Shown: in pieces, positions 1 to 58,242 of the stretch
Layout of the letters: every line of letters begins with the position of its first letter
Numbering within the stretch: the stretch's first letter is position 1
Origin: Lactiplantibacillus garii
Lineage (GTDB): Bacteria; Bacillota; Bacilli; Lactobacillales; Lactobacillaceae
DNA: 58,242 nucleotides
NCBI RefSeq assembly: GCF_003885105.1
Contig: NZ_QWZQ01000018.1
Location: forward strand, 1 to 58,242
Direction: 5' to 3'
The notes under the pieces: generated by a model
The model's input: the letters and a program-made list of their open reading frames with translations, nothing else
Databases searched by the model: none
What the model was told of the DNA's origin: nothing
Translations under genes and position numbers: made by a program

Positions 1-40
1 ACTTCTCTTTAATCGTATAGCGAGAACCTTTTTTGCCCAT
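1..40 (-). CDS. 5' end of a truncated gene, possibly a transposase subunit
   Basis: Thirteen codons (MGKKGSRYTIKEK) are visible before the window edge, reading leftwards from an ATG at 38-40. A strong Shine-Dalgarno sequence (AAGGAGGAG) lies 6-7 bases before it, so it is a real translation start. Short basic starts of this kind are common in helix-turn-helix subunits of IS3-like transposases, but 13 residues are too few to assign a family. Confidence 0.4.
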   Translation of the reverse strand, partial: MGKKGSRYTIKEK

Positions 41-57
41 AGAAAAACTCCTCCTTA

Positions 58-90
58 GGTAGGCAAGCTTTGATTATTTGCTTGTCTACC
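58..90. repeat. 11-bp inverted repeat in the leader of the edge gene
   Basis: GGTAGGCAAGC (58-68) and GCTTGTCTACC (80-90) form an inverted repeat with one mismatch around an 11-base AT-rich loop. It sits just upstream of the start codon at 40. It could be a hairpin in the leader, an operator, or part of an insertion sequence end; the sequence alone does not decide. Confidence 0.45.
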
Positions 91-216
91 CAAAGAGGAG
101 TATATCCTTTCTAACTTGTTCATCAGTTTTTTGTGTTTATTTTTTTAAACATTACGCCTACTCGATTATACCGACTTCACGCCCAGATTTCGAGGGGGGC
201 ACCCCATTTTTCGAAA

Positions 217-816
217 TTAAACTGCGCCACCCAGTAACGTCCCCATCACGTAAGTCACCGTTCCCGTTAAAATACCAATCATGATATTCCGCAAAATAAC
301 CTTGTAAACCGGGATGGCACCCCGTTGCGCACTCACCGTCGCGTTAAGCGTTAGGGCGATTGCCATGGCAACCAACGTATTGGTTAACCGCCAAGCTGGT
401 GAGGACAAACTGATTGCCAGTAGCGGGATCAAGGCCCCCAAAATGAAGGAAATAAAGGACATGGCCGCCGCGTGCAGTGGACTTAAAAGGTCAATTTCTT
501 CAATTTTAGTTTGGTACTCCGCGGATTGACGCGCTTCCGCGGTTACCTGGGCGTTCAGCCGGCTAAGTTGGACGTCCTTTTGGGCACTGACCGACACGTA
601 TTCACCGCCGGCCATGGAACAAGCACCGGCCAACATTCCCGAAATACCGCTAATAAACAACGTCTGATTACTTAAATTGGCCCCCACCGCACCCAGGACA
701 ATTCCGGAAACGGAAATAATGCCGTCGTTGGCGCCTAAAATTCCCGCGCGCAGAACGTTTAACCGGTCCCAAAAGTGGAAATAGCGGGTCTGAAATCGTT
801 TAATAATCGTTAACAT
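217..816 (-). CDS. VIT family (CCC1-like) membrane metal transporter
   Basis: A 199-residue protein of the VIT1/CCC1 family, which moves Fe(II) or Mn(II) across membranes. The N-terminal part has the family segment LNVLRAGILGANDGIISVSG, followed by GISGMLAGACSMAGGEYVSV, and hydrophobic segments near the C-terminus (ILGALIPLLAIS, IMIGILTGTVTYV). I chose the ATG at 814-816 (MLTIIKRF): the open frame continues to 915, but that extension would translate through the intrinsic terminator at 848-888, and an AGAGGAT ribosome site lies before 816. It is shorter than some homologues but seems complete. Substrate not determinable from sequence. Confidence 0.85.
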   Translation of the reverse strand: MLTIIKRFQTRYFHFWDRLNVLRAGILGANDGIISVSGIVLGAVGANLSNQTLFISGISGMLAGACSMAGGEYVSVSAQKDVQLSRLNAQVTAEARQSAEYQTKIEEIDLLSPLHAAAMSFISFILGALIPLLAISLSSPAWRLTNTLVAMAIALTLNATVSAQRGAIPVYKVILRNIMIGILTGTVTYVMGTLLGGAV

Positions 817-847
817 GGTGACTCGATCCTCTCTAAACCATTCTGAT

Positions 848-888
848 AAAAAACTGGGCCGGAGCCGTTGCTCCAACCCAGTTTTTTT
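848..888 (-). terminator. Intrinsic terminator after nrdDG, just upstream of the VIT gene
   Basis: AAAAACTGGG and CCCAGTTTTT arms with an inner GGAG/CTCC stem and T-tracts on both sides. It lies about 125 bases after the nrdG stop and 32 bases before the VIT start, so it can end the nrdDG transcript or act in the VIT leader. Confidence 0.8.
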
Positions 889-1011
889 GATGGTGTTTTT
901 GCTTTTTAAAATCACTGTTCAATTCTCATGGTAGTTATCAATTAATTACTAGTGCAGCACTAATGAAAGCGCCACCGTACTGATTAATTTAATTATAACC
1001 GTTCTGCCGTT

Positions 1012-1593
1012 CTAACGCACTAACTTATCCCAAATAACGACTTTACCACTCGCTAAGGATTTGGGTACGTCAATGATCCGTTGGTTAGAACTGCCCCGAA
1101 ATTGAAGTTTTAAATCCATTTTGTCTTGTAAGAAACGGCCGTCGACTAGGATGTCGATCAACGACAACATCTTTAGTTTATCCGCGGAATCCTTTTGCAG
1201 CTCGTCCCACGTATACCCCGACCACGACCAAATATCCTTAGTATGGCCAAACTCTTGGCGTACCCGTTCACAAATTCGAATTCCCACCTGGGTGTTCAAA
1301 AACGGTTCCCCACCAAGTAGCGTCAAGCCTTGAACGTAATTCTGACTCAAATCTTCAATGATCTGATCTTCGAGGTCCTGAGTATACGGTTGGCCGTAGT
1401 GGAAGTTCTGCGCCGCCACGTTATAACAGCCCGGACAGTGGAACGGACAGCCGCTCAGGTAAAGACTGCAGCGTACCCCCTCACCATCGACAAAGTTAAA
1501 CGCCTTATAATCAGCAACGTACTGCTCACTTAACTCCTCTGCCAGCCATTCTTTGGGCATCGGATTGTTTGGTCCTTTCGTAGCGCGCGGCAT
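1012..1593 (-). CDS. nrdG: Anaerobic ribonucleotide reductase activating protein (radical SAM)
   Basis: A 193-residue radical-SAM enzyme that installs the glycyl radical on NrdD, allowing dNTP synthesis without oxygen. The 4Fe-4S motif CPFHCPGC (Cys49, 53, 56) is in the usual place, followed by the LTLLGGEPF segment of the SAM site. The start at 1593 has a GGAG ribosome site ten bases upstream; an internal ATG at 1560 (MPKEWLAEE) is a reasonable alternative. It overlaps the end of nrdD by 68 bases (35 from the later ATG), so the two are translationally coupled. Confidence 0.95.
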   Translation of the reverse strand: MPRATKGPNNPMPKEWLAEELSEQYVADYKAFNFVDGEGVRCSLYLSGCPFHCPGCYNVAAQNFHYGQPYTQDLEDQIIEDLSQNYVQGLTLLGGEPFLNTQVGIRICERVRQEFGHTKDIWSWSGYTWDELQKDSADKLKMLSLIDILVDGRFLQDKMDLKLQFRGSSNQRIIDVPKSLASGKVVIWDKLVR

Positions 1594-3748
1594 TCTTAAT
1601 CATCTCCGAAGACATATTTTTAGCACGGGACGCGATTTCCACGTGACGCCCGTGTACCATTGGTCGTTGTTGCGGGTTACCAAGGTAACCACACGTCCGC
1701 TTAACGACGTCGCAATATTTCGGGTCGTGGTTGCCGCATTCGGGGCACACGAACCCGCGGGCGGTCGCTTTGAACTCACCCTTAAACCCACACTTAAAGC
1801 ACTGGTCGATCGCCGTGTTGGTCCCGAGGTAACCGACGTGATCGTAGGCCCAGTCCCAGACGGCTTCGAGGGCCTTCGGGTTCTGGGTCAAGTTCGGGTA
1901 TTCACAGTAGTGGATGAAGCCACCCGAAGCGTACTGTGGGAACCGTTCTTCCAGCGTTAACTTGTCAAACGGGGTTGGGTGCTTCCGCACGTCGTAGTGG
2001 AAACTATTGGTGTAGTATTCCTTATCCGTAATGTCGGCAACCTTCCCAAATTTGGCAATGTCGTCACGGCAGAACGTATCGGTCAAAGATTCGGCCGGGG
2101 TTGAATATAAACTGTAGTGGTAACCACTTTCCTTAGCCCACTTGGCGCACTTGTCCCGTAAGGCTTTCACAACGTCCTCGGCAAAGGTCAGGGCGTGTTC
2201 GTCCGTTTCCCAGTTAGGGCCGAAGAACGTTGTGCAAACTTCGTAGATACCGATGTACCCGAGCGAGACCGTTGCCCGTTCATTTTTAAACAGGTCGTCA
2301 ACGTTGCCGCCAGCCGGCAGGCGTTTGCCAAAGGCACCGTACATGTAAAGTAACGGCGCGTTTTCGGGCTTGGCCTGCTTAGTCCGCTCGATCCGGTATT
2401 CCAAGGCCTGGTGACAAGTGGCCATCCGTTCCTCAAAGATTTCCCAGAACAGCTTCTGGTCCCCGTGAGCGGATAAGGCGATCCGTGGTAAGTTAACGGT
2501 TACCACACCCAGGTTCATTCGGCCGGAGTTAACTTCCTTGCCATTTTCGTCTTTCCAACCTTGCAGGAAGGAACGGCAGCCCATTGGCGTCTTGAAGCTT
2601 CCCGTCAGTTCCTTGATTTTATCGTACATTAAAAGATCGGGGTACATCCGCTTGGTGGAACACTCAATGGCCAATTCCTTAATGTCGTAATTGGGATCAT
2701 CGGGATTTAAGTTTAAGCCGCGTTTAATGGTAAAAATCAGCTTTGGGAAAATGGCCGTACGCCGTTCTTTACCAAGGCCCTTGATTCGAATCTTCAAAAT
2801 GGCGCGCTGAATCTCACGTTCGATCCAACTCGTTCCCAGACCAAAGTTAACGGTCGTAAACGGCGTTTGCCCCTGTGACGAGTACAACGTGTTGATTTCG
2901 TATTCTAAGGCCTGCATGGCGTCGTAAATATCTTTTTTCGTCTTCGTTTTGGCGTAGGCTTCCCGTTGATCAGCCGCGACCCACTTTTCGGCGTCCTTCA
3001 TGTGCTTTTGGAAGTTGATCTCCGCGTACGGCGCTAACAATTGGTCGACCCGGTTCGCTGAACAGCCCCCGTACTGCAATGAGGCCACGTTTGCGATAAT
3101 CTGTGCCATTTGGGCAGTTGCCGTTTGAATGGACCGGGGGGACGCCACCTCGGCATTACCGATCTTATAACCGTTTTTGAACATACCGTCAAAGTCAATC
3201 AAGCAGCAGTTCGTTTCGGGGGTCACCGGTGAATAGTCCAGATCGTGCCAGTGGAGGTCACCGCGTAAGTGGGCCTTGGCCACAATATCTGGGAGCATTT
3301 TAAGCCCCAGCGCCCGACTAGCCGCCCCGGCTTCCAAGTCCCGTTGGGTGTTAAAAACGGTACTATCTTTATTGGCGTTTTCGTGGACCACGTCGGCGTC
3401 CCGGTTAAACAACTTTTCAATGCGGCCCTTAACATTGGTCGCCGCCGAGAAGCGTTCCTGTTCCGCGATAAAGTAGTCCTGGTACTTTTTAGCGGCGGTC
3501 GTTAACCCTAAGTCGTTAAAAATCGCAATCAGGGCCGGCCGTAATTCGCGCGTCTCCACCACATCAGCGTTTTGATAATGCGCGACCAGGGCTTCCTTCA
3601 CGTCTTGCTGGTCCTGAACGTCATCTAATAATCGGGCTAAAACAAAGTTTAGTTTATAAGGATGAAATTTGGTTTGGGTTCCGCCCCGTTTAACGACGGG
3701 TAGGGCCCTTAATTGATCTAAAATATCGCTTGTCGGCGTTGTTAACAT
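1526..3748 (-). CDS. nrdD: Anaerobic (class III) ribonucleoside-triphosphate reductase
   Basis: A 740-residue class III reductase that makes dNTPs from NTPs anaerobically. An N-terminal ATP cone (VVKRGGTQTKFHPYKL) is followed by the catalytic barrel; near the C-terminus two CxxC pairs (CFKCG, CPECG) bind the structural zinc and the RTCGYLG motif carries the glycyl radical (about Gly687). The frame opens at a GTG at 3760, but I prefer the ATG at 3746-3748, because the GTGGGGAT just before it is its ribosome site and nothing suitable precedes the GTG. It forms an operon with nrdG. Two NrdR boxes overlap its promoter. Confidence 0.96.
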   Translation of the reverse strand: MLTTPTSDILDQLRALPVVKRGGTQTKFHPYKLNFVLARLLDDVQDQQDVKEALVAHYQNADVVETRELRPALIAIFNDLGLTTAAKKYQDYFIAEQERFSAATNVKGRIEKLFNRDADVVHENANKDSTVFNTQRDLEAGAASRALGLKMLPDIVAKAHLRGDLHWHDLDYSPVTPETNCCLIDFDGMFKNGYKIGNAEVASPRSIQTATAQMAQIIANVASLQYGGCSANRVDQLLAPYAEINFQKHMKDAEKWVAADQREAYAKTKTKKDIYDAMQALEYEINTLYSSQGQTPFTTVNFGLGTSWIEREIQRAILKIRIKGLGKERRTAIFPKLIFTIKRGLNLNPDDPNYDIKELAIECSTKRMYPDLLMYDKIKELTGSFKTPMGCRSFLQGWKDENGKEVNSGRMNLGVVTVNLPRIALSAHGDQKLFWEIFEERMATCHQALEYRIERTKQAKPENAPLLYMYGAFGKRLPAGGNVDDLFKNERATVSLGYIGIYEVCTTFFGPNWETDEHALTFAEDVVKALRDKCAKWAKESGYHYSLYSTPAESLTDTFCRDDIAKFGKVADITDKEYYTNSFHYDVRKHPTPFDKLTLEERFPQYASGGFIHYCEYPNLTQNPKALEAVWDWAYDHVGYLGTNTAIDQCFKCGFKGEFKATARGFVCPECGNHDPKYCDVVKRTCGYLGNPQQRPMVHGRHVEIASRAKNMSSEMIKNAARYERTKQSDAQRMAGRGVK

Positions 3749-3795
3749 GCGTATCCCCACTTTTCAAATTTATGTATATTTAAGATAAGTTACCG

Positions 3796-3811
3796 CTACA
3801 ATCAATTGTGT
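3796..3811. promoter_or_regulatory. NrdR box 2 (downstream copy)
   Basis: CTACAATCAATTGTGT matches the NrdR box pattern acaCwAtATaTwGtgt at about 12 of 16 positions. Its start is exactly 31 bases from the better box at 3827, i.e. three helical turns, the spacing known for paired NrdR sites. Confidence 0.7.
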
Positions 3812-3826
3812 TGTTGGTTTTAGTAA

Positions 3827-3842
3827 GCACTATATATAGTAG
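3827..3842. promoter_or_regulatory. NrdR box 1 overlapping the nrdD promoter
   Basis: GCACTATATATAGTAG is a near-consensus NrdR box. It contains a candidate -10 (TATAGT, minus strand, 3829-3834), with a weak -35 (TTTTAA, 3852-3857) 17 bases upstream. NrdR with bound dATP/ATP represses ribonucleotide reductase genes in most bacteria, so nrdDG here should be repressed when dNTPs are plentiful. Confidence 0.85.
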
Positions 3843-3857
3843 CTCATTTTGTTAAAA

Positions 3858-4145
3858 TTGCCCATTGGTCTTTTAGCGCCCTAATTTCAATTGTGTTGGG
3901 CAAACGTCCTTACTACCAACGTTATGGCATTGTTCGAATATTGGTAAATTATTTTTTAATACATTTTCAATATAAAAATAGAATTTTTAATCAATCTTGT
4001 TAACCATCTAGTTAGGGGCCCCACCACAAGTTTTCAACTTTTTTCAGTCCATTTTGGGGCAAAGTTTAATCGTGTGAAATTAATCGTTAAGCAACTCGCT
4101 AGTTATTCAACTAACTAATCTCCGTAAAAAAAGCGGGTCCTTCAG
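3858..4145. other. AT-rich intergenic stretch without a recognised feature
   Basis: Between the divergent nrdD and lipoprotein promoters. A third, weaker CAATTGTGT motif occurs near 3892-3899 and resembles half of NrdR box 2; I do not see a gene or stable hairpin. Confidence 0.5.
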
Positions 4146-4174
4146 TTTAACTTAACCGGCTTATTCGCTATAAT
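4146..4174 (+). promoter_or_regulatory. Promoter of the small lipoprotein gene
   Basis: TTTAAC (4146-4151), 17-base spacer, perfect TATAAT (4169-4174); 49 bases before the ATG at 4223. Confidence 0.75.
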
Positions 4175-4222
4175 GAAAGTTATGTCTTTATTCGGGAATT
4201 AAGACGTTGGAGGAGGTTGTTT

Positions 4223-4699
4223 ATGCAAAAATTATGGGGATTCGGGGCGGTCATTGGCTTGACCGGACTGCTAGTCGGCTGTCAACCAGCTACCAACCGT
4301 GCCACCCGCACGGTTCAATCGACTAACTCAACAATTACGGCGGTGCAACGGGTCAGCACCACGGATTTTGCCGGTCGCTGGGTCAGCCCAACTCCGGCAA
4401 CCAGTTTATATTTGAACGCGCACCATCAAATGGCGTTATTTCGACAAAACCAGCACACGATTCGGGGCCGCTTCGCCATCAAAATGATCAACAATCAGGC
4501 CACCGTGACCGTCGTTGACCACCATCCCATCAAACTCGACTTGGATGGCGCCAACACGATGACCATGCGCCAAAACAACACGACGATTAAATTAACCAAG
4601 GATCCTAACTGGTCAGCGCAACGCAGTGACATTCCAGCCACTAACGCCGTTGCTCTAAAAAAATCAAGTCTCACCCCGGCATTTAAACCGAGTTACTAA
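4223..4699 (+). CDS. Small secreted lipoprotein of unknown function
   Basis: A 158-residue protein with a lipoprotein signal: short basic start, hydrophobic stretch, and the lipobox LVGC placing the lipidated Cys at about residue 21. GGAGGAGG lies six bases before the ATG at 4223. The mature part is rich in Thr, Asn and Gln, with a middle segment (FAGRWVSP, LYLNAHHQMALFRQN) that reads like a small beta-sheet domain of the kind found in DUF-type lipocalin-like lipoproteins. I do not recognise a family. It stands alone, with its own promoter and no clear terminator before the repeat region. Confidence 0.85.
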   Translation: MQKLWGFGAVIGLTGLLVGCQPATNRATRTVQSTNSTITAVQRVSTTDFAGRWVSPTPATSLYLNAHHQMALFRQNQHTIRGRFAIKMINNQATVTVVDHHPIKLDLDGANTMTMRQNNTTIKLTKDPNWSAQRSDIPATNAVALKKSSLTPAFKPSY

Positions 4700-4719
4700 G
4701 GAAATCTTGCACCAATAAT

Positions 4720-4935
4720 TTGCGCTGATATTCTCTAAGTTAGTGGTTATCCTCGCCTCCCGCTCGGCGCTGATTGAGCTGGAGCGTGGTGGGCACGAGT
4801 TGAAGCCCACCGAAACCCGCGCCGGTCTCCAACCTCGGCCTTTGACATAACGGTCGAAAAAACCGACCGTAAGTCAAATTTCACCACTGAGCTCATCAGC
4901 GCTGTCGCTTCCGGCTTCAATTGGTCGTTGGCGCC
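4720..4935 (-). repeat. Copy A of a ~215-bp structured intergenic repeat (inverted orientation)
   Basis: Read on the minus strand this begins GGCGCCAACGAC and runs through GAGCTCAGTGGTGAAATTT, a hairpin CGGTCG-loop-CGACCG, a block GGTGGGCTTCAA...GTGCCCACC, and ends ATCAGCGC. Copy B at 5119-5333 (plus strand) follows the same order with many substitutions. No protein reading frame is conserved between the copies, so this looks like a non-coding element. Confidence 0.75.
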
Positions 4936-5118
4936 ACGTTGGTCACACGATTTTGGCGTTTTAACGGCAGTTCTATTCTTGACAACAACTTCTGAAATTT
5001 AGATTACGGAAGTTCCGTATCCAGCGAACAATATTACTTTGATAATTGGTCATTCAGTTTCATAACATCAATTTTTAAATTGGTGACTAATTAATAACAA
5101 GATATACCCTTTTTGCAC
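4936..5118. other. Spacer between the two inverted repeat copies
   Basis: 183 bases, AT-richer than the repeats. One short inverted repeat, AACTTC...GAAGTT, is seen near 4986-5014. No gene is evident. Confidence 0.5.
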
Positions 5119-5333
5119 GGCGCCAACGACTAGTTTAGCCGGGAGGGAATGGTGCGATGGGCTCAGCGGTGAAATTTCACTTGGTCGGGGTATTTTCCCG
5201 GCCTAGTGAAAGACTAGTCTTGAAGACAAACGGGCTGTGTTTGGCTTCAAGCTGTGTCCACCGCGATCCAGCCCAATCGCGGCCGACCGGACGGCGGAAA
5301 TTATCAGCTAAACTAGAAAACATCAGCGCGATC
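5119..5333 (+). repeat. Copy B of the ~215-bp structured intergenic repeat
   Basis: Begins GGCGCCAACGAC, contains GGCTCAGCGGTGAAATTT, then a hairpin (ACTTGGTCGGG, 7-base loop, CCCGGCCTAGT), then GGCTTCAAGCTGTGTCCACC, and ends ATCAGCGC. It mirrors copy A. The hairpin differs in sequence from that of copy A but keeps its pairing, which suggests that the RNA or cruciform structure has been maintained. A 60-codon frame that opens here is not conserved in copy A and is unlikely to be a gene. Confidence 0.75.
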
Positions 5334-5363
5334 CCCTAAAACAGCTAATAGGCAGCTCTAAGC

Positions 5364-5408
5364 AAAAACCAAGCCATGATTCCCAGTTAGGGGTCATGGC
5401 TTGGTTTT
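5364..5408 (-). terminator. Bidirectional terminator downstream of the PTS gene
   Basis: AAAACCAAGCCATGA and TCATGGCTTGGTTTT arms around a 14-base loop; it begins 26 bases after the PTS stop codon. Confidence 0.85.
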
Positions 5409-5434
5409 GGTTAAACGGAATAAATTATCGGTGA

Positions 5435-7459
5435 TTACGATTCAGTTGGGGCCGAAGCCGGCGCTTTTTTGGTCACCATTTTGTCAGAAAAGCCTAGGAA
5501 GTAGACGGCAACGGTTGAAATGAGCAGCGTACCGTAATGGGAGATCAGGTAACTGTAAAAGTTGGACCCGATACCAACGTCCGGGGTAATGAAGGCCGGA
5601 AAACCAATTAGGGACCCGGATAACGCGTAATTGTTGACCCGCAGTAGGCCCGCTACGAGTCCCCCGAGCGCACCGGCGATGCTCCCCACAATGAAGACCC
5701 GTTTGTACTTTAAGTTGACCCCGTAAATGGCGGGTTCGGTCACCCCACAAAACGCGGAAACGGCTGCGGCTAAGGACAGTTCCTTCAACTTTTTGTTGCG
5801 TGTTTTTAAGAAAACCGCTAAGACCGCCCCACCCTGAGCGACCATCGTCACCGAAATGAGGGCGTTAAGGTAGCTGTGGCCGTTGGTGGCCAGGTCGTTG
5901 ATGACGATGGGGATCAAACTCCAGTGTAGCCCAAAGATCACCATGGTCTGGTATAAGCCACCGATAACTAACCCGGAAAGTGCCGGACTAAAGTTATAAG
6001 TCGTAATAATAGCGTTCGCTAAGCCCTGACTAATTACGGTAATCAGGGGGCCCACCACGATCAAGACAACTAAGCCCAGGATCAGCGCTTCTAAAATGGG
6101 AACAAACACGCTGCGTAACGCGAGTGGAACTACCTTTTTGAGCCATTTTTCAACGTGGCTTCCAAGCCAGGCCGCTACGATAATGGGGAAAACCGACGCC
6201 GAATACGCCACAAGGTGGGTCGGTAATCCCAGGACCGTAATTTGTGCGGTGGCCGCTTTCCCCGCCGCCTGAATCAGGTTCGGGTAAACGAGGATGCCCC
6301 CAACAACCGCCAGTACGATTGGATTAGATCCCAGCTTCTTAGCCGCCGTAAAGCCTAAAATGATTGGCAAGAAGTAAAAGGTGGCGTCCCCCACCGCGTT
6401 TAACACCATGTAGGTTCCGCTGGTGGTACTCAACACCTTAAAACCAGTCAGCGCGGCCAGAATCCCCTTTAAGATCCCGGAACCCGCTAAGATCCCGATA
6501 ACCGGTACCATTGACGCGGTCATCACACCAATCAGGCTACTAAACCCCTGTTTGACCTTGCCCCACGGCGTCGTGGGTTGGTCTTTTGCGGGGAGCGGTT
6601 GCGTCGTGGCCGCCCCGTCACCGGCGTACTGCGGACCTAGTTGGCCAATCACCGCGTCGTACACGTCGCTAACGGCCGGACCAATAACGACCTGGTACTG
6701 ACCAGCCGCTTTAGTGACGTCGATTACACCGTCTAAGTTTTCAATTTTAGCCGTCTGCGCTTTGGCTTCATCCTTAAGGTAAAACCGTAACCGGGTAATG
6801 CAGTGGATCAGGTTATTCACGTTGACCGCACCACCAACGCCCTGAATAATATCGTGCGCTAATTGATCATACTGCCCGTCGCCAACCGCACTGGCTTCAC
6901 TTGCCGGTGTGGCAGCGACGGCGATAGCGTCGTCCGTACTGACCACGTCGTCGGCCGAGCTAAGCGCAACTTCCGGGTTGGTTGCCACTGCGACCACGTC
7001 GTTAGCATTGACCGTGACCCCCGTAGCCTTCAGGAAAATTTGCAAGTGCAGGGCCTGCGTGTTGGTAATGACGGTAATGACCGTGGTTGCTTTTCCCGCC
7101 TTTTTCACGGCGGCTAGGTCCATTGTGACGATTGGCTGTCCCGCGATCACTTGGTCGTTCGCCTTCACCGCTAATTCGTACGGCGCGCCGGCGAGTTCCA
7201 CCGTGTCGATACCCAAATGCAGTAAGACGTCCAAACCGCTGGCCGTGTGAATCCCCACGGCGTGCTTAGTCTCAGCAACCATGGTAATTTGACCACTCAC
7301 CGGTGCGTGGATCGCACCGTCCGTCGGGTCAATGGCAAACCCCACCCCCATCAGTCCCTTTGAAAATACTGGGTCATCGATCGTTGTCAGTGCGTTCAAC
7401 TGCCCCGCCACCGGCGCGCAGAGCGTTGCGTTTACTGCCCCTTTCGTCATCTTAGTCAC
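5435..7459 (-). CDS. PTS beta-glucoside type transporter, EIIABC fusion
   Basis: A 674-residue sugar phosphotransferase permease that imports and phosphorylates a sugar, probably a beta-glucoside or related disaccharide. Domain order is EIIA (1-160, phospho-His81 in LLHLGIDTVEL, partner His66), an Ala/Thr-rich linker, EIIB (195-280, phospho-Cys220 in NLIHCITRLRF) and EIIC (300-660, with GLHWSLIPIVIN and the substrate-site loop GVTEPAIYGVNLK). An N-terminal EIIA is less usual than the BCA order but occurs in lactobacilli. GGAAGGTG precedes the ATG. It is monocistronic, with no phospho-glucosidase next to it and no LicT-type antiterminator site that I could see, so the substrate is uncertain. 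Confidence 0.9.
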   Translation of the reverse strand: MTKMTKGAVNATLCAPVAGQLNALTTIDDPVFSKGLMGVGFAIDPTDGAIHAPVSGQITMVAETKHAVGIHTASGLDVLLHLGIDTVELAGAPYELAVKANDQVIAGQPIVTMDLAAVKKAGKATTVITVITNTQALHLQIFLKATGVTVNANDVVAVATNPEVALSSADDVVSTDDAIAVAATPASEASAVGDGQYDQLAHDIIQGVGGAVNVNNLIHCITRLRFYLKDEAKAQTAKIENLDGVIDVTKAAGQYQVVIGPAVSDVYDAVIGQLGPQYAGDGAATTQPLPAKDQPTTPWGKVKQGFSSLIGVMTASMVPVIGILAGSGILKGILAALTGFKVLSTTSGTYMVLNAVGDATFYFLPIILGFTAAKKLGSNPIVLAVVGGILVYPNLIQAAGKAATAQITVLGLPTHLVAYSASVFPIIVAAWLGSHVEKWLKKVVPLALRSVFVPILEALILGLVVLIVVGPLITVISQGLANAIITTYNFSPALSGLVIGGLYQTMVIFGLHWSLIPIVINDLATNGHSYLNALISVTMVAQGGAVLAVFLKTRNKKLKELSLAAAVSAFCGVTEPAIYGVNLKYKRVFIVGSIAGALGGLVAGLLRVNNYALSGSLIGFPAFITPDVGIGSNFYSYLISHYGTLLISTVAVYFLGFSDKMVTKKAPASAPTES

Positions 7460-7667
7460 CTTCCGTTACTTAATTAGTTCTTATTAATTAGCTTCCCATT
7501 TTGCACAATCCGTGGCGTAAAAACCAGCGCTGCGACTCAATTGTCAATTTAACTTAAGCTAACAAACGTCCCCACTAACTGAAAAAGAATCCACTTCGAT
7601 TCTAACGAACCTTACGGACTTTAGATAACATTTTGAAACTTTTGGTATGCCACTTTACGAACCGGAC

Positions 7668-7697
7668 TTGCGTATATCGGCCGGCGACTTCTATAAT
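7668..7697 (+). promoter_or_regulatory. Promoter of the deformylase-like gene
   Basis: TTGCGT (7668-7673), 18-base spacer, perfect TATAAT (7692-7697), 36 bases before the start codon. Confidence 0.7.
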
Positions 7698-7732
7698 AAG
7701 GGCATTCACATAACCAGATACGGAGGAAAAAA

Positions 7733-8143
7733 ATGATTAAACCAGTTGTCCACGATCCCGCCGCTTTACAGACTCCCGCCCAACCGGCTAGTCGCAGCGA
7801 CCGTGCCGTCATTACCAACTTACTGGACACCCTCGCCGCCAACCAGGCAAACTGCGTGGGGATGGCCGCCAACATGATTGGGGTCAATAAACGGATCATC
7901 GTGGTTCAAATGGGGCCGCTCGCCATCCCGATGATCAACCCCCAAATCATAAAAAAATCGGGGCCTTACCAAACGAGCGAAGGCTGTCTGTCTTTAACCG
8001 GTGAGCGACCAACGACCCGCTATAAACAAATTACGGTCAAGTTTGACAATCAGAATTTTGCTCCCCAGCAACAAACGTTTAACGACTTCATCGCCCAAAT
8101 CATTCAACACGAAGTTGATCACTGTGACGGAATCTTAATATAA
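7733..8143 (+). CDS. Peptide-deformylase-like protein with altered motif I
   Basis: A 136-residue member of the peptide deformylase family, metal enzymes that remove the formyl group from nascent proteins. Motif II (EGCLS, metal Cys) and motif III (QHEVDH, two metal His and the catalytic Glu) are intact. Motif I, normally GxGxAAxQ, reads VGMAANMIG: the conserved Gln is replaced by Met. It is also shorter than typical type II deformylases of lactobacilli (about 185 residues), so it is probably a second paralogue, not the housekeeping enzyme. CGGAGG lies upstream of the ATG. It is followed after 25 bases by apbE on the same strand. Confidence 0.85.
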   Translation: MIKPVVHDPAALQTPAQPASRSDRAVITNLLDTLAANQANCVGMAANMIGVNKRIIVVQMGPLAIPMINPQIIKKSGPYQTSEGCLSLTGERPTTRYKQITVKFDNQNFAPQQQTFNDFIAQIIQHEVDHCDGILI

Positions 8144-8168
8144 TTTTCCCCAGATTGGACTGATTTTT

Positions 8169-9170
8169 ATGACTACCCCAGATAAGAAGCAACCGGAAAC
8201 GGTAGCTAACTTGGCTACCCAGCGCCGCCACGTCGCGCACCACGCCTTAGGAACCGACATTGACCTAACCCTCTTCGGCAGCGACCGCTCGGACTATTTG
8301 ACACAAGCCTGCGCCTTAATCGACCAGTACGAAGACCGCTTAACGGTCAACCGTGCCCGATCCGAAGTGATGGCCGTTAACCAGGCTGCCGGTCAGCACC
8401 CGGTACAAGTTAGCGCGGCCACCTACACCCTGATCAAGCGGGCGGTTCAACTGAGTCAGCAGCATTTTGGCTTTAACGCCCTAATCGGTCCGCTAGTTCA
8501 GCTTTGGCGCATTGGTTTTTCCAACGCCCACGTTCCCAGCGATCCGGAAATTCAGCAACGCCTGGCCTTAGTAGATCCGCAGCGGGTCGTCTGCAACGAC
8601 CGCGACTTTAGTGTTTTTCTGGAAGTAGCGGGCATGCAACTCGACCTCGGCGGCATTGCTAAGGGTTACATTGCCGACCGTATTCAGGATTACTGGGAAG
8701 CGTTCGGTCAGCGTGCCGGTATGATCAACCTCGGGGGCAACTTACTGATGGTTGGCGATTCTCCGCTTCACACCGACGGTAAGTGGCGGGTCGGTATCCA
8801 AGACCCGCTTACACCACGGGGCAACGCAATTGCCAGTGTCACCATCGGCCCCTGTTCCGCGGTTACTAGTGGTATCTACGAACGCCACCTGGAATTTAAC
8901 GGTAAATCTTACCACCACATTTTGGATTCTAAAACTGGTTATCCCCGTCAAAACGACCTGGAAAGTGTCACCATTTTTTCCAAGGCTTCCATTGATGGTG
9001 AGATTGAAACGACCCGGCTCTTTTTTGCCGGGGGACCCCTTTCCGATTGGGGGAAGGATCGCCCCGATTTATACGGTGCCATCTTTGTAAACAAGCAACG
9101 GCAGCTGACCGTAGTGGGCTTACCACCTACCAGCGTTAAACTGCTGAATCCCAGCTTTACCATTCTATAG
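8169..9170 (+). CDS. apbE: FAD:protein FMN transferase (ApbE family)
   Basis: A 333-residue ApbE/flavin transferase, which attaches FMN to a Thr or Ser of extracytoplasmic flavoproteins. Visible family motifs are DLGGIAKGY, MINLGGNLL, SGIYERH followed by YHHILD and TGYP. No signal peptide or lipobox is visible at the N-terminus, as in several cytoplasmic ApbE proteins of lactobacilli. The ribosome site is weak. It probably shares a transcript with the deformylase-like gene. No flavoprotein substrate (for example a fumarate reductase) is encoded in this window. Confidence 0.9.
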   Translation: MTTPDKKQPETVANLATQRRHVAHHALGTDIDLTLFGSDRSDYLTQACALIDQYEDRLTVNRARSEVMAVNQAAGQHPVQVSAATYTLIKRAVQLSQQHFGFNALIGPLVQLWRIGFSNAHVPSDPEIQQRLALVDPQRVVCNDRDFSVFLEVAGMQLDLGGIAKGYIADRIQDYWEAFGQRAGMINLGGNLLMVGDSPLHTDGKWRVGIQDPLTPRGNAIASVTIGPCSAVTSGIYERHLEFNGKSYHHILDSKTGYPRQNDLESVTIFSKASIDGEIETTRLFFAGGPLSDWGKDRPDLYGAIFVNKQRQLTVVGLPPTSVKLLNPSFTIL

Positions 9171-9173
9171 CGC

Positions 9174-9212
9174 AAAAAAGACGTTGAACTGTGCAAGGTT
9201 CAACGTCTTTTT
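9174..9212 (+). terminator. Bidirectional terminator between convergent apbE and LPXTG gene
   Basis: AAAAAGACGTTGAAC, 8-base loop, GTTCAACGTCTTTTT: a perfect 15-bp stem with T-tracts on both sides. Confidence 0.9.
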
Positions 9213-9311
9213 AAATGAAAGTAAAGTTGGTAGTGGTTCATACGCAGCGGTCACTGCGGCTGTGCAGGGCCTTGACGACCGTTGCGGACATTCTATTTTT
9301 AAAGTGAAGGG

Positions 9312-12287
9312 TTACTGCTTTTTACGCATCCAAACTAGCCCGGCGGTCAGGCCCGCTAACACCAGCCCCAAACGTTGTAACCACGAACCGGTGTGTTCGT
9401 CAGTTTGGGGTAGTTCCGGCGTCACGTCCGCAGGCGTCGTAGCTGGTTTTGACGCTGGCGCGGCGGGTGCTTCAACTACCGTCACGTCCTGAGCCGGTTT
9501 CGTCATCGGCTGGTCCTGTACGGGGAGTGTCGGAACCTGAACGTCCGGTCGGTGACTTGGCCGACTAGTTGGTTTGGTGGTCGGTTGAGTCCCCGGTCGT
9601 TGCGTAGTCGTTGCTCCGGGAGCTGGTTGGGCACCCGTTTGCGGCTTGGTTGGGGCCGGCTGAGGTTGCGGCTTCGACGTTGGCTTTTCTCCGTTTGAAC
9701 CGGGCGCCGGGGTCGGGTTCGGTTGACCCGGTTGCGGCGTACTAGGACCTGGTTGACTTGGTCCCGGCTTAGGGTCCGTCGGGTTCGGTTTCCCTGGCTC
9801 AGATGGACCCGGTTGACTCGGTTCGCTCGGATCCGGCTTACCTGGTTCACTTGGACCTGGTTGACCCGGTTGACTTGGTTCACTCGGTTCACTCGGATCA
9901 GGTTCACCAGGTTCGCTTGGACCTGGCTTGCCTGGGCCTGGTTGACCTGGTTGGCCTGGTTCACTTGGTTCTGGCTTGCCCGGTTCACTCGGATCCGGCT
10001 TGCCTGGTTCGCTGGGACCGTTCGGATCAGGATCCGGTTCGCCCGGCGTCGCTAGGTCCTCGTCCTTTTCGTAAACGAAGGTCACTTCCAGTTCACCATC
10101 AGTAAACTGACCAGTTTCCTGGCCCTGGGTCGACGCGAAGTGCCAACCCTTGATGGGTTTCGGTTCAACGGCGTAGTCCGTTCCGACTTTACCCGTAACC
10201 GTTTCACTGACTTCCAGTTCGTTACCGTCCGTGTCAACGTAGTGCGTGGTGACCTTACCGACTTTTTTCTTATAGTTCAGCGTAATTTCAGTATCTTCCG
10301 TCCCAAATTGGCCGGTCAGTTGGCCGTTTTCAACGGTCAACGTTTGATCACCTTGTTGGGCGGAAACGAAGTCGTAACCCGGCATGGTGGGGATAGTAAT
10401 GGTCCAATCGCTACCTTCCGTTCCCTTCGCCCCGGTATCCGGGAAGTTTTCTAAATCCTGACCATCTTCATCCTTGGCGTGAACGGTCACTTTTTGCTTG
10501 GTCGTTTCCATAACAAACGTGACGGAATTTAACTGGTCACTGGCCGTCCAGTTCACGTCGCCCTTAACTTCCTTAACACTCAGCCCCTTTTGTTTTAAAG
10601 CAGCTAATGCGGCGGCTACCTGAGCGTTTTGTGTCAGGTCCTGCGTATTACCCAGTTTGTCATGTAAGTTCAGCTGTTGGGAAATCTGGTTACCGGCCTC
10701 GTCCACAAAGTTAACGACCGCGTTGCCGTAGCTATCGTCTAAAATGTACGGTACCACGATCTTACCGTCAAACGGGTAACCCGTGACGGAGCCTAACAGT
10801 CCCGGCGTATCCCATTCCATGACCATCATGCCCTTGGCGCCCAGGTTGGTCCATTCGATCGTGTAGTCGTCAATGTTATGACCCTCGGCGGTTGCCTTTT
10901 CACTTGGTTTAACGCCCACCCGCTTGCCGTCTAATCCGACAATGTAAGACGTCGTAACGTACTTGCCCGTCACGGGATCTAAGTGCAAGTAGACTCCCGG
11001 CATGTACACGATTTGATTACCGATTGGCGACGGTGTTTGTGCGTGTTGGATAACGTCCGGCACCGGGCTAACGTCGGTAATGTAATTTCCGGAAATACTG
11101 AATAGCCAGAGCTTATTCATGTCCTTGATCAAACTAACGTCGGTCACGGACGTGAATTGTAAGGTGAATTCGGTTAATTGATTCATACCCTTCAGCGCGC
11201 TGATGTCCCACAGTTTACTCCGAAGTTCCTTCATCGGGTAACCAGCGTCTAAAAACGCGTCTAGGGAAATCGTCATACTAAAACGACCAATGTTTTTAGC
11301 GTATTGTAAGCCTTCCAAGCTTTCAATGGCCAGACTGGCCTTTAAATAGTCCAAGTCTTCGATTTGATAACTGGTATTGACGAAGAAGTCTTCCATGTCC
11401 GCCATCATCTGCTTCGTAATTTGACTTGCTTCGGTAATTTTATAACCCGCTTTTTGTAAGTTATATAAAACGATGTACTGCATGTTTTTGTCGGGCATCC
11501 AAACGTTGATGTCTTCGTCTTCGGCCACAATTTCGCGGGCCCGTTCGTTAATCACCGGCTGCGCTGGCGTTTGCGGAAAACTGACTGGCGCAGTTTCTGG
11601 CAAAACAATGGTTGTGTCTGGCATGGTTGCCATTTGGTCCGTGGCCGCTAAGGATGCTGCGGATTCCACTTCAGCATCGGCACTTGCTGCTGGGGATGCA
11701 CTGACTGGTGTTTGCGAACCATCAACCGCCGCCTGACTGAATGCTGATTGGTCATTAGCACTCGCCTGATTATCAGCTGCACTCGTTGGCTGTTCCGCGG
11801 TCACGGTTTGATCCGCTGGCGCTTTGACCCCGGCTGCGTCGCTGGCCGGTTGACTAGTTTGGCTGGCTTCACTCGTCGTATTAGTTGTATCAGCGGGCTT
11901 CTGCGCTTCAGAACTTGGCGCGGTTGACGCTTCCGCCTGGTGCGTATCGTCAGTACTTGCGGAACTAGTGTCGTGCGCGTGGTCCGCATCCGCCACATTG
12001 GTTGCGGCCTGTGAATCATTTTTCACCGGACTAATTGCGTCACTCGACGAATCGGAACCGGTTTCATTATTGGTTGAATTTATTTCAGTCGTTGGCGTGG
12101 CACTCGTAGCCGTTGCCGATTCTAAACTGGGTACATCAGTCTGAGTGGTTACGCTACTTTCCGTTGCGGGGGTCGCGGCGTGAACCTCAAGCTGATTATA
12201 GAATCCAAGCGTAGAAATGGTAATGCCAGCGGCAATCCATATTTTTCCACGCTTGTACATTTTGTAATGAACTTTTTCAGAATTCAT
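9312..12287 (-). CDS. LPXTG-anchored MucBP-type surface protein with KxYKxGKxW signal
   Basis: A 991-residue cell-wall protein. The N-terminus fits KxYKxGKxW exactly (residues 9-17), a signal type of accessory Sec or Sec export in lactobacilli. Then come a Ser/Thr/Ala-rich low-complexity region (about 38-215), an internalin-like leucine-rich segment (about 295-415, LEGLQYAKNIG, DISALKGMNQLTEF, ISGNYITDVSPV), mucin-binding MucBP-like repeats (about 520-745, VNFVDEAGNQI, TTHYVDTDGNEL), a Pro-Gly-Ser-Glu wall-spanning region of PSEPGKPDPSEP repeats (about 747-910), and the sortase signal LPQTD with hydrophobic segment and MRKKQ tail. I start at the ATG at 12285-12287; the frame extends to 12374 but lacks a ribosome site there. 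Probably an adhesin. Confidence 0.9.
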   Translation of the reverse strand: MNSEKVHYKMYKRGKIWIAAGITISTLGFYNQLEVHAATPATESSVTTQTDVPSLESATATSATPTTEINSTNNETGSDSSSDAISPVKNDSQAATNVADADHAHDTSSASTDDTHQAEASTAPSSEAQKPADTTNTTSEASQTSQPASDAAGVKAPADQTVTAEQPTSAADNQASANDQSAFSQAAVDGSQTPVSASPAASADAEVESAASLAATDQMATMPDTTIVLPETAPVSFPQTPAQPVINERAREIVAEDEDINVWMPDKNMQYIVLYNLQKAGYKITEASQITKQMMADMEDFFVNTSYQIEDLDYLKASLAIESLEGLQYAKNIGRFSMTISLDAFLDAGYPMKELRSKLWDISALKGMNQLTEFTLQFTSVTDVSLIKDMNKLWLFSISGNYITDVSPVPDVIQHAQTPSPIGNQIVYMPGVYLHLDPVTGKYVTTSYIVGLDGKRVGVKPSEKATAEGHNIDDYTIEWTNLGAKGMMVMEWDTPGLLGSVTGYPFDGKIVVPYILDDSYGNAVVNFVDEAGNQISQQLNLHDKLGNTQDLTQNAQVAAALAALKQKGLSVKEVKGDVNWTASDQLNSVTFVMETTKQKVTVHAKDEDGQDLENFPDTGAKGTEGSDWTITIPTMPGYDFVSAQQGDQTLTVENGQLTGQFGTEDTEITLNYKKKVGKVTTHYVDTDGNELEVSETVTGKVGTDYAVEPKPIKGWHFASTQGQETGQFTDGELEVTFVYEKDEDLATPGEPDPDPNGPSEPGKPDPSEPGKPEPSEPGQPGQPGPGKPGPSEPGEPDPSEPSEPSQPGQPGPSEPGKPDPSEPSQPGPSEPGKPNPTDPKPGPSQPGPSTPQPGQPNPTPAPGSNGEKPTSKPQPQPAPTKPQTGAQPAPGATTTQRPGTQPTTKPTSRPSHRPDVQVPTLPVQDQPMTKPAQDVTVVEAPAAPASKPATTPADVTPELPQTDEHTGSWLQRLGLVLAGLTAGLVWMRKKQ
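9780..10040 (-). repeat. Degenerate coding repeat for the Pro-Ser-Glu-Gly wall-spanning region
   Basis: Irregular tandem 9-18-base units (complement of GGTTCACTTGGACCTGG and similar) encode PSEPGKP/PSQPGQP blocks. Several long frames on the opposite strand here are a by-product of this composition and are not genes. Confidence 0.8.
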
Positions 12288-12304
12288 AAAGGGGTGACTC
12301 CTTT
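12288..12304 (-). promoter_or_regulatory. Palindrome enclosing the ribosome site of the LPXTG gene
   Basis: AAAGGAGTCACCCCTTT (minus strand) directly precedes the ATG; AAAGG and CCTTT can pair and would hide the GGAG Shine-Dalgarno sequence. The hairpin is short, so the effect on translation is only a possibility. Confidence 0.4.
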
Positions 12305-12385
12305 CGGTATAACATGCACTAAAATATTTTTGACTCCTCGGAGTATACGGGAATTTAATTAATTCGTAAAGCATTAAAATTAACT

Positions 12386-12426
12386 AAAAAACCACTCAAA
12401 ACGGTTTTTCTCCGTTATTTGAGTGG
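12386..12426 (-). terminator. Terminator of dus
   Basis: CCACTCAAA / TTTGAGTGG arms with an inner CGG/CCG pair, and a T-tract on the minus strand, 20 bases after the dus stop. Confidence 0.8.
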
Positions 12427-12447
12427 CTCACTTTTTATTCTTAAGGG

Positions 12448-13443
12448 CTATAAATCCCGTTCTAACCGGTCTATAATGCTGCGAACATCATCGGTTGTCT
12501 TGGTTTGCATTAATTCGTTACGTATTTCGGCGGCGTGGCGCATCCCCCGGACGTAAATTTTAAAGAATCGCTGTAACGGCGCAAAGTGGCCCTGCAAACC
12601 CAAGCCGACAAATTGGTCGTACAGATCGACTTGATACCGCAACAATTCCAGTAATTCCCGGGTTGAATGGGGCCGCGGTTGTTTTTCAAAAGCAAACGGG
12701 TTTTGGAAAATTCCCCGGCCAATCATGATGCCGTCAACCCCGGGATGCTGTTTAGCTAACTGAACACCCGCCTGATAATCCAAAATATCACCGTTGATTT
12801 GGAGCAACGTGTCCGGAGCTAAAGTATCGCGCATTTGCACGAGGTTATCGATCAACTCGTAATGGGCGGGCACCCGACTCATTTCCATTTTTGTTCGGAC
12901 GTGGACGGTCAGCACCGGGACGTGTTGCTTCAGCAAAAATGGAATCCAGGTCTCATATTCACTAACTTCGTCAAATCCCAACCGGGTTTTAACACTGACC
13001 GGGAGTCCCGCCTGCCGGGCCCCTTCAATAACTTCTTGGGCCCGGTCAAAGTGGCGAATCAGGTCGCTCCCACTATGATTTTTAATGACGGCCATGTCTG
13101 GACAGCCCATATTGATGTCAATGGCTTGATAACCCTGACTAGCCACTTCTTTAGCCGCTTTCACGAAGTCTTCTCCGGAGTTGCCCCACAACTGGACGAT
13201 GGGCCGGGGTTGTTCACTCGGATCAACATAGAGCCGCCCCTTAGTCGTAAACTTGGCCTTCGGGTGGGTAATACTCAGTGCGTTTGTAAATTCAGTATAA
13301 AAGACGTCCGGTGCCGCGGCCCGCATCACGACCCGCCGAAAAACGGAACCGGTCACGGCCTCCATTGGCGCCAAACTAAAAAACGGTCGCTGTTCTTGGC
13401 GTGCTTGTTCCGCAATTCGTTGCCAATAAGCCGACTGCGTCAT
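12448..13443 (-). CDS. dus: tRNA-dihydrouridine synthase
   Basis: A 331-residue flavoenzyme that reduces uridines in the tRNA D-loop with NADPH. Family signatures: SLAPMEAVTGSVFRR near the N-terminus, VQLWGN, INMGCPD with the catalytic Cys114, GSDLI, VSVKTRLGFD, LTVHVRT, INGDI and the FMN phosphate site GIMIGRGIFQNP. Length is normal for the DusB/Dus2 group. AAGGGA precedes the ATG at a somewhat long spacing. It is probably monocistronic with the terminator at 12386. Confidence 0.93.
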   Translation of the reverse strand: MTQSAYWQRIAEQARQEQRPFFSLAPMEAVTGSVFRRVVMRAAAPDVFYTEFTNALSITHPKAKFTTKGRLYVDPSEQPRPIVQLWGNSGEDFVKAAKEVASQGYQAIDINMGCPDMAVIKNHSGSDLIRHFDRAQEVIEGARQAGLPVSVKTRLGFDEVSEYETWIPFLLKQHVPVLTVHVRTKMEMSRVPAHYELIDNLVQMRDTLAPDTLLQINGDILDYQAGVQLAKQHPGVDGIMIGRGIFQNPFAFEKQPRPHSTRELLELLRYQVDLYDQFVGLGLQGHFAPLQRFFKIYVRGMRHAAEIRNELMQTKTTDDVRSIIDRLERDL

Positions 13444-13543
13444 AATTATCCATTCCCTTCAAAGTTGTTCTCGATTAATACAATAAAACCATCATAGCCA
13501 TGTTGGGGCCGTTTGTGCAAATAATTAGTTTAATGACAAAAAA

Positions 13544-13569
13544 TAACGGGGCGTGATGCCGCCCCGTTA
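13544..13569 (-). terminator. Terminator of the small membrane protein gene
   Basis: TAACGGGGCG / CGCCCCGTTA stem followed on the minus strand by TTTTTTG. Confidence 0.85.
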
Positions 13570-13594
13570 CCGTATCAATTGCAAAACCATTATA

Positions 13595-13792
13595 TTAATT
13601 AAATAAAACCAAGGCCCACATTAATAGCAAAACCATTAGTAGGACGTTTAAAAATTCCATCCGTAAATCGGTTAACTTCAGTGAGCTGAATGAAATGCCG
13701 GCGCCGGCATCCATATATCTAAAGAAGACCCCACTAAGTAAAATACCAACCGTTAAGACAACTAAAAACAAAACTCCCGTCATCATCATCAC
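13595..13792 (-). CDS. Small two-helix membrane protein of unknown function
   Basis: 65 residues with two predicted membrane segments (about 3-25, VLFLVVLTVGILLSGVFF, and 48-64, FLNVLLMVLLLMWALVLF) joined by a polar loop. Translation starts at a GTG (13790-13792) or one of three following ATGs; GAGGAG is eight bases before the GTG. It has its own terminator, which supports a real gene. No family recognised. It is divergent from the LysR gene. Confidence 0.7.
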   Translation of the reverse strand: MMMMTGVLFLVVLTVGILLSGVFFRYMDAGAGISFSSLKLTDLRMEFLNVLLMVLLLMWALVLFN

Positions 13793-13933
13793 AAACTCAA
13801 CTCCTCATCCGGTATAATTTCGACCCATTTCTGAGCCACACTTATTGTGGACCAGCCCCCCAATCCAGGCAAGCTTTTTCGACCGAAAAGCCGGGCTTCT
13901 TAGCGTTTTTTTATTAACAAAATAATGCTCAAA

Positions 13934-13963
13934 TTGGGCACAAATTTCTCACCGTGTTAGAAT
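13934..13963 (+). promoter_or_regulatory. Promoter of the LysR gene
   Basis: TTGGGC (13934-13939), 18-base spacer, TAGAAT (13958-13963), about 40 bases before the ATG at 14004. Confidence 0.6.
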
Positions 13964-14003
13964 AGAATTTAATTTCAAACGAACGGACGAAGGGGTAACC
14001 AAC

Positions 14004-14900
14004 ATGACCATTAACGACCTCCAAGCGTTTATCATGGTGTACGAATTACGGCACATTTCAAACGCTGCCGTTGAACTGCACCTTTCCCAATCCGAATTGT
14101 CTAAGCGCATGCGGGCACTGGAAACGGAACTAAACGTTAAACTACTGGACACTTATAATAAACGCCGCTTAAAAATCACACCGGCGGGCGAAACGTTCTA
14201 CCACCACGCCCAAACCATCATTACCGATTATGAAGCCATGCTTCACGACTTGGCTCCCAACCGACCAACCACTTTTAAGAAGTTGACGGTGGGATCCATT
14301 CCGGTCTCCGGGCAGTATAACATCGCCAAAAAGATTGCTGAATTTGACGCCGCCCACCCCGAGGTCGCCTTTAAATTAATTGAAGCGGAGGGCGACCAGG
14401 TCATTGACCAATTACTGGCAGGTCAGCTACAGGCCGCCATTATTCGCGATACCCAGACCCACCAGTTACAGCCAACCGAATTTCTGAAACAACCCCTGCT
14501 CAGTGACGAATTAATGATTATTTTACCGGTAGACCACCCCTTAGCGAACCAATTGACGATTCGCATTCAGGACCTCGCCCAGCAGAAAATCGCCACTTTA
14601 CCACCGGGTTCCGGGGTTTACGAACCCATCAACGGCTTATTTGCTCGTCAGGGATTAACCCCACAATTTTTCTTTGAAAGTACCCACATTGAAACGTTAC
14701 TCGGTATGCTGGGCCAAACGAACGTCACCTTTCTGTTCAAACAATCGGTCCTGCCCTTTATGAACGACCAGTTCGTGATGCGGTCGTTAGCAATTCCGTT
14801 TATCAGCCAACTCAACTTTGTTTATCCGCAACGCAGCGGTAACCAGTTACTGACCGACCTAATCGACTTTTTAACGGTCCGTGCCCAAGTGAACAACTAA
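14004..14900 (+). CDS. tanR: LysR family regulator of the tannin/gallate genes (TanR-like)
   Basis: A 298-residue LysR-type activator: N-terminal winged helix-turn-helix (1-60, AAVELHLSQSELSKRMRALETEL) and an effector-binding domain (about 90-295). AAGGGGT precedes the ATG. It stands next to, and convergent with, the gallate transporter and decarboxylase genes, the arrangement I know from L. plantarum where TanR activates tannase, gallate transporter and gallate decarboxylase genes in response to gallate. Matching inverted repeats at the activator position of the lpdC and tanB promoters (18146 and 25318) support the same role here. The symbol rests on context and memory of the L. plantarum locus, not a database search. 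Confidence 0.75.
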   Translation: MTINDLQAFIMVYELRHISNAAVELHLSQSELSKRMRALETELNVKLLDTYNKRRLKITPAGETFYHHAQTIITDYEAMLHDLAPNRPTTFKKLTVGSIPVSGQYNIAKKIAEFDAAHPEVAFKLIEAEGDQVIDQLLAGQLQAAIIRDTQTHQLQPTEFLKQPLLSDELMIILPVDHPLANQLTIRIQDLAQQKIATLPPGSGVYEPINGLFARQGLTPQFFFESTHIETLLGMLGQTNVTFLFKQSVLPFMNDQFVMRSLAIPFISQLNFVYPQRSGNQLLTDLIDFLTVRAQVNN

Positions 14901-14963
14901 AAGTCGTTTAGTTGGTGAACACTAACGTGAAACCCGTTTCGACACCATTGTCACGAAAACGTC
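14899..14963 (+). repeat. Dispersed intergenic repeat, copy 1 (short form)
   Basis: Starts AAAAGTCGTTTAGTTGGTGA, then ACTAACGTGAAAC and CGTTTCGACACCATTGTCACG. The same words in the same order occur at 38257-38390, where a 65-75-base hairpin block is inserted between GTGAAAC and CGTTTCG. Confidence 0.7.
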
Positions 14964-15007
14964 AATCGCGTAAATTACTCAGTTTACTTTGAGTAATTTA
15001 CGCGATT
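14964..15007. terminator. Bidirectional terminator between tanR and gacP
   Basis: AATCGCGTAAATTACTC / GAGTAATTTACGCGATT, a perfect 17-bp stem with a 10-base loop between convergent genes. Confidence 0.85.
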
Positions 15008-15043
15008 TGCAGTTTTATTCCAATGTTTTCAAGTGTTTTTAAC

Positions 15044-16423
15044 TTATGCCAATCCCACAAGGTGGAACCAGAACATTTCAACGATGGCGACGATGAAAAC
15101 GACCACCGTCAGCGGAATTCCCAACCGCATGACGTCTTTTTGCGTGTAACCCCCACCAGTATCGGGATCACTGCCGACAAGGATGGCCAGGTTATGGAAC
15201 GGTAAAATGTAGTGCAAGTTAGTCACGGAGAAAACGAGTAACGACACGGCTAGCGGGCTGATCCCCATGTGGGCGGTGGCCGCCACGAACGCCGGAATCG
15301 TAATTCCCATCACGGCAATCACCGAACCCATGAACATGTGGATAATCATGGCAAACAGGGTGATCACGATGGCTAACAGGTAGATATTAGTTGGTAAGTT
15401 GCTAGGAATCAAGGTCTTCGCGATCCAGTCATTCATCCCGGTAACGCCACCAACGTTCCCAATGGCAATCGCGGAAGTCAGGAAGACCAACACGTTGACC
15501 GGCACCCCTTCCCACGATTTAGCGGTTAAAATGCCCCCAACAACGGGGAGACTCATCATCAGGGCCACGATCAACGTTAACCAACCGACATCTAGGCCGG
15601 TAATCCCACTCGTTAACCAGAGCGCAATGGCCACGACCAACCAAACGATCGTCCGCACTTCCTTGCCCGTCATTCCACCCAGTTGGGCCTGTTTGGCCTT
15701 TAATGCAGCCACGTCAATTTCAACCGGTTTGCTAGGTTTGAACAGGAACAAGAAGAGCAACATCGTTAATACGGCGGCAAAAATCATCGGAACACCCATG
15801 TCGACAAAGTACGACACGAAGTTGACACTTTGTCCGGAAGCTTGCACGGCTAAGGGGTTCAGCGACGTATCACCGGTGTAAAACACCCCGGATAACGGGC
15901 AGGACGCCGCAAAGACGGCTAGTCCCAGCTTGGCTAAGTCCCGTTTTTCCATGTGCGCCGTTTCGGCGACCACGGTAATGACCGCCATGATCATGAAGGC
16001 CCGGGGCCACGGATGTGGAATCAGGAGGGCCAAAATAAAGGTCAGGACAAAAATCGAAATGACGATACCCTTCCAACTCCGTACGAACTTAATAATGAAG
16101 GCGTACGCGATACGCTGTCCTAGGCCGGATTCATTGACGGCACCGGCAATCAGGTACGCCCCAATGACCAGCCACATGATCGAACCGGTCCACGCCGACG
16201 AGAACACCTGCGTCGGTGTCGCGACGTTCATTAAAATTAGTAACATTAAGTAGATCCCACCGACGAAAGCTGGTTGGGCGATTTGGGTCGCCCACCAAAC
16301 TACCGTCATTAAACTTAAGGCGAGGTCCATTTTTCCTTTGGCGGAAAGGCCTGGAATCGGGAGTAGGGCAATGATGGCAAATACGATAATCCCGCTAAAA
16401 AAGCCAATCGTCTTTTTATTCAT
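15044..16423 (-). CDS. gacP: DASS-family anion transporter, probable gallate importer
   Basis: A 459-residue integral membrane protein of the divalent anion:sodium symporter (SLC13/ArsB-NhaD) superfamily with about 11-12 hydrophobic segments; sequence marks include GSIMWLVIGAYLIAGAV, GDTSLNPLA and LPFHNLAILVGS. AAGGAG precedes the ATG. Position between a LysR gene and gallate decarboxylase lpdC matches gacP, the gallate transporter gene of L. plantarum, so I infer gallate as substrate. A terminator (16454) separates it from lpdC; it may depend on read-through or have its own promoter, which I could not define. No copy of the putative TanR operator was found upstream with the same spacing. Confidence 0.8.
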   Translation of the reverse strand: MNKKTIGFFSGIIVFAIIALLPIPGLSAKGKMDLALSLMTVVWWATQIAQPAFVGGIYLMLLILMNVATPTQVFSSAWTGSIMWLVIGAYLIAGAVNESGLGQRIAYAFIIKFVRSWKGIVISIFVLTFILALLIPHPWPRAFMIMAVITVVAETAHMEKRDLAKLGLAVFAASCPLSGVFYTGDTSLNPLAVQASGQSVNFVSYFVDMGVPMIFAAVLTMLLFLFLFKPSKPVEIDVAALKAKQAQLGGMTGKEVRTIVWLVVAIALWLTSGITGLDVGWLTLIVALMMSLPVVGGILTAKSWEGVPVNVLVFLTSAIAIGNVGGVTGMNDWIAKTLIPSNLPTNIYLLAIVITLFAMIIHMFMGSVIAVMGITIPAFVAATAHMGISPLAVSLLVFSVTNLHYILPFHNLAILVGSDPDTGGGYTQKDVMRLGIPLTVVVFIVAIVEMFWFHLVGLA

Positions 16424-16453
16424 TTGAAAAATGCTCCTTCCATTTTTACACAG

Positions 16454-16501
16454 AAAACCCGTCAGTCCAGCAAGTGAATATCAAGTTGGCCTGACGGGTT
16501 T
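16454..16501 (-). terminator. Terminator between lpdC and gacP
   Basis: AAACCCGTCAG / CTGACGGGTTT arms with a secondary inner stem; it lies 94 bases after the lpdC stop and 31 bases before the gacP start, so it may also tune gacP expression from the lpdC promoter. Confidence 0.8.
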
Positions 16502-16594
16502 CCGTTAGTTCACTATAAATCAGTCGACTTTCACGTTACTTATGTGCAGTTATCTGGCGGTATAACGCCCACTCGGTACCGCAAAAGGCCGGAA

Positions 16595-18067
16595 TTATTC
16601 TAGATACTTCTTCCAGTCCGGAACCTTCATGAACTGGGCCCGTTCAAACTGATCCTTCATATCAAACGGAACCGTCCCGTCAATCACGAGTTTGGAACTC
16701 ATTCCCCGGAACCGAATCGACTTCGGGTCGTATTCGGGCCGTTCGGACGGATCCAACGGGTGGTTGCGCATCCCGGATAAGACCATTAAGTCCTTGTCCG
16801 CTTGGAAACGGGTATTGATCGTCCAAATGACGTCGTTCATGTCAAAGATGTCCACGTCTTCGTCCACGAGGATCACGGTCTTTAATTCCTTAAAGGCGGA
16901 GAAGGCCAGTAACGCGGCTTGGCGTTGGATGCCTTCGTCGGCTTCGTTATCCTTGTGAATTTGCATGATGGTCATCAATTTCCCGCCACCAGCCGGTGGA
17001 TTATAAACGTTCAACACCTTACCCGGAATGGCGCGGTTAACAAGTTGCAAGATGCTGGCTTCGGTTGGAATACCGGCCATGCTAACGTGTTCTTCGGAGG
17101 GTCCAATCACACTTTGCATGATGGCGTTCTTCCGGTGGGTTACGGCCGTCACTTTAATGACTTGTAAGGCCGGGTTAGCGTCCCCATCGTAACCAGGAAA
17201 TTCTGGCATGGCTTTACCCGTGTGGGTGTTGATGTCTTCTTGAATGCGTTCGTTAGGCATGATGTAGCCTTCCAACGTGTATTCAGAACGGGCGATTGCC
17301 TTTTCATCCACGGTCAGCCCGTCAACCAACTGAACGGCCTGATTGCGGATGGCACCGGCAACCCCCAGTTCGTTATAACCAAACGGCGTGGTCGGTGGTT
17401 CAAAGGTCGCCCCAATGGTAACCGCGGGGTCCAAACCAATGTTGATCGTAATCGGCATTGGTTTATTCGCCTTTTCATACTCTTCCGCAAACGCGCCGAT
17501 GTGCCGACCACCAGGCATGATGTAAATACCTAACTTATCCTTATCTTCCAAAACCATCCGGTGAATCGTAACGTCGCTCTTGGATTTATCCATACTGGAC
17601 CCAAAGACGACCCCCACGGTAATGTAAGGACCGGCGTCAACCGGCGTATTGGTTGGTGCGGCCACTAACTTACGAATATCAAAGTCTTTATCAGTCGCTT
17701 TGTACACCACTTCGTGCGCCGGCGCGTCTTTTTCCGCTACCGTCACCGGTGCAACTGGGTTTGAAACGGAATCGTTTAAAAACTGACCTAACGTTTGGAA
17801 GTCGTGGTGAAACATTTTGCCGACCCGTCGCCGACTAGCCATCAACCCAATTAAGACCCGGGTATCCGGAAAACCTTTCACGTTATTAAACATCATTGCT
17901 GGACCTTCCTGAGTTGGCCGTTCAACGGTACCACCGGCACCAATGTAGCGGTAAACTCCCGCCAGTTCAGCTTCAGGATCAACTTGGACGTCGGTTTCGT
18001 GGTAACTCTTCGGATCATCTTTGATCTCATCGAGCACCCGCCGTAAGTCCCATGGTTGTTCTGCCAT
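16595..18067 (-). CDS. lpdC: Gallate decarboxylase, UbiD family catalytic subunit
   Basis: A 490-residue UbiD-type decarboxylase using prenylated FMN; it would convert gallate to pyrogallol (and protocatechuate to catechol). Length equals that of L. plantarum LpdC and long segments look the same (SSMDKSKSDVTIHRMV, GIYIMPGGRHIGAF, ITIGATFEPPTTPFGYNE, IGPSEEHVSMAGIPTEAS). The frame offers an ATG at 18076, but AAGGAG abuts it; the ATG at 18065-18067 (MAEQPWD) has the proper nine-base spacing. Good promoter and LysR-type operator upstream. The partner genes lpdB (UbiX prenyltransferase) and lpdD are absent from this window; in L. plantarum they lie far away. Confidence 0.93.
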   Translation of the reverse strand: MAEQPWDLRRVLDEIKDDPKSYHETDVQVDPEAELAGVYRYIGAGGTVERPTQEGPAMMFNNVKGFPDTRVLIGLMASRRRVGKMFHHDFQTLGQFLNDSVSNPVAPVTVAEKDAPAHEVVYKATDKDFDIRKLVAAPTNTPVDAGPYITVGVVFGSSMDKSKSDVTIHRMVLEDKDKLGIYIMPGGRHIGAFAEEYEKANKPMPITINIGLDPAVTIGATFEPPTTPFGYNELGVAGAIRNQAVQLVDGLTVDEKAIARSEYTLEGYIMPNERIQEDINTHTGKAMPEFPGYDGDANPALQVIKVTAVTHRKNAIMQSVIGPSEEHVSMAGIPTEASILQLVNRAIPGKVLNVYNPPAGGGKLMTIMQIHKDNEADEGIQRQAALLAFSAFKELKTVILVDEDVDIFDMNDVIWTINTRFQADKDLMVLSGMRNHPLDPSERPEYDPKSIRFRGMSSKLVIDGTVPFDMKDQFERAQFMKVPDWKKYLE

Positions 18068-18098
18068 AGCGTTCATCTCCTTATCAATTTACAAGTTC

Positions 18099-18127
18099 AT
18101 CATACGGCCAGCCGAAAGCGGGTTCAA
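18099..18127 (-). promoter_or_regulatory. lpdC promoter
   Basis: On the minus strand TTGAAC (18122-18127), 17-base spacer, TATGAT (18099-18104), 31 bases before the start codon. It has a LysR-type site just upstream. Confidence 0.75.
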
Positions 18128-18145
18128 TTCGAAAACGGCCGCTTT

Positions 18146-18166
18146 ATTATTCACCAACGGAATAAT
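18146..18166. promoter_or_regulatory. Probable TanR (LysR-type) operator at lpdC
   Basis: Perfect inverted repeat ATTATTC-N7-GAATAAT centred 29 bases upstream of the -35 element, i.e. near position -64, the usual recognition site of LysR activators; it contains the TTAT-N11-ATAA pattern. A similar site lies in the same place at tanB (25318-25338). Confidence 0.65.
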
Positions 18167-18173
18167 AGGCCAG

Positions 18174-18273
18174 TTATCCACTACTCACCGATAAAAGTGG
18201 ATAACTACTGCGTTATCTTCCTACCTATCCCCCTGTGGATAACTAAAAAGACGTTGTTCCGGATTTATCCACA
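18174..18273. promoter_or_regulatory. Cluster of four DnaA boxes
   Basis: TTATCCACT at 18174-18182 (plus), AGTGGATAA at 18196-18204 (minus box with the same last base), TGTGGATAA at 18234-18242 (consensus box on minus) and TTATCCACA at 18265-18273 (consensus on plus). Two perfect and two one-mismatch DnaA boxes in 100 bp are far above chance. No dnaA/dnaN genes are near, so this is not the usual origin; it may be a DnaA-binding or titration site. Confidence 0.65.
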
Positions 18274-18288
18274 CCGGTAACAACGTCC
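18250..18288 (-). terminator. Hairpin with a DnaA box in its loop, downstream of the 36-residue peptide gene
   Basis: GACGTTGTTCCGG / CCGGTAACAACGTC arms. It begins six bases beyond the stop of the peptide gene on the minus strand and is followed by TTTTTAGTT, so it fits a terminator; the loop holds the consensus DnaA box 18265-18273. Confidence 0.7.
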
Positions 18289-18293
18289 TCACT

Positions 18294-18404
18294 TTATTTT
18301 TTAATTAGCCGGCGTACTTGCCGGGCCCCCTGATACAACCCAACCATGACGGTAATCAAGCTTCCCGCCGTAACCGCGGTTTGAATTAATGGTTTAACGC
18401 GCAT
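18294..18404 (-). CDS. 36-residue cationic hydrophobic peptide
   Basis: Short ORF with an excellent ribosome site (AGGAGGGG, 7 bases before the ATG at 18402-18404), twelve bases after the stop of the immunity-like gene and before a terminator. The peptide has seven basic and no acidic residues: a short N-terminal MRVKP, a 20-residue hydrophobic segment (TAVTAGSLITVMVGLY) and a basic tail (RQVRRLIKK). It could be a membrane-bound partner of the immunity protein, a leaderless bacteriocin or a toxin-like peptide; I do not recognise it. Confidence 0.65.
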   Translation of the reverse strand: MRVKPLIQTAVTAGSLITVMVGLYQGARQVRRLIKK

Positions 18405-18416
18405 CGCACACCCCTC

Positions 18417-18710
18417 CTAACGAAAATCAGACGGATCAGTCACCGTCTCAGCACCAGCAGAACGCCGCCCTAACGCCAGCAGTTGACCCACCAGCAAGTT
18501 TTGGGTGGCCGTTAAATGTAGTCGGTTGGAAAATACCGTGTAAGTAATGTAATTCGCCAAGTGACTAATTAAGGGTCCCGCCTGTGCCTGATCAGCCAAT
18601 TGATGCTCCGCTAACAATAAGGCCCGGCGAATCTCCGGGTAGCCGCGCGCTTCAGTGCTCGCTAAATCCGTAATCAACGATCGAATAATCCCCCGTACTT
18701 CACAATTCAT
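18417..18710 (-). CDS. Enterocin A-type bacteriocin immunity protein
   Basis: 97 residues, all-helical, of the EntA_Immun type that protects cells from class IIa (pediocin-like) bacteriocins acting on the mannose PTS. The stretch QAGPLISHLANYITYTVFSN followed by RLHLTATQNLLVGQLLALGR lines up with the central part of enterocin A immunity protein as I remember it. Although the frame is open to 18770, I start at the ATG 18708-18710: GGGGTGAGG precedes it and the promoter at 18730-18758 lies inside the extension. No bacteriocin precursor with a double-glycine leader is nearby, so it is an orphan immunity gene. Confidence 0.75.
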   Translation of the reverse strand: MNCEVRGIIRSLITDLASTEARGYPEIRRALLLAEHQLADQAQAGPLISHLANYITYTVFSNRLHLTATQNLLVGQLLALGRRSAGAETVTDPSDFR

Positions 18711-18729
18711 TTCCCTCACCCCTAGTTTC

Positions 18730-18758
18730 AGTATACGGCTTTTCAAAGCCAAATTGAA
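18730..18758 (-). promoter_or_regulatory. Promoter of the immunity gene
   Basis: TTCAAT (18753-18758), 17-base spacer, TATACT (18730-18735) on the minus strand, giving a leader of only about a dozen bases. Confidence 0.65.
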
Positions 18759-18816
18759 TGCCCGTTTCACAAGCCGACAATTAAGTGTAGACTATTAATC
18801 TAGGGGGGAATATAAT

Positions 18817-19116
18817 ATGTCAAAAACAACGGATCAACAACAAGCAGCGGTCCTATTACAAGCCATTAGTACGGCCTACCAGGACCCCCAGGTTCAGGGG
18901 GACCCGGATTTAAGCGCGCTACTGGTCAAAAATTCCAAGCGGTTAAGTAACGGCGGCGACTACCACAAGGCGGCCGCGGACTTAAACCAAGGGTTACGCT
19001 ACTGGGGGATGGCCCACTTATACGGTCCTAAAGCTTTAAACGCCCTGTATCAGGCTACCATTGACGGGACCCGCGGACGGGCGTACCAGCGCCAGCCCAC
19101 CGGGTTTGATAACTAA
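18817..19116 (+). CDS. Small helical protein, possibly a second bacteriocin immunity protein
   Basis: 99 residues starting MSKTTDQQQAAVLLQAI with a strong ribosome site (AGGGGGG). It is mostly helical, soluble and has no membrane segment. Size, helix pattern and position, divergent from the enterocin A-type gene, recall pediocin-type immunity proteins, but I see no decisive motif, so the role is a guess. It is followed by a strong terminator. Confidence 0.6.
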   Translation: MSKTTDQQQAAVLLQAISTAYQDPQVQGDPDLSALLVKNSKRLSNGGDYHKAAADLNQGLRYWGMAHLYGPKALNALYQATIDGTRGRAYQRQPTGFDN

Positions 19117-19153
19117 ATAATGCGCTTGAAATCAGCATCTGAAGTTAAACCTT

Positions 19154-19199
19154 AAAGAGAGCGGGTAACGTAATCGTGATTGCGTTACCCGCTCTCTTT
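19154..19199 (+). terminator. Strong bidirectional terminator
   Basis: AAAGAGAGCGGGTAACG, 12-base loop, CGTTACCCGCTCTCTTT: perfect 17-bp stem, between convergent genes ending at 19116 and 19252. Confidence 0.92.
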
Positions 19200-19251
19200 A
19201 ATTATTAGGTAATGGTGCCAAAGCGCGCCCAAAGTCAGCTGAGCTCACACT

Positions 19252-20445
19252 CTAATTCACCTTAACACCGTGTTGGTAAACGCCCTTGTCCGTTTGTTGG
19301 ACCGCCTTAACGTCCGCCGTGGGGTCGGCGTCTAGAACTAAGAAATCCGCGAACTTCCCGGTTTCCAGTGAACCGTAATCCTGATCAATATGTAATAACT
19401 TTGCACTGTTCCGTGACGCTGCAAATAGCGCTTGGTAATTAGTCGCACCAACCTGTGTCAGCAACTGAAGTTCAACCGGAGTATCCTTAAAACCGTTAAA
19501 CGGCGTGCCGGCATCGGTCCCAAACGAGATTTTGACACCACCCCGGATGGCCGCTGCGATCCGCTTAAAGTAAATCTTCAAGGAGGCCGCACCCTTGTCG
19601 ATCATGTATTGTGGTAACTTTCCCTTACCATAAGTTGGAATCGTGTAACCCGCAATTAACGTTGGCGTTAAATAGATGCCCTTTTCAGCCATTAATTGGA
19701 TGTCTTCGTCACGAATAAACGACCCGTGTTCAACCGAATCCACCCCGCCCAGGATGGCTAGGTGAATACCGTCGGCCCCCTCCGCGTGGGCCGCCACCGT
19801 CATGTGCTTGGAATGGGCTTCGGCGACCGCCGTTTTGATTTCATCGAGGCTCAACTCGGTATCGTCAACTTGGTCGGTCGCCGACATAACGCCCCCCGTT
19901 GCCATTAACTTAATATTTTTCGCGCCGTATTTAAAAGCGTGCCGCACCGCCTTACGCATTTCATCGGGGGAATCGGTCAAATGACCCCAAGTAGTATTAC
20001 CGCTCCAACCCTCGGTAAAGTCGCCGTGGCCGCCCGTGATCGACATGGGCCGGCCAGACGCAATGATTTGGGGACTTGGAAACTTAGCCCCCTCGGCCCG
20101 CAGCCGGGCCAACTTAATGTCCACGTCAAACGCGCAACCACAGTCCCGGATACTCGTCACACCGGCGTGGAGCAATTCCTTTAAATTATTTAACGCCGTG
20201 TAGGTGACTTCCGCTTCGGACAAATAGGTCAGCTTATTGGTTTGCGGGTTCATCATCATGTGCGTGTGGGCATTGATCAAACCGGGCATCACGTACTTGC
20301 CGCTCAAATCCACGGTGTGATCCGCATCCCCGGTATCCGCGACCAAGCGACCGGTCGCATTATCAACGACAAAGCTGGCGTTCGGTTGTAACTTTGCTTC
20401 GTGACCATCAAACAAACTAAAATTTTGGTACTTGGTTTTACTCAT
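19252..20445 (-). CDS. Metal-dependent amidohydrolase (imidazolonepropionase-like)
   Basis: A 397-residue amidohydrolase-superfamily enzyme. Metal ligands can be followed: His60 and His62 in NAHTH, the carbamylated-Lys position in NIKLMATGG, His in VAAHAEG and VEHGS, and Asp in FGTDAGTP. The superfamily hydrolyses cyclic amides or dipeptide-like bonds (imidazolonepropionase, prolidase-like); the substrate here is unknown. AAAGGA precedes the ATG. The upstream neighbour on the same strand is an EIIC-like permease, and both lie inside the tannin locus, so a role in uptake and hydrolysis of a related plant compound is possible but unproven. Confidence 0.85.
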   Translation of the reverse strand: MSKTKYQNFSLFDGHEAKLQPNASFVVDNATGRLVADTGDADHTVDLSGKYVMPGLINAHTHMMMNPQTNKLTYLSEAEVTYTALNNLKELLHAGVTSIRDCGCAFDVDIKLARLRAEGAKFPSPQIIASGRPMSITGGHGDFTEGWSGNTTWGHLTDSPDEMRKAVRHAFKYGAKNIKLMATGGVMSATDQVDDTELSLDEIKTAVAEAHSKHMTVAAHAEGADGIHLAILGGVDSVEHGSFIRDEDIQLMAEKGIYLTPTLIAGYTIPTYGKGKLPQYMIDKGAASLKIYFKRIAAAIRGGVKISFGTDAGTPFNGFKDTPVELQLLTQVGATNYQALFAASRNSAKLLHIDQDYGSLETGKFADFLVLDADPTADVKAVQQTDKGVYQHGVKVN

Positions 20446-20474
20446 CTTACCAATTCCTTTCTGTGAATAAAACC

Positions 20475-20503
20475 ATCCTAGTTCGTCGATTGCTTGGTTT
20501 CAA
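20475..20503 (-). promoter_or_regulatory. Promoter of the amidohydrolase gene
   Basis: TTGAAA (20498-20503), 17-base spacer, TAGGAT (20475-20480), minus strand. Confidence 0.6.
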
Positions 20504-20571
20504 CGCTCACTAGTTGATAAGCACACTGTCAAATTTAACTCGTCGTCACCATCACCGAACCCGTTCAAACT

Positions 20572-20649
20572 AAAACTGGCGGTGATTTCCAATTCAGGAA
20601 TCATCGCCAGTTTTCCGTTAACGTTCACCATCTAAACGTTGCGGGCCCA
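20572..20649 (-). repeat. Dispersed intergenic repeat, copy 2, with terminator hairpin
   Basis: The hairpin AAAACTGGCGGTGATTTCC / GGAATCATCGCCAGTTTT (20572-20614) ends the EIIC-like gene transcript (stop at 20659). Read on the minus strand, the block GTGGGC, GTTTAG, GTGAACGTTAACG, AAACTGGCGATGATTCCTG follows the order seen at 38249-38320. Confidence 0.7.
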
Positions 20650-20658
20650 CACTTTAAT

Positions 20659-21750
20659 TTAAACAATTTCCAACTGGAGCTGTTGGGATTCTACCCACTT
20701 GGCTGCCAGTAATACCCTGTACAAAACAATCGAGATCACGGCCGGAATGACCACCCCGGTGACCACGTAAACCATGAACGTGTTCATATTGGTCGAAGCC
20801 AGCGTAATCGGGGCAATTAACGAATTCAACCCTAACCCGGCTAACTTATAACTCGTTGAGAAGTGGAATACCAGGGTCGCAATCGGTGCCGCGACGATGG
20901 CCGCCACCATTGGCGGAATCGCTAAGCGCGGATTAACTAACAGGTTCGGGAACTGAACCTTGGGTGTGATGATTCCCTGCGCAATGTTTGCTCCCAAGTT
21001 GTTTTGGCGAAACGACATGATCGTAAAACCGACAAACTGGGCGGTTGTTCCAATCAGTGCCGCACCGGAAGAAACCGGATCAAGCATGACCGCAACCGCC
21101 AAGGCGGCCGACGATGCCGGGGTCATCAGGAATAGTGCCCAGGCTAAGGAAACCGCCATCGACCCGATCAACGGGTTGACCTTCATCGAAGTGGCAATGA
21201 ACTGACTGAGCCAAACCAGTGCCGGCGTGGTGACGGCGGCTAATCCGAGTCCCACGACCGAACCGACAAAGGTCGCGGCTAACGGGACCAGCATCATGTC
21301 CAACGGGGTTTTACCCGTCAGGTAGTTCCCAACTAGGACGGCCACTAACCCGGCGGCGACCGCTGAAATCGGTTGGCCGGTCGTAAAGATGGAACTTTGC
21401 GCCGCTTGGGCCAGCGTATGGCCCGTGGCGGTCACCCCGTTAGTTGCCGACTGCGAAAAGAAGACCGCGTTAGCGCCAATCGTTGAGGAGATCATGGCAC
21501 TAAAAGTCACCAGCGTGTTACTGTTCAGCATCGTCGCAATGGCGACCCCGAACGCCGGTCCCAGTAAAACTTGGGCAATTGCCCCGACCTGGTATAGCGC
21601 TTGCCAGTGTAAAAAATTGGCGAACGATTGCAATAATAGCCCAATTCCTAAACAAACTAGAATGGCGTTAGAAACCCCCGCGGATACCTTGTAAACGTAA
21701 TCCATGGTCGTCATCTTATGTGTCGCATCTGCTGCGTTAGTTGTTTCCAT
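20659..21750 (-). CDS. PTS EIIC-like integral membrane permease (PTS_EIIC_2 type)
   Basis: A 363-residue membrane protein with about ten hydrophobic segments, rich in Gly/Ala, of the stand-alone EIIC-like family (ending of the type STNMNTFMVYVVTGVVIPA). No EIIA or EIIB domain with His or Cys phosphorylation sites is present, and no such gene is nearby, so it may transport without the PTS cascade or borrow components. GGAGG lies seven bases before the ATG. It precedes the amidohydrolase on the same strand, although separate promoters and a terminator hairpin lie between them. Confidence 0.75.
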   Translation of the reverse strand: METTNAADATHKMTTMDYVYKVSAGVSNAILVCLGIGLLLQSFANFLHWQALYQVGAIAQVLLGPAFGVAIATMLNSNTLVTFSAMISSTIGANAVFFSQSATNGVTATGHTLAQAAQSSIFTTGQPISAVAAGLVAVLVGNYLTGKTPLDMMLVPLAATFVGSVVGLGLAAVTTPALVWLSQFIATSMKVNPLIGSMAVSLAWALFLMTPASSAALAVAVMLDPVSSGAALIGTTAQFVGFTIMSFRQNNLGANIAQGIITPKVQFPNLLVNPRLAIPPMVAAIVAAPIATLVFHFSTSYKLAGLGLNSLIAPITLASTNMNTFMVYVVTGVVIPAVISIVLYRVLLAAKWVESQQLQLEIV

Positions 21751-21809
21751 ATGTAAGCCTCCGTTTTAATTAATAAAAATTAGATGAGAAATATGTGAGA
21801 ATGGTTCTT

Positions 21810-21838
21810 ATTTTGCCATTAGTCATGAAAACTGTCAA
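21810..21838 (-). promoter_or_regulatory. Promoter of the EIIC-like gene
   Basis: Perfect -35 TTGACA (21833-21838), 17-base spacer, CAAAAT (21810-21815) on the minus strand. Confidence 0.6.
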
Positions 21839-21950
21839 TTGAATTTTCATAATTGGTTTAATTACTTTAAATTTTAAAGTTGCCGCGGCCACGGTGGGAC
21901 TCACCCCAAGGTCAAACTAACGAAACTTAAGTCCCGGCCCCGTTAGACAC

Positions 21951-21987
21951 AAAAATCACGTGGTGTTTCGTTCCACCACGTGATTTT
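21951..21987 (-). terminator. Terminator of the serine-rich adhesin gene
   Basis: AAAATCACGTGGTG, 7-base loop, CCACCACGTGATTTT, 22 bases after the adhesin stop codon. Confidence 0.88.
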
Positions 21988-22009
21988 AACTTTAACGATT
22001 TAAATTTGA

Positions 22010-23728
22010 TTACGCCCAGTGACGAATCAGGGCGCCGCCACCGAGGGTCAAAACGGCTAACAAAATTCCCACGGAACGAAGGGCGTGACCGTCCACTTGC
22101 GACTCGTTCGTTTGGGGTAATTCTGCACGGTTCTGGCTCGCAGGAGTTGCAGCGTTTGACTGTAGCACGGTCGTTTTGGCACTGGACTTCTTCGTGTCCG
22201 GTGTTGAAGTTGCCCGTACGGGGGCCGCTGAAGCCTGACTAGTTGCGCTTTGTGAATTGGAACTGGTAAAGACGCTGGAGGCCGTGCTCGTAAACTTCGA
22301 CGAACTGTTGGCGTCCGGAGCCTTAGTCCCCGCTTCGTAGTTTTCATCAAACCCGGCGTCTACGTCAACCGTCCCGGTATCTTCGTCCACGTCCGGATTA
22401 GGATCAGTGTTGTCATCCGGATCATCGGGTTTGGTAACGTTACCCGTTGTATCAGTCCCACCGTTTGGCTGTGAGCTGCTGTTCGAGTTTTCACTGGATT
22501 GACCAGTATCGCTTGAAGAACTAGTGGCCTGGTTATCCGAACTGGTCGAACTCGAGCTGGTGGAACTGTCCACGCTGGACGAATCTGATGAACTCGAAAT
22601 TGCCGAACTGGAGCTCGATGAATCTGATGAACTCGAAATTACTGAACTGGAGCTCGATGAACTTGATGAGCTCGAAATTACCGAACTGGAGCTCGATGAA
22701 CTTGATGAACTCGAAATTACCGAACTGGAGCTCGATGAACTTGATGAACTCGAACTAGAAATGGCGTTACCATTTCCCGAGCCCGAATTGTTACTCTTAT
22801 CGTAGACCTTACCGTTAGCCGCTTCTTGGTTACGTTCACCACTAGTGCCGCCACCCCATTCCATGATGGCCTTGTTCTTGAAATGGTAGTCCGTATTCAT
22901 TAATTCTGGTTCCGTTACCTTAGTGTAGTAGTCAATCACAATTAGGTTACTTACAGTGTCGTTGAAGTCGAGGTTAAACCCGTTATCGGTGTACTTAACG
23001 TTGTAAGCATCTTCACTAAGTTGGTCGCGCCGTTTATACGACGTTGATGTTGACCACTCACCGTTATAAACCTGAATCCCCTCGATCATTTCCTGTTTGT
23101 CACCAATCGTATCGGCAATCGACAAATTATGTAACTCAAGCTGTTGCCGGTTCACTAAAATCGTCCACTTAATGCGACCGTTCTCGTGGTCCATCGTTCC
23201 CTTCTTTGAAAGGTTGGCTTCATCCTTCACGATGTTAATGTCGGAAGTACTCTGTTGGCCGTTTTCCAAATTAAAAATAACTTTCTTTTCGCCAGTATCC
23301 TCACCACGATACTTAGTTGACAAGTTTAAGCGAATTTCGGTATTGGTCTTACCTTCAATGTGCTCATTCATGGTTAAGACGACCTTGCCATCCGTTGTGA
23401 CTTTCCCGGTACCGATGACTTCACCAGTGTCTTCGTCCGTTACGTCAAAAACGTCGCCAACGGCTTTAGCCCGTAAGTTTTCCGGTAAATCAACGGTGAC
23501 CGTGTCACCCGCGTGCAACGCCGTATTGCCAAACGCCAAGTTATATTCAATTTGAATCGTATCGGCGTGCTTAAAATCGGGCCCGTTAAAAACGGAAGCG
23601 GCCGTGGTGTAATCCTTCGCATCGTAGTTAGTGGCTGCCTTAGCCGGTATTGCTTGACTAAATAGTAATAATAAAGCAAAACTAACTAACCCCAATAACC
23701 AGTAGAAGCTACGTTTACCTAATTTCAA
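22010..23728 (-). CDS. Serine-repeat LPXTG adhesin with Cna-like ligand-binding domain
   Basis: A 572-residue cell-wall protein. I start at the TTG 23726-23728, seven bases after AAGGAGGAG; upstream codons lie across the promoter. Signal peptide about 1-32 (ends AKA), then an adhesive region (about 33-300) of the Cna/SdrG collagen- or fibrinogen-binding fold (VFNGPDF, LAFGNTALHAGDTVTVDLPE, FNLENGQQS), a serine-rich stalk with 13-residue repeats (about 320-390), an Asp/Thr-rich part and the sortase motif LPQTN (about 537) with membrane segment. It lies directly behind tanB but has its own promoter. Serine stretches are likely glycosylation targets. Confidence 0.88.
   Translation of the reverse strand: MKLGKRSFYWLLGLVSFALLLLFSQAIPAKAATNYDAKDYTTAASVFNGPDFKHADTIQIEYNLAFGNTALHAGDTVTVDLPENLRAKAVGDVFDVTDEDTGEVIGTGKVTTDGKVVLTMNEHIEGKTNTEIRLNLSTKYRGEDTGEKKVIFNLENGQQSTSDINIVKDEANLSKKGTMDHENGRIKWTILVNRQQLELHNLSIADTIGDKQEMIEGIQVYNGEWSTSTSYKRRDQLSEDAYNVKYTDNGFNLDFNDTVSNLIVIDYYTKVTEPELMNTDYHFKNKAIMEWGGGTSGERNQEAANGKVYDKSNNSGSGNGNAISSSSSSSSSSSSSVISSSSSSSSSSSVISSSSSSSSSSSVISSSSDSSSSSSAISSSSDSSSVDSSTSSSSTSSDNQATSSSSDTGQSSENSNSSSQPNGGTDTTGNVTKPDDPDDNTDPNPDVDEDTGTVDVDAGFDENYEAGTKAPDANSSSKFTSTASSVFTSSNSQSATSQASAAPVRATSTPDTKKSSAKTTVLQSNAATPASQNRAELPQTNESQVDGHALRSVGILLAVLTLGGGALIRHWA
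22570..22765 (-). repeat. 39-bp tandem repeat coding for VIS(S)n units
   Basis: About four to five copies of a 39-base unit, the later ones almost identical, coding for VI followed by eleven Ser, with Asp and Ala variants at the C-terminal end. The serine codons alternate AGC/AGT/TCA/TCG in a fixed order within each unit, so the copies arose by duplication. Likely length-variable between strains. Confidence 0.85.
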
Positions 23729-23762
23729 TCTAAAACTCCTCCTTAGTGTCCATCTAAAGAAG

Positions 23763-23790
23763 AGTATACGCTTGCCATTGGCGTTTTCAA
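23763..23790 (-). promoter_or_regulatory. Promoter of the adhesin gene
   Basis: TTGAAA (23785-23790), 16-base spacer, TATACT (23763-23768), about 35 bases before the TTG start. Confidence 0.72.
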
Positions 23791-23830
23791 CATACTTTGT
23801 GAAATACTGGATAATTAGGTTTAACAAAAT

Positions 23831-25243
23831 TTATTTTGCGGTTGGTAAACAGCGCGCGTCGATCCAACTAAAGAGCGCGCCTAAGTCGTAGTCCCCACTG
23901 TGGGGCACGTCCCATGGAAACGCTAAGTCCACGTCAGCCCCTCGCTGTCTTAGCACGGTTGCCAAGATCAACGGGATGGCAAAACTGGTATCCCGGTCGG
24001 CAGCGCCATGGCGGATCCGCCAGTGTTTTGCGACCGTGGTCTGACCGGACAATAACTGGCTAACGGGATCCACGGCCGCGACGAGCTGGGGAGCGGCCAA
24101 GGGACCACTAACGACCGCTTGTTTTTGTGAAAAAACCGTAAAATGCTTGGCATTGACGTTAGCATCCCCAAACAAATTGTTTTCCGGACTACTCAAGTCC
24201 AGCGCGTCAAAGGCCGGGACCGACTTCATCCGCGTAATGCTGTTCAAATAGGACGTTAGATCCACCGCCGTCACCCGGTTGTCCCGAACCGTTAAACCCG
24301 CGTACTTATGCACGTCGGTACCGTGATCCAGTGCCACTTGTGCGGACTCCTGAATCAACGCCGCCACGGCGTCCCGGAACGGTCCGTTACCGGCCGCATC
24401 CAGAGTTAACGCCGTCCCCGCCGCGGTAGTCAAGTGCAGGTCGTTCAAATAGCTGATGAACTGTGTCTTTAACATCCTTGACAGCATGCGTTCCGTACTC
24501 GTCAACCGGCCCGCAACCGGTGTAAACCGCGGGCGGCCATTTTTCACCGGCGTGGACTTAAATCGGTGCCAGTCATCAATACCGTTAAACTGCCACTCGT
24601 AAGCCATATCCGCGTGTTGCAAGTTGTGGATTGGACAGTAGGCGGACACCGCAAACACGTCATCACGAACCGGAGCGGCTCCCAGTGCCGTTAGCGCGGC
24701 GTCAAAGTACGCGACATTGCCCGCGGCGCCGCTCAACGCCGCCGTGGCGCCACCCGCACTGGTACCATTGGTCACGATCCGTTCAACGTCCCCCGGAATA
24801 CGCCCGGCGTTATAGCGGACGTAACGAATCGCCGCTTTCATATCCACGATAAAGGCCGGGGCATGCCCAACTGCGTGCCCGTTAGCATCAACGGTCGTGC
24901 GCCCCCGTAACCCGGCCGCAACGACGACGTACCCCCGTTTTAAGGCGTAAGCAATCGTTTTAGCGTTAGAAGGCCAAGTCTGATTTTGCGGGTCATCGGC
25001 CGGCCCTGGCAAATAGCCCCCAACCGTGTTCGGCATAAAAATGGGCGCGGTGGTCCGGTCGTACCCGTTGACCGGCTTATTTTGCAAGTACGCCGCGGGT
25101 ACGAAAACGTTCAGTCGTTGAATCGCGGCAACTGGTCGCCGAACGTACGTTAGACCGTGAACGGCGTAGTACGCTAAGGGACGGCCATCAAGCCTCAACG
25201 TTTGCCGCTTAAATTGGGCGGGTTCAAATTTTAAAGATTGCAT
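23831..25243 (-). CDS. tanB: Tannase (tannin acylhydrolase), TanB type
   Basis: A 470-residue alpha/beta hydrolase that cleaves galloyl esters such as gallotannins and methyl gallate, releasing gallate. Nucleophile Ser162 lies in GTSAGG; the acid is in RHGAADRD (Asp416, Asp418) and the base in DVPHSGD (His448), each within a few positions of the Ser163/Asp419/His451 triad known for L. plantarum TanB. There is no signal peptide, so it acts inside the cell, as for TanB and unlike extracellular TanA. AGGGTG precedes the ATG. A promoter and a LysR-type site like that of lpdC lie upstream. Confidence 0.93.
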   Translation of the reverse strand: MQSLKFEPAQFKRQTLRLDGRPLAYYAVHGLTYVRRPVAAIQRLNVFVPAAYLQNKPVNGYDRTTAPIFMPNTVGGYLPGPADDPQNQTWPSNAKTIAYALKRGYVVVAAGLRGRTTVDANGHAVGHAPAFIVDMKAAIRYVRYNAGRIPGDVERIVTNGTSAGGATAALSGAAGNVAYFDAALTALGAAPVRDDVFAVSAYCPIHNLQHADMAYEWQFNGIDDWHRFKSTPVKNGRPRFTPVAGRLTSTERMLSRMLKTQFISYLNDLHLTTAAGTALTLDAAGNGPFRDAVAALIQESAQVALDHGTDVHKYAGLTVRDNRVTAVDLTSYLNSITRMKSVPAFDALDLSSPENNLFGDANVNAKHFTVFSQKQAVVSGPLAAPQLVAAVDPVSQLLSGQTTVAKHWRIRHGAADRDTSFAIPLILATVLRQRGADVDLAFPWDVPHSGDYDLGALFSWIDARCLPTAK

Positions 25244-25271
25244 TTAATCACCCTACTTTCTTGTTACGTTA

Positions 25272-25300
25272 AGCCTACGTGGATTGATTGTCATTATCAA
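25272..25300 (-). promoter_or_regulatory. tanB promoter
   Basis: TTGATA (25295-25300), 17-base spacer, TAGGCT (25272-25277), minus strand, 28 bases before the start codon. Confidence 0.6.
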
Positions 25301-25317
25301 CTCAAATTTGGCCCATC

Positions 25318-25338
25318 GTTATGCCAAAAGCGAATAAC
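25318..25338. promoter_or_regulatory. Probable TanR (LysR-type) operator at tanB
   Basis: Minus strand reads GTTATTC-N9-CATAAC, with TTAT-N11-ATAA as at lpdC and 13 of 21 positions identical to that site. The centre is 28 bases upstream of the -35 element, one base different from lpdC. Confidence 0.6.
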
Positions 25339-25348
25339 GGTAACCACC

Positions 25349-25388
25349 AAAAAAGTCGTTGCGAAAATGCCGACGCGCAACGACTTTT
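25349..25388 (-). terminator. Terminator of the EamA permease gene
   Basis: AAAAGTCGTTGCG / CGCAACGACTTTT arms with an 11-14 base loop, 18 bases after the stop of the upstream gene. Confidence 0.85.
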
Positions 25389-25405
25389 GAACTCCCCTAC
25401 CACGC

Positions 25406-26314
25406 TTACACTTTATTCCCGAAACTGGCCGCTTGGGCCGCCATGAATTGCAGAACCGTTACGCCGACAATTAAAACGGCCCCGGTAATCCCAAACGCAT
25501 TAAAGTTAACGTTTAAGAAAATAACACTCAGCACCGTGGCCGACAACGGCTCAATGGTTCCCAAAACACTCGCCGTTGTCGGCAGGATAAACTCCAGACT
25601 TTGCAGGAAAAAGAGGTAGGCCAGCATCGTGCCAAAGATGACCACGAACCCAACTTCCAACCACGCTCCGACCGACAAACGTGGGACGTGGCGCCACGCC
25701 GCCGTTCCAACGAATACGAACAGCCCACCAATGAGCATTGACCAACCAACGATGGGCGTCGCGCCGTAGTCCTTGATGAGTTTAGTTGGCATGAGGGTAT
25801 AAATGGTCGCCCCCACCGCCGCTAGCAGACCCCAAATAACTGCGGTTAGCGGTAACGCTAATGAATCGAGGCTGCCCTCCGTGACGATCAACACGGTCCC
25901 CACGATGGCGGATACCACTGAAATCACGTCGACTTTGCTCGGAAAACGCCACGTTCGAAAGGTAATGAACAAAATGATCAGCACTGGTGAGAGTGCTTGT
26001 AAAATGGCCGCGGTCGCCGCGTTTCCACGGCTGATCGCCATAAAATACGTCAGCTGGGTCCCCACCATCCCCAGCAGACTAAACGCGACGAGTTTTCCCG
26101 CCGCGGCTGGTCGTTTAAACACCGCCGTCACCGGCATTTTTCGAACCGCTCCGTAAATAAGGAGCAGTAGTCCCGAAACGACCATCCGAATTGAAACCAA
26201 CCATAGTGGGGAAATGTTGGTTGAATCAAATAAATGTTGGGCCACCGTCCCGGAGCTCCCCCAGAAAAACGGTCCGGCACTTGCGAGGACGAACCCCAAC
26301 GTTTTCTTTTCCAT
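25406..26314 (-). CDS. EamA/DMT family metabolite permease
   Basis: A 302-residue drug/metabolite transporter with ten predicted membrane helices in two EamA repeats (about 8-140 and 155-290); N-terminal SAGPFFWGSSGTVAQHLF and the second-repeat segment ALPLTAVIWGLLAAVGATIY are typical. GGAGGGG precedes the ATG. Members export amino acids or other metabolites; no specificity can be read here. It is monocistronic. Confidence 0.88.
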   Translation of the reverse strand: MEKKTLGFVLASAGPFFWGSSGTVAQHLFDSTNISPLWLVSIRMVVSGLLLLIYGAVRKMPVTAVFKRPAAAGKLVAFSLLGMVGTQLTYFMAISRGNAATAAILQALSPVLIILFITFRTWRFPSKVDVISVVSAIVGTVLIVTEGSLDSLALPLTAVIWGLLAAVGATIYTLMPTKLIKDYGATPIVGWSMLIGGLFVFVGTAAWRHVPRLSVGAWLEVGFVVIFGTMLAYLFFLQSLEFILPTTASVLGTIEPLSATVLSVIFLNVNFNAFGITGAVLIVGVTVLQFMAAQAASFGNKV

Positions 26315-26400
26315 AACGCCACCCCTCCATCGTACTTTTATCCCAGTCTAACAACTATTTTTATACATTAAAAGGGGCGCTTTAACATTCACACCCGCAA

Positions 26401-26429
26401 TTGACAGGGTCGCGCGACTAGGCTAATCT
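26401..26429 (+). promoter_or_regulatory. Promoter of the SGNH hydrolase gene
   Basis: Perfect TTGACA (26401-26406), 17-base spacer, TAATCT (26424-26429). Confidence 0.75.
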
Positions 26430-26453
26430 TATAGCGTGCAAGGAGGAGACCAT

Positions 26454-27158
26454 TTGAAACATCAAAAATTAATTTATTGGTTATTGGGGATCTTTGCCGT
26501 TGTCTTTATTGGCGGCGCTCTGATCATCCCCACACCAACCTTAAAAAAACAAGTCATTAATATCGGTAATATTATTACGGGGAACCACACCAAGACCACC
26601 GGGGCGACCCACAGCGTGGCCCACACCGATTTAGGGGAAAAGTACCAACTATCTAAAAGCGAAATCAAAACACTCAGTCAGCTAAAGGTCACCGGAATCG
26701 GTGATTCGATCATGGTCCGTACAACGCCGGACTTAAAAGAAATTTTTAAGAGTTTTAACGTTGACGCCAAGGTTGGCCGTCAAGTTTCCGCCGCGCCGGC
26801 CGTCATTAGCCAGTTAAAGGCCAACAACGCCATCCAAAAAAACGTGCTGGTCAACTTGGGAACCAACGGCCCCACCGACGAGGCTAGCATTGACGGCATC
26901 ATTGAACAAATCGGCAGCAAACACCAAATTTACTGGGTCAACACCCGGGTCCCCGATAAGAAGTGGCAGGACAGTAATAATAAACTCATTGCTGCGGCCG
27001 CTAAAAAATACAGTAACGTTCACTTGATCGACTGGTTATACGTCAGCCAAAGTAACGATAACTGGTTCGTCAGCGACAACCTGCATCCCAACACTCTGGG
27101 TGAACGTGAATACACCGCGACGGTCGGCCAAACGATGGCCAAGACCGCAACACCGTAA
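26454..27158 (+). CDS. Membrane-anchored SGNH/GDSL hydrolase
   Basis: A 234-residue protein with one N-terminal membrane anchor (about 7-25) and an extracellular SGNH domain: block I GIGDSIMV (Ser about 84), block III NLGTNG, and block V DNLHPN (Asp/His about 207-210). This resembles the esterase domain fused to acyltransferase-3 proteins such as OatA, which acts in peptidoglycan O-acetylation, but here it stands alone. I choose the TTG at 26454 because AAGGAGGAG precedes it by five bases; a GTG at 26436 overlaps that site. Its exact substrate is unknown. Confidence 0.85.
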   Translation: MKHQKLIYWLLGIFAVVFIGGALIIPTPTLKKQVINIGNIITGNHTKTTGATHSVAHTDLGEKYQLSKSEIKTLSQLKVTGIGDSIMVRTTPDLKEIFKSFNVDAKVGRQVSAAPAVISQLKANNAIQKNVLVNLGTNGPTDEASIDGIIEQIGSKHQIYWVNTRVPDKKWQDSNNKLIAAAAKKYSNVHLIDWLYVSQSNDNWFVSDNLHPNTLGEREYTATVGQTMAKTATP

Positions 27159-27185
27159 CGTAAAAAAAAGGGTGCTTAAACTACA

Positions 27186-27217
27186 AGAGGCTGTGACAAA
27201 AGTCACAGCCTCTGTTT
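27186..27217 (+). terminator. Terminator of the SGNH hydrolase gene
   Basis: AGAGGCTGTGAC-AAAA-GTCACAGCCTCT followed by GTTTT. Confidence 0.88.
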
Positions 27218-27225
27218 TATCTCCG

Positions 27226-27276
27226 AATAATTATTGCCGAAACGGGCTTCAAAAGTCAGCGGGTTCCGCTTAACGG
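27226..27276 (-). repeat. Dispersed intergenic repeat, copy 3 (partial)
   Basis: Minus strand contains TTAAGCGGAA, CTGACTTTTG and CCGTTTCGGCAATAATT in the order and spacing seen at 38333-38380. Confidence 0.55.
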
Positions 27277-27307
27277 CTAACCAACGTTTGGCACACTCTG
27301 TTATTTT

Positions 27308-27610
27308 TTAATGCATTGCGGTGATGGCGCGGTTACCCCACGCCTCTAATTCTTGTAAGCTGCGTTGTAATTCTAAGCCAGTCGTTGTCAGTTGGTAACG
27401 ATAGTGTTCACGCTCCGTTACCAATCCCAATTGATTCATTTTCGCCAGCACCGTAAGCAGCTTTAACGTACCCAGCCCCCGTACGCGGCGTCGAAGCAGC
27501 ATAAAATCAGCCGGCTGATCCGTTAAATTACTCAGTACCAGCGCGTACCACCGATCATTAAGCAGTGCTAACCCAACCTTCGTTCCAATGTTTAAATCCC
27601 GCATGACCAT
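27308..27610 (-). CDS. Divergent HxlR-type winged helix regulator
   Basis: 100 residues with the HxlR layout: GLALLNDRWYALVLSNL at the position of the usual GGKWxxxIL helix, the helix-turn-helix VRGLGTLKLLTVLAKMNQLGL, and the YQLTTTGLELQ wing with a C-terminal helix ending EAWGNR. The conserved cysteine near the N-terminus of many HxlR sensors is missing. AAGGGG lies nine bases before the ATG. The downstream gene on the same strand begins only after the multidrug ABC gene ends, so no target is obvious. Confidence 0.65.
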   Translation of the reverse strand: MVMRDLNIGTKVGLALLNDRWYALVLSNLTDQPADFMLLRRRVRGLGTLKLLTVLAKMNQLGLVTEREHYRYQLTTTGLELQRSLQELEAWGNRAITAMH

Positions 27611-27691
27611 GTTTCTGACCCCTTCAAGTTTAATTATTCATTTATTTTAAGGGAGCCCCGGGATGAATGCGAATAATCGGTTTGTGAAGCA

Positions 27692-29455
27692 CTACTCTTT
27701 AAATTGAATCTTCACGTAGTCCCGGTATAGCGGAACGTTGGCCATCAATTCTTGGTGGGTTCCGGAACCACTGACCCGGCCCTTTTCAATGAAGTAGATC
27801 TGATCAGCATCCACGATGGTACTTAACCGGTGGGCAATGACCAGGGTCGTCCGGCCCTTCATCAATTCACCCAGTGCCTTTTGGACCATCGCTTCGGATT
27901 CCGAATCCAAACTAGCCGTCGCTTCGTCCAGCATCAAAATCTTAGGGTCCCGGAGAAAGGCCCGGGCGATTGCCAAGCGTTGGCGCTGCCCACCGCTGAC
28001 TTTAACGCCGCGTTCACCAACCTGGGTATCGAGCCCGGCTGGCATGGCGTGGACAAAGTCCGCCGCGGAAGCCAGTTCGAGCACGTGCCATAGTTGGTCA
28101 TCCGTATAAGTTTGGTCGGAACCGTACGTTAAGTTGTCGCGAATGGTCCCGGCCATGATGGCCGAATCCTGGCTGACGTACCCAATTTGGGACCGCCAGG
28201 CGTTCAAACTAATGTCGTTAACGTTTTGCTGCCCAATCGTAATTTGACCACCCTGTGGCTGATAATAACGTTCCAGTAAGCCAAAAATCGTCGACTTACC
28301 ACCGCCGGACGGACCGGCGAAGGCCACCACCGTATTCGGTGCCGCTTTAAAGCTCACGTCGCTTAAAATGACCTGACCCTCATCGTCGTACGCAAAGTTT
28401 ACGTGGTGCATGGCTAACGTTTGGTCGGCAACCGACTGGTCGTTGCCGGTCGTTAACGCTTCTTCCGGTTCGTTTAACAGATCACGAATCCGTTCAGTAG
28501 AACCGTTGGCCTTCGACAACGTCGTAAAGAACTGCCCTAACGTCCCCACCGGACCAATGATTTGAAAGAGGTACATTAAAAATGAAACTAACGTCCCCAT
28601 CGTCATCGTGCCACTGGCGACCCGCGCCGCCGCGTAAACGAGGACGCCGACAAAGAGTGCCATCATGCTGGCAGTCATGACCGGACCGGCAACCGAATCG
28701 TACAGGGCTTCCTTTAGCCCAATGCGATACAGCTTAGTAATTTGGTGAGTCCCGTTGGTCGTTTCGTACGGTTCAGCGTTGGAAGATTTCACTAACCGGA
28801 TTTCGCCGAGCGTCTCGTCGGCGGTCCCGTTAAAACTGGCTAAGGCGTCCTGGCGTTGCCGGCCAATTTTGCTGCTTTGGCGCATAATCGGCAGCATGAC
28901 TAATAAGACGACGGGAATCGCTAAGACCATGATGGCGGTCATTTTCCAGTCCATCAAGACCATAATGACTAGGGCGCCGATGAGCTGCATGAGTGCGGTC
29001 ACCATCTGCGGAAAAGCGTTCGCCAACAAGTCTTTGATCTGCGTCGAATCGTTGACTAACCGGGACGTCATTTCACCGGTTTTTACGTCGTCAAAGTAAC
29101 CAACGGGTAGGCGTAACAAGCGGTGCCAGAGCGTTGTGCGTAAGTTTGCAACGACGTTTTCACCGAAAATTCCCAGTAACGTCCCCGAAATGGCACTAAT
29201 AACGGCACTAATCAGAAATAACCCAATCACCCCTACCAGTAACGACTGGTTGACGCCGTGACTAAACCCGTTGATCAGCGTCTGGGCAAACTTGGGAACC
29301 ATTAACTGGGCGCCAGTAGCGAGTAATCCCAGGGTGAGGCCAATCCACAGTTGCCAGTACTTGGGTGCCGTCTGCCGAATTAAATGTAAGAAGCCTTTTA
29401 AATCAAATTTGCCGCGCGCCGCGGCGGTTGATGGTGCTGCCATTCTACGTTCCAT
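27692..29455 (-). CDS. Multidrug-type ABC exporter, fused membrane and ATPase domains
   Basis: A 587-residue half-transporter (BmrA/LmrA/MsbA class): six-helix membrane domain (about 20-320), then the nucleotide-binding domain with Walker A GPSGGGKST, signature VSGGQRQR, Walker B ILMLDEATASLD and H-loop IAHRLST. It should work as a homodimer exporting lipophilic compounds or drugs. AGGAG lies just before the ATG. It follows a MarR regulator gene by 30 bases and is very likely co-transcribed with and controlled by it. Confidence 0.93.
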   Translation of the reverse strand: MERRMAAPSTAAARGKFDLKGFLHLIRQTAPKYWQLWIGLTLGLLATGAQLMVPKFAQTLINGFSHGVNQSLLVGVIGLFLISAVISAISGTLLGIFGENVVANLRTTLWHRLLRLPVGYFDDVKTGEMTSRLVNDSTQIKDLLANAFPQMVTALMQLIGALVIMVLMDWKMTAIMVLAIPVVLLVMLPIMRQSSKIGRQRQDALASFNGTADETLGEIRLVKSSNAEPYETTNGTHQITKLYRIGLKEALYDSVAGPVMTASMMALFVGVLVYAAARVASGTMTMGTLVSFLMYLFQIIGPVGTLGQFFTTLSKANGSTERIRDLLNEPEEALTTGNDQSVADQTLAMHHVNFAYDDEGQVILSDVSFKAAPNTVVAFAGPSGGGKSTIFGLLERYYQPQGGQITIGQQNVNDISLNAWRSQIGYVSQDSAIMAGTIRDNLTYGSDQTYTDDQLWHVLELASAADFVHAMPAGLDTQVGERGVKVSGGQRQRLAIARAFLRDPKILMLDEATASLDSESEAMVQKALGELMKGRTTLVIAHRLSTIVDADQIYFIEKGRVSGSGTHQELMANVPLYRDYVKIQFKE

Positions 29456-29485
29456 TTTCTCCTATGCCTCGAAATTTCTTAATAA

Positions 29486-30019
29486 TTAGAACCAACCACG
29501 GCCGTGACCCCACCCTGGACGTTGCGGCCAACCGTGTTCGTGACCAAAGTGCATTAAATCCTGAACGTCCAAATCGGCAGCGTTGGCACTTAGTTTATCC
29601 AGCAACCGTTGAAGTTCCGCCTGTTCATCGTCTGTTAGGCAACCAAACAGCTGGTCCGCTAAGTCGCTCATTCCCTGATCACGGTGACTAGCCAGCTTTT
29701 GGCCCTGCTCACTGAGTCGTACAATGACGACCCGCTTGTCGTGACGACTGGGTTCACGAACGATCAAGTCCGCGTCTTCCAAGCGACTCAACGTCGCACT
29801 GACCGAACTTGGCCGAATGTCTAAAATTTCCGCAATTTCCGCGTTGGTCAGACCAGCTGGTGACTCGGCCAGTAATTGCAGTAACCGCATCTGGCCGCGG
29901 CCTCCCCGTTCCGCACCGGGTCTTCCAAACTGCTGCTGATGAGCAATTGCCATAAAAAACGCCCGGTTCTGGAACAAGCGCCCAAAACTATTAAACAAAT
30001 CCCGATTATTCGTTGTCAT
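29486..30019 (-). CDS. MarR family regulator of the ABC exporter
   Basis: A 177-residue winged-helix protein: recognition region LTNAEIAEILDIRPSSVSATLSRLEDADLI, wing REPSRHDKRVVIVRLSEQG. The C-terminal tail is unusual, rich in His, Gly and Trp (HFGHEHGWPQRPGWGHGRGW), a feature of some lactobacillar MarR proteins that might bind metal or ligand. I start at the ATG 30017-30019, preceded by GGGAGG; the open frame reaches 30082 without a ribosome site. Probably represses its own operon through the palindrome at 30063. Confidence 0.88.
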   Translation of the reverse strand: MTTNNRDLFNSFGRLFQNRAFFMAIAHQQQFGRPGAERGGRGQMRLLQLLAESPAGLTNAEIAEILDIRPSSVSATLSRLEDADLIVREPSRHDKRVVIVRLSEQGQKLASHRDQGMSDLADQLFGCLTDDEQAELQRLLDKLSANAADLDVQDLMHFGHEHGWPQRPGWGHGRGWF

Positions 30020-30062
30020 AAAAAGGACCTCCCGTATTTGAATGTTCATTATGTTAGCACGA

Positions 30063-30092
30063 TAGTTAGTTTTATACAACAAAAACTAACTA
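30063..30092. promoter_or_regulatory. Palindromic operator upstream of marR
   Basis: TAGTTAGTTTT, 8-base centre, AAAACTAACTA: perfect 11-bp arms, with a further TTAGTTAG close by at 30099-30106. Typical of a MarR autoregulatory site. Confidence 0.7.
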
Positions 30093-30120
30093 TATTTCTA
30101 ACTAATAGCCAAAAACAAAC

Positions 30121-30150
30121 GTGTTAAGCCCGCCATGACGGGCTTAACAC
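30121..30150 (-). terminator. Terminator of the lacI-HAD operon
   Basis: GTGTTAAGCCCG-CCATGA-CGGGCTTAACAC, 15 bases after the LacI stop. Confidence 0.85.
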
Positions 30151-30165
30151 GCCGTTAAAATTTAT

Positions 30166-31104
30166 TTAGTTTAATAAGAATTCGGACGGAATCGCCACGT
30201 TCGTCGCCGTTTCACCAATGGCAAGTTGGAATGCCCGCACCCCAACCAGGTCAAAGTGATGATCAATGGTCGGCAACTTCAGGGCTTCGCCAGACGGCTG
30301 GTGTTCCTGCCCAATCAAGTACGGTAACGGGCGTTGGGCGGCCAAATAAGCGCGCCGAAAGCCCAGGGCAATGTCGTCCCCGTTGGTCATGACGGCGGTT
30401 ACTTCGGGAAAGCGGGCAACAAAGTAGCCCCCCGCCGTTTGACCGTCCGTTAACGTGTTAACTCCCGTGTAGCAGTACTTAGCGGGTAACGGGGCTTGAA
30501 ACACGTCCTCGTACGCCGCCACCGTTGCCTGGGTCGTCGCACTGGCGGCAAGGTCCCGACTGTTCAGTACCCCAATGTGGGTGTGTCCCAACTTTTTTAG
30601 GTGTGCAAAGGCCGTCCGGTACGTCGCCACCCGCTCCGCGTAAGTCGCCGGTAATCCCGAATCATGGGGATTCTCACAGATCACGATGCGTCCGTAACGT
30701 TGGTACTTGGCCAACGTGGCTAGTGGTAACCCGTGGGACGTAAAAATCAGCGCGTCGTACGCGTGCTGCCGGAGCGTTTCTAAATACTTTTGTTCGAGTT
30801 GCGCGTCCCACTTTGACGGTAATAACACCACGTGATAGTTAGCAGCAAAGGCCGCCCGCATAATCCCCTGCACCAACTGGGTGAAATACGGGTGGTCAGC
30901 GTGCGGTAACACCACGCCCACGTTAAAAGTCTTACCGCGGCTTAGATCCCGGGCCACCGCGTTAGGCGCGTAATCTAGTTTTTTTACGACCTGTTCAATG
31001 GCTTGCCGGGTCTCGGCTGAAACGTAGTTGTGGTGATTCAGGACCCGCGACACCGTTGAAACCGAGTACCCCGACAACCGGGCAATGTCGTGAATATTCG
31101 TCAT
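30166..31104 (-). CDS. LacI family transcription regulator
   Basis: A 312-residue repressor: N-terminal helix-turn-helix and hinge (MTNIHDIARLSGYSVSTVSRV... YAPNAVARDL, residues 1-58) and a periplasmic-binding-protein-like sensor (60-312). Its ATG overlaps the stop of the upstream HAD phosphatase gene (ATGA), so the two are translationally coupled. The target genes are not apparent; no sugar operon is adjacent. Confidence 0.9.
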   Translation of the reverse strand: MTNIHDIARLSGYSVSTVSRVLNHHNYVSAETRQAIEQVVKKLDYAPNAVARDLSRGKTFNVGVVLPHADHPYFTQLVQGIMRAAFAANYHVVLLPSKWDAQLEQKYLETLRQHAYDALIFTSHGLPLATLAKYQRYGRIVICENPHDSGLPATYAERVATYRTAFAHLKKLGHTHIGVLNSRDLAASATTQATVAAYEDVFQAPLPAKYCYTGVNTLTDGQTAGGYFVARFPEVTAVMTNGDDIALGFRRAYLAAQRPLPYLIGQEHQPSGEALKLPTIDHHFDLVGVRAFQLAIGETATNVAIPSEFLLN

Positions 31105-31916
31105 CGCGACTCACCGCCTAAAAAGTGCTGCACCGCGTACGCCACGCCGTCTTCCGCGTTCGTTTTAGTCACGAAGCGGCCCGCGGCTTGAATGTCCGGC
31201 GTCGCGTTACCCATGACGATTGGTGTGCCGACCGCCTTTAACATTGGCAAATCGTTTTCACCGTCACCAAAAGCCGCCGTGTCCGCGGCTTTTAAGTGGC
31301 AAGTATCCATGATATAGGCAATGCCCCGTGATTTTTGCGCCGCTTGACTCGTAATTTCTAAGTACGTTTTTCCGGACAACTTAACACTGATGTCGGGATC
31401 GGCCCGCCGTTTTAACGTACTAGCCAACCGCTGCATCAGCGCGTTATCCAAGGTCATGATCATAATTTTAAAAATCTGGTGGTCACCCGTTGCGAGTAAG
31501 TCGGCGTAGTTGGTCACGGTCGGCGTTTGCCCCGTCAATTGGGATTCGGCCCGCACCCCCCGGTCCATTTTTTGGACGTACCAGTGGTCACGCGTGTAAC
31601 AACTTAAACTGACCGCCGGAAACTCGGTTTGAATCAGTTTTAAAAGCGTGGCAGCCCGTTGCCGCGTCAGTGGGGCCGTTTGCAGGGGGATAATTTGACC
31701 CTCCCGATAATCAAAAATCAAGCCACCGTTAAATGCAATCTGGGGGCCCGTTAAATCTAAGGCCCGCACCGCGCCTAGCATTTCAATCGGGGCCCGTGCG
31801 GAAACTAAGGTAATTGGCAAGCCGGCTTGCCGTAACGCGTCCACGTTAGCCTGGCTAACCGTACCGGCCGGGTTTAAGAGGGTGCCGTCTAAATCTGAAA
31901 AGAGGTATTTAATCAT
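31101..31916 (-). CDS. Cof-type HAD phosphatase
   Basis: A 271-residue HAD superfamily IIB phosphatase. Motif I is DLDGTLL near the N-terminus (both Asp), motif II lies in TLVSAR, motif III Lys in the SRGIAYIMD region and motif IV GDGENDLPML. Such enzymes dephosphorylate sugar phosphates or flavin precursors. I start at the ATG 31914-31916 with GGGAG upstream; the longer frame to 32015 would run through the hairpin at 31993. It precedes and overlaps lacI by four bases. Confidence 0.9.
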   Translation of the reverse strand: MIKYLFSDLDGTLLNPAGTVSQANVDALRQAGLPITLVSARAPIEMLGAVRALDLTGPQIAFNGGLIFDYREGQIIPLQTAPLTRQRAATLLKLIQTEFPAVSLSCYTRDHWYVQKMDRGVRAESQLTGQTPTVTNYADLLATGDHQIFKIMIMTLDNALMQRLASTLKRRADPDISVKLSGKTYLEITSQAAQKSRGIAYIMDTCHLKAADTAAFGDGENDLPMLKAVGTPIVMGNATPDIQAAGRFVTKTNAEDGVAYAVQHFLGGESR

Positions 31917-31992
31917 GTTGTTTACTCCCGCTCTGTTTGATACTTCCATTCTACCCTTGCCAACCGGTGGTAGGTCAAATGAAGCACTACCC

Positions 31993-32020
31993 AAAAAGCC
32001 CGCGAAAAACTTCACGGGCC
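31993..32020 (-). terminator. Terminator-like hairpin upstream of the HAD gene
   Basis: Minus strand GCCCGTGA-AGTTTT-TCGCGGGC followed by TTTTTGGG. It may end the transcript of the VOC gene (stop 32331) or attenuate the HAD-lacI operon. Confidence 0.65.
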
Positions 32021-32330
32021 AAAAGGGTTAGGCGGGAGTACCCTAAAAATCAGACGGCACGGTGTAACCGGTTGTTGCTGATTCGGGTTGCTTTTTGTCG
32101 CGATATTCACAAGGCTACGTCCGGAAAATCCACCAGCCACAATTGGTTTATTCCCCATAAAAAAGCTTTCATAGTCAACAAGCAAACGTTACGACCGGCA
32201 ATCCGTTTTAAGCGGGTACCACGCTCTGGATTTATTATAACCGATATTGTGTTATTTTTCACATTATATATGGAAGAAAAACCAAATAAATTAACGAACC
32301 GCACCGCTAATTTTAATTGCACACCGCGCT
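32021..32330. other. Gene-free stretch downstream of the VOC gene
   Basis: About 300 bases, AT-rich towards 32330. It contains the near-palindrome AGCGGGTACCACGCT (32211-32225). Open frames on both strands lack ribosome sites and recognisable motifs, and I call none of them. Confidence 0.5.
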
Positions 32331-32684
32331 TTAGACCTGCGCAATCACAAAGTAGTTGCCCTCGGGGTCGGGAAAGTTAAACGTCAGCTGACCGTGCTGA
32401 TCAACGACCTTCCCCGCGCCCGGGATCCGGCGGTGCAACTCGTCAAAATGGTCACTAAAAAACATCAATGATGGCAGGTTGGTCGCCACTTCCGGGGAGT
32501 ACTGCTTAATAAATGCTTTTGAAAAAAAGGCCAATTCCACGCCCCTCATGACTTGTAAAACAACGTTTGACGAGCCGTCCGGCATGGCGTTGACCGCCAC
32601 GATCCGCGCATCCAAATAATCTTGCCAAAACGTGACTACCGCCTCCACGTCGTTAACGTACACCATGCACCGTACCTTATCCAT
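32331..32684 (-). CDS. Glyoxalase/bleomycin-resistance (VOC) superfamily protein
   Basis: A 117-residue single VOC module: beta-alpha-beta-beta-beta units starting VRCMVYVNDVEAVVTFWQDYL and ending FNFPDPEGNYFVIAQV, the usual end with a metal-ligand or active-site acidic residue. GGAG precedes the ATG. Members include lyases, dioxygenases and antibiotic-binding proteins; nothing here tells which. Confidence 0.82.
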   Translation of the reverse strand: MDKVRCMVYVNDVEAVVTFWQDYLDARIVAVNAMPDGSSNVVLQVMRGVELAFFSKAFIKQYSPEVATNLPSLMFFSDHFDELHRRIPGAGKVVDQHGQLTFNFPDPEGNYFVIAQV

Positions 32685-32921
32685 CGCATCTCCGCTCCTC
32701 GGCTAATTTAACCCTATTTTACACGCCGACGGACGGGATTGTCGCGCGAAACAACGCGCCAATTGTCAGGTAGAACCAATATTTTTTTAAATTATTTTTG
32801 CAGCCGTGATCCGCTTAGACCGCCAACTCACCCCATCAATTACGGACCTAGCTAGACGGGATTTCCTCCCGGTCCGATTCGACATAGACCGAACCATTTT
32901 TACCCGTCAATTTATTTTTAC

Positions 32922-32940
32922 AAATGGGCTATACCAATTT
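32922..32940. promoter_or_regulatory. Possible NagR (GntR-type) operator upstream of nagE
   Basis: Minus strand reads AATTGGTATAGCCCATTT, resembling the TGGTATAGA half of the NagR/YvoA site known from bacilli, but the second half is poor. It lies just upstream of the nagE -35 element. Confidence 0.3.
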
Positions 32941-32947
32941 CAGGCGA

Positions 32948-32976
32948 TTGAAAAAGCGCTTTCACCACGGTACACT
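32948..32976 (+). promoter_or_regulatory. nagE promoter with overlapping cre-like site
   Basis: TTGAAA (32948-32953), 17-base spacer, TACACT (32971-32976). The spacer holds TGAAAAAGCGCTTTCA (32949-32964), which fits the CcpA site pattern except for two bases in its left arm; such a position would block RNA polymerase and give glucose repression. Confidence 0.65.
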
Positions 32977-33023
32977 AAGTCCTGCAATTATTTCTGCATA
33001 AAAATTCTAGGGGGATTTTTTAC

Positions 33024-35009
33024 ATGAAAAATTATCTACAGCGCATGGGTCGTTCCTTACAACTACCCGTTGCCGTTTTACCCGCAGCCGCCTTACTGGT
33101 TGGTATCGGGAACTGGTGGGCTTCTTACAGCAGCGACATTGTCGCACACTTCCTGCAGGCTGGCGGGAACGCTGTTTTAGGCCAATTACCACTGTTGTTT
33201 GCCGTTGGTTTGGCACTCGGGATGTCGAAGGACAAGGACGGGGCCGCTGCGTTAGCTGGTTTGGTTGCGTTTGAATTACCAACCAACGTTTTGAAGCCGG
33301 AATCCGTTGCAACTTTACTGAACATTAAGTTAGCAACCGTTAACCCGGCCTTTGCCCAAATTGGAAACGTCTTCATCGGGATCTTATCTGGTTTGATTGC
33401 GGCTGCACTTTACAACCGCTTCCACGAAACTAAGTTACCGATGGCGTTATCCTTCTTTAGTGGGAAACGCTTAGTACCAATTTTGGCCGCTTTGACCATG
33501 TTACTGATCAGTGTGCTCTTACTAATCGTTTGGCCACCCGTATACAGTGCCCTGGTTGCCTTTGGGAAATTCATCGTTGGCTTAGGTGCCGTGGGTGCCG
33601 GCCTTTACGGGTTCTTCAACCGGTTACTGATTCCAACCGGGTTACACCAAGCCCTGAACTCCGTATTCTGGTTTGACGTTGCCGGCATCAACGATATCGG
33701 TAACTTCTTAGCAAGTAAGGGGACTAAGGGAATCACCGGGATGTATCAAGCCGGGTTCTTCCCAGTAATGATGTTTGGTTTACCAGCCGGGGCCTACGCA
33801 ATTTACCGTAACGCCCTGCCAGAACGCAAAGTGGAAACCGCCTCACTCATGATGGCCGGCGCCTTCGCTTCATTCTTTACCGGGGTTACGGAACCCCTGG
33901 AATTCTCATTCATGTTCGTTGCATGGCCACTGTACGTTTTACACGCCATCTTCACCGGGATTTCCTTAGCGTTCGCCGCCTTCATGCACTGGACCGCTGG
34001 GTTTGCCTTTAGCGCCGGGTTAGTTGACTTTATCATGAGTTTAAAGAACCCGATTGCCAACCAACCGTTGATGTTAGTCGTTCAAGGACTCGTTATGGCC
34101 GTGATCTACTACTTTGGTTTCAACTTTGCCATCAAGAAGTTCCATTTGATGACACCGGGTCGCGAACCCGTAACGGCCGAAGACGAAGCCGACGACTTAG
34201 CCTTAGCTTCTAATTCAGACGATGACAAGTACACCATTCAGGCAAAAAAGATTTACGCAGCCTTAGGTGGTTCTGATAACTTGGAAGTTATCGACAACTG
34301 TACCACCCGCTTACGGTTACAATTAAAAGATACTGGTACAATTAACGACGCCGCCATCAAACGCAGTGGCGCCGCCGGAATCAATAAGATCGATGATCAC
34401 AACTTACAAATCATTATCGGGACCGAAGTTCAATTCGTGGCCGACGCTTTAAGTCAATTGAAGTCTACGAACGCCCCAATCACCTCCGTTGGTGAAGCTG
34501 GTGCCGAACCAGCGGCCACCGTTTCAACAAGTGGTTTAGAAAGCGGCGTGGCTGCCGACTTCTACAGCGTGGCTAACGGGACCTACGTCGACATCGAAAA
34601 CGTTGACGACCCCACCTTTGCCCAAAAGATGCTGGGTGACGGGTTTGCCATCGACCCAACCGACGGCACGATCACTGCCCCGGTTGACGGAACCGTGACG
34701 ACCGTCTTCCCTACTAAGCACGCCATTGGTTTCAAGACCGCGGCCGGCTTAGAAGTCTTACTGCACATGGGAATTGACACGGTTGAACTCAAGGGGGCCC
34801 CGTTCGACGTTCAAGTAACCGCCGACCAAACCGTTAAACACGGCGACGTGGTTGCGAAGGTCGACCTCGACGCCATTAAGGCCGCTGGCAAGTCCACCAC
34901 GATGATGGTTATCATCACCAACATGGATGCCGTTGGTTTAATGAAGTTCAAGGTCATGAACAACGAAGTCAGTGACGACACGAAGATCATGAGTGCCACG
35001 ACTAAATAA
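33024..35009 (+). CDS. nagE: N-acetylglucosamine-specific PTS transporter, EIICBA
   Basis: A 661-residue PTS permease of the glucose superfamily that imports GlcNAc as GlcNAc-6-phosphate. Domains in order: EIIC (1-375; GLHQALNSVFWF, GVTEPLEFSFMF), EIIB (about 405-480; phospho-Cys426 in NCTTRLRL), EIIA (about 510-655; phospho-His581 in LLHMGIDTVEL). AGGGGGA precedes the ATG. It is monocistronic with strong promoter and terminator. GlcNAc-6-phosphate could feed both glycolysis and the putative poly-GlcNAc-type synthase operon that follows, though this link is only positional. Confidence 0.9.
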   Translation: MKNYLQRMGRSLQLPVAVLPAAALLVGIGNWWASYSSDIVAHFLQAGGNAVLGQLPLLFAVGLALGMSKDKDGAAALAGLVAFELPTNVLKPESVATLLNIKLATVNPAFAQIGNVFIGILSGLIAAALYNRFHETKLPMALSFFSGKRLVPILAALTMLLISVLLLIVWPPVYSALVAFGKFIVGLGAVGAGLYGFFNRLLIPTGLHQALNSVFWFDVAGINDIGNFLASKGTKGITGMYQAGFFPVMMFGLPAGAYAIYRNALPERKVETASLMMAGAFASFFTGVTEPLEFSFMFVAWPLYVLHAIFTGISLAFAAFMHWTAGFAFSAGLVDFIMSLKNPIANQPLMLVVQGLVMAVIYYFGFNFAIKKFHLMTPGREPVTAEDEADDLALASNSDDDKYTIQAKKIYAALGGSDNLEVIDNCTTRLRLQLKDTGTINDAAIKRSGAAGINKIDDHNLQIIIGTEVQFVADALSQLKSTNAPITSVGEAGAEPAATVSTSGLESGVAADFYSVANGTYVDIENVDDPTFAQKMLGDGFAIDPTDGTITAPVDGTVTTVFPTKHAIGFKTAAGLEVLLHMGIDTVELKGAPFDVQVTADQTVKHGDVVAKVDLDAIKAAGKSTTMMVIITNMDAVGLMKFKVMNNEVSDDTKIMSATTK

Positions 35010-35027
35010 TTACGAACATAAATAGCG

Positions 35028-35064
35028 AAACGGCGGTACCGAATGGGCGGTGCCGCCGTTTTAT
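35028..35064 (+). terminator. nagE terminator
   Basis: AAACGGCGGTACC / GGTGCCGCCGTTTT with a T-rich tail. Confidence 0.88.
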
Positions 35065-35146
35065 ATTGGGCACTCCCCCTAAAAACCACCAGTACGACCG
35101 ATTCACTGGCAACAATAAAGGCTGGAAAATTTAAGCCGCATAATTA

Positions 35147-35332
35147 ATGCTTATCGATTCAAACGTTGGCGACTCTATGTATTTAGGTGTCGTTAAGCCC
35201 ACCGATCCATCTGTGAACATTGGGAAGCCCTTCCTGAAGGATACATCTTGGTTCTACTATTTTGAAGGTGGTTCCACCGTTTACACCTATAATAATGGTT
35301 CTTGGAATTCAACAACTTTCTCTTCAAACTAA
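35147..35332 (+). pseudogene. Short ORF, probably the remnant of a longer gene
   Basis: 61 codons from an ATG without a ribosome site; the frame is closed by a stop two codons upstream. The C-terminal half is rich in Gly, Ser, Thr, Asn and aromatic residues (SWFYYFEGGSTVYTYNNGSW), like the end of a secreted or surface protein. A terminator follows directly. I see no family match; a decayed 3' end of a surface-protein gene is the simplest reading. Confidence 0.4.
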
Positions 35333-35341
35333 ATTTCATTT

Positions 35342-35372
35342 AAAAGTATCGACGACTGTTCGGTACTTTTTT
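35342..35372 (+). terminator. Terminator behind the 61-codon remnant
   Basis: AAAAGTATCG / CGGTACTTTTTT hairpin with a six-base T-tract. Confidence 0.7.
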
Positions 35373-35451
35373 CTCGTTCATTTTTAAGAGCATCTCATTT
35401 ATAAGTCTACTTTACGAATTAGATAAGGTTAGTCTTTTTCACGAAATATGA

Positions 35452-35480
35452 TTGTCACCATAAAGTGTTAAGCCTATAAT
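35452..35480 (+). promoter_or_regulatory. Promoter of the EAL-polysaccharide synthase operon
   Basis: TTGTCA (35452-35457), 17-base spacer, perfect TATAAT (35475-35480), about 70 bases before the first start codon. Confidence 0.8.
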
Positions 35481-35556
35481 CAAACTATGTCAAAATATAT
35501 TAACACAGTTCATTAGCTCGCCATCACCCCATTATTAGCAACAAGGATTGATTACC

Positions 35557-36396
35557 ATGACTTTAACGGAATTAGAAAATTTACTAATCGGATTAACGAT
35601 TCTGATTGCCATTACGTTCGTTTTAACCATCATTATTTACTTTTGGTATTCACGGAAGAGTTCCAACAATTACTTAGAAAATCACGAAATCAAGTTACAC
35701 TATTTTATCCAAAAACAGGTGGACTACCGGGGCAACACCAGCGGTTACGAATGTCTCTTACGGCAACAAAACGCCGACGGCAGCTGGTCGTTACCCCCTA
35801 AGTTGGATTCGCTCCCGTTACAGCGGGTCATTTTTTTACTCGAAGACACCTTCCACTCGTTACCGGAAGAACCAATCACACTGTCGATCAACCTAGAGTA
35901 CGAACAGATCATCAGTCCCGAGTTTCACTACTTTGTGCGCTGGGCGATTTCTAAAATCGAACCGATGCACTTAGCCATTGAATACACACCCCAGTATCAG
36001 CCTAAGCGGATCAACAAACGGCTGTTCCGCCGCCGCATCGAAGAAGCACGGCAGTACGGCATGACGTTTGGTATCGATAACGTGGGCGCCAGCCTGGATA
36101 ATCTAAAAAGCATTGAATGGCTCTTAAAAGACATCGACGTCCTTAAATGTTCCATGCGCAGTTTTCGGAAGGAAGATCCCTCCGTTTGGCTGGATCTAAA
36201 CTTACAATTTTGGAACCGCCTCTCACGCAAGCACCACATCGACCTCGTGCTCATGGGCATTGAAAACGAACAGGACGAGCAGTTGGCAGAACAGTTGCAG
36301 ATTGCGATTCGCCAAGGCTACTTGTTCGGCCACCCCGTTAACCCGGACCAAACCCAACCGAAAGGAAAACCGACCAATGAAAAAGCCAACGCCTAA
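35557..36396 (+). CDS. Membrane-anchored degenerate EAL-domain protein
   Basis: 279 residues: one N-terminal membrane helix (about 9-31), then an EAL domain (about 45-265). The EAL signature reads ECLLR (65-69); the metal-site Asn (LSINLEY) and Glu (LAIEYTP) are kept, but the DDFG motif is IDNVGAS, so the second Asp has become Asn, and the usual EGVET reads MGIENEQ. QGYLFGHP is kept. Loss of the DDFG Asp usually removes c-di-GMP hydrolysis while binding may remain, so I infer a c-di-GMP receptor. The ATG at 35557 has AAGGA nine bases upstream; a TTG at 35548 overlaps that site. First gene of an operon with PgaD- and PgaC-like proteins. Confidence 0.85.
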   Translation: MTLTELENLLIGLTILIAITFVLTIIIYFWYSRKSSNNYLENHEIKLHYFIQKQVDYRGNTSGYECLLRQQNADGSWSLPPKLDSLPLQRVIFLLEDTFHSLPEEPITLSINLEYEQIISPEFHYFVRWAISKIEPMHLAIEYTPQYQPKRINKRLFRRRIEEARQYGMTFGIDNVGASLDNLKSIEWLLKDIDVLKCSMRSFRKEDPSVWLDLNLQFWNRLSRKHHIDLVLMGIENEQDEQLAEQLQIAIRQGYLFGHPVNPDQTQPKGKPTNEKANA

Positions 36397-36904
36397 AACG
36401 GAAACGGCGCAACAACGCCAACAACTTTATACCGACGCCTACTTTGAACGCGGCCACTGGTTACTTAAAATTTGGCAAACGCTGGTGGGCCTGCTGGGAT
36501 GGGTGGCCGTCATCGTGCCGATTCTCATCACGGTGCTCTCCTATTGGTCCAGCTACGACGCCCGGATTCCCCGGTTTTGGTCGTATCAGGAAGGAATTTT
36601 TGAAATTAAATTTATCGGTATCCTACTGTTATTTGCCTTTGCGCTAGCTTCACTGTTTGCCGTCACGATGACCATTATTCAAAATCGCAAACGCAACCGG
36701 GTCGTTGAACAGTGGCCGACCTTTAACCCCATCGATCAAAAGCGGCGGCAAAAACTCCTCGCGCACTTTATGGACGCGCGCTTTGGCACCCCCGCGTTCC
36801 GCGAGAACACCCGCTATTACCGCGTTAAGCCGGAACAGAACTTAGACACGGATGAGATCCAGCACCTTTACGATGACCATGACCTGAACGAATTAGACCA
36901 ATGA
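36377..36904 (+). CDS. PgaD/IcaD-like small membrane subunit
   Basis: 175 residues with two membrane helices (about 35-60 and 80-105: LVGLLGWVAVIVPILITVL, IGILLLFAFALASLFAVTM) and a basic, charged C-terminal half. It overlaps the end of the EAL gene by 20 bases and is followed nine bases later by the GT2 synthase. Size, two-helix layout and position match the accessory subunits that stimulate poly-GlcNAc synthases (PgaD, IcaD), but sequence similarity alone would not be convincing. The start at 36377 has AAAGGA upstream. Confidence 0.75.
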   Translation: MKKPTPKTETAQQRQQLYTDAYFERGHWLLKIWQTLVGLLGWVAVIVPILITVLSYWSSYDARIPRFWSYQEGIFEIKFIGILLLFAFALASLFAVTMTIIQNRKRNRVVEQWPTFNPIDQKRRQKLLAHFMDARFGTPAFRENTRYYRVKPEQNLDTDEIQHLYDDHDLNELDQ

Positions 36905-36913
36905 GGACGACCC

Positions 36914-38245
36914 ATGCATAACATTTTTATTGACCACCTGCTGGAAGCAACGGCGGGGCAAACCGTTTTAAACATTATTTTGTTAGTTTTATGTCTTTAC
37001 CCGATCACCGGCTCCTTCTTCTGGTTTGCGGGCTCACTCTCCTACCGCTTCCTTAAAACAAATAAACGGGACGATAATTGGGAACCCATCGCACCTAAGG
37101 ACCAACCCCTGATTACCATCATGATTCCCGCCCATAACGAGGAAGTCATGATTGAGGAAACCATTACCTACTTGTTTGAAGAATTAAATTATCAAAACTT
37201 TGAAGTCCTAGTCATGAACGACGGCTCCACGGACCACACCGCGGCCATCATTGAGCGTTTACAAACCAAGTACCCGCGGTTACGCACCGTTGAGATTGAA
37301 AAGAACAAGGGCAAGGCGCACGCGTTTAACATCGGCATGTACTTCGCCAAGGGGGACTACATTCTCAGTAACGACGCCGATACCATTCCGGAAAAGGACG
37401 CGCTGATGAAGTACATGAACTTTTTCATTCACGACCGCGATATGAATACGTCGGCGGTGACCGCCAACATGGACGTCCAAAACCGGACCAAGTTGTTGGG
37501 CAAATCACAAACGGTGGAATTTTCTAGCATCGTCGGGGTCATCAAACGCAGCCAAACGTCCGTTAACGACTCGATGTACGCTTACAGTGGCGCCAACACC
37601 CTGTATAAAAAACAGTTTTTGATCGACGTGGGCGGCTTTCGACAGAACCGGGCCACCGAGGACATTAGCATCGCCTGGGATCACCAAATGGTTGGCGCGG
37701 TGCCACGGTTTGCCCCCAACATCGTTTTCCACATGAACGTTCCCACCACCATCCGCGACCTCTACCGGCAGCGCAAACGCTGGGCGCAGGGCGGGACCGA
37801 AGTGTGGTTGACCAACATCAAGAAGTTCCTGTTTCACCCCATCAAACGACGTTACCAACTCTCAATGTTCGTTGATTCCACGTTATCGATCGTCTGGTCC
37901 TTTTTCTTTGTGATCACGTCGATCATCTTTATCGCATTCATGCTGGCCTTTCTCTTAGCCGGTAACTATGAGCGGGTCTACCACGGCTTAGTCATTTCGT
38001 TTATCTTCGTGACGTTCGAATTACTGGCCGGGTTCATGCAGCTATTAGCGGCACTATTGCTGGACCACCACGGTGCTAAACTAAAGTACTGGTTCTTCGC
38101 TCCGCTGTACATGTTGTTCTACTGGATGATCAACCCCATCACCGTTGTGACAACGTTTATCCCGGCACTCAAAACCATCCTGGGCTTTGGTTCCGGAACG
38201 TGGGTCAGTCCTAAGCGCCAAAGCTTACAAAAAAATAAAAAATAG
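36914..38245 (+). CDS. Processive family 2 glycosyltransferase (PgaC/IcaA-like exopolysaccharide synthase)
   Basis: 443 residues: N-terminal membrane helix (about 16-42), cytosolic GT-A domain (about 65-290) with ITIMIPAHNEE, MNDGSTD, SNDADT (the DxD-type metal site), TEDISIAW (catalytic Asp) and QRKRWAQGG (the QxxRW acceptor motif), then four membrane helices forming the export channel. This is the layout of poly-N-acetylglucosamine, hyaluronan and cellulose synthases; closest in look to PgaC/IcaA. No PilZ domain is present, so any c-di-GMP control would run through the degenerate EAL protein. No deacetylase (PgaB/IcaB) gene follows. GAGGA precedes the ATG. Confidence 0.9.
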   Translation: MHNIFIDHLLEATAGQTVLNIILLVLCLYPITGSFFWFAGSLSYRFLKTNKRDDNWEPIAPKDQPLITIMIPAHNEEVMIEETITYLFEELNYQNFEVLVMNDGSTDHTAAIIERLQTKYPRLRTVEIEKNKGKAHAFNIGMYFAKGDYILSNDADTIPEKDALMKYMNFFIHDRDMNTSAVTANMDVQNRTKLLGKSQTVEFSSIVGVIKRSQTSVNDSMYAYSGANTLYKKQFLIDVGGFRQNRATEDISIAWDHQMVGAVPRFAPNIVFHMNVPTTIRDLYRQRKRWAQGGTEVWLTNIKKFLFHPIKRRYQLSMFVDSTLSIVWSFFFVITSIIFIAFMLAFLLAGNYERVYHGLVISFIFVTFELLAGFMQLLAALLLDHHGAKLKYWFFAPLYMLFYWMINPITVVTTFIPALKTILGFGSGTWVSPKRQSLQKNKK

Positions 38246-38248
38246 CGC

Positions 38249-38390
38249 GTGGGACAAAAGTCGTTTAGTTTGTGAGCATTAACGTGAAACTGGTGATTAT
38301 TCCTGGGTTTGGAATGGTCATCGGTTTCGGGTTAAGCGGAATAAACTGACTTTTGTCCCACGTTTCGACACTATTGCCACGGAAACGCCA
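38249..38390 (+). repeat. Dispersed intergenic repeat, copy 4 (long form, hairpin within hairpin)
   Basis: Outer arms GTGGGACAAAAGTC (38249-) and GACTTTTGTCCCAC (-38361) enclose an inner stem GAAACTGGTGATTATTCC / GGAATGGTCATCGGTTTC, so about 113 bases can fold as one long hairpin. The right flank CGTTTCGACACTATTGCCACGG is shared with copy 1 (14930-14955). It sits 3 bases after the stop of the polysaccharide synthase gene. Confidence 0.78.
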
Positions 38391-38402
38391 TCCGCTCACG
38401 CC

Positions 38403-38452
38403 AATAAAGCGCAAAATCACTCACAATCAACTGAGTAATTTTGCGCTTTATT
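38403..38452. terminator. Bidirectional terminator between convergent operons
   Basis: AATAAAGCGCAAAAT / ATTTTGCGCTTTATT arms with ACTCA/TGAGT inside; same general form as the terminator behind copy 1. Confidence 0.82.
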
Positions 38453-38505
38453 GCGTGATAAGGGTACCGAAATGGGACTAAAAGTCAGGCTAGTCCACCC
38501 TTGGG

Positions 38506-39273
38506 TTATTCACCAAATAGTCCCATTAAATCGGCCGCTTCTAACCGGTCCTTGGCCGCGCCACGGACGTCCAACTTGATCTGGCCGTCTTGGACCATCA
38601 CTAACCGGTTGCCGTACGTTAACGCGTCACTGATTTTGTGAGTGATCATCATGGTCGTTAAGTGTTGGCGCGTCACGATCCGCTGGGTCAGTGCCATCAC
38701 TTGCCGACTCGTCTGGGGGTCCAACGCGGCGGTGTGTTCGTCCAGCAGCAGTAACTGCGGGTGACTCAGCGTCGCCATCAAGAGTGATAATGCCTGGCGC
38801 TGACCACCGGATAAATACTTCACCTGGGTGTTTAAGCGGTGTTCTAAGCCCATATTTAAACTGGCCAACAGTTCTTGATAACGCGCCGTTTGCCCAGCGC
38901 GCCGGTATCGGCGCAAACTCAGACTCCCCGTATGTTTTTCTGCTAAGGTCAGGTTCTGCGCCACACTGAGCTCACCAGCCGTCCCCATCTTGGGGTCCTG
39001 GAAAACCCGGGCGATCCAGCGGGAACGGTACGCTACCGACCGGTTGGTGACCCGGTGCCCGGCAACCGTTAATTCACCCGCGTCCGGCGATAAGGTCCCG
39101 GCAATCGTGTTAAGTAACGTGGATTTACCAGCCCCGTTATTGCCAATCACAGAAACAAAGTCCCCGGGTTCAATCGTTAAGTTCACGTTTTTGAGCACGT
39201 GACGTTCGTTGCTGGTCCCCGGAAAGAAGACCTTCTGTAGTTGTTGTACGTTTAGAACGGCGGTAGTTTCCAT
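38506..39273 (-). CDS. ATP-binding subunit of a TrpXYZ-type amino acid ABC importer
   Basis: 255 residues with Walker A GNNGAGKST, signature LSGGQRQALSLLMATL (the wording typical of the ABC_sub_bind-associated class), Walker B LLLLDEHTAALD and H-loop MITHK. I start at the ATG 39271-39273, with TTGGAG ten bases upstream; a TTG at 39288 is within that site. It overlaps the permease gene by about 104 bases, which is unusual. Third gene of the operon behind the Phe-rich attenuator. Confidence 0.9.
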   Translation of the reverse strand: METTAVLNVQQLQKVFFPGTSNERHVLKNVNLTIEPGDFVSVIGNNGAGKSTLLNTIAGTLSPDAGELTVAGHRVTNRSVAYRSRWIARVFQDPKMGTAGELSVAQNLTLAEKHTGSLSLRRYRRAGQTARYQELLASLNMGLEHRLNTQVKYLSGGQRQALSLLMATLSHPQLLLLDEHTAALDPQTSRQVMALTQRIVTRQHLTTMMITHKISDALTYGNRLVMVQDGQIKLDVRGAAKDRLEAADLMGLFGE

Positions 39274-40171
39274 TTTGATCGACTCCAATCTGTTTGAGGT
39301 ACCGGCTTAGTTGACGCTTGGTCCGGTATTTATTTTGTAATAGCGGTAGGCAAATCACGACAACCAAGATCGCGGCGGACAGGATCTTTAAGTCGTTGAC
39401 CGGAAAACCTAAGCCCATTGCCAGGGTCAGCAGGTACCGGTAGATCACGGCTCCGACGACCATCCCGCTTAACCGGACCCACATCGTCCGTCCGTGCAGG
39501 AAGATCTCACCCACTAGCACGGAGGCCAGGCCAATCACGATGGTCCCAATTCCCATCCCAATGTCGGCGTAGCCGTTACTCTGGGCAATCAGGGCACCGG
39601 ATAACGCAATCAGGCCGTTGGATAACATGTAGCCAATGATCACCATCCGGTCGGTATAAATGCCGTTAGCGGCACTCATCGCGGCGTTGTTCCCGGTCGC
39701 CATTAGGGACAGCCCCAACCGCGTTTGGAACAACCAGACTAACGCTAACACCACGGCCGCCGTGATTCCCGCCCCGATAACGATGGTTTGAACGTCCAAC
39801 GACCAACCGGCGGGTAAATAATTAGTTAAGACTTTTTGGTCTAATAACGGAATATTGGCTTTGCCCATAACGTGCATGTTCACGGAGTACAAGCCGGTCA
39901 TGGTTAAAATTCCGGCAAGTAGCGACGGCATTTTTAACTTGGTATCGAGTATCCCGGTCACCCAGCCCGCGGCGCAGCCCCCTAAAAATCCGAGTAAGCT
40001 CGCTACGATCGCGGACTGGCCGTTGAGCATCGCGCTGATCGTCAAGGCGGCGCCCAGGGGAAAACTACCTTCCGTCGTCAAATCGGGAATGTTCAAAATT
40101 CTAAAGGTCAAAAACACCCCGATAACGAGTGGGGCCCAGAGCAGTCCCTGTCCAATACTGGTAATTAACAT
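39170..40171 (-). CDS. Permease subunit of the TrpXYZ-type ABC importer
   Basis: A 333-residue permease with eight to nine membrane helices; ILNIPDLTTEGSFPLGAA and the ATGNNAAMSAANGI loop are typical of the BPD_transp_2-like permeases of this class. The C-terminal 40 residues after QIGVDQNGNY read through the start of the ATPase gene in another frame and are polar and low in character (RSKRTTTTEG...), so the original stop codon may have been lost or shifted. The real homologous part ends near residue 293. Confidence 0.88.
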   Translation of the reverse strand: MLITSIGQGLLWAPLVIGVFLTFRILNIPDLTTEGSFPLGAALTISAMLNGQSAIVASLLGFLGGCAAGWVTGILDTKLKMPSLLAGILTMTGLYSVNMHVMGKANIPLLDQKVLTNYLPAGWSLDVQTIVIGAGITAAVVLALVWLFQTRLGLSLMATGNNAAMSAANGIYTDRMVIIGYMLSNGLIALSGALIAQSNGYADIGMGIGTIVIGLASVLVGEIFLHGRTMWVRLSGMVVGAVIYRYLLTLAMGLGFPVNDLKILSAAILVVVICLPLLQNKYRTKRQLSRYLKQIGVDQNGNYRRSKRTTTTEGLLSGDQQRTSRAQKRELND

Positions 40172-40187
40172 ACGTTGTAACTCCCCT

Positions 40188-41156
40188 CTACGATTGTTTG
40201 ATTTGGTTGGCTTTCAGGCCAATCGCGCTGGCATTCGTTTTGTTAACATACAAGTGCAGCTTATCCGCCGTTTGCACCTTCATGGTTTGGGGCCGCTGCT
40301 TTTTGATTAATACGTTGTACGCCATCTTCCCGGTCTGTTCCCCGAGTTCGTAATAGTTTAAACCGTAAGTGGCGGTCCCACCGTCTTCGGCCATTTCGAT
40401 TGAACCAGTCACAACGGGTAATTTAGCCGCCTTAGCTTTTTGCCCAATTGTCTTCATCGCACTGGCCATCAAGTTATCCGTTGGCAGGTACAGGCCGGAA
40501 ACTTTTCCTTCTAAACCGGCCAACACGCTGGCGATATCGTTGGTGCTGGTGGCGCTCACCACTTTTAACTTTAAGTTATGTTGTTGGGCGTACTTTTTAG
40601 CAATTTTAACTTGTAATACGGAATTTTCTTCGGACGAATTATACATGATTCCGAGTGGTTTATTGGTTTTGGTCATGCTTTTAAGCAGCTTAAGTTGTTT
40701 GGCTACTGGCACCAGGTCACTCGTTCCGCTCACGTTGGTCGCGGGCTTGGTATCACTTTTAACTAAGCCGGCCGCTTTCAAATCGGTGACCGCCGTAACG
40801 AGGGTTGGGACGGTCTTAGTTTTCTTAGCGAGGGCCTGGGCGGCCGGGGTGGCGATGCCGACTAATAAATCATTTTTTTGCTGAACAAGTTGTTGGCTCA
40901 TGGTGTTCAGATTGGCCTGATCACCCTGCGCGTTTAAGTAGTGGTACTTCACCGTGGTTTTATTACCGTGGGCTTTCAGTTCCTTGGCTAACCCCGCCTT
41001 GAACCCTTTACGGGCCTGGTCCAGCGAGCCGTGTTGCACTACCTGTAAAATACCGACCGAGACGGTTTTGGAATCGTTGGCGCTTCCCGAATTTCCGCAA
41101 GCGGTTAATAATAATCCGAGTCCTAAAACTAAGCTTCCTAAAATGGCTTTTTTCAT
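40188..41156 (-). CDS. Substrate-binding lipoprotein of the TrpXYZ-type ABC importer
   Basis: 322 residues: lipobox LTACG (Cys about 20), then an ABC_sub_bind domain (VSVGILQVVQHGSLDQARKGF, LLVGIATPAAQAL, TSDLVPVAKQLKLLK, YLPTDNLMASAM, YGLNYYELGEQTGKMA). Homologues import tryptophan or tyrosine, often behind Trp or Tyr T-boxes. Here no T-box is present; a leader peptide with five Phe in its last eight residues suggests phenylalanine or another aromatic as the sensed amino acid. GAGGGG precedes the ATG. First structural gene of the operon. Confidence 0.9.
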   Translation of the reverse strand: MKKAILGSLVLGLGLLLTACGNSGSANDSKTVSVGILQVVQHGSLDQARKGFKAGLAKELKAHGNKTTVKYHYLNAQGDQANLNTMSQQLVQQKNDLLVGIATPAAQALAKKTKTVPTLVTAVTDLKAAGLVKSDTKPATNVSGTSDLVPVAKQLKLLKSMTKTNKPLGIMYNSSEENSVLQVKIAKKYAQQHNLKLKVVSATSTNDIASVLAGLEGKVSGLYLPTDNLMASAMKTIGQKAKAAKLPVVTGSIEMAEDGGTATYGLNYYELGEQTGKMAYNVLIKKQRPQTMKVQTADKLHLYVNKTNASAIGLKANQIKQS

Positions 41157-41229
41157 AAGTAATTACCCCTCAAAGTTGTTTAATGGTTTGCATCCACTCC
41201 CCGACCAACGTCTTGATCAGAATTCGTGG

Positions 41230-41325
41230 AAAATAAAAAATACCAGTTAGATTCAGGATAGAATCTAACTGGTATTTTATCGGGCCCGATAGTTTTCCAG
41301 ATAGATTGTACCCGTATCTACCTGG
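41230..41325 (-). promoter_or_regulatory. Transcription attenuator (antiterminator/terminator) of the aromatic ABC operon
   Basis: On the minus strand four segments follow each other: CCAGGTAGAT (41316-41325), ATCTATCTGG (41297-41306), CCAGTTAGATTC (41261-41272), GAATCTAACTGG (41243-41254), then a T-rich tract (41230-41242). Segments 1:2, 2:3 (one mismatch) and 3:4 can each pair, the last being an intrinsic terminator with AAAATA/TATTTT flanks. This is the textbook plan of an attenuator. It lies between the leader peptide and the first structural gene. Confidence 0.75.
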
Positions 41326-41346
41326 CATTTAAGTCATGTGAAATAA

Positions 41347-41433
41347 CTTTAGCTCCCGATAGATACAAACGCGTTGTGCGTGCGTTTGTATCCACCGTGC
41401 GAATACAAACGCTATCTAAAGAAAAAGCTAAAG
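41347..41433 (-). promoter_or_regulatory. Mutually exclusive hairpins overlapping the Phe codons of the leader peptide
   Basis: GCGTTTGTATTC (41401-41412), GGATACAAACGC (41382-41393) and GCGTTTGTATC (41362-41372) offer two competing hairpins. In addition CTTTAGCT inside the leader ORF (41426-41433) is complementary to AGCTAAAG (41347-41354). A ribosome stalled at the Phe codons would cover the first segments and shift the balance. Confidence 0.7.
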
Positions 41434-41474
41434 GCAAATTGGTTATTTAAATGAAGTTGTGTAACTGATGACAT
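41412..41474 (-). CDS. Phe-rich leader peptide (20 codons)
   Basis: ATG at 41472-41474, AAAGGA nine bases upstream, TAG stop at 41412-41414. The peptide ends NQFAFSFFFR: five of the last eight residues are Phe (TTT/TTC), placed immediately before and inside competing hairpins. This is how classical Phe attenuators (for example pheST/pheA leaders of enterics) are built. It probably has no function as a protein. The strong link between codon content and downstream aromatic amino-acid transporter supports the call. Confidence 0.75.
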   Translation of the reverse strand: MSSVTQLHLNNQFAFSFFFR

Positions 41475-41510
41475 AGGTTGTCGTCCTTTCATTTTGCAAT
41501 TTGTAGTTAT

Positions 41511-41539
41511 AGTTAAACATTAAAAAGTTCTCATGTCAA
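41511..41539 (-). promoter_or_regulatory. Promoter of the leader peptide/aromatic ABC operon
   Basis: Perfect -35 TTGACA (41534-41539) with TTAACT 17 bases on, followed by TATAAC (41506-41511); the exact -10 is uncertain. It starts 31 bases after the WxL operon stop, so the ABC operon is a separate unit with a leader of about 350 bases. Confidence 0.6.
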
Positions 41540-41569
41540 CTGTTGTTCTCACATTGCTTTCTTACTTTG

Positions 41570-43195
41570 TCACGGAGCATCCGTAATGACCCACTGGATT
41601 GCCATTTTATGTTTGCCAACTTGAACATCGGGATGTAGCTCCATAAAAATTCCCGTATCTCGCTGAGCATCACGGTGCCGGTACCAATCTTCACCAAACG
41701 TGGTGGTAGTTTTCGTACCCGTCGCGGCCGGTGGCAGATCTAACTTAGTCGTTGCTTTTTCGGTTAAGTACGTAACGTTACCATCGGACTTACGGTAGAA
41801 GAGTCGAATACCACGTTCCACACTCGCACCGACATTGACGGACCAGTTCTGATCACTAGCAGCATGTCGGACAACCATGCGTGGCCAGGCTTGCGGCACA
41901 ATTTTTTGGACGTTGCGCGGAACCGGATTAGTGCCAAAGTCAAACACCGTGGCACCCTGTGGCTGTTCCCAACTTGGCGGACTCATAAACGTAATGGTCG
42001 TACTAGGCGTCATATAGCCATCATTATGAATCGCATATAGTGTGAGATTAACAGGTCTTTGATAACGTGAAAAATAATCTAAACGTTGCGCCAAATCATT
42101 TGGGCTCATATCAGTGACCCACATAAATTCTTCTTGCTTCACCGGCTGATCCACACTCTCAATTGTTATATGTGCCCATTCCTCTATTTTTCCAAGTGCA
42201 ATATAAAAATTTTGAAGTTCTCCCTCAGATGCGTTTTCGTTGTGTTTCACCTGCAAGGCCTCAACCATGGCCTTAATTTCATTATTACTGGGATCTAACA
42301 CGGGATGTGCCACGTGTAACTTAAACGGATCTTCAACAGATACATCAGTGTACCCAACCACCCCGTTCGAATCTCTTTCTTTAACCGTTACCGTGTCTTG
42401 ACCAACCAAAGCACCCGGTTCAAAAGTTAATTTAAACTTTTTACTTCCCAATTTAGTATCAGGTGTCGAACTGACTGAACTTGTTACCGTACTATTTTTC
42501 TGACTTCGTTCACCAGTAATTTGATGTGCATCAGCGTACAGCCTATCGACCGTCGGATGCCAGACGTGTTGGACTGCGCCGGGATCAAATTCCGCGAGCG
42601 CCTGCACATGAATTGGTTTCTTATTCCAATTGTTATAAACTGCTAAAGCAATATATAGCGGCTTTTTTAATTGTTCCTGAGTTAGTTTAACATCATTAAT
42701 AAAGCTCACACGTCCTGAAAACGAGGCCGTATATCGGTAAGAAAGCGTCATAAATGGCCGGCTTTGTTTAAGTTGGAATCGGTCTCTTGTTGTAGCTAAT
42801 ATGTCTCCCTGATTATTAGTAAGTACTACCGTTCCCCATTCAGGTGTAATAAAAACAGGAATCTTATTTTGCCATCCCCGAGTCATAATTAATTGGTTTT
42901 TTAAAATCACTTTAATTGTTGTCGTATTTACAGATAAATTTGGTGCTCCCAAGTTTGCACCATCAGCTGTGATATCAACAACATAGGGAATGCTCTTTGT
43001 ACTGGTCAGAGAAATATTGCCAGTAGCCCGCAATTGCTTATTAACACGGTTTTCTCCCTTAAAAATCGACACGTCACCATTAGTTTCTGCGTGAGCAGTG
43101 GCCATTGACACTATCAATAAGCATATGAAGCTGAATAAACCGATTAGTCTTTTCCACCAATTAACATTCCAAACGTACCTCTGAGACTCACTCAT
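41570..43195 (-). CDS. Large WxL-like surface protein (CscC type), operon 2
   Basis: 541 residues with a signal peptide (about 15-37, LIGLFSFICLLIVSMATAHA) and a long beta-rich extracellular part. The C-terminus has the WxL-like arrangement: FDFGTNPVP, a WSVNVGASV strand and a final IQWVITDAP in place of the usual WTLSDVP. I start at the ATG 43193-43195 (MSESQRY), which overlaps the stop of the upstream gene (ATGAGTGA) and has GTAGG before it. It attaches non-covalently to the wall, probably in a complex with the operon's other two proteins. The promoter is at 45112-45154. Confidence 0.82.
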   Translation of the reverse strand: MSESQRYVWNVNWWKRLIGLFSFICLLIVSMATAHAETNGDVSIFKGENRVNKQLRATGNISLTSTKSIPYVVDITADGANLGAPNLSVNTTTIKVILKNQLIMTRGWQNKIPVFITPEWGTVVLTNNQGDILATTRDRFQLKQSRPFMTLSYRYTASFSGRVSFINDVKLTQEQLKKPLYIALAVYNNWNKKPIHVQALAEFDPGAVQHVWHPTVDRLYADAHQITGERSQKNSTVTSSVSSTPDTKLGSKKFKLTFEPGALVGQDTVTVKERDSNGVVGYTDVSVEDPFKLHVAHPVLDPSNNEIKAMVEALQVKHNENASEGELQNFYIALGKIEEWAHITIESVDQPVKQEEFMWVTDMSPNDLAQRLDYFSRYQRPVNLTLYAIHNDGYMTPSTTITFMSPPSWEQPQGATVFDFGTNPVPRNVQKIVPQAWPRMVVRHAASDQNWSVNVGASVERGIRLFYRKSDGNVTYLTEKATTKLDLPPAATGTKTTTTFGEDWYRHRDAQRDTGIFMELHPDVQVGKHKMAIQWVITDAP

Positions 43196-44255
43196 TTTTT
43201 TCACCTACTTGCATCGTCCGGCGTTCTTTTCGACGGTGCCACCATAACCACACGCCCCAAATAATTACTACTAGTAGTAACGTTGCTAGCGAACTCAGCA
43301 ACATGAACAACCACGTCTTATCGGGCTTAATATCGACCGACTTTTGGTTAAATTTGTGCGCATCGTCATCCGTGATCGTAAAGTCGCGCTCAAAATGCCA
43401 GTGATGATCATGGTTCGTCGCATCCAATTTTAGGTGGTAACGCCCTGCTCGCAAGGGTTGGCTTCTCAATAAGAGCGAGTCTTGATAACCTGAATTTGGC
43501 GCCATATACACCCTTTTCTGGCTTGCACTTTTTACTATGGTACCCGTATCACGATTACTAATAACCGTTTTTAACTTTAAAGCCGGAATCAACACTGCTG
43601 TTACATTCCGTAAATTGACGATAATCCCCTGGTGGTAGTGAAACAATCCGGCGTGAACCGTTCCCAACTTCATTTGGGGAGCGGGGTTCTCTCCTAGTTG
43701 GCACATAATTGCAATGTTGTAGGAGTACTCGTTTTTGATATTGGTTGCCCCCTTGACCTCACCGGTGACCTTATCGTTAATTCGTTTGAAGTACCATCCG
43801 CCCAGCAACGTCCCGTGGAAATCACTACCGGGCATGGTAAGGGTAGCACTCACCACTCGCTCTCCATGCGCGGGGACCGTTACTTTGTGTTCTCCATCAA
43901 TGTGGGTCAGCTGATCCAACCGGTACTTCAGTGATGGATCATATTTTTTAGCTGGTGTGATATATTCCAATTCACCACTAGGGTTGGTATAAGCCGTATG
44001 CACGGCATGTTCAACCGTTATTTCATGATCCGTCGTGTTATAAATCGTTGTTTGGAGTGTTTCTCTTTGTCCAGGTGCCATCTTCAAATCAAAAAAAGAC
44101 ACGTGGTGATTAATTTGATTACTAGCTTGCTTGGCAGCCACGCTAAAACCGATTTCACTTTGAACTGACGGTCCCGCAGCTTGCACCGTATCCGCCCACC
44201 AAAGACTAGTTCCGACCAACGCTACTATAGTCAACCAGAGTTTACGCATTACCAT
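43188..44255 (-). CDS. WxL-interacting protein with DUF916/DUF3324 domains and C-terminal anchor, operon 2
   Basis: 355 residues: signal peptide (1-26), DUF916 peptidoglycan-binding domain (about 30-155; GFSVAAKQASNQI, SFFDLKMAPGQRETLQTTIYN), DUF3324 host-binding domain (about 160-310; LGGWYFKRINDKVTGEVKGA), one membrane helix (about 315-340) and a basic tail. These proteins hold WxL partners at the cell surface. GGAG is eight bases before the ATG. It lies between the small and large WxL genes as usual. Paralogue of the gene at 48257 (the segment YDPSLKY and the LGGWYFKR block are shared). Confidence 0.9.
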   Translation of the reverse strand: MVMRKLWLTIVALVGTSLWWADTVQAAGPSVQSEIGFSVAAKQASNQINHHVSFFDLKMAPGQRETLQTTIYNTTDHEITVEHAVHTAYTNPSGELEYITPAKKYDPSLKYRLDQLTHIDGEHKVTVPAHGERVVSATLTMPGSDFHGTLLGGWYFKRINDKVTGEVKGATNIKNEYSYNIAIMCQLGENPAPQMKLGTVHAGLFHYHQGIIVNLRNVTAVLIPALKLKTVISNRDTGTIVKSASQKRVYMAPNSGYQDSLLLRSQPLRAGRYHLKLDATNHDHHWHFERDFTITDDDAHKFNQKSVDIKPDKTWLFMLLSSLATLLLVVIIWGVWLWWHRRKERRTMQVGEKNE

Positions 44256-44327
44256 TCCTTCAACTCCTAAGTTTGTATGTACAAAAAGGTGGGCTAACCA
44301 CCGTTAGTCGCACCAATCACTTATCCG

Positions 44328-45089
44328 CTACTTCCCATCAGTATTTGAAGGGCCAGTACTCAATGTCCAGTTAAGCGTTGTTTTATAGTCACCGGTTTTA
44401 ACATTACTTACAGGCACCGATAACTTAATTTCGCTTGGATTCATTTGAAAAGTTGTCATCCCCGCACCAGTATCCGATATGGATGTCTTTAAAATGTTGG
44501 CGCCCCTGTCACCCAATTGGATGGTTCGCTCAGGTTGAATGATTCCACCCTTGGTCTCATCGTTACGTTTGATGGTCCCATCGGGAAGTTCAATTTTTGC
44601 ACCTTCCATGACCCTTTTATTAGGATTATTATCATCCAACGTTAACGGATCACCGGTTACGGTTAGGTTCCAACCATCGCCGGTTCCTCGTTCATCCCCC
44701 ACTTCAACAACAAATTGACTATGCCACAATATTGAACTTTTAGGATCTAAATTGATGGCTACTTCACTCACCATACTATTGTCCGAACTATTGCTCTTAC
44801 TAGTTGGACTCGTTGTTAAATCATCAAATTTGATTGTATGGGTAACATATACTAATGACAAATTTTTTCCTGGTTTTACCCCATTATCTGGAGCATCGTT
44901 TACAGTTTTATTGGGATGGTCCGGATCAACAGGAGACATCATATCAGAATCTGGTGTCACACTAACCGTCACATCAGTTTTCCCAACCTCACCGTCAGTT
45001 GTCGTAACGGTTTCTGCGCGGACAACTTTTGGCAAATTGACTAACAATAAAGCGCTCATTAATATTGACCCACATATTTGTCTTTTCAT
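44328..45089 (-). CDS. WxL-domain cell-surface protein, operon 2
   Basis: 253 residues: signal peptide (about 1-25), an Asp/Pro/Asn linker (PVDPDHPNKT), and a WxL domain with the two conserved tryptophan motifs GWNLTV and LNWTLSTGP at the C-terminus. WxL domains bind peptidoglycan non-covalently. GGAGG stands six bases from the second of two adjacent ATGs, which I prefer. First gene of a three-gene operon that lacks the small LPXTG protein found in operon 1. Confidence 0.9.
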   Translation of the reverse strand: MKRQICGSILMSALLLVNLPKVVRAETVTTTDGEVGKTDVTVSVTPDSDMMSPVDPDHPNKTVNDAPDNGVKPGKNLSLVYVTHTIKFDDLTTSPTSKSNSSDNSMVSEVAINLDPKSSILWHSQFVVEVGDERGTGDGWNLTVTGDPLTLDDNNPNKRVMEGAKIELPDGTIKRNDETKGGIIQPERTIQLGDRGANILKTSISDTGAGMTTFQMNPSEIKLSVPVSNVKTGDYKTTLNWTLSTGPSNTDGK

Positions 45090-45111
45090 CATTAACCTCC
45101 ATTAATAGTTA

Positions 45112-45154
45112 GATTATAACTATAATTTACCACGTTAATCTTCATATTCAAGCG
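45112..45154 (-). promoter_or_regulatory. Conserved WxL promoter, operon 2
   Basis: TTGAAT (45146-45151), 16-base spacer, TAAATT (45124-45129), followed by ATAGTTATAATC. The 43 bases match the promoter of operon 1 at 34 positions without a gap, although the flanks are unrelated, so it holds a shared control element. Direct repeats ATAGT-ATA downstream of the -10 could be an operator. Confidence 0.7.
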
Positions 45155-45365
45155 ACTAGACTTTTCCAGTGTTGTACAACAATGACAAAAGCCATTAACA
45201 GTAAGGCTTTTATGCATATATCTGTTTTAATAAAAAAATGATTAAACTCATTTCATATAATTAACTACTAAAGTGAAAATACAGTCGTAATTACTCAGTT
45301 TGTATGTACTTTAAATTCGGCCATTGTCTCTCAATTAGTAACAAAATTGAGTGAACTTCCAATGG
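45155..45365. other. Intergenic DNA between WxL operon 2 promoter and the IS200 remnant
   Basis: AT-rich, with a short hairpin AAAGCC/GGCTTT (45188-45214). No gene or further element is recognised. Confidence 0.45.
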
Positions 45366-45367
45366 AA

Positions 45368-46112
45368 ATCATAACTACCCGTAAAACAGGTAGTTTACTC
45401 TAGGGCTATAAGCCCTATGTACCAGTATGCGTCTCAAGGCACCGGCTTTTTTTACCAAAAACAAACTACTCTTGTCACTTTTTTGACCGCTTTAAGCATT
45501 GTTGTTATTACTTGCCTTGACCCTTAAAAGAGTCTTCATATTCTCGAACACTTAATCCATCTTAAGCTTGAGCATTATTCTCTTGATTACGAATATATTT
45601 TTTAATCGCGGCTTCGTTAAGCCCTACAGTACTGACATAATAACCAACCGCCAAAAATAACGATTGCCAAATTTATATCCAAAATTTGCATACTAATCAA
45701 ACATCATCAAGGCCGTTTTACCTTTTAAATAACCTATAAAACTGGCTACACTTAATTTCGGTGGAATACCTACCAACAAATGCACATGATCTGGCATCAT
45801 ATGTCCTTCTAGAATTTTTACACCTTTGTGAATATTTTCTTGTAGATCATGCCGGTATTGATTATAAGTTCTTGTCCTCCTATACTGTGGAACGGATACG
45901 ATATGGTACTTGCATAGTCATTTAATATGTGCGGAGCTGTTTAGTTTATTTGCCATTTCTGACGTTCCCTTTCGATTTTGAATGCTGGGATCTGACACCT
46001 GCATTCTAAATCTGATGGGAGCGTTTGGATTTAACCATTTTGCCAACCGCCCACATAGCGGATGTTTTTTTATTTTGCACGCCTTAGCGCACTCAACCGG
46101 ACCTAAAGGCAA
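45368..46112 (-). mobile_element. Decayed IS200-type insertion sequence
   Basis: Contains a broken tnpA (45508-45956). Right side: a hairpin AACTACC/GGTAGTT (45371-45394) followed by AGGGCTATAAGCCCT and a stretch GCGTCTCAAGGCACCGGC typical of IS200 ends. Left side: hairpin GAATGC/GCATTC (45979-46007) in the tnpA leader and CCGC/GCGG (46049-46062). Ends are approximate. IS200 elements have no terminal inverted repeats or target duplications, so exact borders cannot be fixed. Confidence 0.7.
45508..45956 (-). pseudogene. tnpA: IS200 transposase (tnpA), inactivated
   Basis: Conceptual translation on the minus strand gives MANKLNSSAHIK, a TGA in place of Trp, then CKYHIVSVPQYRRTRTYNQYR, EGHMMPDHVHLLVGIPPK (the HUH nuclease motif), ASFIGYLKGKTALMMFD, a TAG stop, YANFGYKFGNRYFWR, a frameshift, GYYVSTVGLNEAAIKKYI (catalytic Tyr region), another stop and LSVREYEDSFKG. 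Total span matches the usual about 150 codons. At least three stops and a frameshift show it is dead. Confidence 0.9.
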
Positions 46113-46116
46113 AATA

Positions 46117-46158
46117 AAAGTATCCTACAGGAGCTTGCTCCTATTAAGATACTTTTTT
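46117..46158 (-). terminator. Terminator-like hairpin beside the IS200 remnant
   Basis: AAAGTATC and GATACTTT arms with an inner AGGAGC/GCTCCT stem and a T-tract on the plus strand. Confidence 0.6.
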
Positions 46159-46258
46159 CGTACTTTCCTGGTTCAAAATCAAGGTTAAAAAAATTCAAAT
46201 TGCAAATTAGTTCTCATCAACACTGGTGAAAAAGGAGCCAAAAATATTAATACTAAGC

Positions 46259-46302
46259 GAGGTGAGCTAATTTAAACTCTCGACTTTTAATTAGCTCACC
46301 TC
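46259..46302 (-). terminator. Hairpin downstream of WxL operon 1
   Basis: GAGGTGAGCTAATT (46259-46272) and AATTAGCTCACCTC (46289-46302): perfect 14-bp stem, 16-base loop, 30 bases after the operon's last stop. It lacks a clear T-tract. Confidence 0.6.
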
Positions 46303-46331
46303 AAGCACAAAACCCATTCCAACCTCTGTGA

Positions 46332-47843
46332 TTAGGGCTCCGGTACATCACTTAATGTCCAGTTAATCGTCCCAGAATATTGAGTATCTGATGTAGCATA
46401 AACCCCAGGTTGTGTGTCTAAAAAAATTCCTGCCTTACTTTTATCTGTTGGATCAGTAGTCCACCCATCAGTTACAGTAGTACCAGAATTTGAATCACGT
46501 TCACCCTGATCAATCAACGTACTTTTGGTTAAATTACTAGATTGCCCACTTGCTGAGCGATAGACCAGATTACCAGGTAACGTATGTGATCCACTCACTA
46601 AATTAGTAGCAGTAGCATATAAATACCATTTCGACCCAGTCGACCTAGTATCACTAATCGCAACATTCCAAGCTGTCGTTGGCCCGTAAATAGCCTCGGC
46701 TGTTGGAACTGGATGCGTCCCGAAACTAATGCTATCTGAAACTGCAGAAAACTTTACTGTCCCGGGCTTAACCAACGTAATTGTCTTAGTTTCTGATTTA
46801 CTACTTCCATCAGTAGCATAAAAATCGATTGTCATACTACCGTTATCAGCAACCTTTTTTAAGGCCGCGGCTAACCCTGTACTGTCTGTTTTTATGGTTA
46901 TCCCATCACTATTTCCAAAAACATTTTTACCAGAGAGAACCGCTTGATCCTTCACCCAAGAAATAAAATCTGTGTCAGACATACTCTCTAACTTTGATTC
47001 GTCACTACTTGATAAATCAATACTAGTTTTTTCGGCCTCAATTGTAATTGGATTTGTTACTGCACTCGTTACTGTACCAGAATCTCCCATGTCATCACTC
47101 TCAATAAGGGTAATACTAGTCTTTCCACTCAGTGCTCCTTTACTTAGTTCCATCTTAAATTTACCATCGGCACCGACTGTCACAGGATCACCACTGTAGC
47201 CATCATAAGTAATATCACTACCGGCTGTTCCAGTTCCCTCTATCACTTCCGTAGCCTGAGTTATCGGATCAGTCGTAATTTTGGGAGTTAACGTATTCTT
47301 CTTAAACTGTGCAAACGCATACTTATTGAGTCCCGCACCATCTTCATTAGTCTTAAAGACTACAGCTGCATACAACGGCATCTGGTCCTTTAAGTTTGCA
47401 AGATTAACAGTAAAACTTTGAGTTTTATTATTTGTCCCAAATATTCCTCCACCAACCGTAATACTTGAACCATTAACGGTAGTCCAACCTAACGTATTTG
47501 TAGCAACTGTATTACCATTCCTATCTAAAACATCAAAATGGTAACTGTTGATTGTTTCGCCACCCTTTGTAGTCATATTTCCGTTAAAGGTCAATGTTAT
47601 ATTTTGAGTGTCTTTACTAATTCGGCCATTTATCAATCCATCAGCTTGAGCATTAACGAAAGTCGGATAATTCGATAACGCTGTATTTCCAGAATCATCT
47701 GCAGTATAGACTCGACCACCATATGATGAAACGTTACTAGTTACAGTCGAAAGCGCCAACGCCTGTACTCTGCTGTAATTTAGGGTAATTCCAACTGACA
47801 TTAATATGAATAATATAAATATTACTACACGCTTAATTCGCAT
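46332..47843 (-). CDS. Large WxL-like surface protein (CscC type), operon 1
   Basis: 503 residues: signal peptide (about 1-30), beta-rich extracellular regions with Ig-like segments (ITTDPITQATEVIEGTGTAG, GALSGKTSITLIESDD, an Ig fold with linker), and a C-terminal WxL-like domain with ISFGTHPVP, AWNVAISDT and the closing INWTLSDVP. I start at the ATG 47841-47843, six bases after GGGGTG; it overlaps the stop of the LPXTG gene by 11 bases. Counterpart of the gene at 41570. Likely a wall-bound adhesin partner of the smaller WxL protein. Confidence 0.85.
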   Translation of the reverse strand: MRIKRVVIFILFILMSVGITLNYSRVQALALSTVTSNVSSYGGRVYTADDSGNTALSNYPTFVNAQADGLINGRISKDTQNITLTFNGNMTTKGGETINSYHFDVLDRNGNTVATNTLGWTTVNGSSITVGGGIFGTNNKTQSFTVNLANLKDQMPLYAAVVFKTNEDGAGLNKYAFAQFKKNTLTPKITTDPITQATEVIEGTGTAGSDITYDGYSGDPVTVGADGKFKMELSKGALSGKTSITLIESDDMGDSGTVTSAVTNPITIEAEKTSIDLSSSDESKLESMSDTDFISWVKDQAVLSGKNVFGNSDGITIKTDSTGLAAALKKVADNGSMTIDFYATDGSSKSETKTITLVKPGTVKFSAVSDSISFGTHPVPTAEAIYGPTTAWNVAISDTRSTGSKWYLYATATNLVSGSHTLPGNLVYRSASGQSSNLTKSTLIDQGERDSNSGTTVTDGWTTDPTDKSKAGIFLDTQPGVYATSDTQYSGTINWTLSDVPEP

Positions 47844-48231
47844 TGTATTCACCCCGATCTTCTAACCGTAAATTTCGCCAGATTAGATAACTAAGAATCA
47901 GGATAAGCAATACCATTCCCCCACAAATTCGAATATACCACGCATATGCCTCAGCCGTCTGCGGTAATCTTCCTGACCGTAGCGTTTTCAATAATGTCCC
48001 TGATAGCGAGTCTGGGCTTACCGTCACTTTAGGCGTTGCAGATTGTTTTGCCGTCGAACCATTAGGAATATTGTGATTTGATTTTAAAGTTGCCGCATCG
48101 ACTACGACTGTTTTACTCGGTGTAAAACCAACCCCAGTTTGCGTTTCAGATTGAGCTAACGCAGTCACAGGTAACATCCAGGCTAAGACTAGCATCAAAG
48201 CCCCGACTAGTCCTAATTTAATTTTTTTCAA
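47833..48231 (-). CDS. Small LPXTG protein of WxL cluster (CscD type)
   Basis: 132 residues: signal peptide (about 1-27, ALMLVLAWMLPVTALA), a short Ser/Thr/Lys spacer and a sortase signal LPQTAE followed by a hydrophobic segment and RNLRLEDR tail. Start is a TTG (48229-48231) six bases after AGGGGTG; a GTG at 48240 overlaps that site. WxL clusters commonly contain such a small sortase substrate, thought to anchor the complex covalently. It is missing from operon 2. Confidence 0.82.
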   Translation of the reverse strand: MKKIKLGLVGALMLVLAWMLPVTALAQSETQTGVGFTPSKTVVVDAATLKSNHNIPNGSTAKQSATPKVTVSPDSLSGTLLKTLRSGRLPQTAEAYAWYIRICGGMVLLILILSYLIWRNLRLEDRGEYNAN

Positions 48232-48256
48232 TTTAATCACCCCTAGATTAAATTAC

Positions 48257-49309
48257 TTAGTCTTTCCGTTGCCGCCGTTTTTTAATAAAGAAAATCAGCC
48301 AAAGAATCAACAAGACAATAACCAACATTCCTAAGGCACCAAGACCAATCAACCACCAAATGCTGATTCCATTATTATCAACCGATTCCTTATTATACTT
48401 TTGAGCTGAAGTCGCTGTGATTGTAAAGTCTTTGTCAAAAGTCCATTGATGTTCCGTATTCTTTACCACCATGTGCAAATGATATTTACCAGCTTGTAAT
48501 TTAGTATCTCCTAACAACATTGGGTAGTTGTAACTGGTATTTGGTGCCATCTGAATTCCTTTACGAGTAGCTTTTTTAACTACTTTATCGCTATCCTTGC
48601 TTGTAATTGTCGATTTGGTCGTTAAATTTGGAATCATAACAGCCGTTGGATTCCGCAATTCTGCAATAATTCCTCGGTGATAGTTACTCATTCCTGCCTT
48701 GACACTTCCAAGCTTCATATTTGGTTGCGGTATTTTACCAGACGTGTATTTTAAGCCAATAACATAGGAATACTGACTCTTCATGTTCATAGCACCTTTA
48801 ACTGAACCGGTAACCTTATCATCAACTCGTTTAAAATACCATCCGCCCAAAATAACACCATTAACCTGCTCACTGGGCATTGAAATCTTGGCACTGATTG
48901 TCTTAGAACCATTGGCTGGAACGGTAACCGTTTTAGCACCAGTAAGCTTAGTAATATCACTTATTTTATATTTTAACGAGGGATCATAATTAGTTGTTGG
49001 CGAAACATACTCAATAGTACCATTTGTATTGGTATAAGCAGTATTAATACGAGTTTGAACTTTAATATCTTTGTTGCTACTGTTATAAATTACAGTTTGT
49101 AGCGTTTCCGTTTGCCCCTTTTTCATCTTCAAATCAAAAAATGAATTTTTTTTATTAATCTGATTCTTAGGAATTTTAGCCGCAACACTAAATCCAACGT
49201 TACTTTGAGTTGTTTGTGAACTTTTAGCGGCTTTGACAGGTAAACTAGCACTCATTCCTAATCCAAATAGTAGCCCCGTCACTACCCACTTCTTTAGCCA
49301 TTTCTGCAT
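48257..49309 (-). CDS. WxL-interacting protein with DUF916/DUF3324 domains and C-terminal anchor, operon 1
   Basis: 350 residues: signal peptide (1-28), DUF916 (GFSVAAKIPKNQI, SFFDLKMKKGQTETLQTVIYN), DUF3324 (LGGWYFKRVDDKVTGSVKGA, YHRGIIAELRNPTAVMIPNL), one membrane helix (about 318-342) and a very basic tail. Start at the ATG 49307-49309 with AAGGGAG upstream; the open frame to 49378 would run through the terminator hairpin at 49343. Paralogue of the gene at 43188 and, by codon composition, more AT-rich than its copy. Confidence 0.9.
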   Translation of the reverse strand: MQKWLKKWVVTGLLFGLGMSASLPVKAAKSSQTTQSNVGFSVAAKIPKNQINKKNSFFDLKMKKGQTETLQTVIYNSSNKDIKVQTRINTAYTNTNGTIEYVSPTTNYDPSLKYKISDITKLTGAKTVTVPANGSKTISAKISMPSEQVNGVILGGWYFKRVDDKVTGSVKGAMNMKSQYSYVIGLKYTSGKIPQPNMKLGSVKAGMSNYHRGIIAELRNPTAVMIPNLTTKSTITSKDSDKVVKKATRKGIQMAPNTSYNYPMLLGDTKLQAGKYHLHMVVKNTEHQWTFDKDFTITATSAQKYNKESVDNNGISIWWLIGLGALGMLVIVLLILWLIFFIKKRRQRKD

Positions 49310-49342
49310 ATGAGTAACGACTCCCTTCAAATGATATGTAAA

Positions 49343-49376
49343 GAAGATGCCCATCACCAAGGCAATGGCCATCTTC
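49343..49376 (-). terminator. Terminator between the WxL gene and the rest of operon 1
   Basis: Minus strand GAAGATGGCCAT / ATGGGCATCTTC hairpin followed by TTTACAT. It would make the first WxL gene a separate abundant transcript with partial read-through into the three genes behind. Confidence 0.7.
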
Positions 49377-49401
49377 AATTTAATTATACTACTATGGCTA
49401 A

Positions 49402-50181
49402 CTATTCAGCAGGAGTATCGCTAAGGCTCCAGTTTAACGTACCAGAGTATGTTTTAGCAGAAGCAGTGTTAGCAGCAACATTTAAGGTAATTGCAGCTGG
49501 ATCTAATGCGTCAACGGTCACCCCGGCACCAGTATCTTTAGCGGCGTTCAAAACAACATTTGAAGTTGTTCCAGTTGCACTACCACTACCAGCATCGATC
49601 GTTACATCGTTAGAAGTAACGGCACTAGTTTTGTCCGTGCCAGATCCACTAACGTCACCCTTTGGTAAAGTAATGGTTGCTCCCTTCAAATTTGCAATAT
49701 CCCCCGTACTAGTAACACTTAAAGCCCAGCCAGCATTCGTCCCGCGACCATCAGAAACTTCAAGGATAACCTTTGATCCGGAGTTTTTGCCATCACTGCC
49801 TAACTTGAACGTACCGTTAGTAGTCGCGCTATCCTTACCGACCGTACCTTTAGCATCGCTCGCACCATCAATTGCACCATTTGCGTTGTACTTATGATCA
49901 CTAATTAAATCAATTTCGTGAGTCCCGAAATCAATTGTGGTTGGCGCATAAGCTAAGGCCAATCCTGCACCAGGTTTCCCACCGTTTTCATCTGGTTCCG
50001 GATCCAAAGGTTGATTAGGATCAGTTGGATCAACTGGTTTAGTTGTGTCCGTGTTAGCTGTAAAAGTTACACCCGTACTAGTTGAACCAGCATCCGTATC
50101 CGCCGCATTCGCAACAACTGGTGCAACTGCCCCTAACAATAAAGCACTCGTCATTAATATACTACTTACCATTTTTTTCAT
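49402..50181 (-). CDS. WxL-domain cell-surface protein, operon 1
   Basis: 259 residues: signal peptide (1-27, ending ANA), an Asp/Pro linker (KPVDPTDPNQPLDPEPDENG), IDFGTHEIDL, and a WxL domain with GWALSV and the C-terminal LNWSLSDTP. It binds peptidoglycan non-covalently. GGGG lies about 13 bases before the ATG, further than usual. First gene of the complete four-gene WxL cluster with the promoter at 50230-50272. Confidence 0.92.
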   Translation of the reverse strand: MKKMVSSILMTSALLLGAVAPVVANAADTDAGSTSTGVTFTANTDTTKPVDPTDPNQPLDPEPDENGGKPGAGLALAYAPTTIDFGTHEIDLISDHKYNANGAIDGASDAKGTVGKDSATTNGTFKLGSDGKNSGSKVILEVSDGRGTNAGWALSVTSTGDIANLKGATITLPKGDVSGSGTDKTSAVTSNDVTIDAGSGSATGTTSNVVLNAAKDTGAGVTVDALDPAAITLNVAANTASAKTYSGTLNWSLSDTPAE

Positions 50182-50229
50182 AATAGAAGTACATCCCCTT
50201 TATTCACTTTGTCGACACTCAATCGTTTT

Positions 50230-50272
50230 GACTATGACTATAATTTAACACATTAATCTTTAATAGCAAGCG
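50230..50272 (-). promoter_or_regulatory. Conserved WxL promoter, operon 1
   Basis: TTGCTA (50264-50269), 16-base spacer with AAGATTAATGTG, TAAATT (50242-50247), then ATAGTCATAGTC, a direct repeat. Same element as at 45112-45154. Confidence 0.7.
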
Positions 50273-51010
50273 TTTATTACTTAGGTATACTAATGACAAG
50301 TTAAACAAAGTGCATAGCATCAACAATTACAGGCTTAAAAAATATTTTTAAATTTATTTAACAAATATTCATATTTTCGTCATAAATAGCTTTTTATGTA
50401 AAATCAGCCTTAGTTAAAATCCAACCACTAATCCTAGAATCGTTGATAAAGAGGGGGTTCAGAATATATACCAATCTGACAGACACAGTTTATCCGAACT
50501 GAATAAGTGTATATTTTTAATGATATTTGTATGTAAAATCTTCATATTATGTTTCGTTATAAAAATATAAATATAATAATAATTACTTTTAAATTATGCT
50601 AATTCAGTCACCCTTCCCGCTTTTCCAAATAACACTCCTTTAATATTAAAATTACGTCAATGTTTACATCTGGAAAACATTGGTTACTGATATTACGTTT
50701 ACTTATAATCCCATCTTTAAACGCTCCGCCCCGGACACGGAGGCCTCAAGTCCTCATTTTGCCCCCTAACTTTACTAATTTGGTTATTAATCCATATACA
50801 TTCAATAATCATCACCGATTTGCTTTAAAAATGAAAATTCAGTTATCACTTTCATACTAAGTATTTTCGTGTTCAATCCTGGTATAACAACGTTTATACA
50901 GTTTAGATTATTAAGATGTCAAGTTTAGGGACAGCTAAAAAACATTTTACTTTTCATAATCTTATGTTACATTGTTATAGGCTTAAGAGTTAAGAAAGGT
51001 GGAGTTTAAG
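50273..51010. other. 740-bp AT-rich gene-free region between WxL operon 1 and mntH
   Basis: Much more AT-rich than the rest of the window. One GC-rich island (50720-50765, with the palindrome GGAGGCCTC) stands out. Frames of 60-70 codons lack ribosome sites and I do not call them. The mntH promoter must lie in the last 100 bases (candidate TACATT at about 50971), but I cannot define it or a manganese-repressor site with confidence. Confidence 0.5.
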
Positions 51011-52606
51011 TTGAACTCAAGCAAAAATGGGGAAACGACGCAACGTAAGCATAAGCTAATCGAATATGCGAACGGGCCGTCGTTAGAAGAGATTAACGGT
51101 ACGGTTGAAGTTCCTAAGGGACAGGGCTTCATGAAAACTTTGTTTGCCTATTCCGGTCCCGGTGCGTTAGTCGCCGTCGGGTACATGGATCCGGGGAACT
51201 GGTCAACGTCGATCACCGGAGGGCAAAACTTCCAGTACTTACTAATGTCTGTTATCTTAATGTCAAGTTTGATCGCGATGTTGCTTCAATACATGGCAGC
51301 TAAACTTGGCATCGTGAGTCAGATGGATTTAGCGCAAGCCATTCGGGCCCGGACTAGTAAGGGACTCGGCATTGTTTTATGGATCTTAACGGAGTTAGCT
51401 ATCATGGCAACCGACATCGCCGAAGTTATTGGGGCGGCGATTGCGTTGTACCTGTTGTTCCACATTCCGTTAGTCATTGCGGTGTTTATTACCGTCTTTG
51501 ACGTGTTGGTATTGTTATTATTAACTAAAATTGGTTTTCGCAAAATCGAAGCCATCGTGGTTTGTTTAATTTTAGTCATTCTATTCGTCTTCGTGTACCA
51601 AGTAGCGCTTTCCAATCCCGACTGGGGTGGCGTCGTGCGCGGCCTCGTTCCAAGTGCTGCCACCTTCTCAACGGACCACCCGGTTGGCGGCATGACCGCC
51701 CTCTCCGGTTCACTGGGAATTATCGGGGCGACCGTGATGCCGCATAACCTGTACCTTCATTCGGCTATTTCGCAAACACGTAAAATTGACCACAACGACG
51801 AAGAAGACGTCGCCCGTACGGTGAAATTCACCGCTTGGGATTCAAACATTCAGTTGACGTTCGCTTTCTTTGTCAACGCGTTGCTGCTCATCATGGGCGT
51901 GGCCGTCTTTAAAACCGGCGCCGTCAAGGACCCGTCCTTCTTCGGGCTGTTTCAAGCCTTATCCGATACGTCAACATTAAGTAACCCGCTGTTGATCGAA
52001 GTCGCTAAGTCCGGAATCTTATCGATCCTGTTTGCCGTGGCGTTACTCGCTTCCGGTCAAAACTCGACCATCACCGGGACTTTAACTGGTCAAGTGATCA
52101 TGGAAGGGTTCGTCCACATGCGGATGCCGCTCTGGATTCGGCGGTTGATCACCCGGTTGATCTCCGTGATTCCAGTACTACTGTGCGTGTTATTCACCAG
52201 TGGCAAAACGACCATTCAGGAACACGCCGCGTTAAACGATCTAATGAACAATTCCCAAGTGTTCTTGGCGTTCGCCCTTCCATTCTCAATGTTGCCATTA
52301 CTAATGATGACTAACAGTGAAGTTGAAATGGGGAAACGTTTCAAGAACAGCCTCTGGGTCAACGTTTTAGGCTGGGTCTCCGTCATTGGTTTGACCTATC
52401 TAAACATGATTGGGTTACCCGACCAGATCCAAGCCTTCTTCGGGGACAACCCGACGGCCGGTCAGGTGCAACTCGCTAACCTGATCGCCTACGTGCTAAT
52501 TGCCGGGGTCCTCTCGTTACTTGCTTGGACTACCTACGACCTTTACCGTGGTAACAAACGTTACGCCGCTAAGGTTCAAGCACACTTAGAAGCAACTGAA
52601 GATTAA
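51011..52606 (+). CDS. mntH: Nramp family manganese/iron transporter
   Basis: A 531-residue proton-coupled Mn(II) importer with eleven or more membrane helices. The TM1 metal site is YMDPGNW and the TM6 site MPHNLYLHS, both intact. Start: TTG at 51011, six bases after AGGTGGAG; a GTG at 50999 is part of that ribosome site. Lactiplantibacilli accumulate millimolar Mn as an antioxidant and carry several mntH copies; this is one. It is monocistronic with its own terminator. Confidence 0.95.
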   Translation: MNSSKNGETTQRKHKLIEYANGPSLEEINGTVEVPKGQGFMKTLFAYSGPGALVAVGYMDPGNWSTSITGGQNFQYLLMSVILMSSLIAMLLQYMAAKLGIVSQMDLAQAIRARTSKGLGIVLWILTELAIMATDIAEVIGAAIALYLLFHIPLVIAVFITVFDVLVLLLLTKIGFRKIEAIVVCLILVILFVFVYQVALSNPDWGGVVRGLVPSAATFSTDHPVGGMTALSGSLGIIGATVMPHNLYLHSAISQTRKIDHNDEEDVARTVKFTAWDSNIQLTFAFFVNALLLIMGVAVFKTGAVKDPSFFGLFQALSDTSTLSNPLLIEVAKSGILSILFAVALLASGQNSTITGTLTGQVIMEGFVHMRMPLWIRRLITRLISVIPVLLCVLFTSGKTTIQEHAALNDLMNNSQVFLAFALPFSMLPLLMMTNSEVEMGKRFKNSLWVNVLGWVSVIGLTYLNMIGLPDQIQAFFGDNPTAGQVQLANLIAYVLIAGVLSLLAWTTYDLYRGNKRYAAKVQAHLEATED

Positions 52607-52611
52607 CACTG

Positions 52612-52648
52612 AAAAAAACGGCATCCCATTACGGAGTGCCGTTTTTTG
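52612..52648 (+). terminator. Bidirectional terminator between mntH and the liv operon
   Basis: AAAAAACGGCA / TGCCGTTTTTT, with a 15-base loop. Confidence 0.88.
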
Positions 52649-52683
52649 TCATAATTTCGCATAATTACTTCTATATAGTAGGA

Positions 52684-53313
52684 TTAAATTGCCTGAATCT
52701 CAAATCCGGCCGCCGTTAATACTTGATTAACCGTGTTGACCTGATCACTAGCTACGTGGATTTCAATCACTTTGGTCGTCTGGTGGTTTACGACCATCAA
52801 CGTTTGAATACTGAGATCGTGGGCCGCCAAGACTTGCCCAATCTTAAAGATCACCCCCACGTGGTCGTGGTGAACGACGACCCGCGTTACCACGCCGGGT
52901 TCACCGTAGTCGCTGATGTTTAAAAATGCGTCGAGGATGTCATTATTGGTAATAATCCCCACGACCTGCTCCCCGTCCATGACCGGGAGCACGCCGATTT
53001 GATGCTTGCGCATCGCGTAGATGGCGTCTTCCAGCTGGGCGTTAGCCGCCACCGTCTGCACGTTGGTCTCCATGATCTGATCAACGGTCGTCTTCGTTAA
53101 CAAATAGTTCGTTTCGTATACCGATAAACTCGTCGCCGGCGACGGTAACGCCCGCTCAACAATGCCGTGGGTAATCAGCCCAACCATCCGGTTATTATCC
53201 ATCACCGGTAAACGGTGAATATCGTTTGTTCGCATTAACTCGACCGCCACGCTGACGGTCGTTTCCGGACGAACCACGACAAGCTGGTCCGTCATGTAAT
53301 CTGCCACACTCAT
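52684..53313 (-). CDS. CBS-pair and ACT domain protein of the liv operon (AcuB-like)
   Basis: 209 residues: two CBS motifs (about 1-60 and 78-130; DYMTDQLVVVRPETTVSVA, IMETNVQTVAANAQLEDAI), then an ACT-like domain (about 140-205). CBS pairs bind adenine nucleotides and ACT domains bind amino acids, so it may sense branched-chain amino acids and energy state and control the transporter or its expression. The ATG follows the livF stop after three bases (TAA AGG ATG). Last gene of the operon. Confidence 0.85.
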   Translation of the reverse strand: MSVADYMTDQLVVVRPETTVSVAVELMRTNDIHRLPVMDNNRMVGLITHGIVERALPSPATSLSVYETNYLLTKTTVDQIMETNVQTVAANAQLEDAIYAMRKHQIGVLPVMDGEQVVGIITNNDILDAFLNISDYGEPGVVTRVVVHHDHVGVIFKIGQVLAAHDLSIQTLMVVNHQTTKVIEIHVASDQVNTVNQVLTAAGFEIQAI

Positions 53314-53316
53314 CCT

Positions 53317-54021
53317 TTAACCCCCTAAATAAGCCTTTTGAACGTCCGGATTGGCCAGTAATTCTGCCCCGGTCCCGCTCAACTTGACCTGACCGCTCGC
53401 CAAAACGTAGCCCCGGTCAGCAATCTTTAACGCCTGCTTGGCATTTTGTTCAATCAACAAAACGGTGGTGCCCGCCTGGTTGATTGCTTGAATAATGTCA
53501 AAAATCTCGTTGATAAAAATTGGCGCCAGGCCCATCGACGGCTCGTCTAATAACATTAACTTGGGGTGCGCCATTAGTGCCCGCCCCATTGCCAGCATCT
53601 GCTGTTCACCACCGGACAAAGTCGCCGCGTCCTGGTGGCGTCGCTTTTTTAGAATTGGAAAGTAGTTGTAAACCGTTTGGTAAGTTTGGGCTAACTGTGC
53701 GCGGTCCCGTCGTAAAAAGGCCCCCATTTGTAAGTTTTCCTGCACCGAGAGTCCCGGGAAAATGTGGCGGCCCTCCGGTACCTGGGAAATGCCGGCCCGG
53801 ACGATCTTGGGCGCCGCCGTTTTCTGAATCGGGTGGTCTAAGTAGGTAATGCTGCCACTAGTTGACCGCATCAATCCGGAAATGGCGTGAAGCAGCGTTG
53901 ACTTGCCCGCCCCGTTGGCGCCAATCAGGGTCACGATCTCCCCCTGCTCAACGTCAAAACTGACTTTTTTCACGGCCTGAATGGCCCCATAGTTAACTAC
54001 TAAGTCCTTCACTTTCAACAA
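53317..54021 (-). CDS. livF: Branched-chain amino acid ABC transporter, ATPase LivF
   Basis: 234 residues: Walker A GANGAGKST, signature LSGGEQQM, Walker B LMLLDEPSMGLAP and the LivF ending of the type AYLGG. Translation starts at a TTG (54019-54021) nine bases after GGAGG; the livG stop is two bases upstream. Confidence 0.93.
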   Translation of the reverse strand: MLKVKDLVVNYGAIQAVKKVSFDVEQGEIVTLIGANGAGKSTLLHAISGLMRSTSGSITYLDHPIQKTAAPKIVRAGISQVPEGRHIFPGLSVQENLQMGAFLRRDRAQLAQTYQTVYNYFPILKKRRHQDAATLSGGEQQMLAMGRALMAHPKLMLLDEPSMGLAPIFINEIFDIIQAINQAGTTVLLIEQNAKQALKIADRGYVLASGQVKLSGTGAELLANPDVQKAYLGG

Positions 54022-54023
54022 AA

Positions 54024-54806
54024 CTACTCACCTCCGAGGTAGGCCTTAATGACGGCCGGATTTTTCTGAATTTCTTGGGGCGTGCCGGTGGCTAACAAGG
54101 CCCCGTGTTCCAATACGTATAACCGTTCAACCACGTTCATTACCAATGACATATCGTGTTCGATCAGCACGATCGTAATGTGAAATTCGCGTTGGATCTT
54201 GCGGATCAAACGGGTCAAATCGGCGGTTTCTTCGGGGTTCATCCCGGCCGCTGGTTCGTCTAAAAATAAGAGTTTCGGCTTCGTCGCCAGCGCCCGAACA
54301 ATCTCGAGGCGGCGTTGAATCCCGTACGGCAAACTCTTAGCCGGTAAATCGGCGACGGCCGTTAAATCGAAGATGGCGAGGAGTTCTTGGGCTGCCTTGG
54401 TCATGGCCGCTTCCGTCTGGTAATACTTGGGCAACCGCAAAATACTCGTTAAGAAACCTTCGTGGTAGTGGTTCGTCATCGCAATACGGACGTTGTCCAA
54501 AACGCTGAGTTCCTTAAACAGGCGAATATTTTGAAAAGTGCGCGAAATCCCAATTTTGGCGATTTGGGCCGGTTGTTTGCCGTTTAACGGTTGCACCCCG
54601 TGGTCGGTGTAAAAACTAATCGTCCCGGAACTGACCGGCGTTTCACCCGTCAGTAAGTTAAATAACGTCGTTTTACCCGCGCCGTTGGGACCAATTAAAC
54701 CAATCAGCTCGTTTTGGTCGAAGTGGACCGAAACGTTGGCCACGGCGGTCAAACCGCCAAAATTTTTCACTAGCGCTTGTGCTTCCAGCAACGGACTGTT
54801 ACTCAT
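54024..54806 (-). CDS. livG: Branched-chain amino acid ABC transporter, ATPase LivG
   Basis: 260 residues with Walker A GPNGAGKTT, the LivG-type insert ISRTFQNIRLFKELSVLDNV, Walker B LLFLDEPAAGMNPEE and VLIEHDMSLVMNV. Its ATG overlaps the livM stop by eight bases; GGGGGTGG lies upstream. Confidence 0.93.
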   Translation of the reverse strand: MSNSPLLEAQALVKNFGGLTAVANVSVHFDQNELIGLIGPNGAGKTTLFNLLTGETPVSSGTISFYTDHGVQPLNGKQPAQIAKIGISRTFQNIRLFKELSVLDNVRIAMTNHYHEGFLTSILRLPKYYQTEAAMTKAAQELLAIFDLTAVADLPAKSLPYGIQRRLEIVRALATKPKLLFLDEPAAGMNPEETADLTRLIRKIQREFHITIVLIEHDMSLVMNVVERLYVLEHGALLATGTPQEIQKNPAVIKAYLGGE

Positions 54807-55758
54807 GTTCGGCCACCCCCTTTACTTTACGGTTAAAGAGCCGTTTAAATGAAAATTCCCACGAGCCGAGTAAGCCGGCCGGTTTAAAAATCATAATCAG
54901 AATGAGGGCCAGGGAGTAAATAATCATCCGCACGGTCCCAAAGTTTTGCAAGATCGTATCCAACGCGCCTAAGACAAGGGCGGCCACGAAGGTCCCGGTA
55001 ACACTGCCGACCCCACCCAGCACGACGATGATCAAAATGGCAATCGACGCCATGATGTTAAAGTCACCGGGAGCGATTGTTTGAATGTAAGCGGCGTGTA
55101 GGGAGCCCCCAATTGCGGCGGTGGCGGCGCCAAAAATGAAGGCCGCGAGTTTCCACCGGGTGGTGTTGATACCCATCGCCCCGGCGGCAATCTCGTCTTC
55201 GCGGACCGCCATCACGGCCCGACCGCCACGACTATGAATGAAGTTGACCGTGACGATCGTCGTCAAGCACATTAGCACGTAGACCGTGACCCACGACGCC
55301 AGCGCCGGAATGTTAAACAGGCCGGCCGCCCCGTTCGTAATTTTTAAATTATTGATCAGGATCCGAATAATTTCGGCGGCACCCATCGTGGCAATCGCCA
55401 AGTAATCACCGCGTAAGCGCAACGTGGGGATTCCCACGATGACGGCGGCGATCACGGCAATCACCATCCCGACCACCATCGAGAGGTAAAAGCCGGCGGG
55501 GGTGGCCATCGTTTGGGTCATGATCCCGGTCGCGTAGGCGCCGATGGCCATGAAGCCGGCGTGCCCGAGTGAAAACTGCCCGGCAAAGCCAATGATCAAA
55601 TTTAAACCAACTGCCAAAATGACATTAATGCCAATCGTCACCAACATGTTTTCGATGAAAGTGTTGATCAACCCGGCAAACTCACAGGCATCGATCACCA
55701 CGAAGCCGAGTACCATGACGCCCAACCAGGCGAGGTTACTTTTTAAATTTGCTTTCAT
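54799..55758 (-). CDS. livM: Branched-chain amino acid ABC transporter, permease LivM
   Basis: 319 residues with about nine membrane helices; family segments GLNLIIGFAGQFSLGHAGFMAIGAY (within it), RLRGDYLAIATMGAAEI, AVREDEIAAGAMGI and VLGGVGSVTGT are clear. AGGAGG precedes the ATG. Pairs with LivH to form the channel. Confidence 0.93.
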   Translation of the reverse strand: MKANLKSNLAWLGVMVLGFVVIDACEFAGLINTFIENMLVTIGINVILAVGLNLIIGFAGQFSLGHAGFMAIGAYATGIMTQTMATPAGFYLSMVVGMVIAVIAAVIVGIPTLRLRGDYLAIATMGAAEIIRILINNLKITNGAAGLFNIPALASWVTVYVLMCLTTIVTVNFIHSRGGRAVMAVREDEIAAGAMGINTTRWKLAAFIFGAATAAIGGSLHAAYIQTIAPGDFNIMASIAILIIVVLGGVGSVTGTFVAALVLGALDTILQNFGTVRMIIYSLALILIMIFKPAGLLGSWEFSFKRLFNRKVKGVAEHE

Positions 55759-55770
55759 TTTAATAACCTC

Positions 55771-56649
55771 CTAGACCTTTTCCTTAACGTTTTTACCAAA
55801 GATTCCGGCTGGTAATACTAGCAGAATCACGATCAACACGAAGTAAACGACCGCATCCTTGTACGCCGACAACCCGACGGCCTGCACGGCGGTTTCGAGG
55901 ATCCCAATAATGAAGCCGCCAACCGAAGCACCGGGAACCGACCCAATCCCCCCGATAACGGCGGCCACGAAGGCCTTGATCCCGGGTGTCATCCCCATCA
56001 ACGGGTCGATCGAGTTGTAGTACAACCCGATCAATACGCCGGCCGCGCCGGCCATGGCGGACCCGAGGGCGAAGGTGAATGAAATGGTATGGTTCAAGTT
56101 GATTCCAACTAATTGCGCGGCTTCCGGATCCACGGAAACGGCCCGCATCGCCTTGCCCATCTTCGTTTTTTTAATAATAACTTCCAGTAAGACCATCAAT
56201 AGGCACGCGGTCCCCAAAATTAGAATCTGAACGTTGGAGATTCGCAGCCCGAGCCAGTGGTACGTCACAACTTGTATGGCCTGTGGAAAGCTGCGGGCGT
56301 TGGCCCCCACCAAGTACGACATCCCGTTTTCCAGTAAAAACGAGACCCCGATGGCGGTGATCAGCGCGGTGATCCGGGCCGAATGCCGTAACGGCCGGTA
56401 CGCAAAGTACTCAATGACGACCCCGATCACGGCACAGACCAGCATGGCGGAAAGTAACGCTAAGATAAAGTTAAAATGAAAGTAATTGATACTGTAATAG
56501 CCCCAGAAGGCCCCGAGCATGTAAATATCGCCGTGCGCGAAGTTGATCAGCTTGATAATGCCGTAGACCATGGTGTATCCCAGTGCAAGCAACGCGTAGA
56601 TGCTGCCCAGGGAAAGGCCGTTTATTAATTGTTGTCCAAATGTCTGCAT
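55771..56649 (-). CDS. livH: Branched-chain amino acid ABC transporter, permease LivH
   Basis: 292 residues with about eight membrane helices; INGLSLGSIYALLALGYTMVYG, INFAHGDIYMLGAF and GGIGSVPGASVGG are typical. The ATG at 56647-56649 has GGAGGG seven bases upstream; the frame is open to 56679 but without a ribosome site. It follows livJ after 31 bases. Confidence 0.93.
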   Translation of the reverse strand: MQTFGQQLINGLSLGSIYALLALGYTMVYGIIKLINFAHGDIYMLGAFWGYYSINYFHFNFILALLSAMLVCAVIGVVIEYFAYRPLRHSARITALITAIGVSFLLENGMSYLVGANARSFPQAIQVVTYHWLGLRISNVQILILGTACLLMVLLEVIIKKTKMGKAMRAVSVDPEAAQLVGINLNHTISFTFALGSAMAGAAGVLIGLYYNSIDPLMGMTPGIKAFVAAVIGGIGSVPGASVGGFIIGILETAVQAVGLSAYKDAVVYFVLIVILLVLPAGIFGKNVKEKV

Positions 56650-56680
56650 AGGTGCCCTCCAATAATTAACCTGACTCAAC

Positions 56681-57877
56681 CTAGTTAACGTTATAAGTGT
56701 TTGAAACGCTCCCGTTAGTCAATTGTTCGATTGAAATCGTCTTTTCAGCGTTATGCTTTTTGTCGATCGTGATCGTCCCAGTCGTCCCTTGGAAATTCTT
56801 CAAGCTAGCCAGCCCGTCCGCAATTTTAACCGAATTAGCCGAGCCTTCCTTTTCGATGGCGGTCTTGATCATGTAGACCGAATCATAGGCCAAAGCGGAG
56901 AAGGTTGGTGCGGTCGTGCCGTACTTCGCCTTAAAGGCCGTCATGAATTTGGAAGCAACTTGGTTGCTAGCGGCGGCCTTCGTGGAAAACGGTGTCGTGT
57001 AATAAACCTTGTTGGCGTTGGCTTTACCCGCAATTTGGGCCAACTTAGCATCCGCCATCCCGTCACTCCCAACGATTGGGACCTTGATCCCGGCTTGGCG
57101 GGCCTGCTTGACGATCAACCCAATTTCGGAGTAGTAACCCGGCGCGTAAATGGCGTCGATTTTTTTATGCTTCAACGCGGTCAAAATGGCGTTAAAGTCC
57201 TTATCACCCTCTTGGAACGTTTGGCTGCTAACGACCGTCCCGGTGTAGGCTTTTTTAAACGCCTTGGTTAAGCCCGTCCCGTAATCACTGGAGTTATCGG
57301 TCAAGATTGCCACCCGCTTGGCCTTTAACGTCTTGGTGGTGAACTTCGCAGCGGATGATCCTTGGAAATTATTCTGGTAGCACGCGCGGAAAACGTACTT
57401 TTGGACCGCGCCGCTCTTTTGCAGCGTGTAGTCCGGATCGGTGGCCGACGGGCTAACGGACGGTACGGCGGCCTTAGTCATGTTTGGAATGGCGGCCGTC
57501 CCGGCGTTAGTTGTTGCGGGACCAACCACGGCGACCACCTTATCGTTATTGACAAGTTGGGCGGCGACCGACGCGGCGGTCGTGTTAGCCGTCTTATTAT
57601 CGCGAATCACCAACTGAACCTTCTTTTTCGTTTTACCGACCTTGATACCACCATTTTTGTTAATTTGATTAACGGCTAATTGAATCCCCTGTTTCTGCTG
57701 TTCCCCGTAACCAGCCGCCGAACCAGAGAGTTCCATGTTGACCCCGATTTTGATCGTCTTGCCGGGATTATTCCCCTGATTAGAACTGGATTTAGCGGAC
57801 GTGCACCCCGCAAGTGTGAGGGCCATCGCACCCAAAGCCGCAACCTTCATCGTTTGTTTTTCCCAATTTTTAAACAT
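56681..57877 (-). CDS. livJ: Branched-chain amino acid-binding lipoprotein LivJ/LivK
   Basis: 398 residues: lipobox LTLAGCTS (Cys about 24), then a type I periplasmic-binding fold of the leucine/isoleucine/valine-binding family (IKIGVNMELSGSAAGYGEQQKQGIQLAVNQIN in family style, GPATTNAGTAAIPNM, SDYGTGL, GSDGMADAKL). It feeds LivHMGF. First structural gene of the operon, behind the leader ORF and attenuator at 57949-58149. AAAGTGGG precedes the ATG. Confidence 0.92.
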   Translation of the reverse strand: MFKNWEKQTMKVAALGAMALTLAGCTSAKSSSNQGNNPGKTIKIGVNMELSGSAAGYGEQQKQGIQLAVNQINKNGGIKVGKTKKKVQLVIRDNKTANTTAASVAAQLVNNDKVVAVVGPATTNAGTAAIPNMTKAAVPSVSPSATDPDYTLQKSGAVQKYVFRACYQNNFQGSSAAKFTTKTLKAKRVAILTDNSSDYGTGLTKAFKKAYTGTVVSSQTFQEGDKDFNAILTALKHKKIDAIYAPGYYSEIGLIVKQARQAGIKVPIVGSDGMADAKLAQIAGKANANKVYYTTPFSTKAAASNQVASKFMTAFKAKYGTTAPTFSALAYDSVYMIKTAIEKEGSANSVKIADGLASLKNFQGTTGTITIDKKHNAEKTISIEQLTNGSVSNTYNVN

Positions 57878-57948
57878 ATGTATTTCCCACTTTCTTTTTT
57901 ATTAATTCAACAACCAGCCGTACCGCTACGATCCTCCTTTAAGTCACA

Positions 57949-58066
57949 AAAAGGCCTCATCCACCGTAGTGAATGAGGCCTTTCAACGGAACTGAGCCTC
58001 ATTACCACAATGGGAAAGAAGGGCTCAGTTCGCTTGAATTTTGAGCATTTAACTCAAGGTCAAGTG
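57949..58066 (-). promoter_or_regulatory. Transcription attenuator of the liv operon
   Basis: On the minus strand: hairpin A, CTTGA..TTGAG / CTCAA..TCAAG (58032-58066), whose first arm contains the stop of the leader ORF; hairpin B, AACTGAGCC / GGCTCAGTT (58022-58030 and 57990-57998); terminator C, AAAGGCCTCAT / ATGAGGCCTTTTT (57949-57983). AATGAGGC in hairpin B (57996-58003) is fully complementary to GCCTCATT in the terminator's first arm (57972-57979), giving an antiterminator that excludes both B and C. Confidence 0.72.
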
Positions 58067-58149
58067 ACCGGGTCCTTCTTGATTAATAATAAGGCTAAGT
58101 TTTGAACGGCGACGACTGCCAATTTGATTAGGTTAAATTGAATTTTCAT
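58060..58149 (-). CDS. 29-codon leader ORF rich in Leu, Ile and Val
   Basis: ATG at 58147-58149, GAGGA ten bases upstream, TGA at 58060-58062. Of 29 residues 13 are Leu, Ile or Val, with runs LAVVAV and LALLLI. Such content before a branched-chain amino acid importer operon and an attenuator is what a leader peptide for ribosome-mediated attenuation would look like. The alternative is a small membrane peptide, since the core is hydrophobic and flanked by Lys. Both cannot be told apart from one sequence. Confidence 0.65.
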   Translation of the reverse strand: MKIQFNLIKLAVVAVQNLALLLIKKDPVT

Positions 58150-58199
58150 AATAAACAGTCCTCGCTTTCAAAAGTTATTTTGTGTTCTTGATGTACCTT

Positions 58200-58228
58200 A
58201 GGTTAATTAAAATTAAATGATAAGTCAA
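58200..58228 (-). promoter_or_regulatory. Probable promoter of the liv leader and operon
   Basis: TTGACT (58223-58228), 17-base spacer, TAACCT (58200-58205), minus strand. The -35 is good, the -10 weak. Confidence 0.5.
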
Positions 58229-58242
58229 GCGTTATTTTTAAT

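Follow-up and report, generated by a model that had tools for sequence, protein, structure and literature searches.

A predicted phenylalanine leader-peptide attenuator in front of a TrpXYZ-type importer of Lactiplantibacillus garii, and its relatives in Lactobacillales

The window, by which we mean the whole analysed stretch of 58,242 nucleotides from Lactiplantibacillus garii (contig NZ_QWZQ01000018.1), carries on its minus strand a leader of about 380 nt that lies between a surface-protein-like gene cluster (41570-45092) and the three genes of an ABC importer (41156-38506). The cluster consists of three genes, by eye of the WxL/DUF916 surface-protein type, which are transcribed toward the leader, and at 35548-38245 there is, also by eye, a c-di-GMP/exopolysaccharide locus with an EAL-like protein and a nearby GT2 glycosyltransferase. 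The first importer gene encodes a PF04392 member that scores 313 bits with the NCBIfam model for TrpX (NF041285), under its curated cut-off of 390. Solved relatives of this protein are 6hni, 3lft and 3lkv, which we take to be binders of Tyr, Trp and Phe. The features of the locus are collected in Table 1.

Table 1 Features of the leader and the importer genes in the window
Feature	Position	Strand	Basis
Promoter: TTGACA (41539-41534), 17-nt spacer, TGT-TTAACT extended -10 (41519-41511)	41511..41539	-	conservation
Shine-Dalgarno sequence of leader peptide, AAAGGA	41484..41489	-	sequence; same rule finds one in relatives
Leader peptide ORF (predicted), 20 codons, MSSVTQLHLNNQFAFSFFFR, stop TAG 41414-41412	41412..41474	-	sequence and relatives
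S1, CTTTAGCT, within Phe codons; pairs with S5	41426..41433	-	covariation
Segment a, GCGTTTGTATTCG, starts at last base of stop codon; pairs with b	41400..41412	-	covariation
Segment b, TGGATACAAACGC; pairs with a or c	41382..41394	-	alignment and folding
Segment c, GCGTTTGTATCTATC; pairs with b or (3' half) d	41358..41372	-	duplex and folding
S5, AGCTAAAG; closes S1:S5 helix	41347..41354	-	alignment, covariation
Segment d, CCAGGTAGATAC; pairs with c (relay) or e	41314..41325	-	duplex and folding
Segment e, AATCTATCTGG; pairs with d or f (antiterminator)	41297..41307	-	duplex energies
Small self-complementary element between e and f, TATCGGGCCCGATA	41278..41291	-	alignment, by eye
Segment f, AAAATACCAGTTAGATTC; pairs with e or g	41261..41278	-	terminator, alignment, duplex energies
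Segment g and T run; f:g is the intrinsic terminator (41278-41237)	41230..41254	-	terminator, alignment
Gene 1, TrpX-type substrate-binding lipoprotein (PF04392)	40188..41156	-	family and structure matches
Gene 2, permease (PF02653)	39170..40171	-	family match
Gene 3, ABC ATPase (PF00005)	38506..39288	-	family match

A first-pass annotation of this DNA had proposed a Phe leader-peptide attenuator before the importer, and the ORF with its own Shine-Dalgarno sequence, the five Phe in its last eight codons and the terminator are all found where it had put them. A short ORF with its own ribosome site, translation of which is predicted, is thereby located between promoter and terminator. Folding of the window leader gave -114.3 kcal/mol as compared to -75.3 ± 4.7 kcal/mol in 100 shuffled sequences (z = -8.3; 0/100 as low). 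The promoter named in the annotation was missed by a consensus promoter scan of the window, but it is conserved across 36 leaders, that is, the window and 35 related loci: the extended -10 was kept in all of them, as TGn followed by TTTACT or TTAACT or the same with a final A, and TTGACA is present in 26/36, with a spacer of 17 nt in 25 and of 18 nt in one; in the other ten, the 100-nt upstream cut begins inside or after the place of the -35.

The 35 loci came from a search with the substrate-binding protein; their records are assigned to Lactiplantibacillus, Levilactobacillus, Companilactobacillus and unclassified Lactobacillus. An ORF ending in QFAFSFFFR and a stop codon occurs in all 36 leaders; its Q codon lies 220-737 nt upstream of the start of the tblastn match in the 35 relatives, and the distance from start codon to Q varies by whole codons (11 in 24 leaders, 12 in seven, 13 in four and 14 in one). 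Relatives that keep the hairpins and have lost the ORF or its Phe codons, which the first-pass annotation had considered fatal to its proposal, do not occur among the 36. With ORF and Phe codons kept in every one, an attenuator governed by a Phe leader peptide stands as the best reading. The alignment of orthologous leaders that had been recommended thus shows fully conserved Phe codons, and two-sided changes of base pairs appear in the alignment of more divergent members described below.

Relatives of the leader extend far beyond these loci. A covariance model of the 5' module made from 25 leaders (R1; family search at E ≤ 0.1) matched 126/397 genomes of the family, in 23/40 genera, and a model made from 44 divergent members (R2; order search at E ≤ 0.01) matched 246/395 genomes of the order Lactobacillales, in 62/80 genera. 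In the class, R2 matched 35/398 genomes (12/146 genera), five of the genomes being outside the order. Judged by sequence homology, the window leader is one member of a large family that is found mostly in Lactobacillales. A short ORF with many F, Y or W residues is present in all of 41 family-level matches (40 stretches), mostly weaker ones. In the genome of the window the element also occurs outside the importer operon: there are three in all, and the other two are MSLPLNHIKTSTSFYFWYFR before a gene for a class I/II-type aminotransferase (L109) and MTQRQLPTNAYYFGLVYFR before an MFS gene (L068).

The leaders that were read form a non-random set, chosen to span scores and families; it comprises the 41 family matches, 72 sources and 36 later leaders that came mainly from the genomes with most matches. 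After duplicates were dropped (L228, L229 and the first match of L259), 170 distinct leaders remained (134 + 36), a count that overstates the number of independent events because the sequences are related. An antisense match on the plus strand of L143 was left out of the ORF and duplex work. Where frames compete, the ORF script chooses the one richest in aromatic residues; in four leaders the reading ran three codons beyond the usual stop and was cut back, and the leader of L149, which has a GTG start and ends in LLLNIIISIIR, was read by hand.

The first-pass annotation had described the switch as competing hairpins with a four-segment antiterminator and terminator. Alternative hairpins and a terminator are indeed present, but there are seven mutually exclusive segments and an outer helix instead of four segments. 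The four-segment reading was dropped because the complementarity of c and d joins the leader hairpins to the terminator hairpins.

Pairing of the 5' module was assessed in two alignments. In that of the 44 divergent members 93.7% of cells are paired, as compared to 80.3% after shuffling and 34-40% after sliding, and in the order-level alignment of 73 rows, which includes the antisense match of L143, the corresponding values are 94.6%, 87.4% and 32-46%; since both alignments were fitted to the model, these controls outweigh the raw percentages. Changes on both sides of a pair were found at 22/29 pairs in the 44-member alignment (14.5 ± 1.7 after shuffling; 0/500) and at 18/29 in the order-level alignment (10.5 ± 1.3). 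Helix S1:S5 contributes 7/8 and 8/8 pairs with such changes, and helix a:b 11/13 and 6/13, in the 44-member and the 73-row alignment, respectively. An alignment of 25 close relatives has two-sided changes at 4/55 predicted pairs, all four in the terminator. In leaders with Ile codons, the S1 strand and its partner are by eye seen to change together, e.g. CAGCA with TGCTG in L151.

Terminator and d:e hairpin were found by script in 131/134 leaders, some of the d:e picks being doubtful; the 122 leaders with a d:e hairpin of at least eight pairs were used in folding tests and 117 distinct ones in a duplex test. The e:f duplex has a mean energy of -11.7 kcal/mol; for shuffled partners the mean is -4.5 and for swapped ones -7.3. 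In 89/117 leaders it is stronger than with any of the 20 shuffles, and in 54/117 the true partner ranks within the best tenth. Terminator and antiterminator are thus seen to share a strand, f. For c:d the mean is -9.6 kcal/mol, with -6.7 for shuffled and -8.0 for swapped partners; all 20 shuffles are beaten in 31/117 and the true partner ranks within the best tenth in 26/117. By these calculated energies, c:d is a weaker link of the relay than e:f. It is carried by unlike sequences, e.g. CGTGTCTA with TAGACACG in L068, and the pairs c:e and d:f, which lie outside the model, show no excess over the controls in the 117 leaders.

We consider it highly probable that the window leader is a ribosome-mediated transcription attenuator for phenylalanine. 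When Phe is plentiful, the ribosome would get to the stop codon and cover segment a, upon which b:c, d:e and f:g could pair and transcription would end at f:g. When Phe-tRNA is scarce, the ribosome would stall at the first Phe codons (F13, F15), covering S1 and leaving a free to pair with b; segment c would then be available to capture d once this is made, and with c:d formed e would capture f, by which the terminator is avoided and the importer genes are transcribed. If there is no translation, d:e would form and transcription would stop, perhaps aided by S1:S5 holding c.

The proposed dependence on ribosome position was modelled by folding growing transcripts in which a 33-nt ribosome footprint was blocked. 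Just after d is made, c:d pairing is 0.50 for a ribosome seven codons short of the stop codon, 0.09 for one at the stop and 0.24 without a ribosome; on stalling as compared to stop, it goes up in 91 and down in none of the 122 leaders. At the end of f, e:f is higher with the stalled ribosome in 43 leaders and lower in four. For the window, d:e when e is complete amounts to 0.98 without a ribosome, with the ribosome at the start codon and with the ribosome at the stop, and it is 0.02, 0.43 and 0.92 when the A-site codon is F13, F15 and F17, respectively; in the model, F17-F19 are too near the stop to open the switch. Among leaders of the QFAFSFFFR class (26), mean d:e is 0.44 at seven codons before the stop and 0.89 at the stop; in the 96 leaders outside this class it barely moves (0.78 stalled, 0.84 at stop).

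With all of f transcribed, and with a 5' end 15-40 nt ahead of the start codon, the window leader favours e:f at equilibrium whatever the state of the ribosome; with a 5' end 45-50 nt before the ATG the outcome depends on the ribosome, and with 60 nt it is mixed. A switch at equilibrium of the whole leader was rejected, as the clean result for the window hung on an assumed 5' end 45 nt upstream; across 122 whole leaders, equilibrium folding went up in 49, down in nine and was unchanged in 64. The switch, if real, would therefore have to be kinetic, settled as d, e and f are made. Within the limits of such modelling, folding backs a ribosome-position switch for the window leader, and does so weakly for most others.

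Outside the RNA itself, there is an agreement between leader codons and the following gene. Of the 170 leaders, 155 have a cluster of Phe/Tyr/Trp codons and 15 one of Ile/Leu codons, e.g. in peptides such as AIIISIIIR and NLLLISVIR. Branched-chain-type genes follow 15/15 of the Ile/Leu leaders and 0/154 of the aromatic leaders with a gene in their stretch (aromatic leader L188 has none). The one-sided Fisher value for codon class against gene class is 9.5e-22, which is not a count of events because all 15 Ile/Leu leaders are related and come from one family (f5, eight genera). The aromatic codons TTT, TTC, TAT and TAC interchange at codons -8 to -2, and TGG is present at -4 in three leaders.

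Gene families were assigned by scanning one to two members of each cluster. The genes after the 154 aromatic leaders encode a TrpX-type protein (100), shikimate dehydrogenase (14), MFS or chorismate mutase proteins (10), class I/II aminotransferases (9), prephenate dehydratase (4), DAHP synthase (4), family-3 binding proteins (3), transketolase (2) and CitMHS-type transporters (2), and there are single cases of aroA, aroB, aroC, a D-2-hydroxyacid dehydrogenase, an amino-acid permease and a gene without family match (L095). The script for first genes takes the longest overlapping ORF, and L141 and L190 in the DAHP synthase group thus get a gene more than 1 kb downstream. Behind the Ile/Leu leaders are seven LivJ-like proteins (Peripla_BP_6), three threonine ammonia-lyases (TIGR01127, 383 and 399 bits; cut-off 378.75), three branched-chain aminotransferases (TIGR01123, 283 bits; cut-off 250) and two acetolactate synthases (TIGR00118, 802 and 616 bits; cut-off 538). 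Among NCBIfam names, that of the branched-chain binding protein PRK15404 fits the L151 protein best, with 183 bits; since this falls under the cut-off of 477, a branched-chain substrate for the LivJ-like proteins of this type is likely and not settled. As to the importer in the window, leaders outside the QFAFSFFFR class contain Tyr, and sometimes Trp, besides Phe, and its predicted substrate may therefore be aromatic amino acids generally.

Several of the downstream genes deserve mention by themselves. An MFS transporter gene stands under a Tyr/Phe leader in L068, in L088 (617-2158) and in L254 (436-2031); in L088 and L254 the transporter is fused to a C-terminal chorismate mutase (PF07690 and PF01817), and in L088, L091, L103 and L107 a chorismate-synthase-like gene follows, by eye. 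CitMHS-type transporters (PF03600 in L250) are found behind the leaders VYFSYFR and MYFSYFR of L250 and L255, which predicts an aromatic substrate for them. Family-3 solute-binding proteins occur behind Phe/Tyr leaders in L177, L239 and L258; in L177 and L239 two stretches are matched. Despite its Phe/Tyr leader, the L177 protein has binders of cystine or of basic amino acids as its best named relatives. In L083 two binding-protein genes stand in tandem, and a leader precedes each of them (RFSFSFFR and RFYFSYFR).

Other explanations can be weighed against these data. In Streptococcus agalactiae, two 5' elements before paralogous ABC operons (gbs2033 and gbs1262) each yield a short terminated RNA and a long transcript from one start, and as described there they were proposed to be new riboswitches for aromatic amino acids or precursors; the elements are reported to be kept in Lactobacillales, with one before aroFBC-tyrA of Enterococcus faecium (PMC4448216). 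For the present family, direct binding of such a ligand by the RNA, with an ORF that is accidental, appears very unlikely. An ORF with ATG, Shine-Dalgarno sequence and a stop at the expected place is present in 130/134 leaders and in 2.1% of dinucleotide shuffles (20 each), and when, in addition, four or more of the last ten residues must be regulatory, the numbers are 128/134 and 0.6%. In the codons H-L-N-N-Q of the 36 orthologous leaders, minority letters number 34 at the third position, 11 at the second and two at the first, a bias expected of coding sequence. The codons of QFAFSFFFR, with four third-position changes across the 36 leaders, are near-invariant in nucleotides, which would suit a riboswitch; the RNA constraint must therefore be as strong as the coding constraint at those codons, which fits a stretch with a double role in coding and pairing. 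A riboswitch aptamer should follow neither the reading frame nor the amino-acid codons, and the leader sequences follow both: the same scaffold carries Ile/Leu codons before all 15 of the branched-chain-type genes, and such tracking of the pathway by codon identity would not be accounted for by a riboswitch.

The last residues of the peptide are constant, FR in 106/134 leaders and IR in 5/134, as could be expected if a conserved ...FR-stop peptide were to sense a small molecule inside the ribosome. TnaC is a nascent-peptide arrest switch of this kind. We hold arrest by the peptide to be highly improbable here: helix 3 pairs the AGA-TA nucleotides at the end of the ORF with c (in 98.4% of its cells), because of which the constancy of ...FR-stop is already explained, and the residues before R shift from Phe/Tyr to Ile/Leu with the pathway.

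Members of the family have also been filed as a small RNA gene. Rfam family RF02863 (Enterococcus sRNA 2410) goes back to a 195-nt RNA of E. faecium Aus0004, for which two transcripts were reported from RNA-seq and Northern analysis, with no role named in the description (PMC5593968), and it is homologous to the window leader, which it matches over model positions 1-196 with 52.5 bits (E 7e-8), under the gathering cut-off of 61. The cut-off is passed in 11/28 distinct loci scanned, i.e. in 4/14 and 7/15 loci of two sets that share L130 and include the window's own leader as L065; scores reach 212.5 bits in L132 and 177.3 bits in L118. The first model position falls within the leader codons in L132, so that the start of the ORF is left out. 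A role as a trans-acting small RNA is nevertheless extremely doubtful, since the RNA is sense to the following amino-acid gene with, in most cases, a terminator between them, the leader codons match that gene, and a terminated leader would give such a Northern picture.

The window leader has no Rfam match at cut-off. A weak match to RF04312 (trpB ncRNA motif; 26.6 bits, E 0.12) at 41231-41324 covers the terminator half and may point to a Trp-side relative, for example the gbs1262 element, and near the leaders of L118, L123, L132 and L180 there are matches to Lacto-rpoB RNA (RF01709). A T-box, which the first-pass annotation had also failed to see, was rejected on the Rfam scan, with no T-box match at cut-off in the window and none among the four matches at E ≤ 1 in 41150-41560.

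Returning to attenuation by a leader peptide, the data on the whole family make it likely that one homologous RNA scaffold serves across Lactobacillales as an exchangeable cassette, in which the seven-segment relay is combined with the leader codon run as sensor, and in which exchange between Phe/Tyr and Ile/Leu codons, accompanied by corresponding changes of the pairing strand, gave sensors for two pathways. If so, the cassette would be a main control of aromatic amino-acid genes in these bacteria where T-boxes were expected, and it would account for the gbs2033 riboswitch candidate as well as for the unassigned sRNA_2410; attenuator would then be the proper reading of an Rfam small RNA and, very probably, of a riboswitch candidate. 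For many importers a substrate (Phe/Tyr or Ile/Leu) could also be predicted from the leader, and the natural series of codon exchanges offers material on the evolution of sensors. Leader-peptide attenuation has been regarded as rare in Firmicutes; here, one homologous family has matches in 246/395 Lactobacillales genomes.

In the trp, pheA and his leaders of Escherichia coli, a peptide rich in the regulating amino acid is translated, and the position of the ribosome picks terminator or antiterminator. Those leaders have four segments, whereas the window leader has seven. One survey takes leader-peptide motifs to have arisen in gamma-proteobacteria (PMC3766115), and another states that, before its own His leaders, none were known outside Proteobacteria and Actinobacteria, ermC apart (PMC2965389). 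The latter leaders, found in Bacilli before hisS paralogues, are, by their description, also a case of leader-peptide attenuation in Firmicutes, but they concern histidine and other genes (PMC2965389). By description too, Rli60 of the Listeria ilv-leu operon is comparable, being a ribosome-mediated Firmicute attenuator with branched-chain codons that was tested with a reporter (PMC5864092). The Trp T-box of Streptococcus suis trpXYZ attenuates the same type of importer, but senses tRNA directly (PMC9382623). Closer in content is uORFC-13-1 of Acholeplasma aroF, in which Phe codon(s) in a short ORF precede a terminator and a shikimate gene, and for which ribosome-sensed control was proposed; it differs in being restricted to Acholeplasma and environmental sequences and to one gene, and its description includes neither a relay nor a codon swap (PMC8632094). 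Going by its description instead of an alignment, the gbs2033 element and the window leader are very probably one and the same: the former occurs in Lactobacillales before ABC-transporter operons and the E. faecium aro operon, with a premature terminator and a terminated RNA seen by RNA-seq, and the difference is that the account of it speaks of a riboswitch and makes no mention there of a leader peptide (PMC4448216). Among the openly accessible papers that our literature search listed, none could be recognised as an account of a Phe, Tyr or Ile leader peptide of this family in Lactobacillales. Leader-peptide attenuation as such is a known kind of control; what is new, as compared to the systems above, is the relay, the breadth of the family and the exchange of codon specificity.
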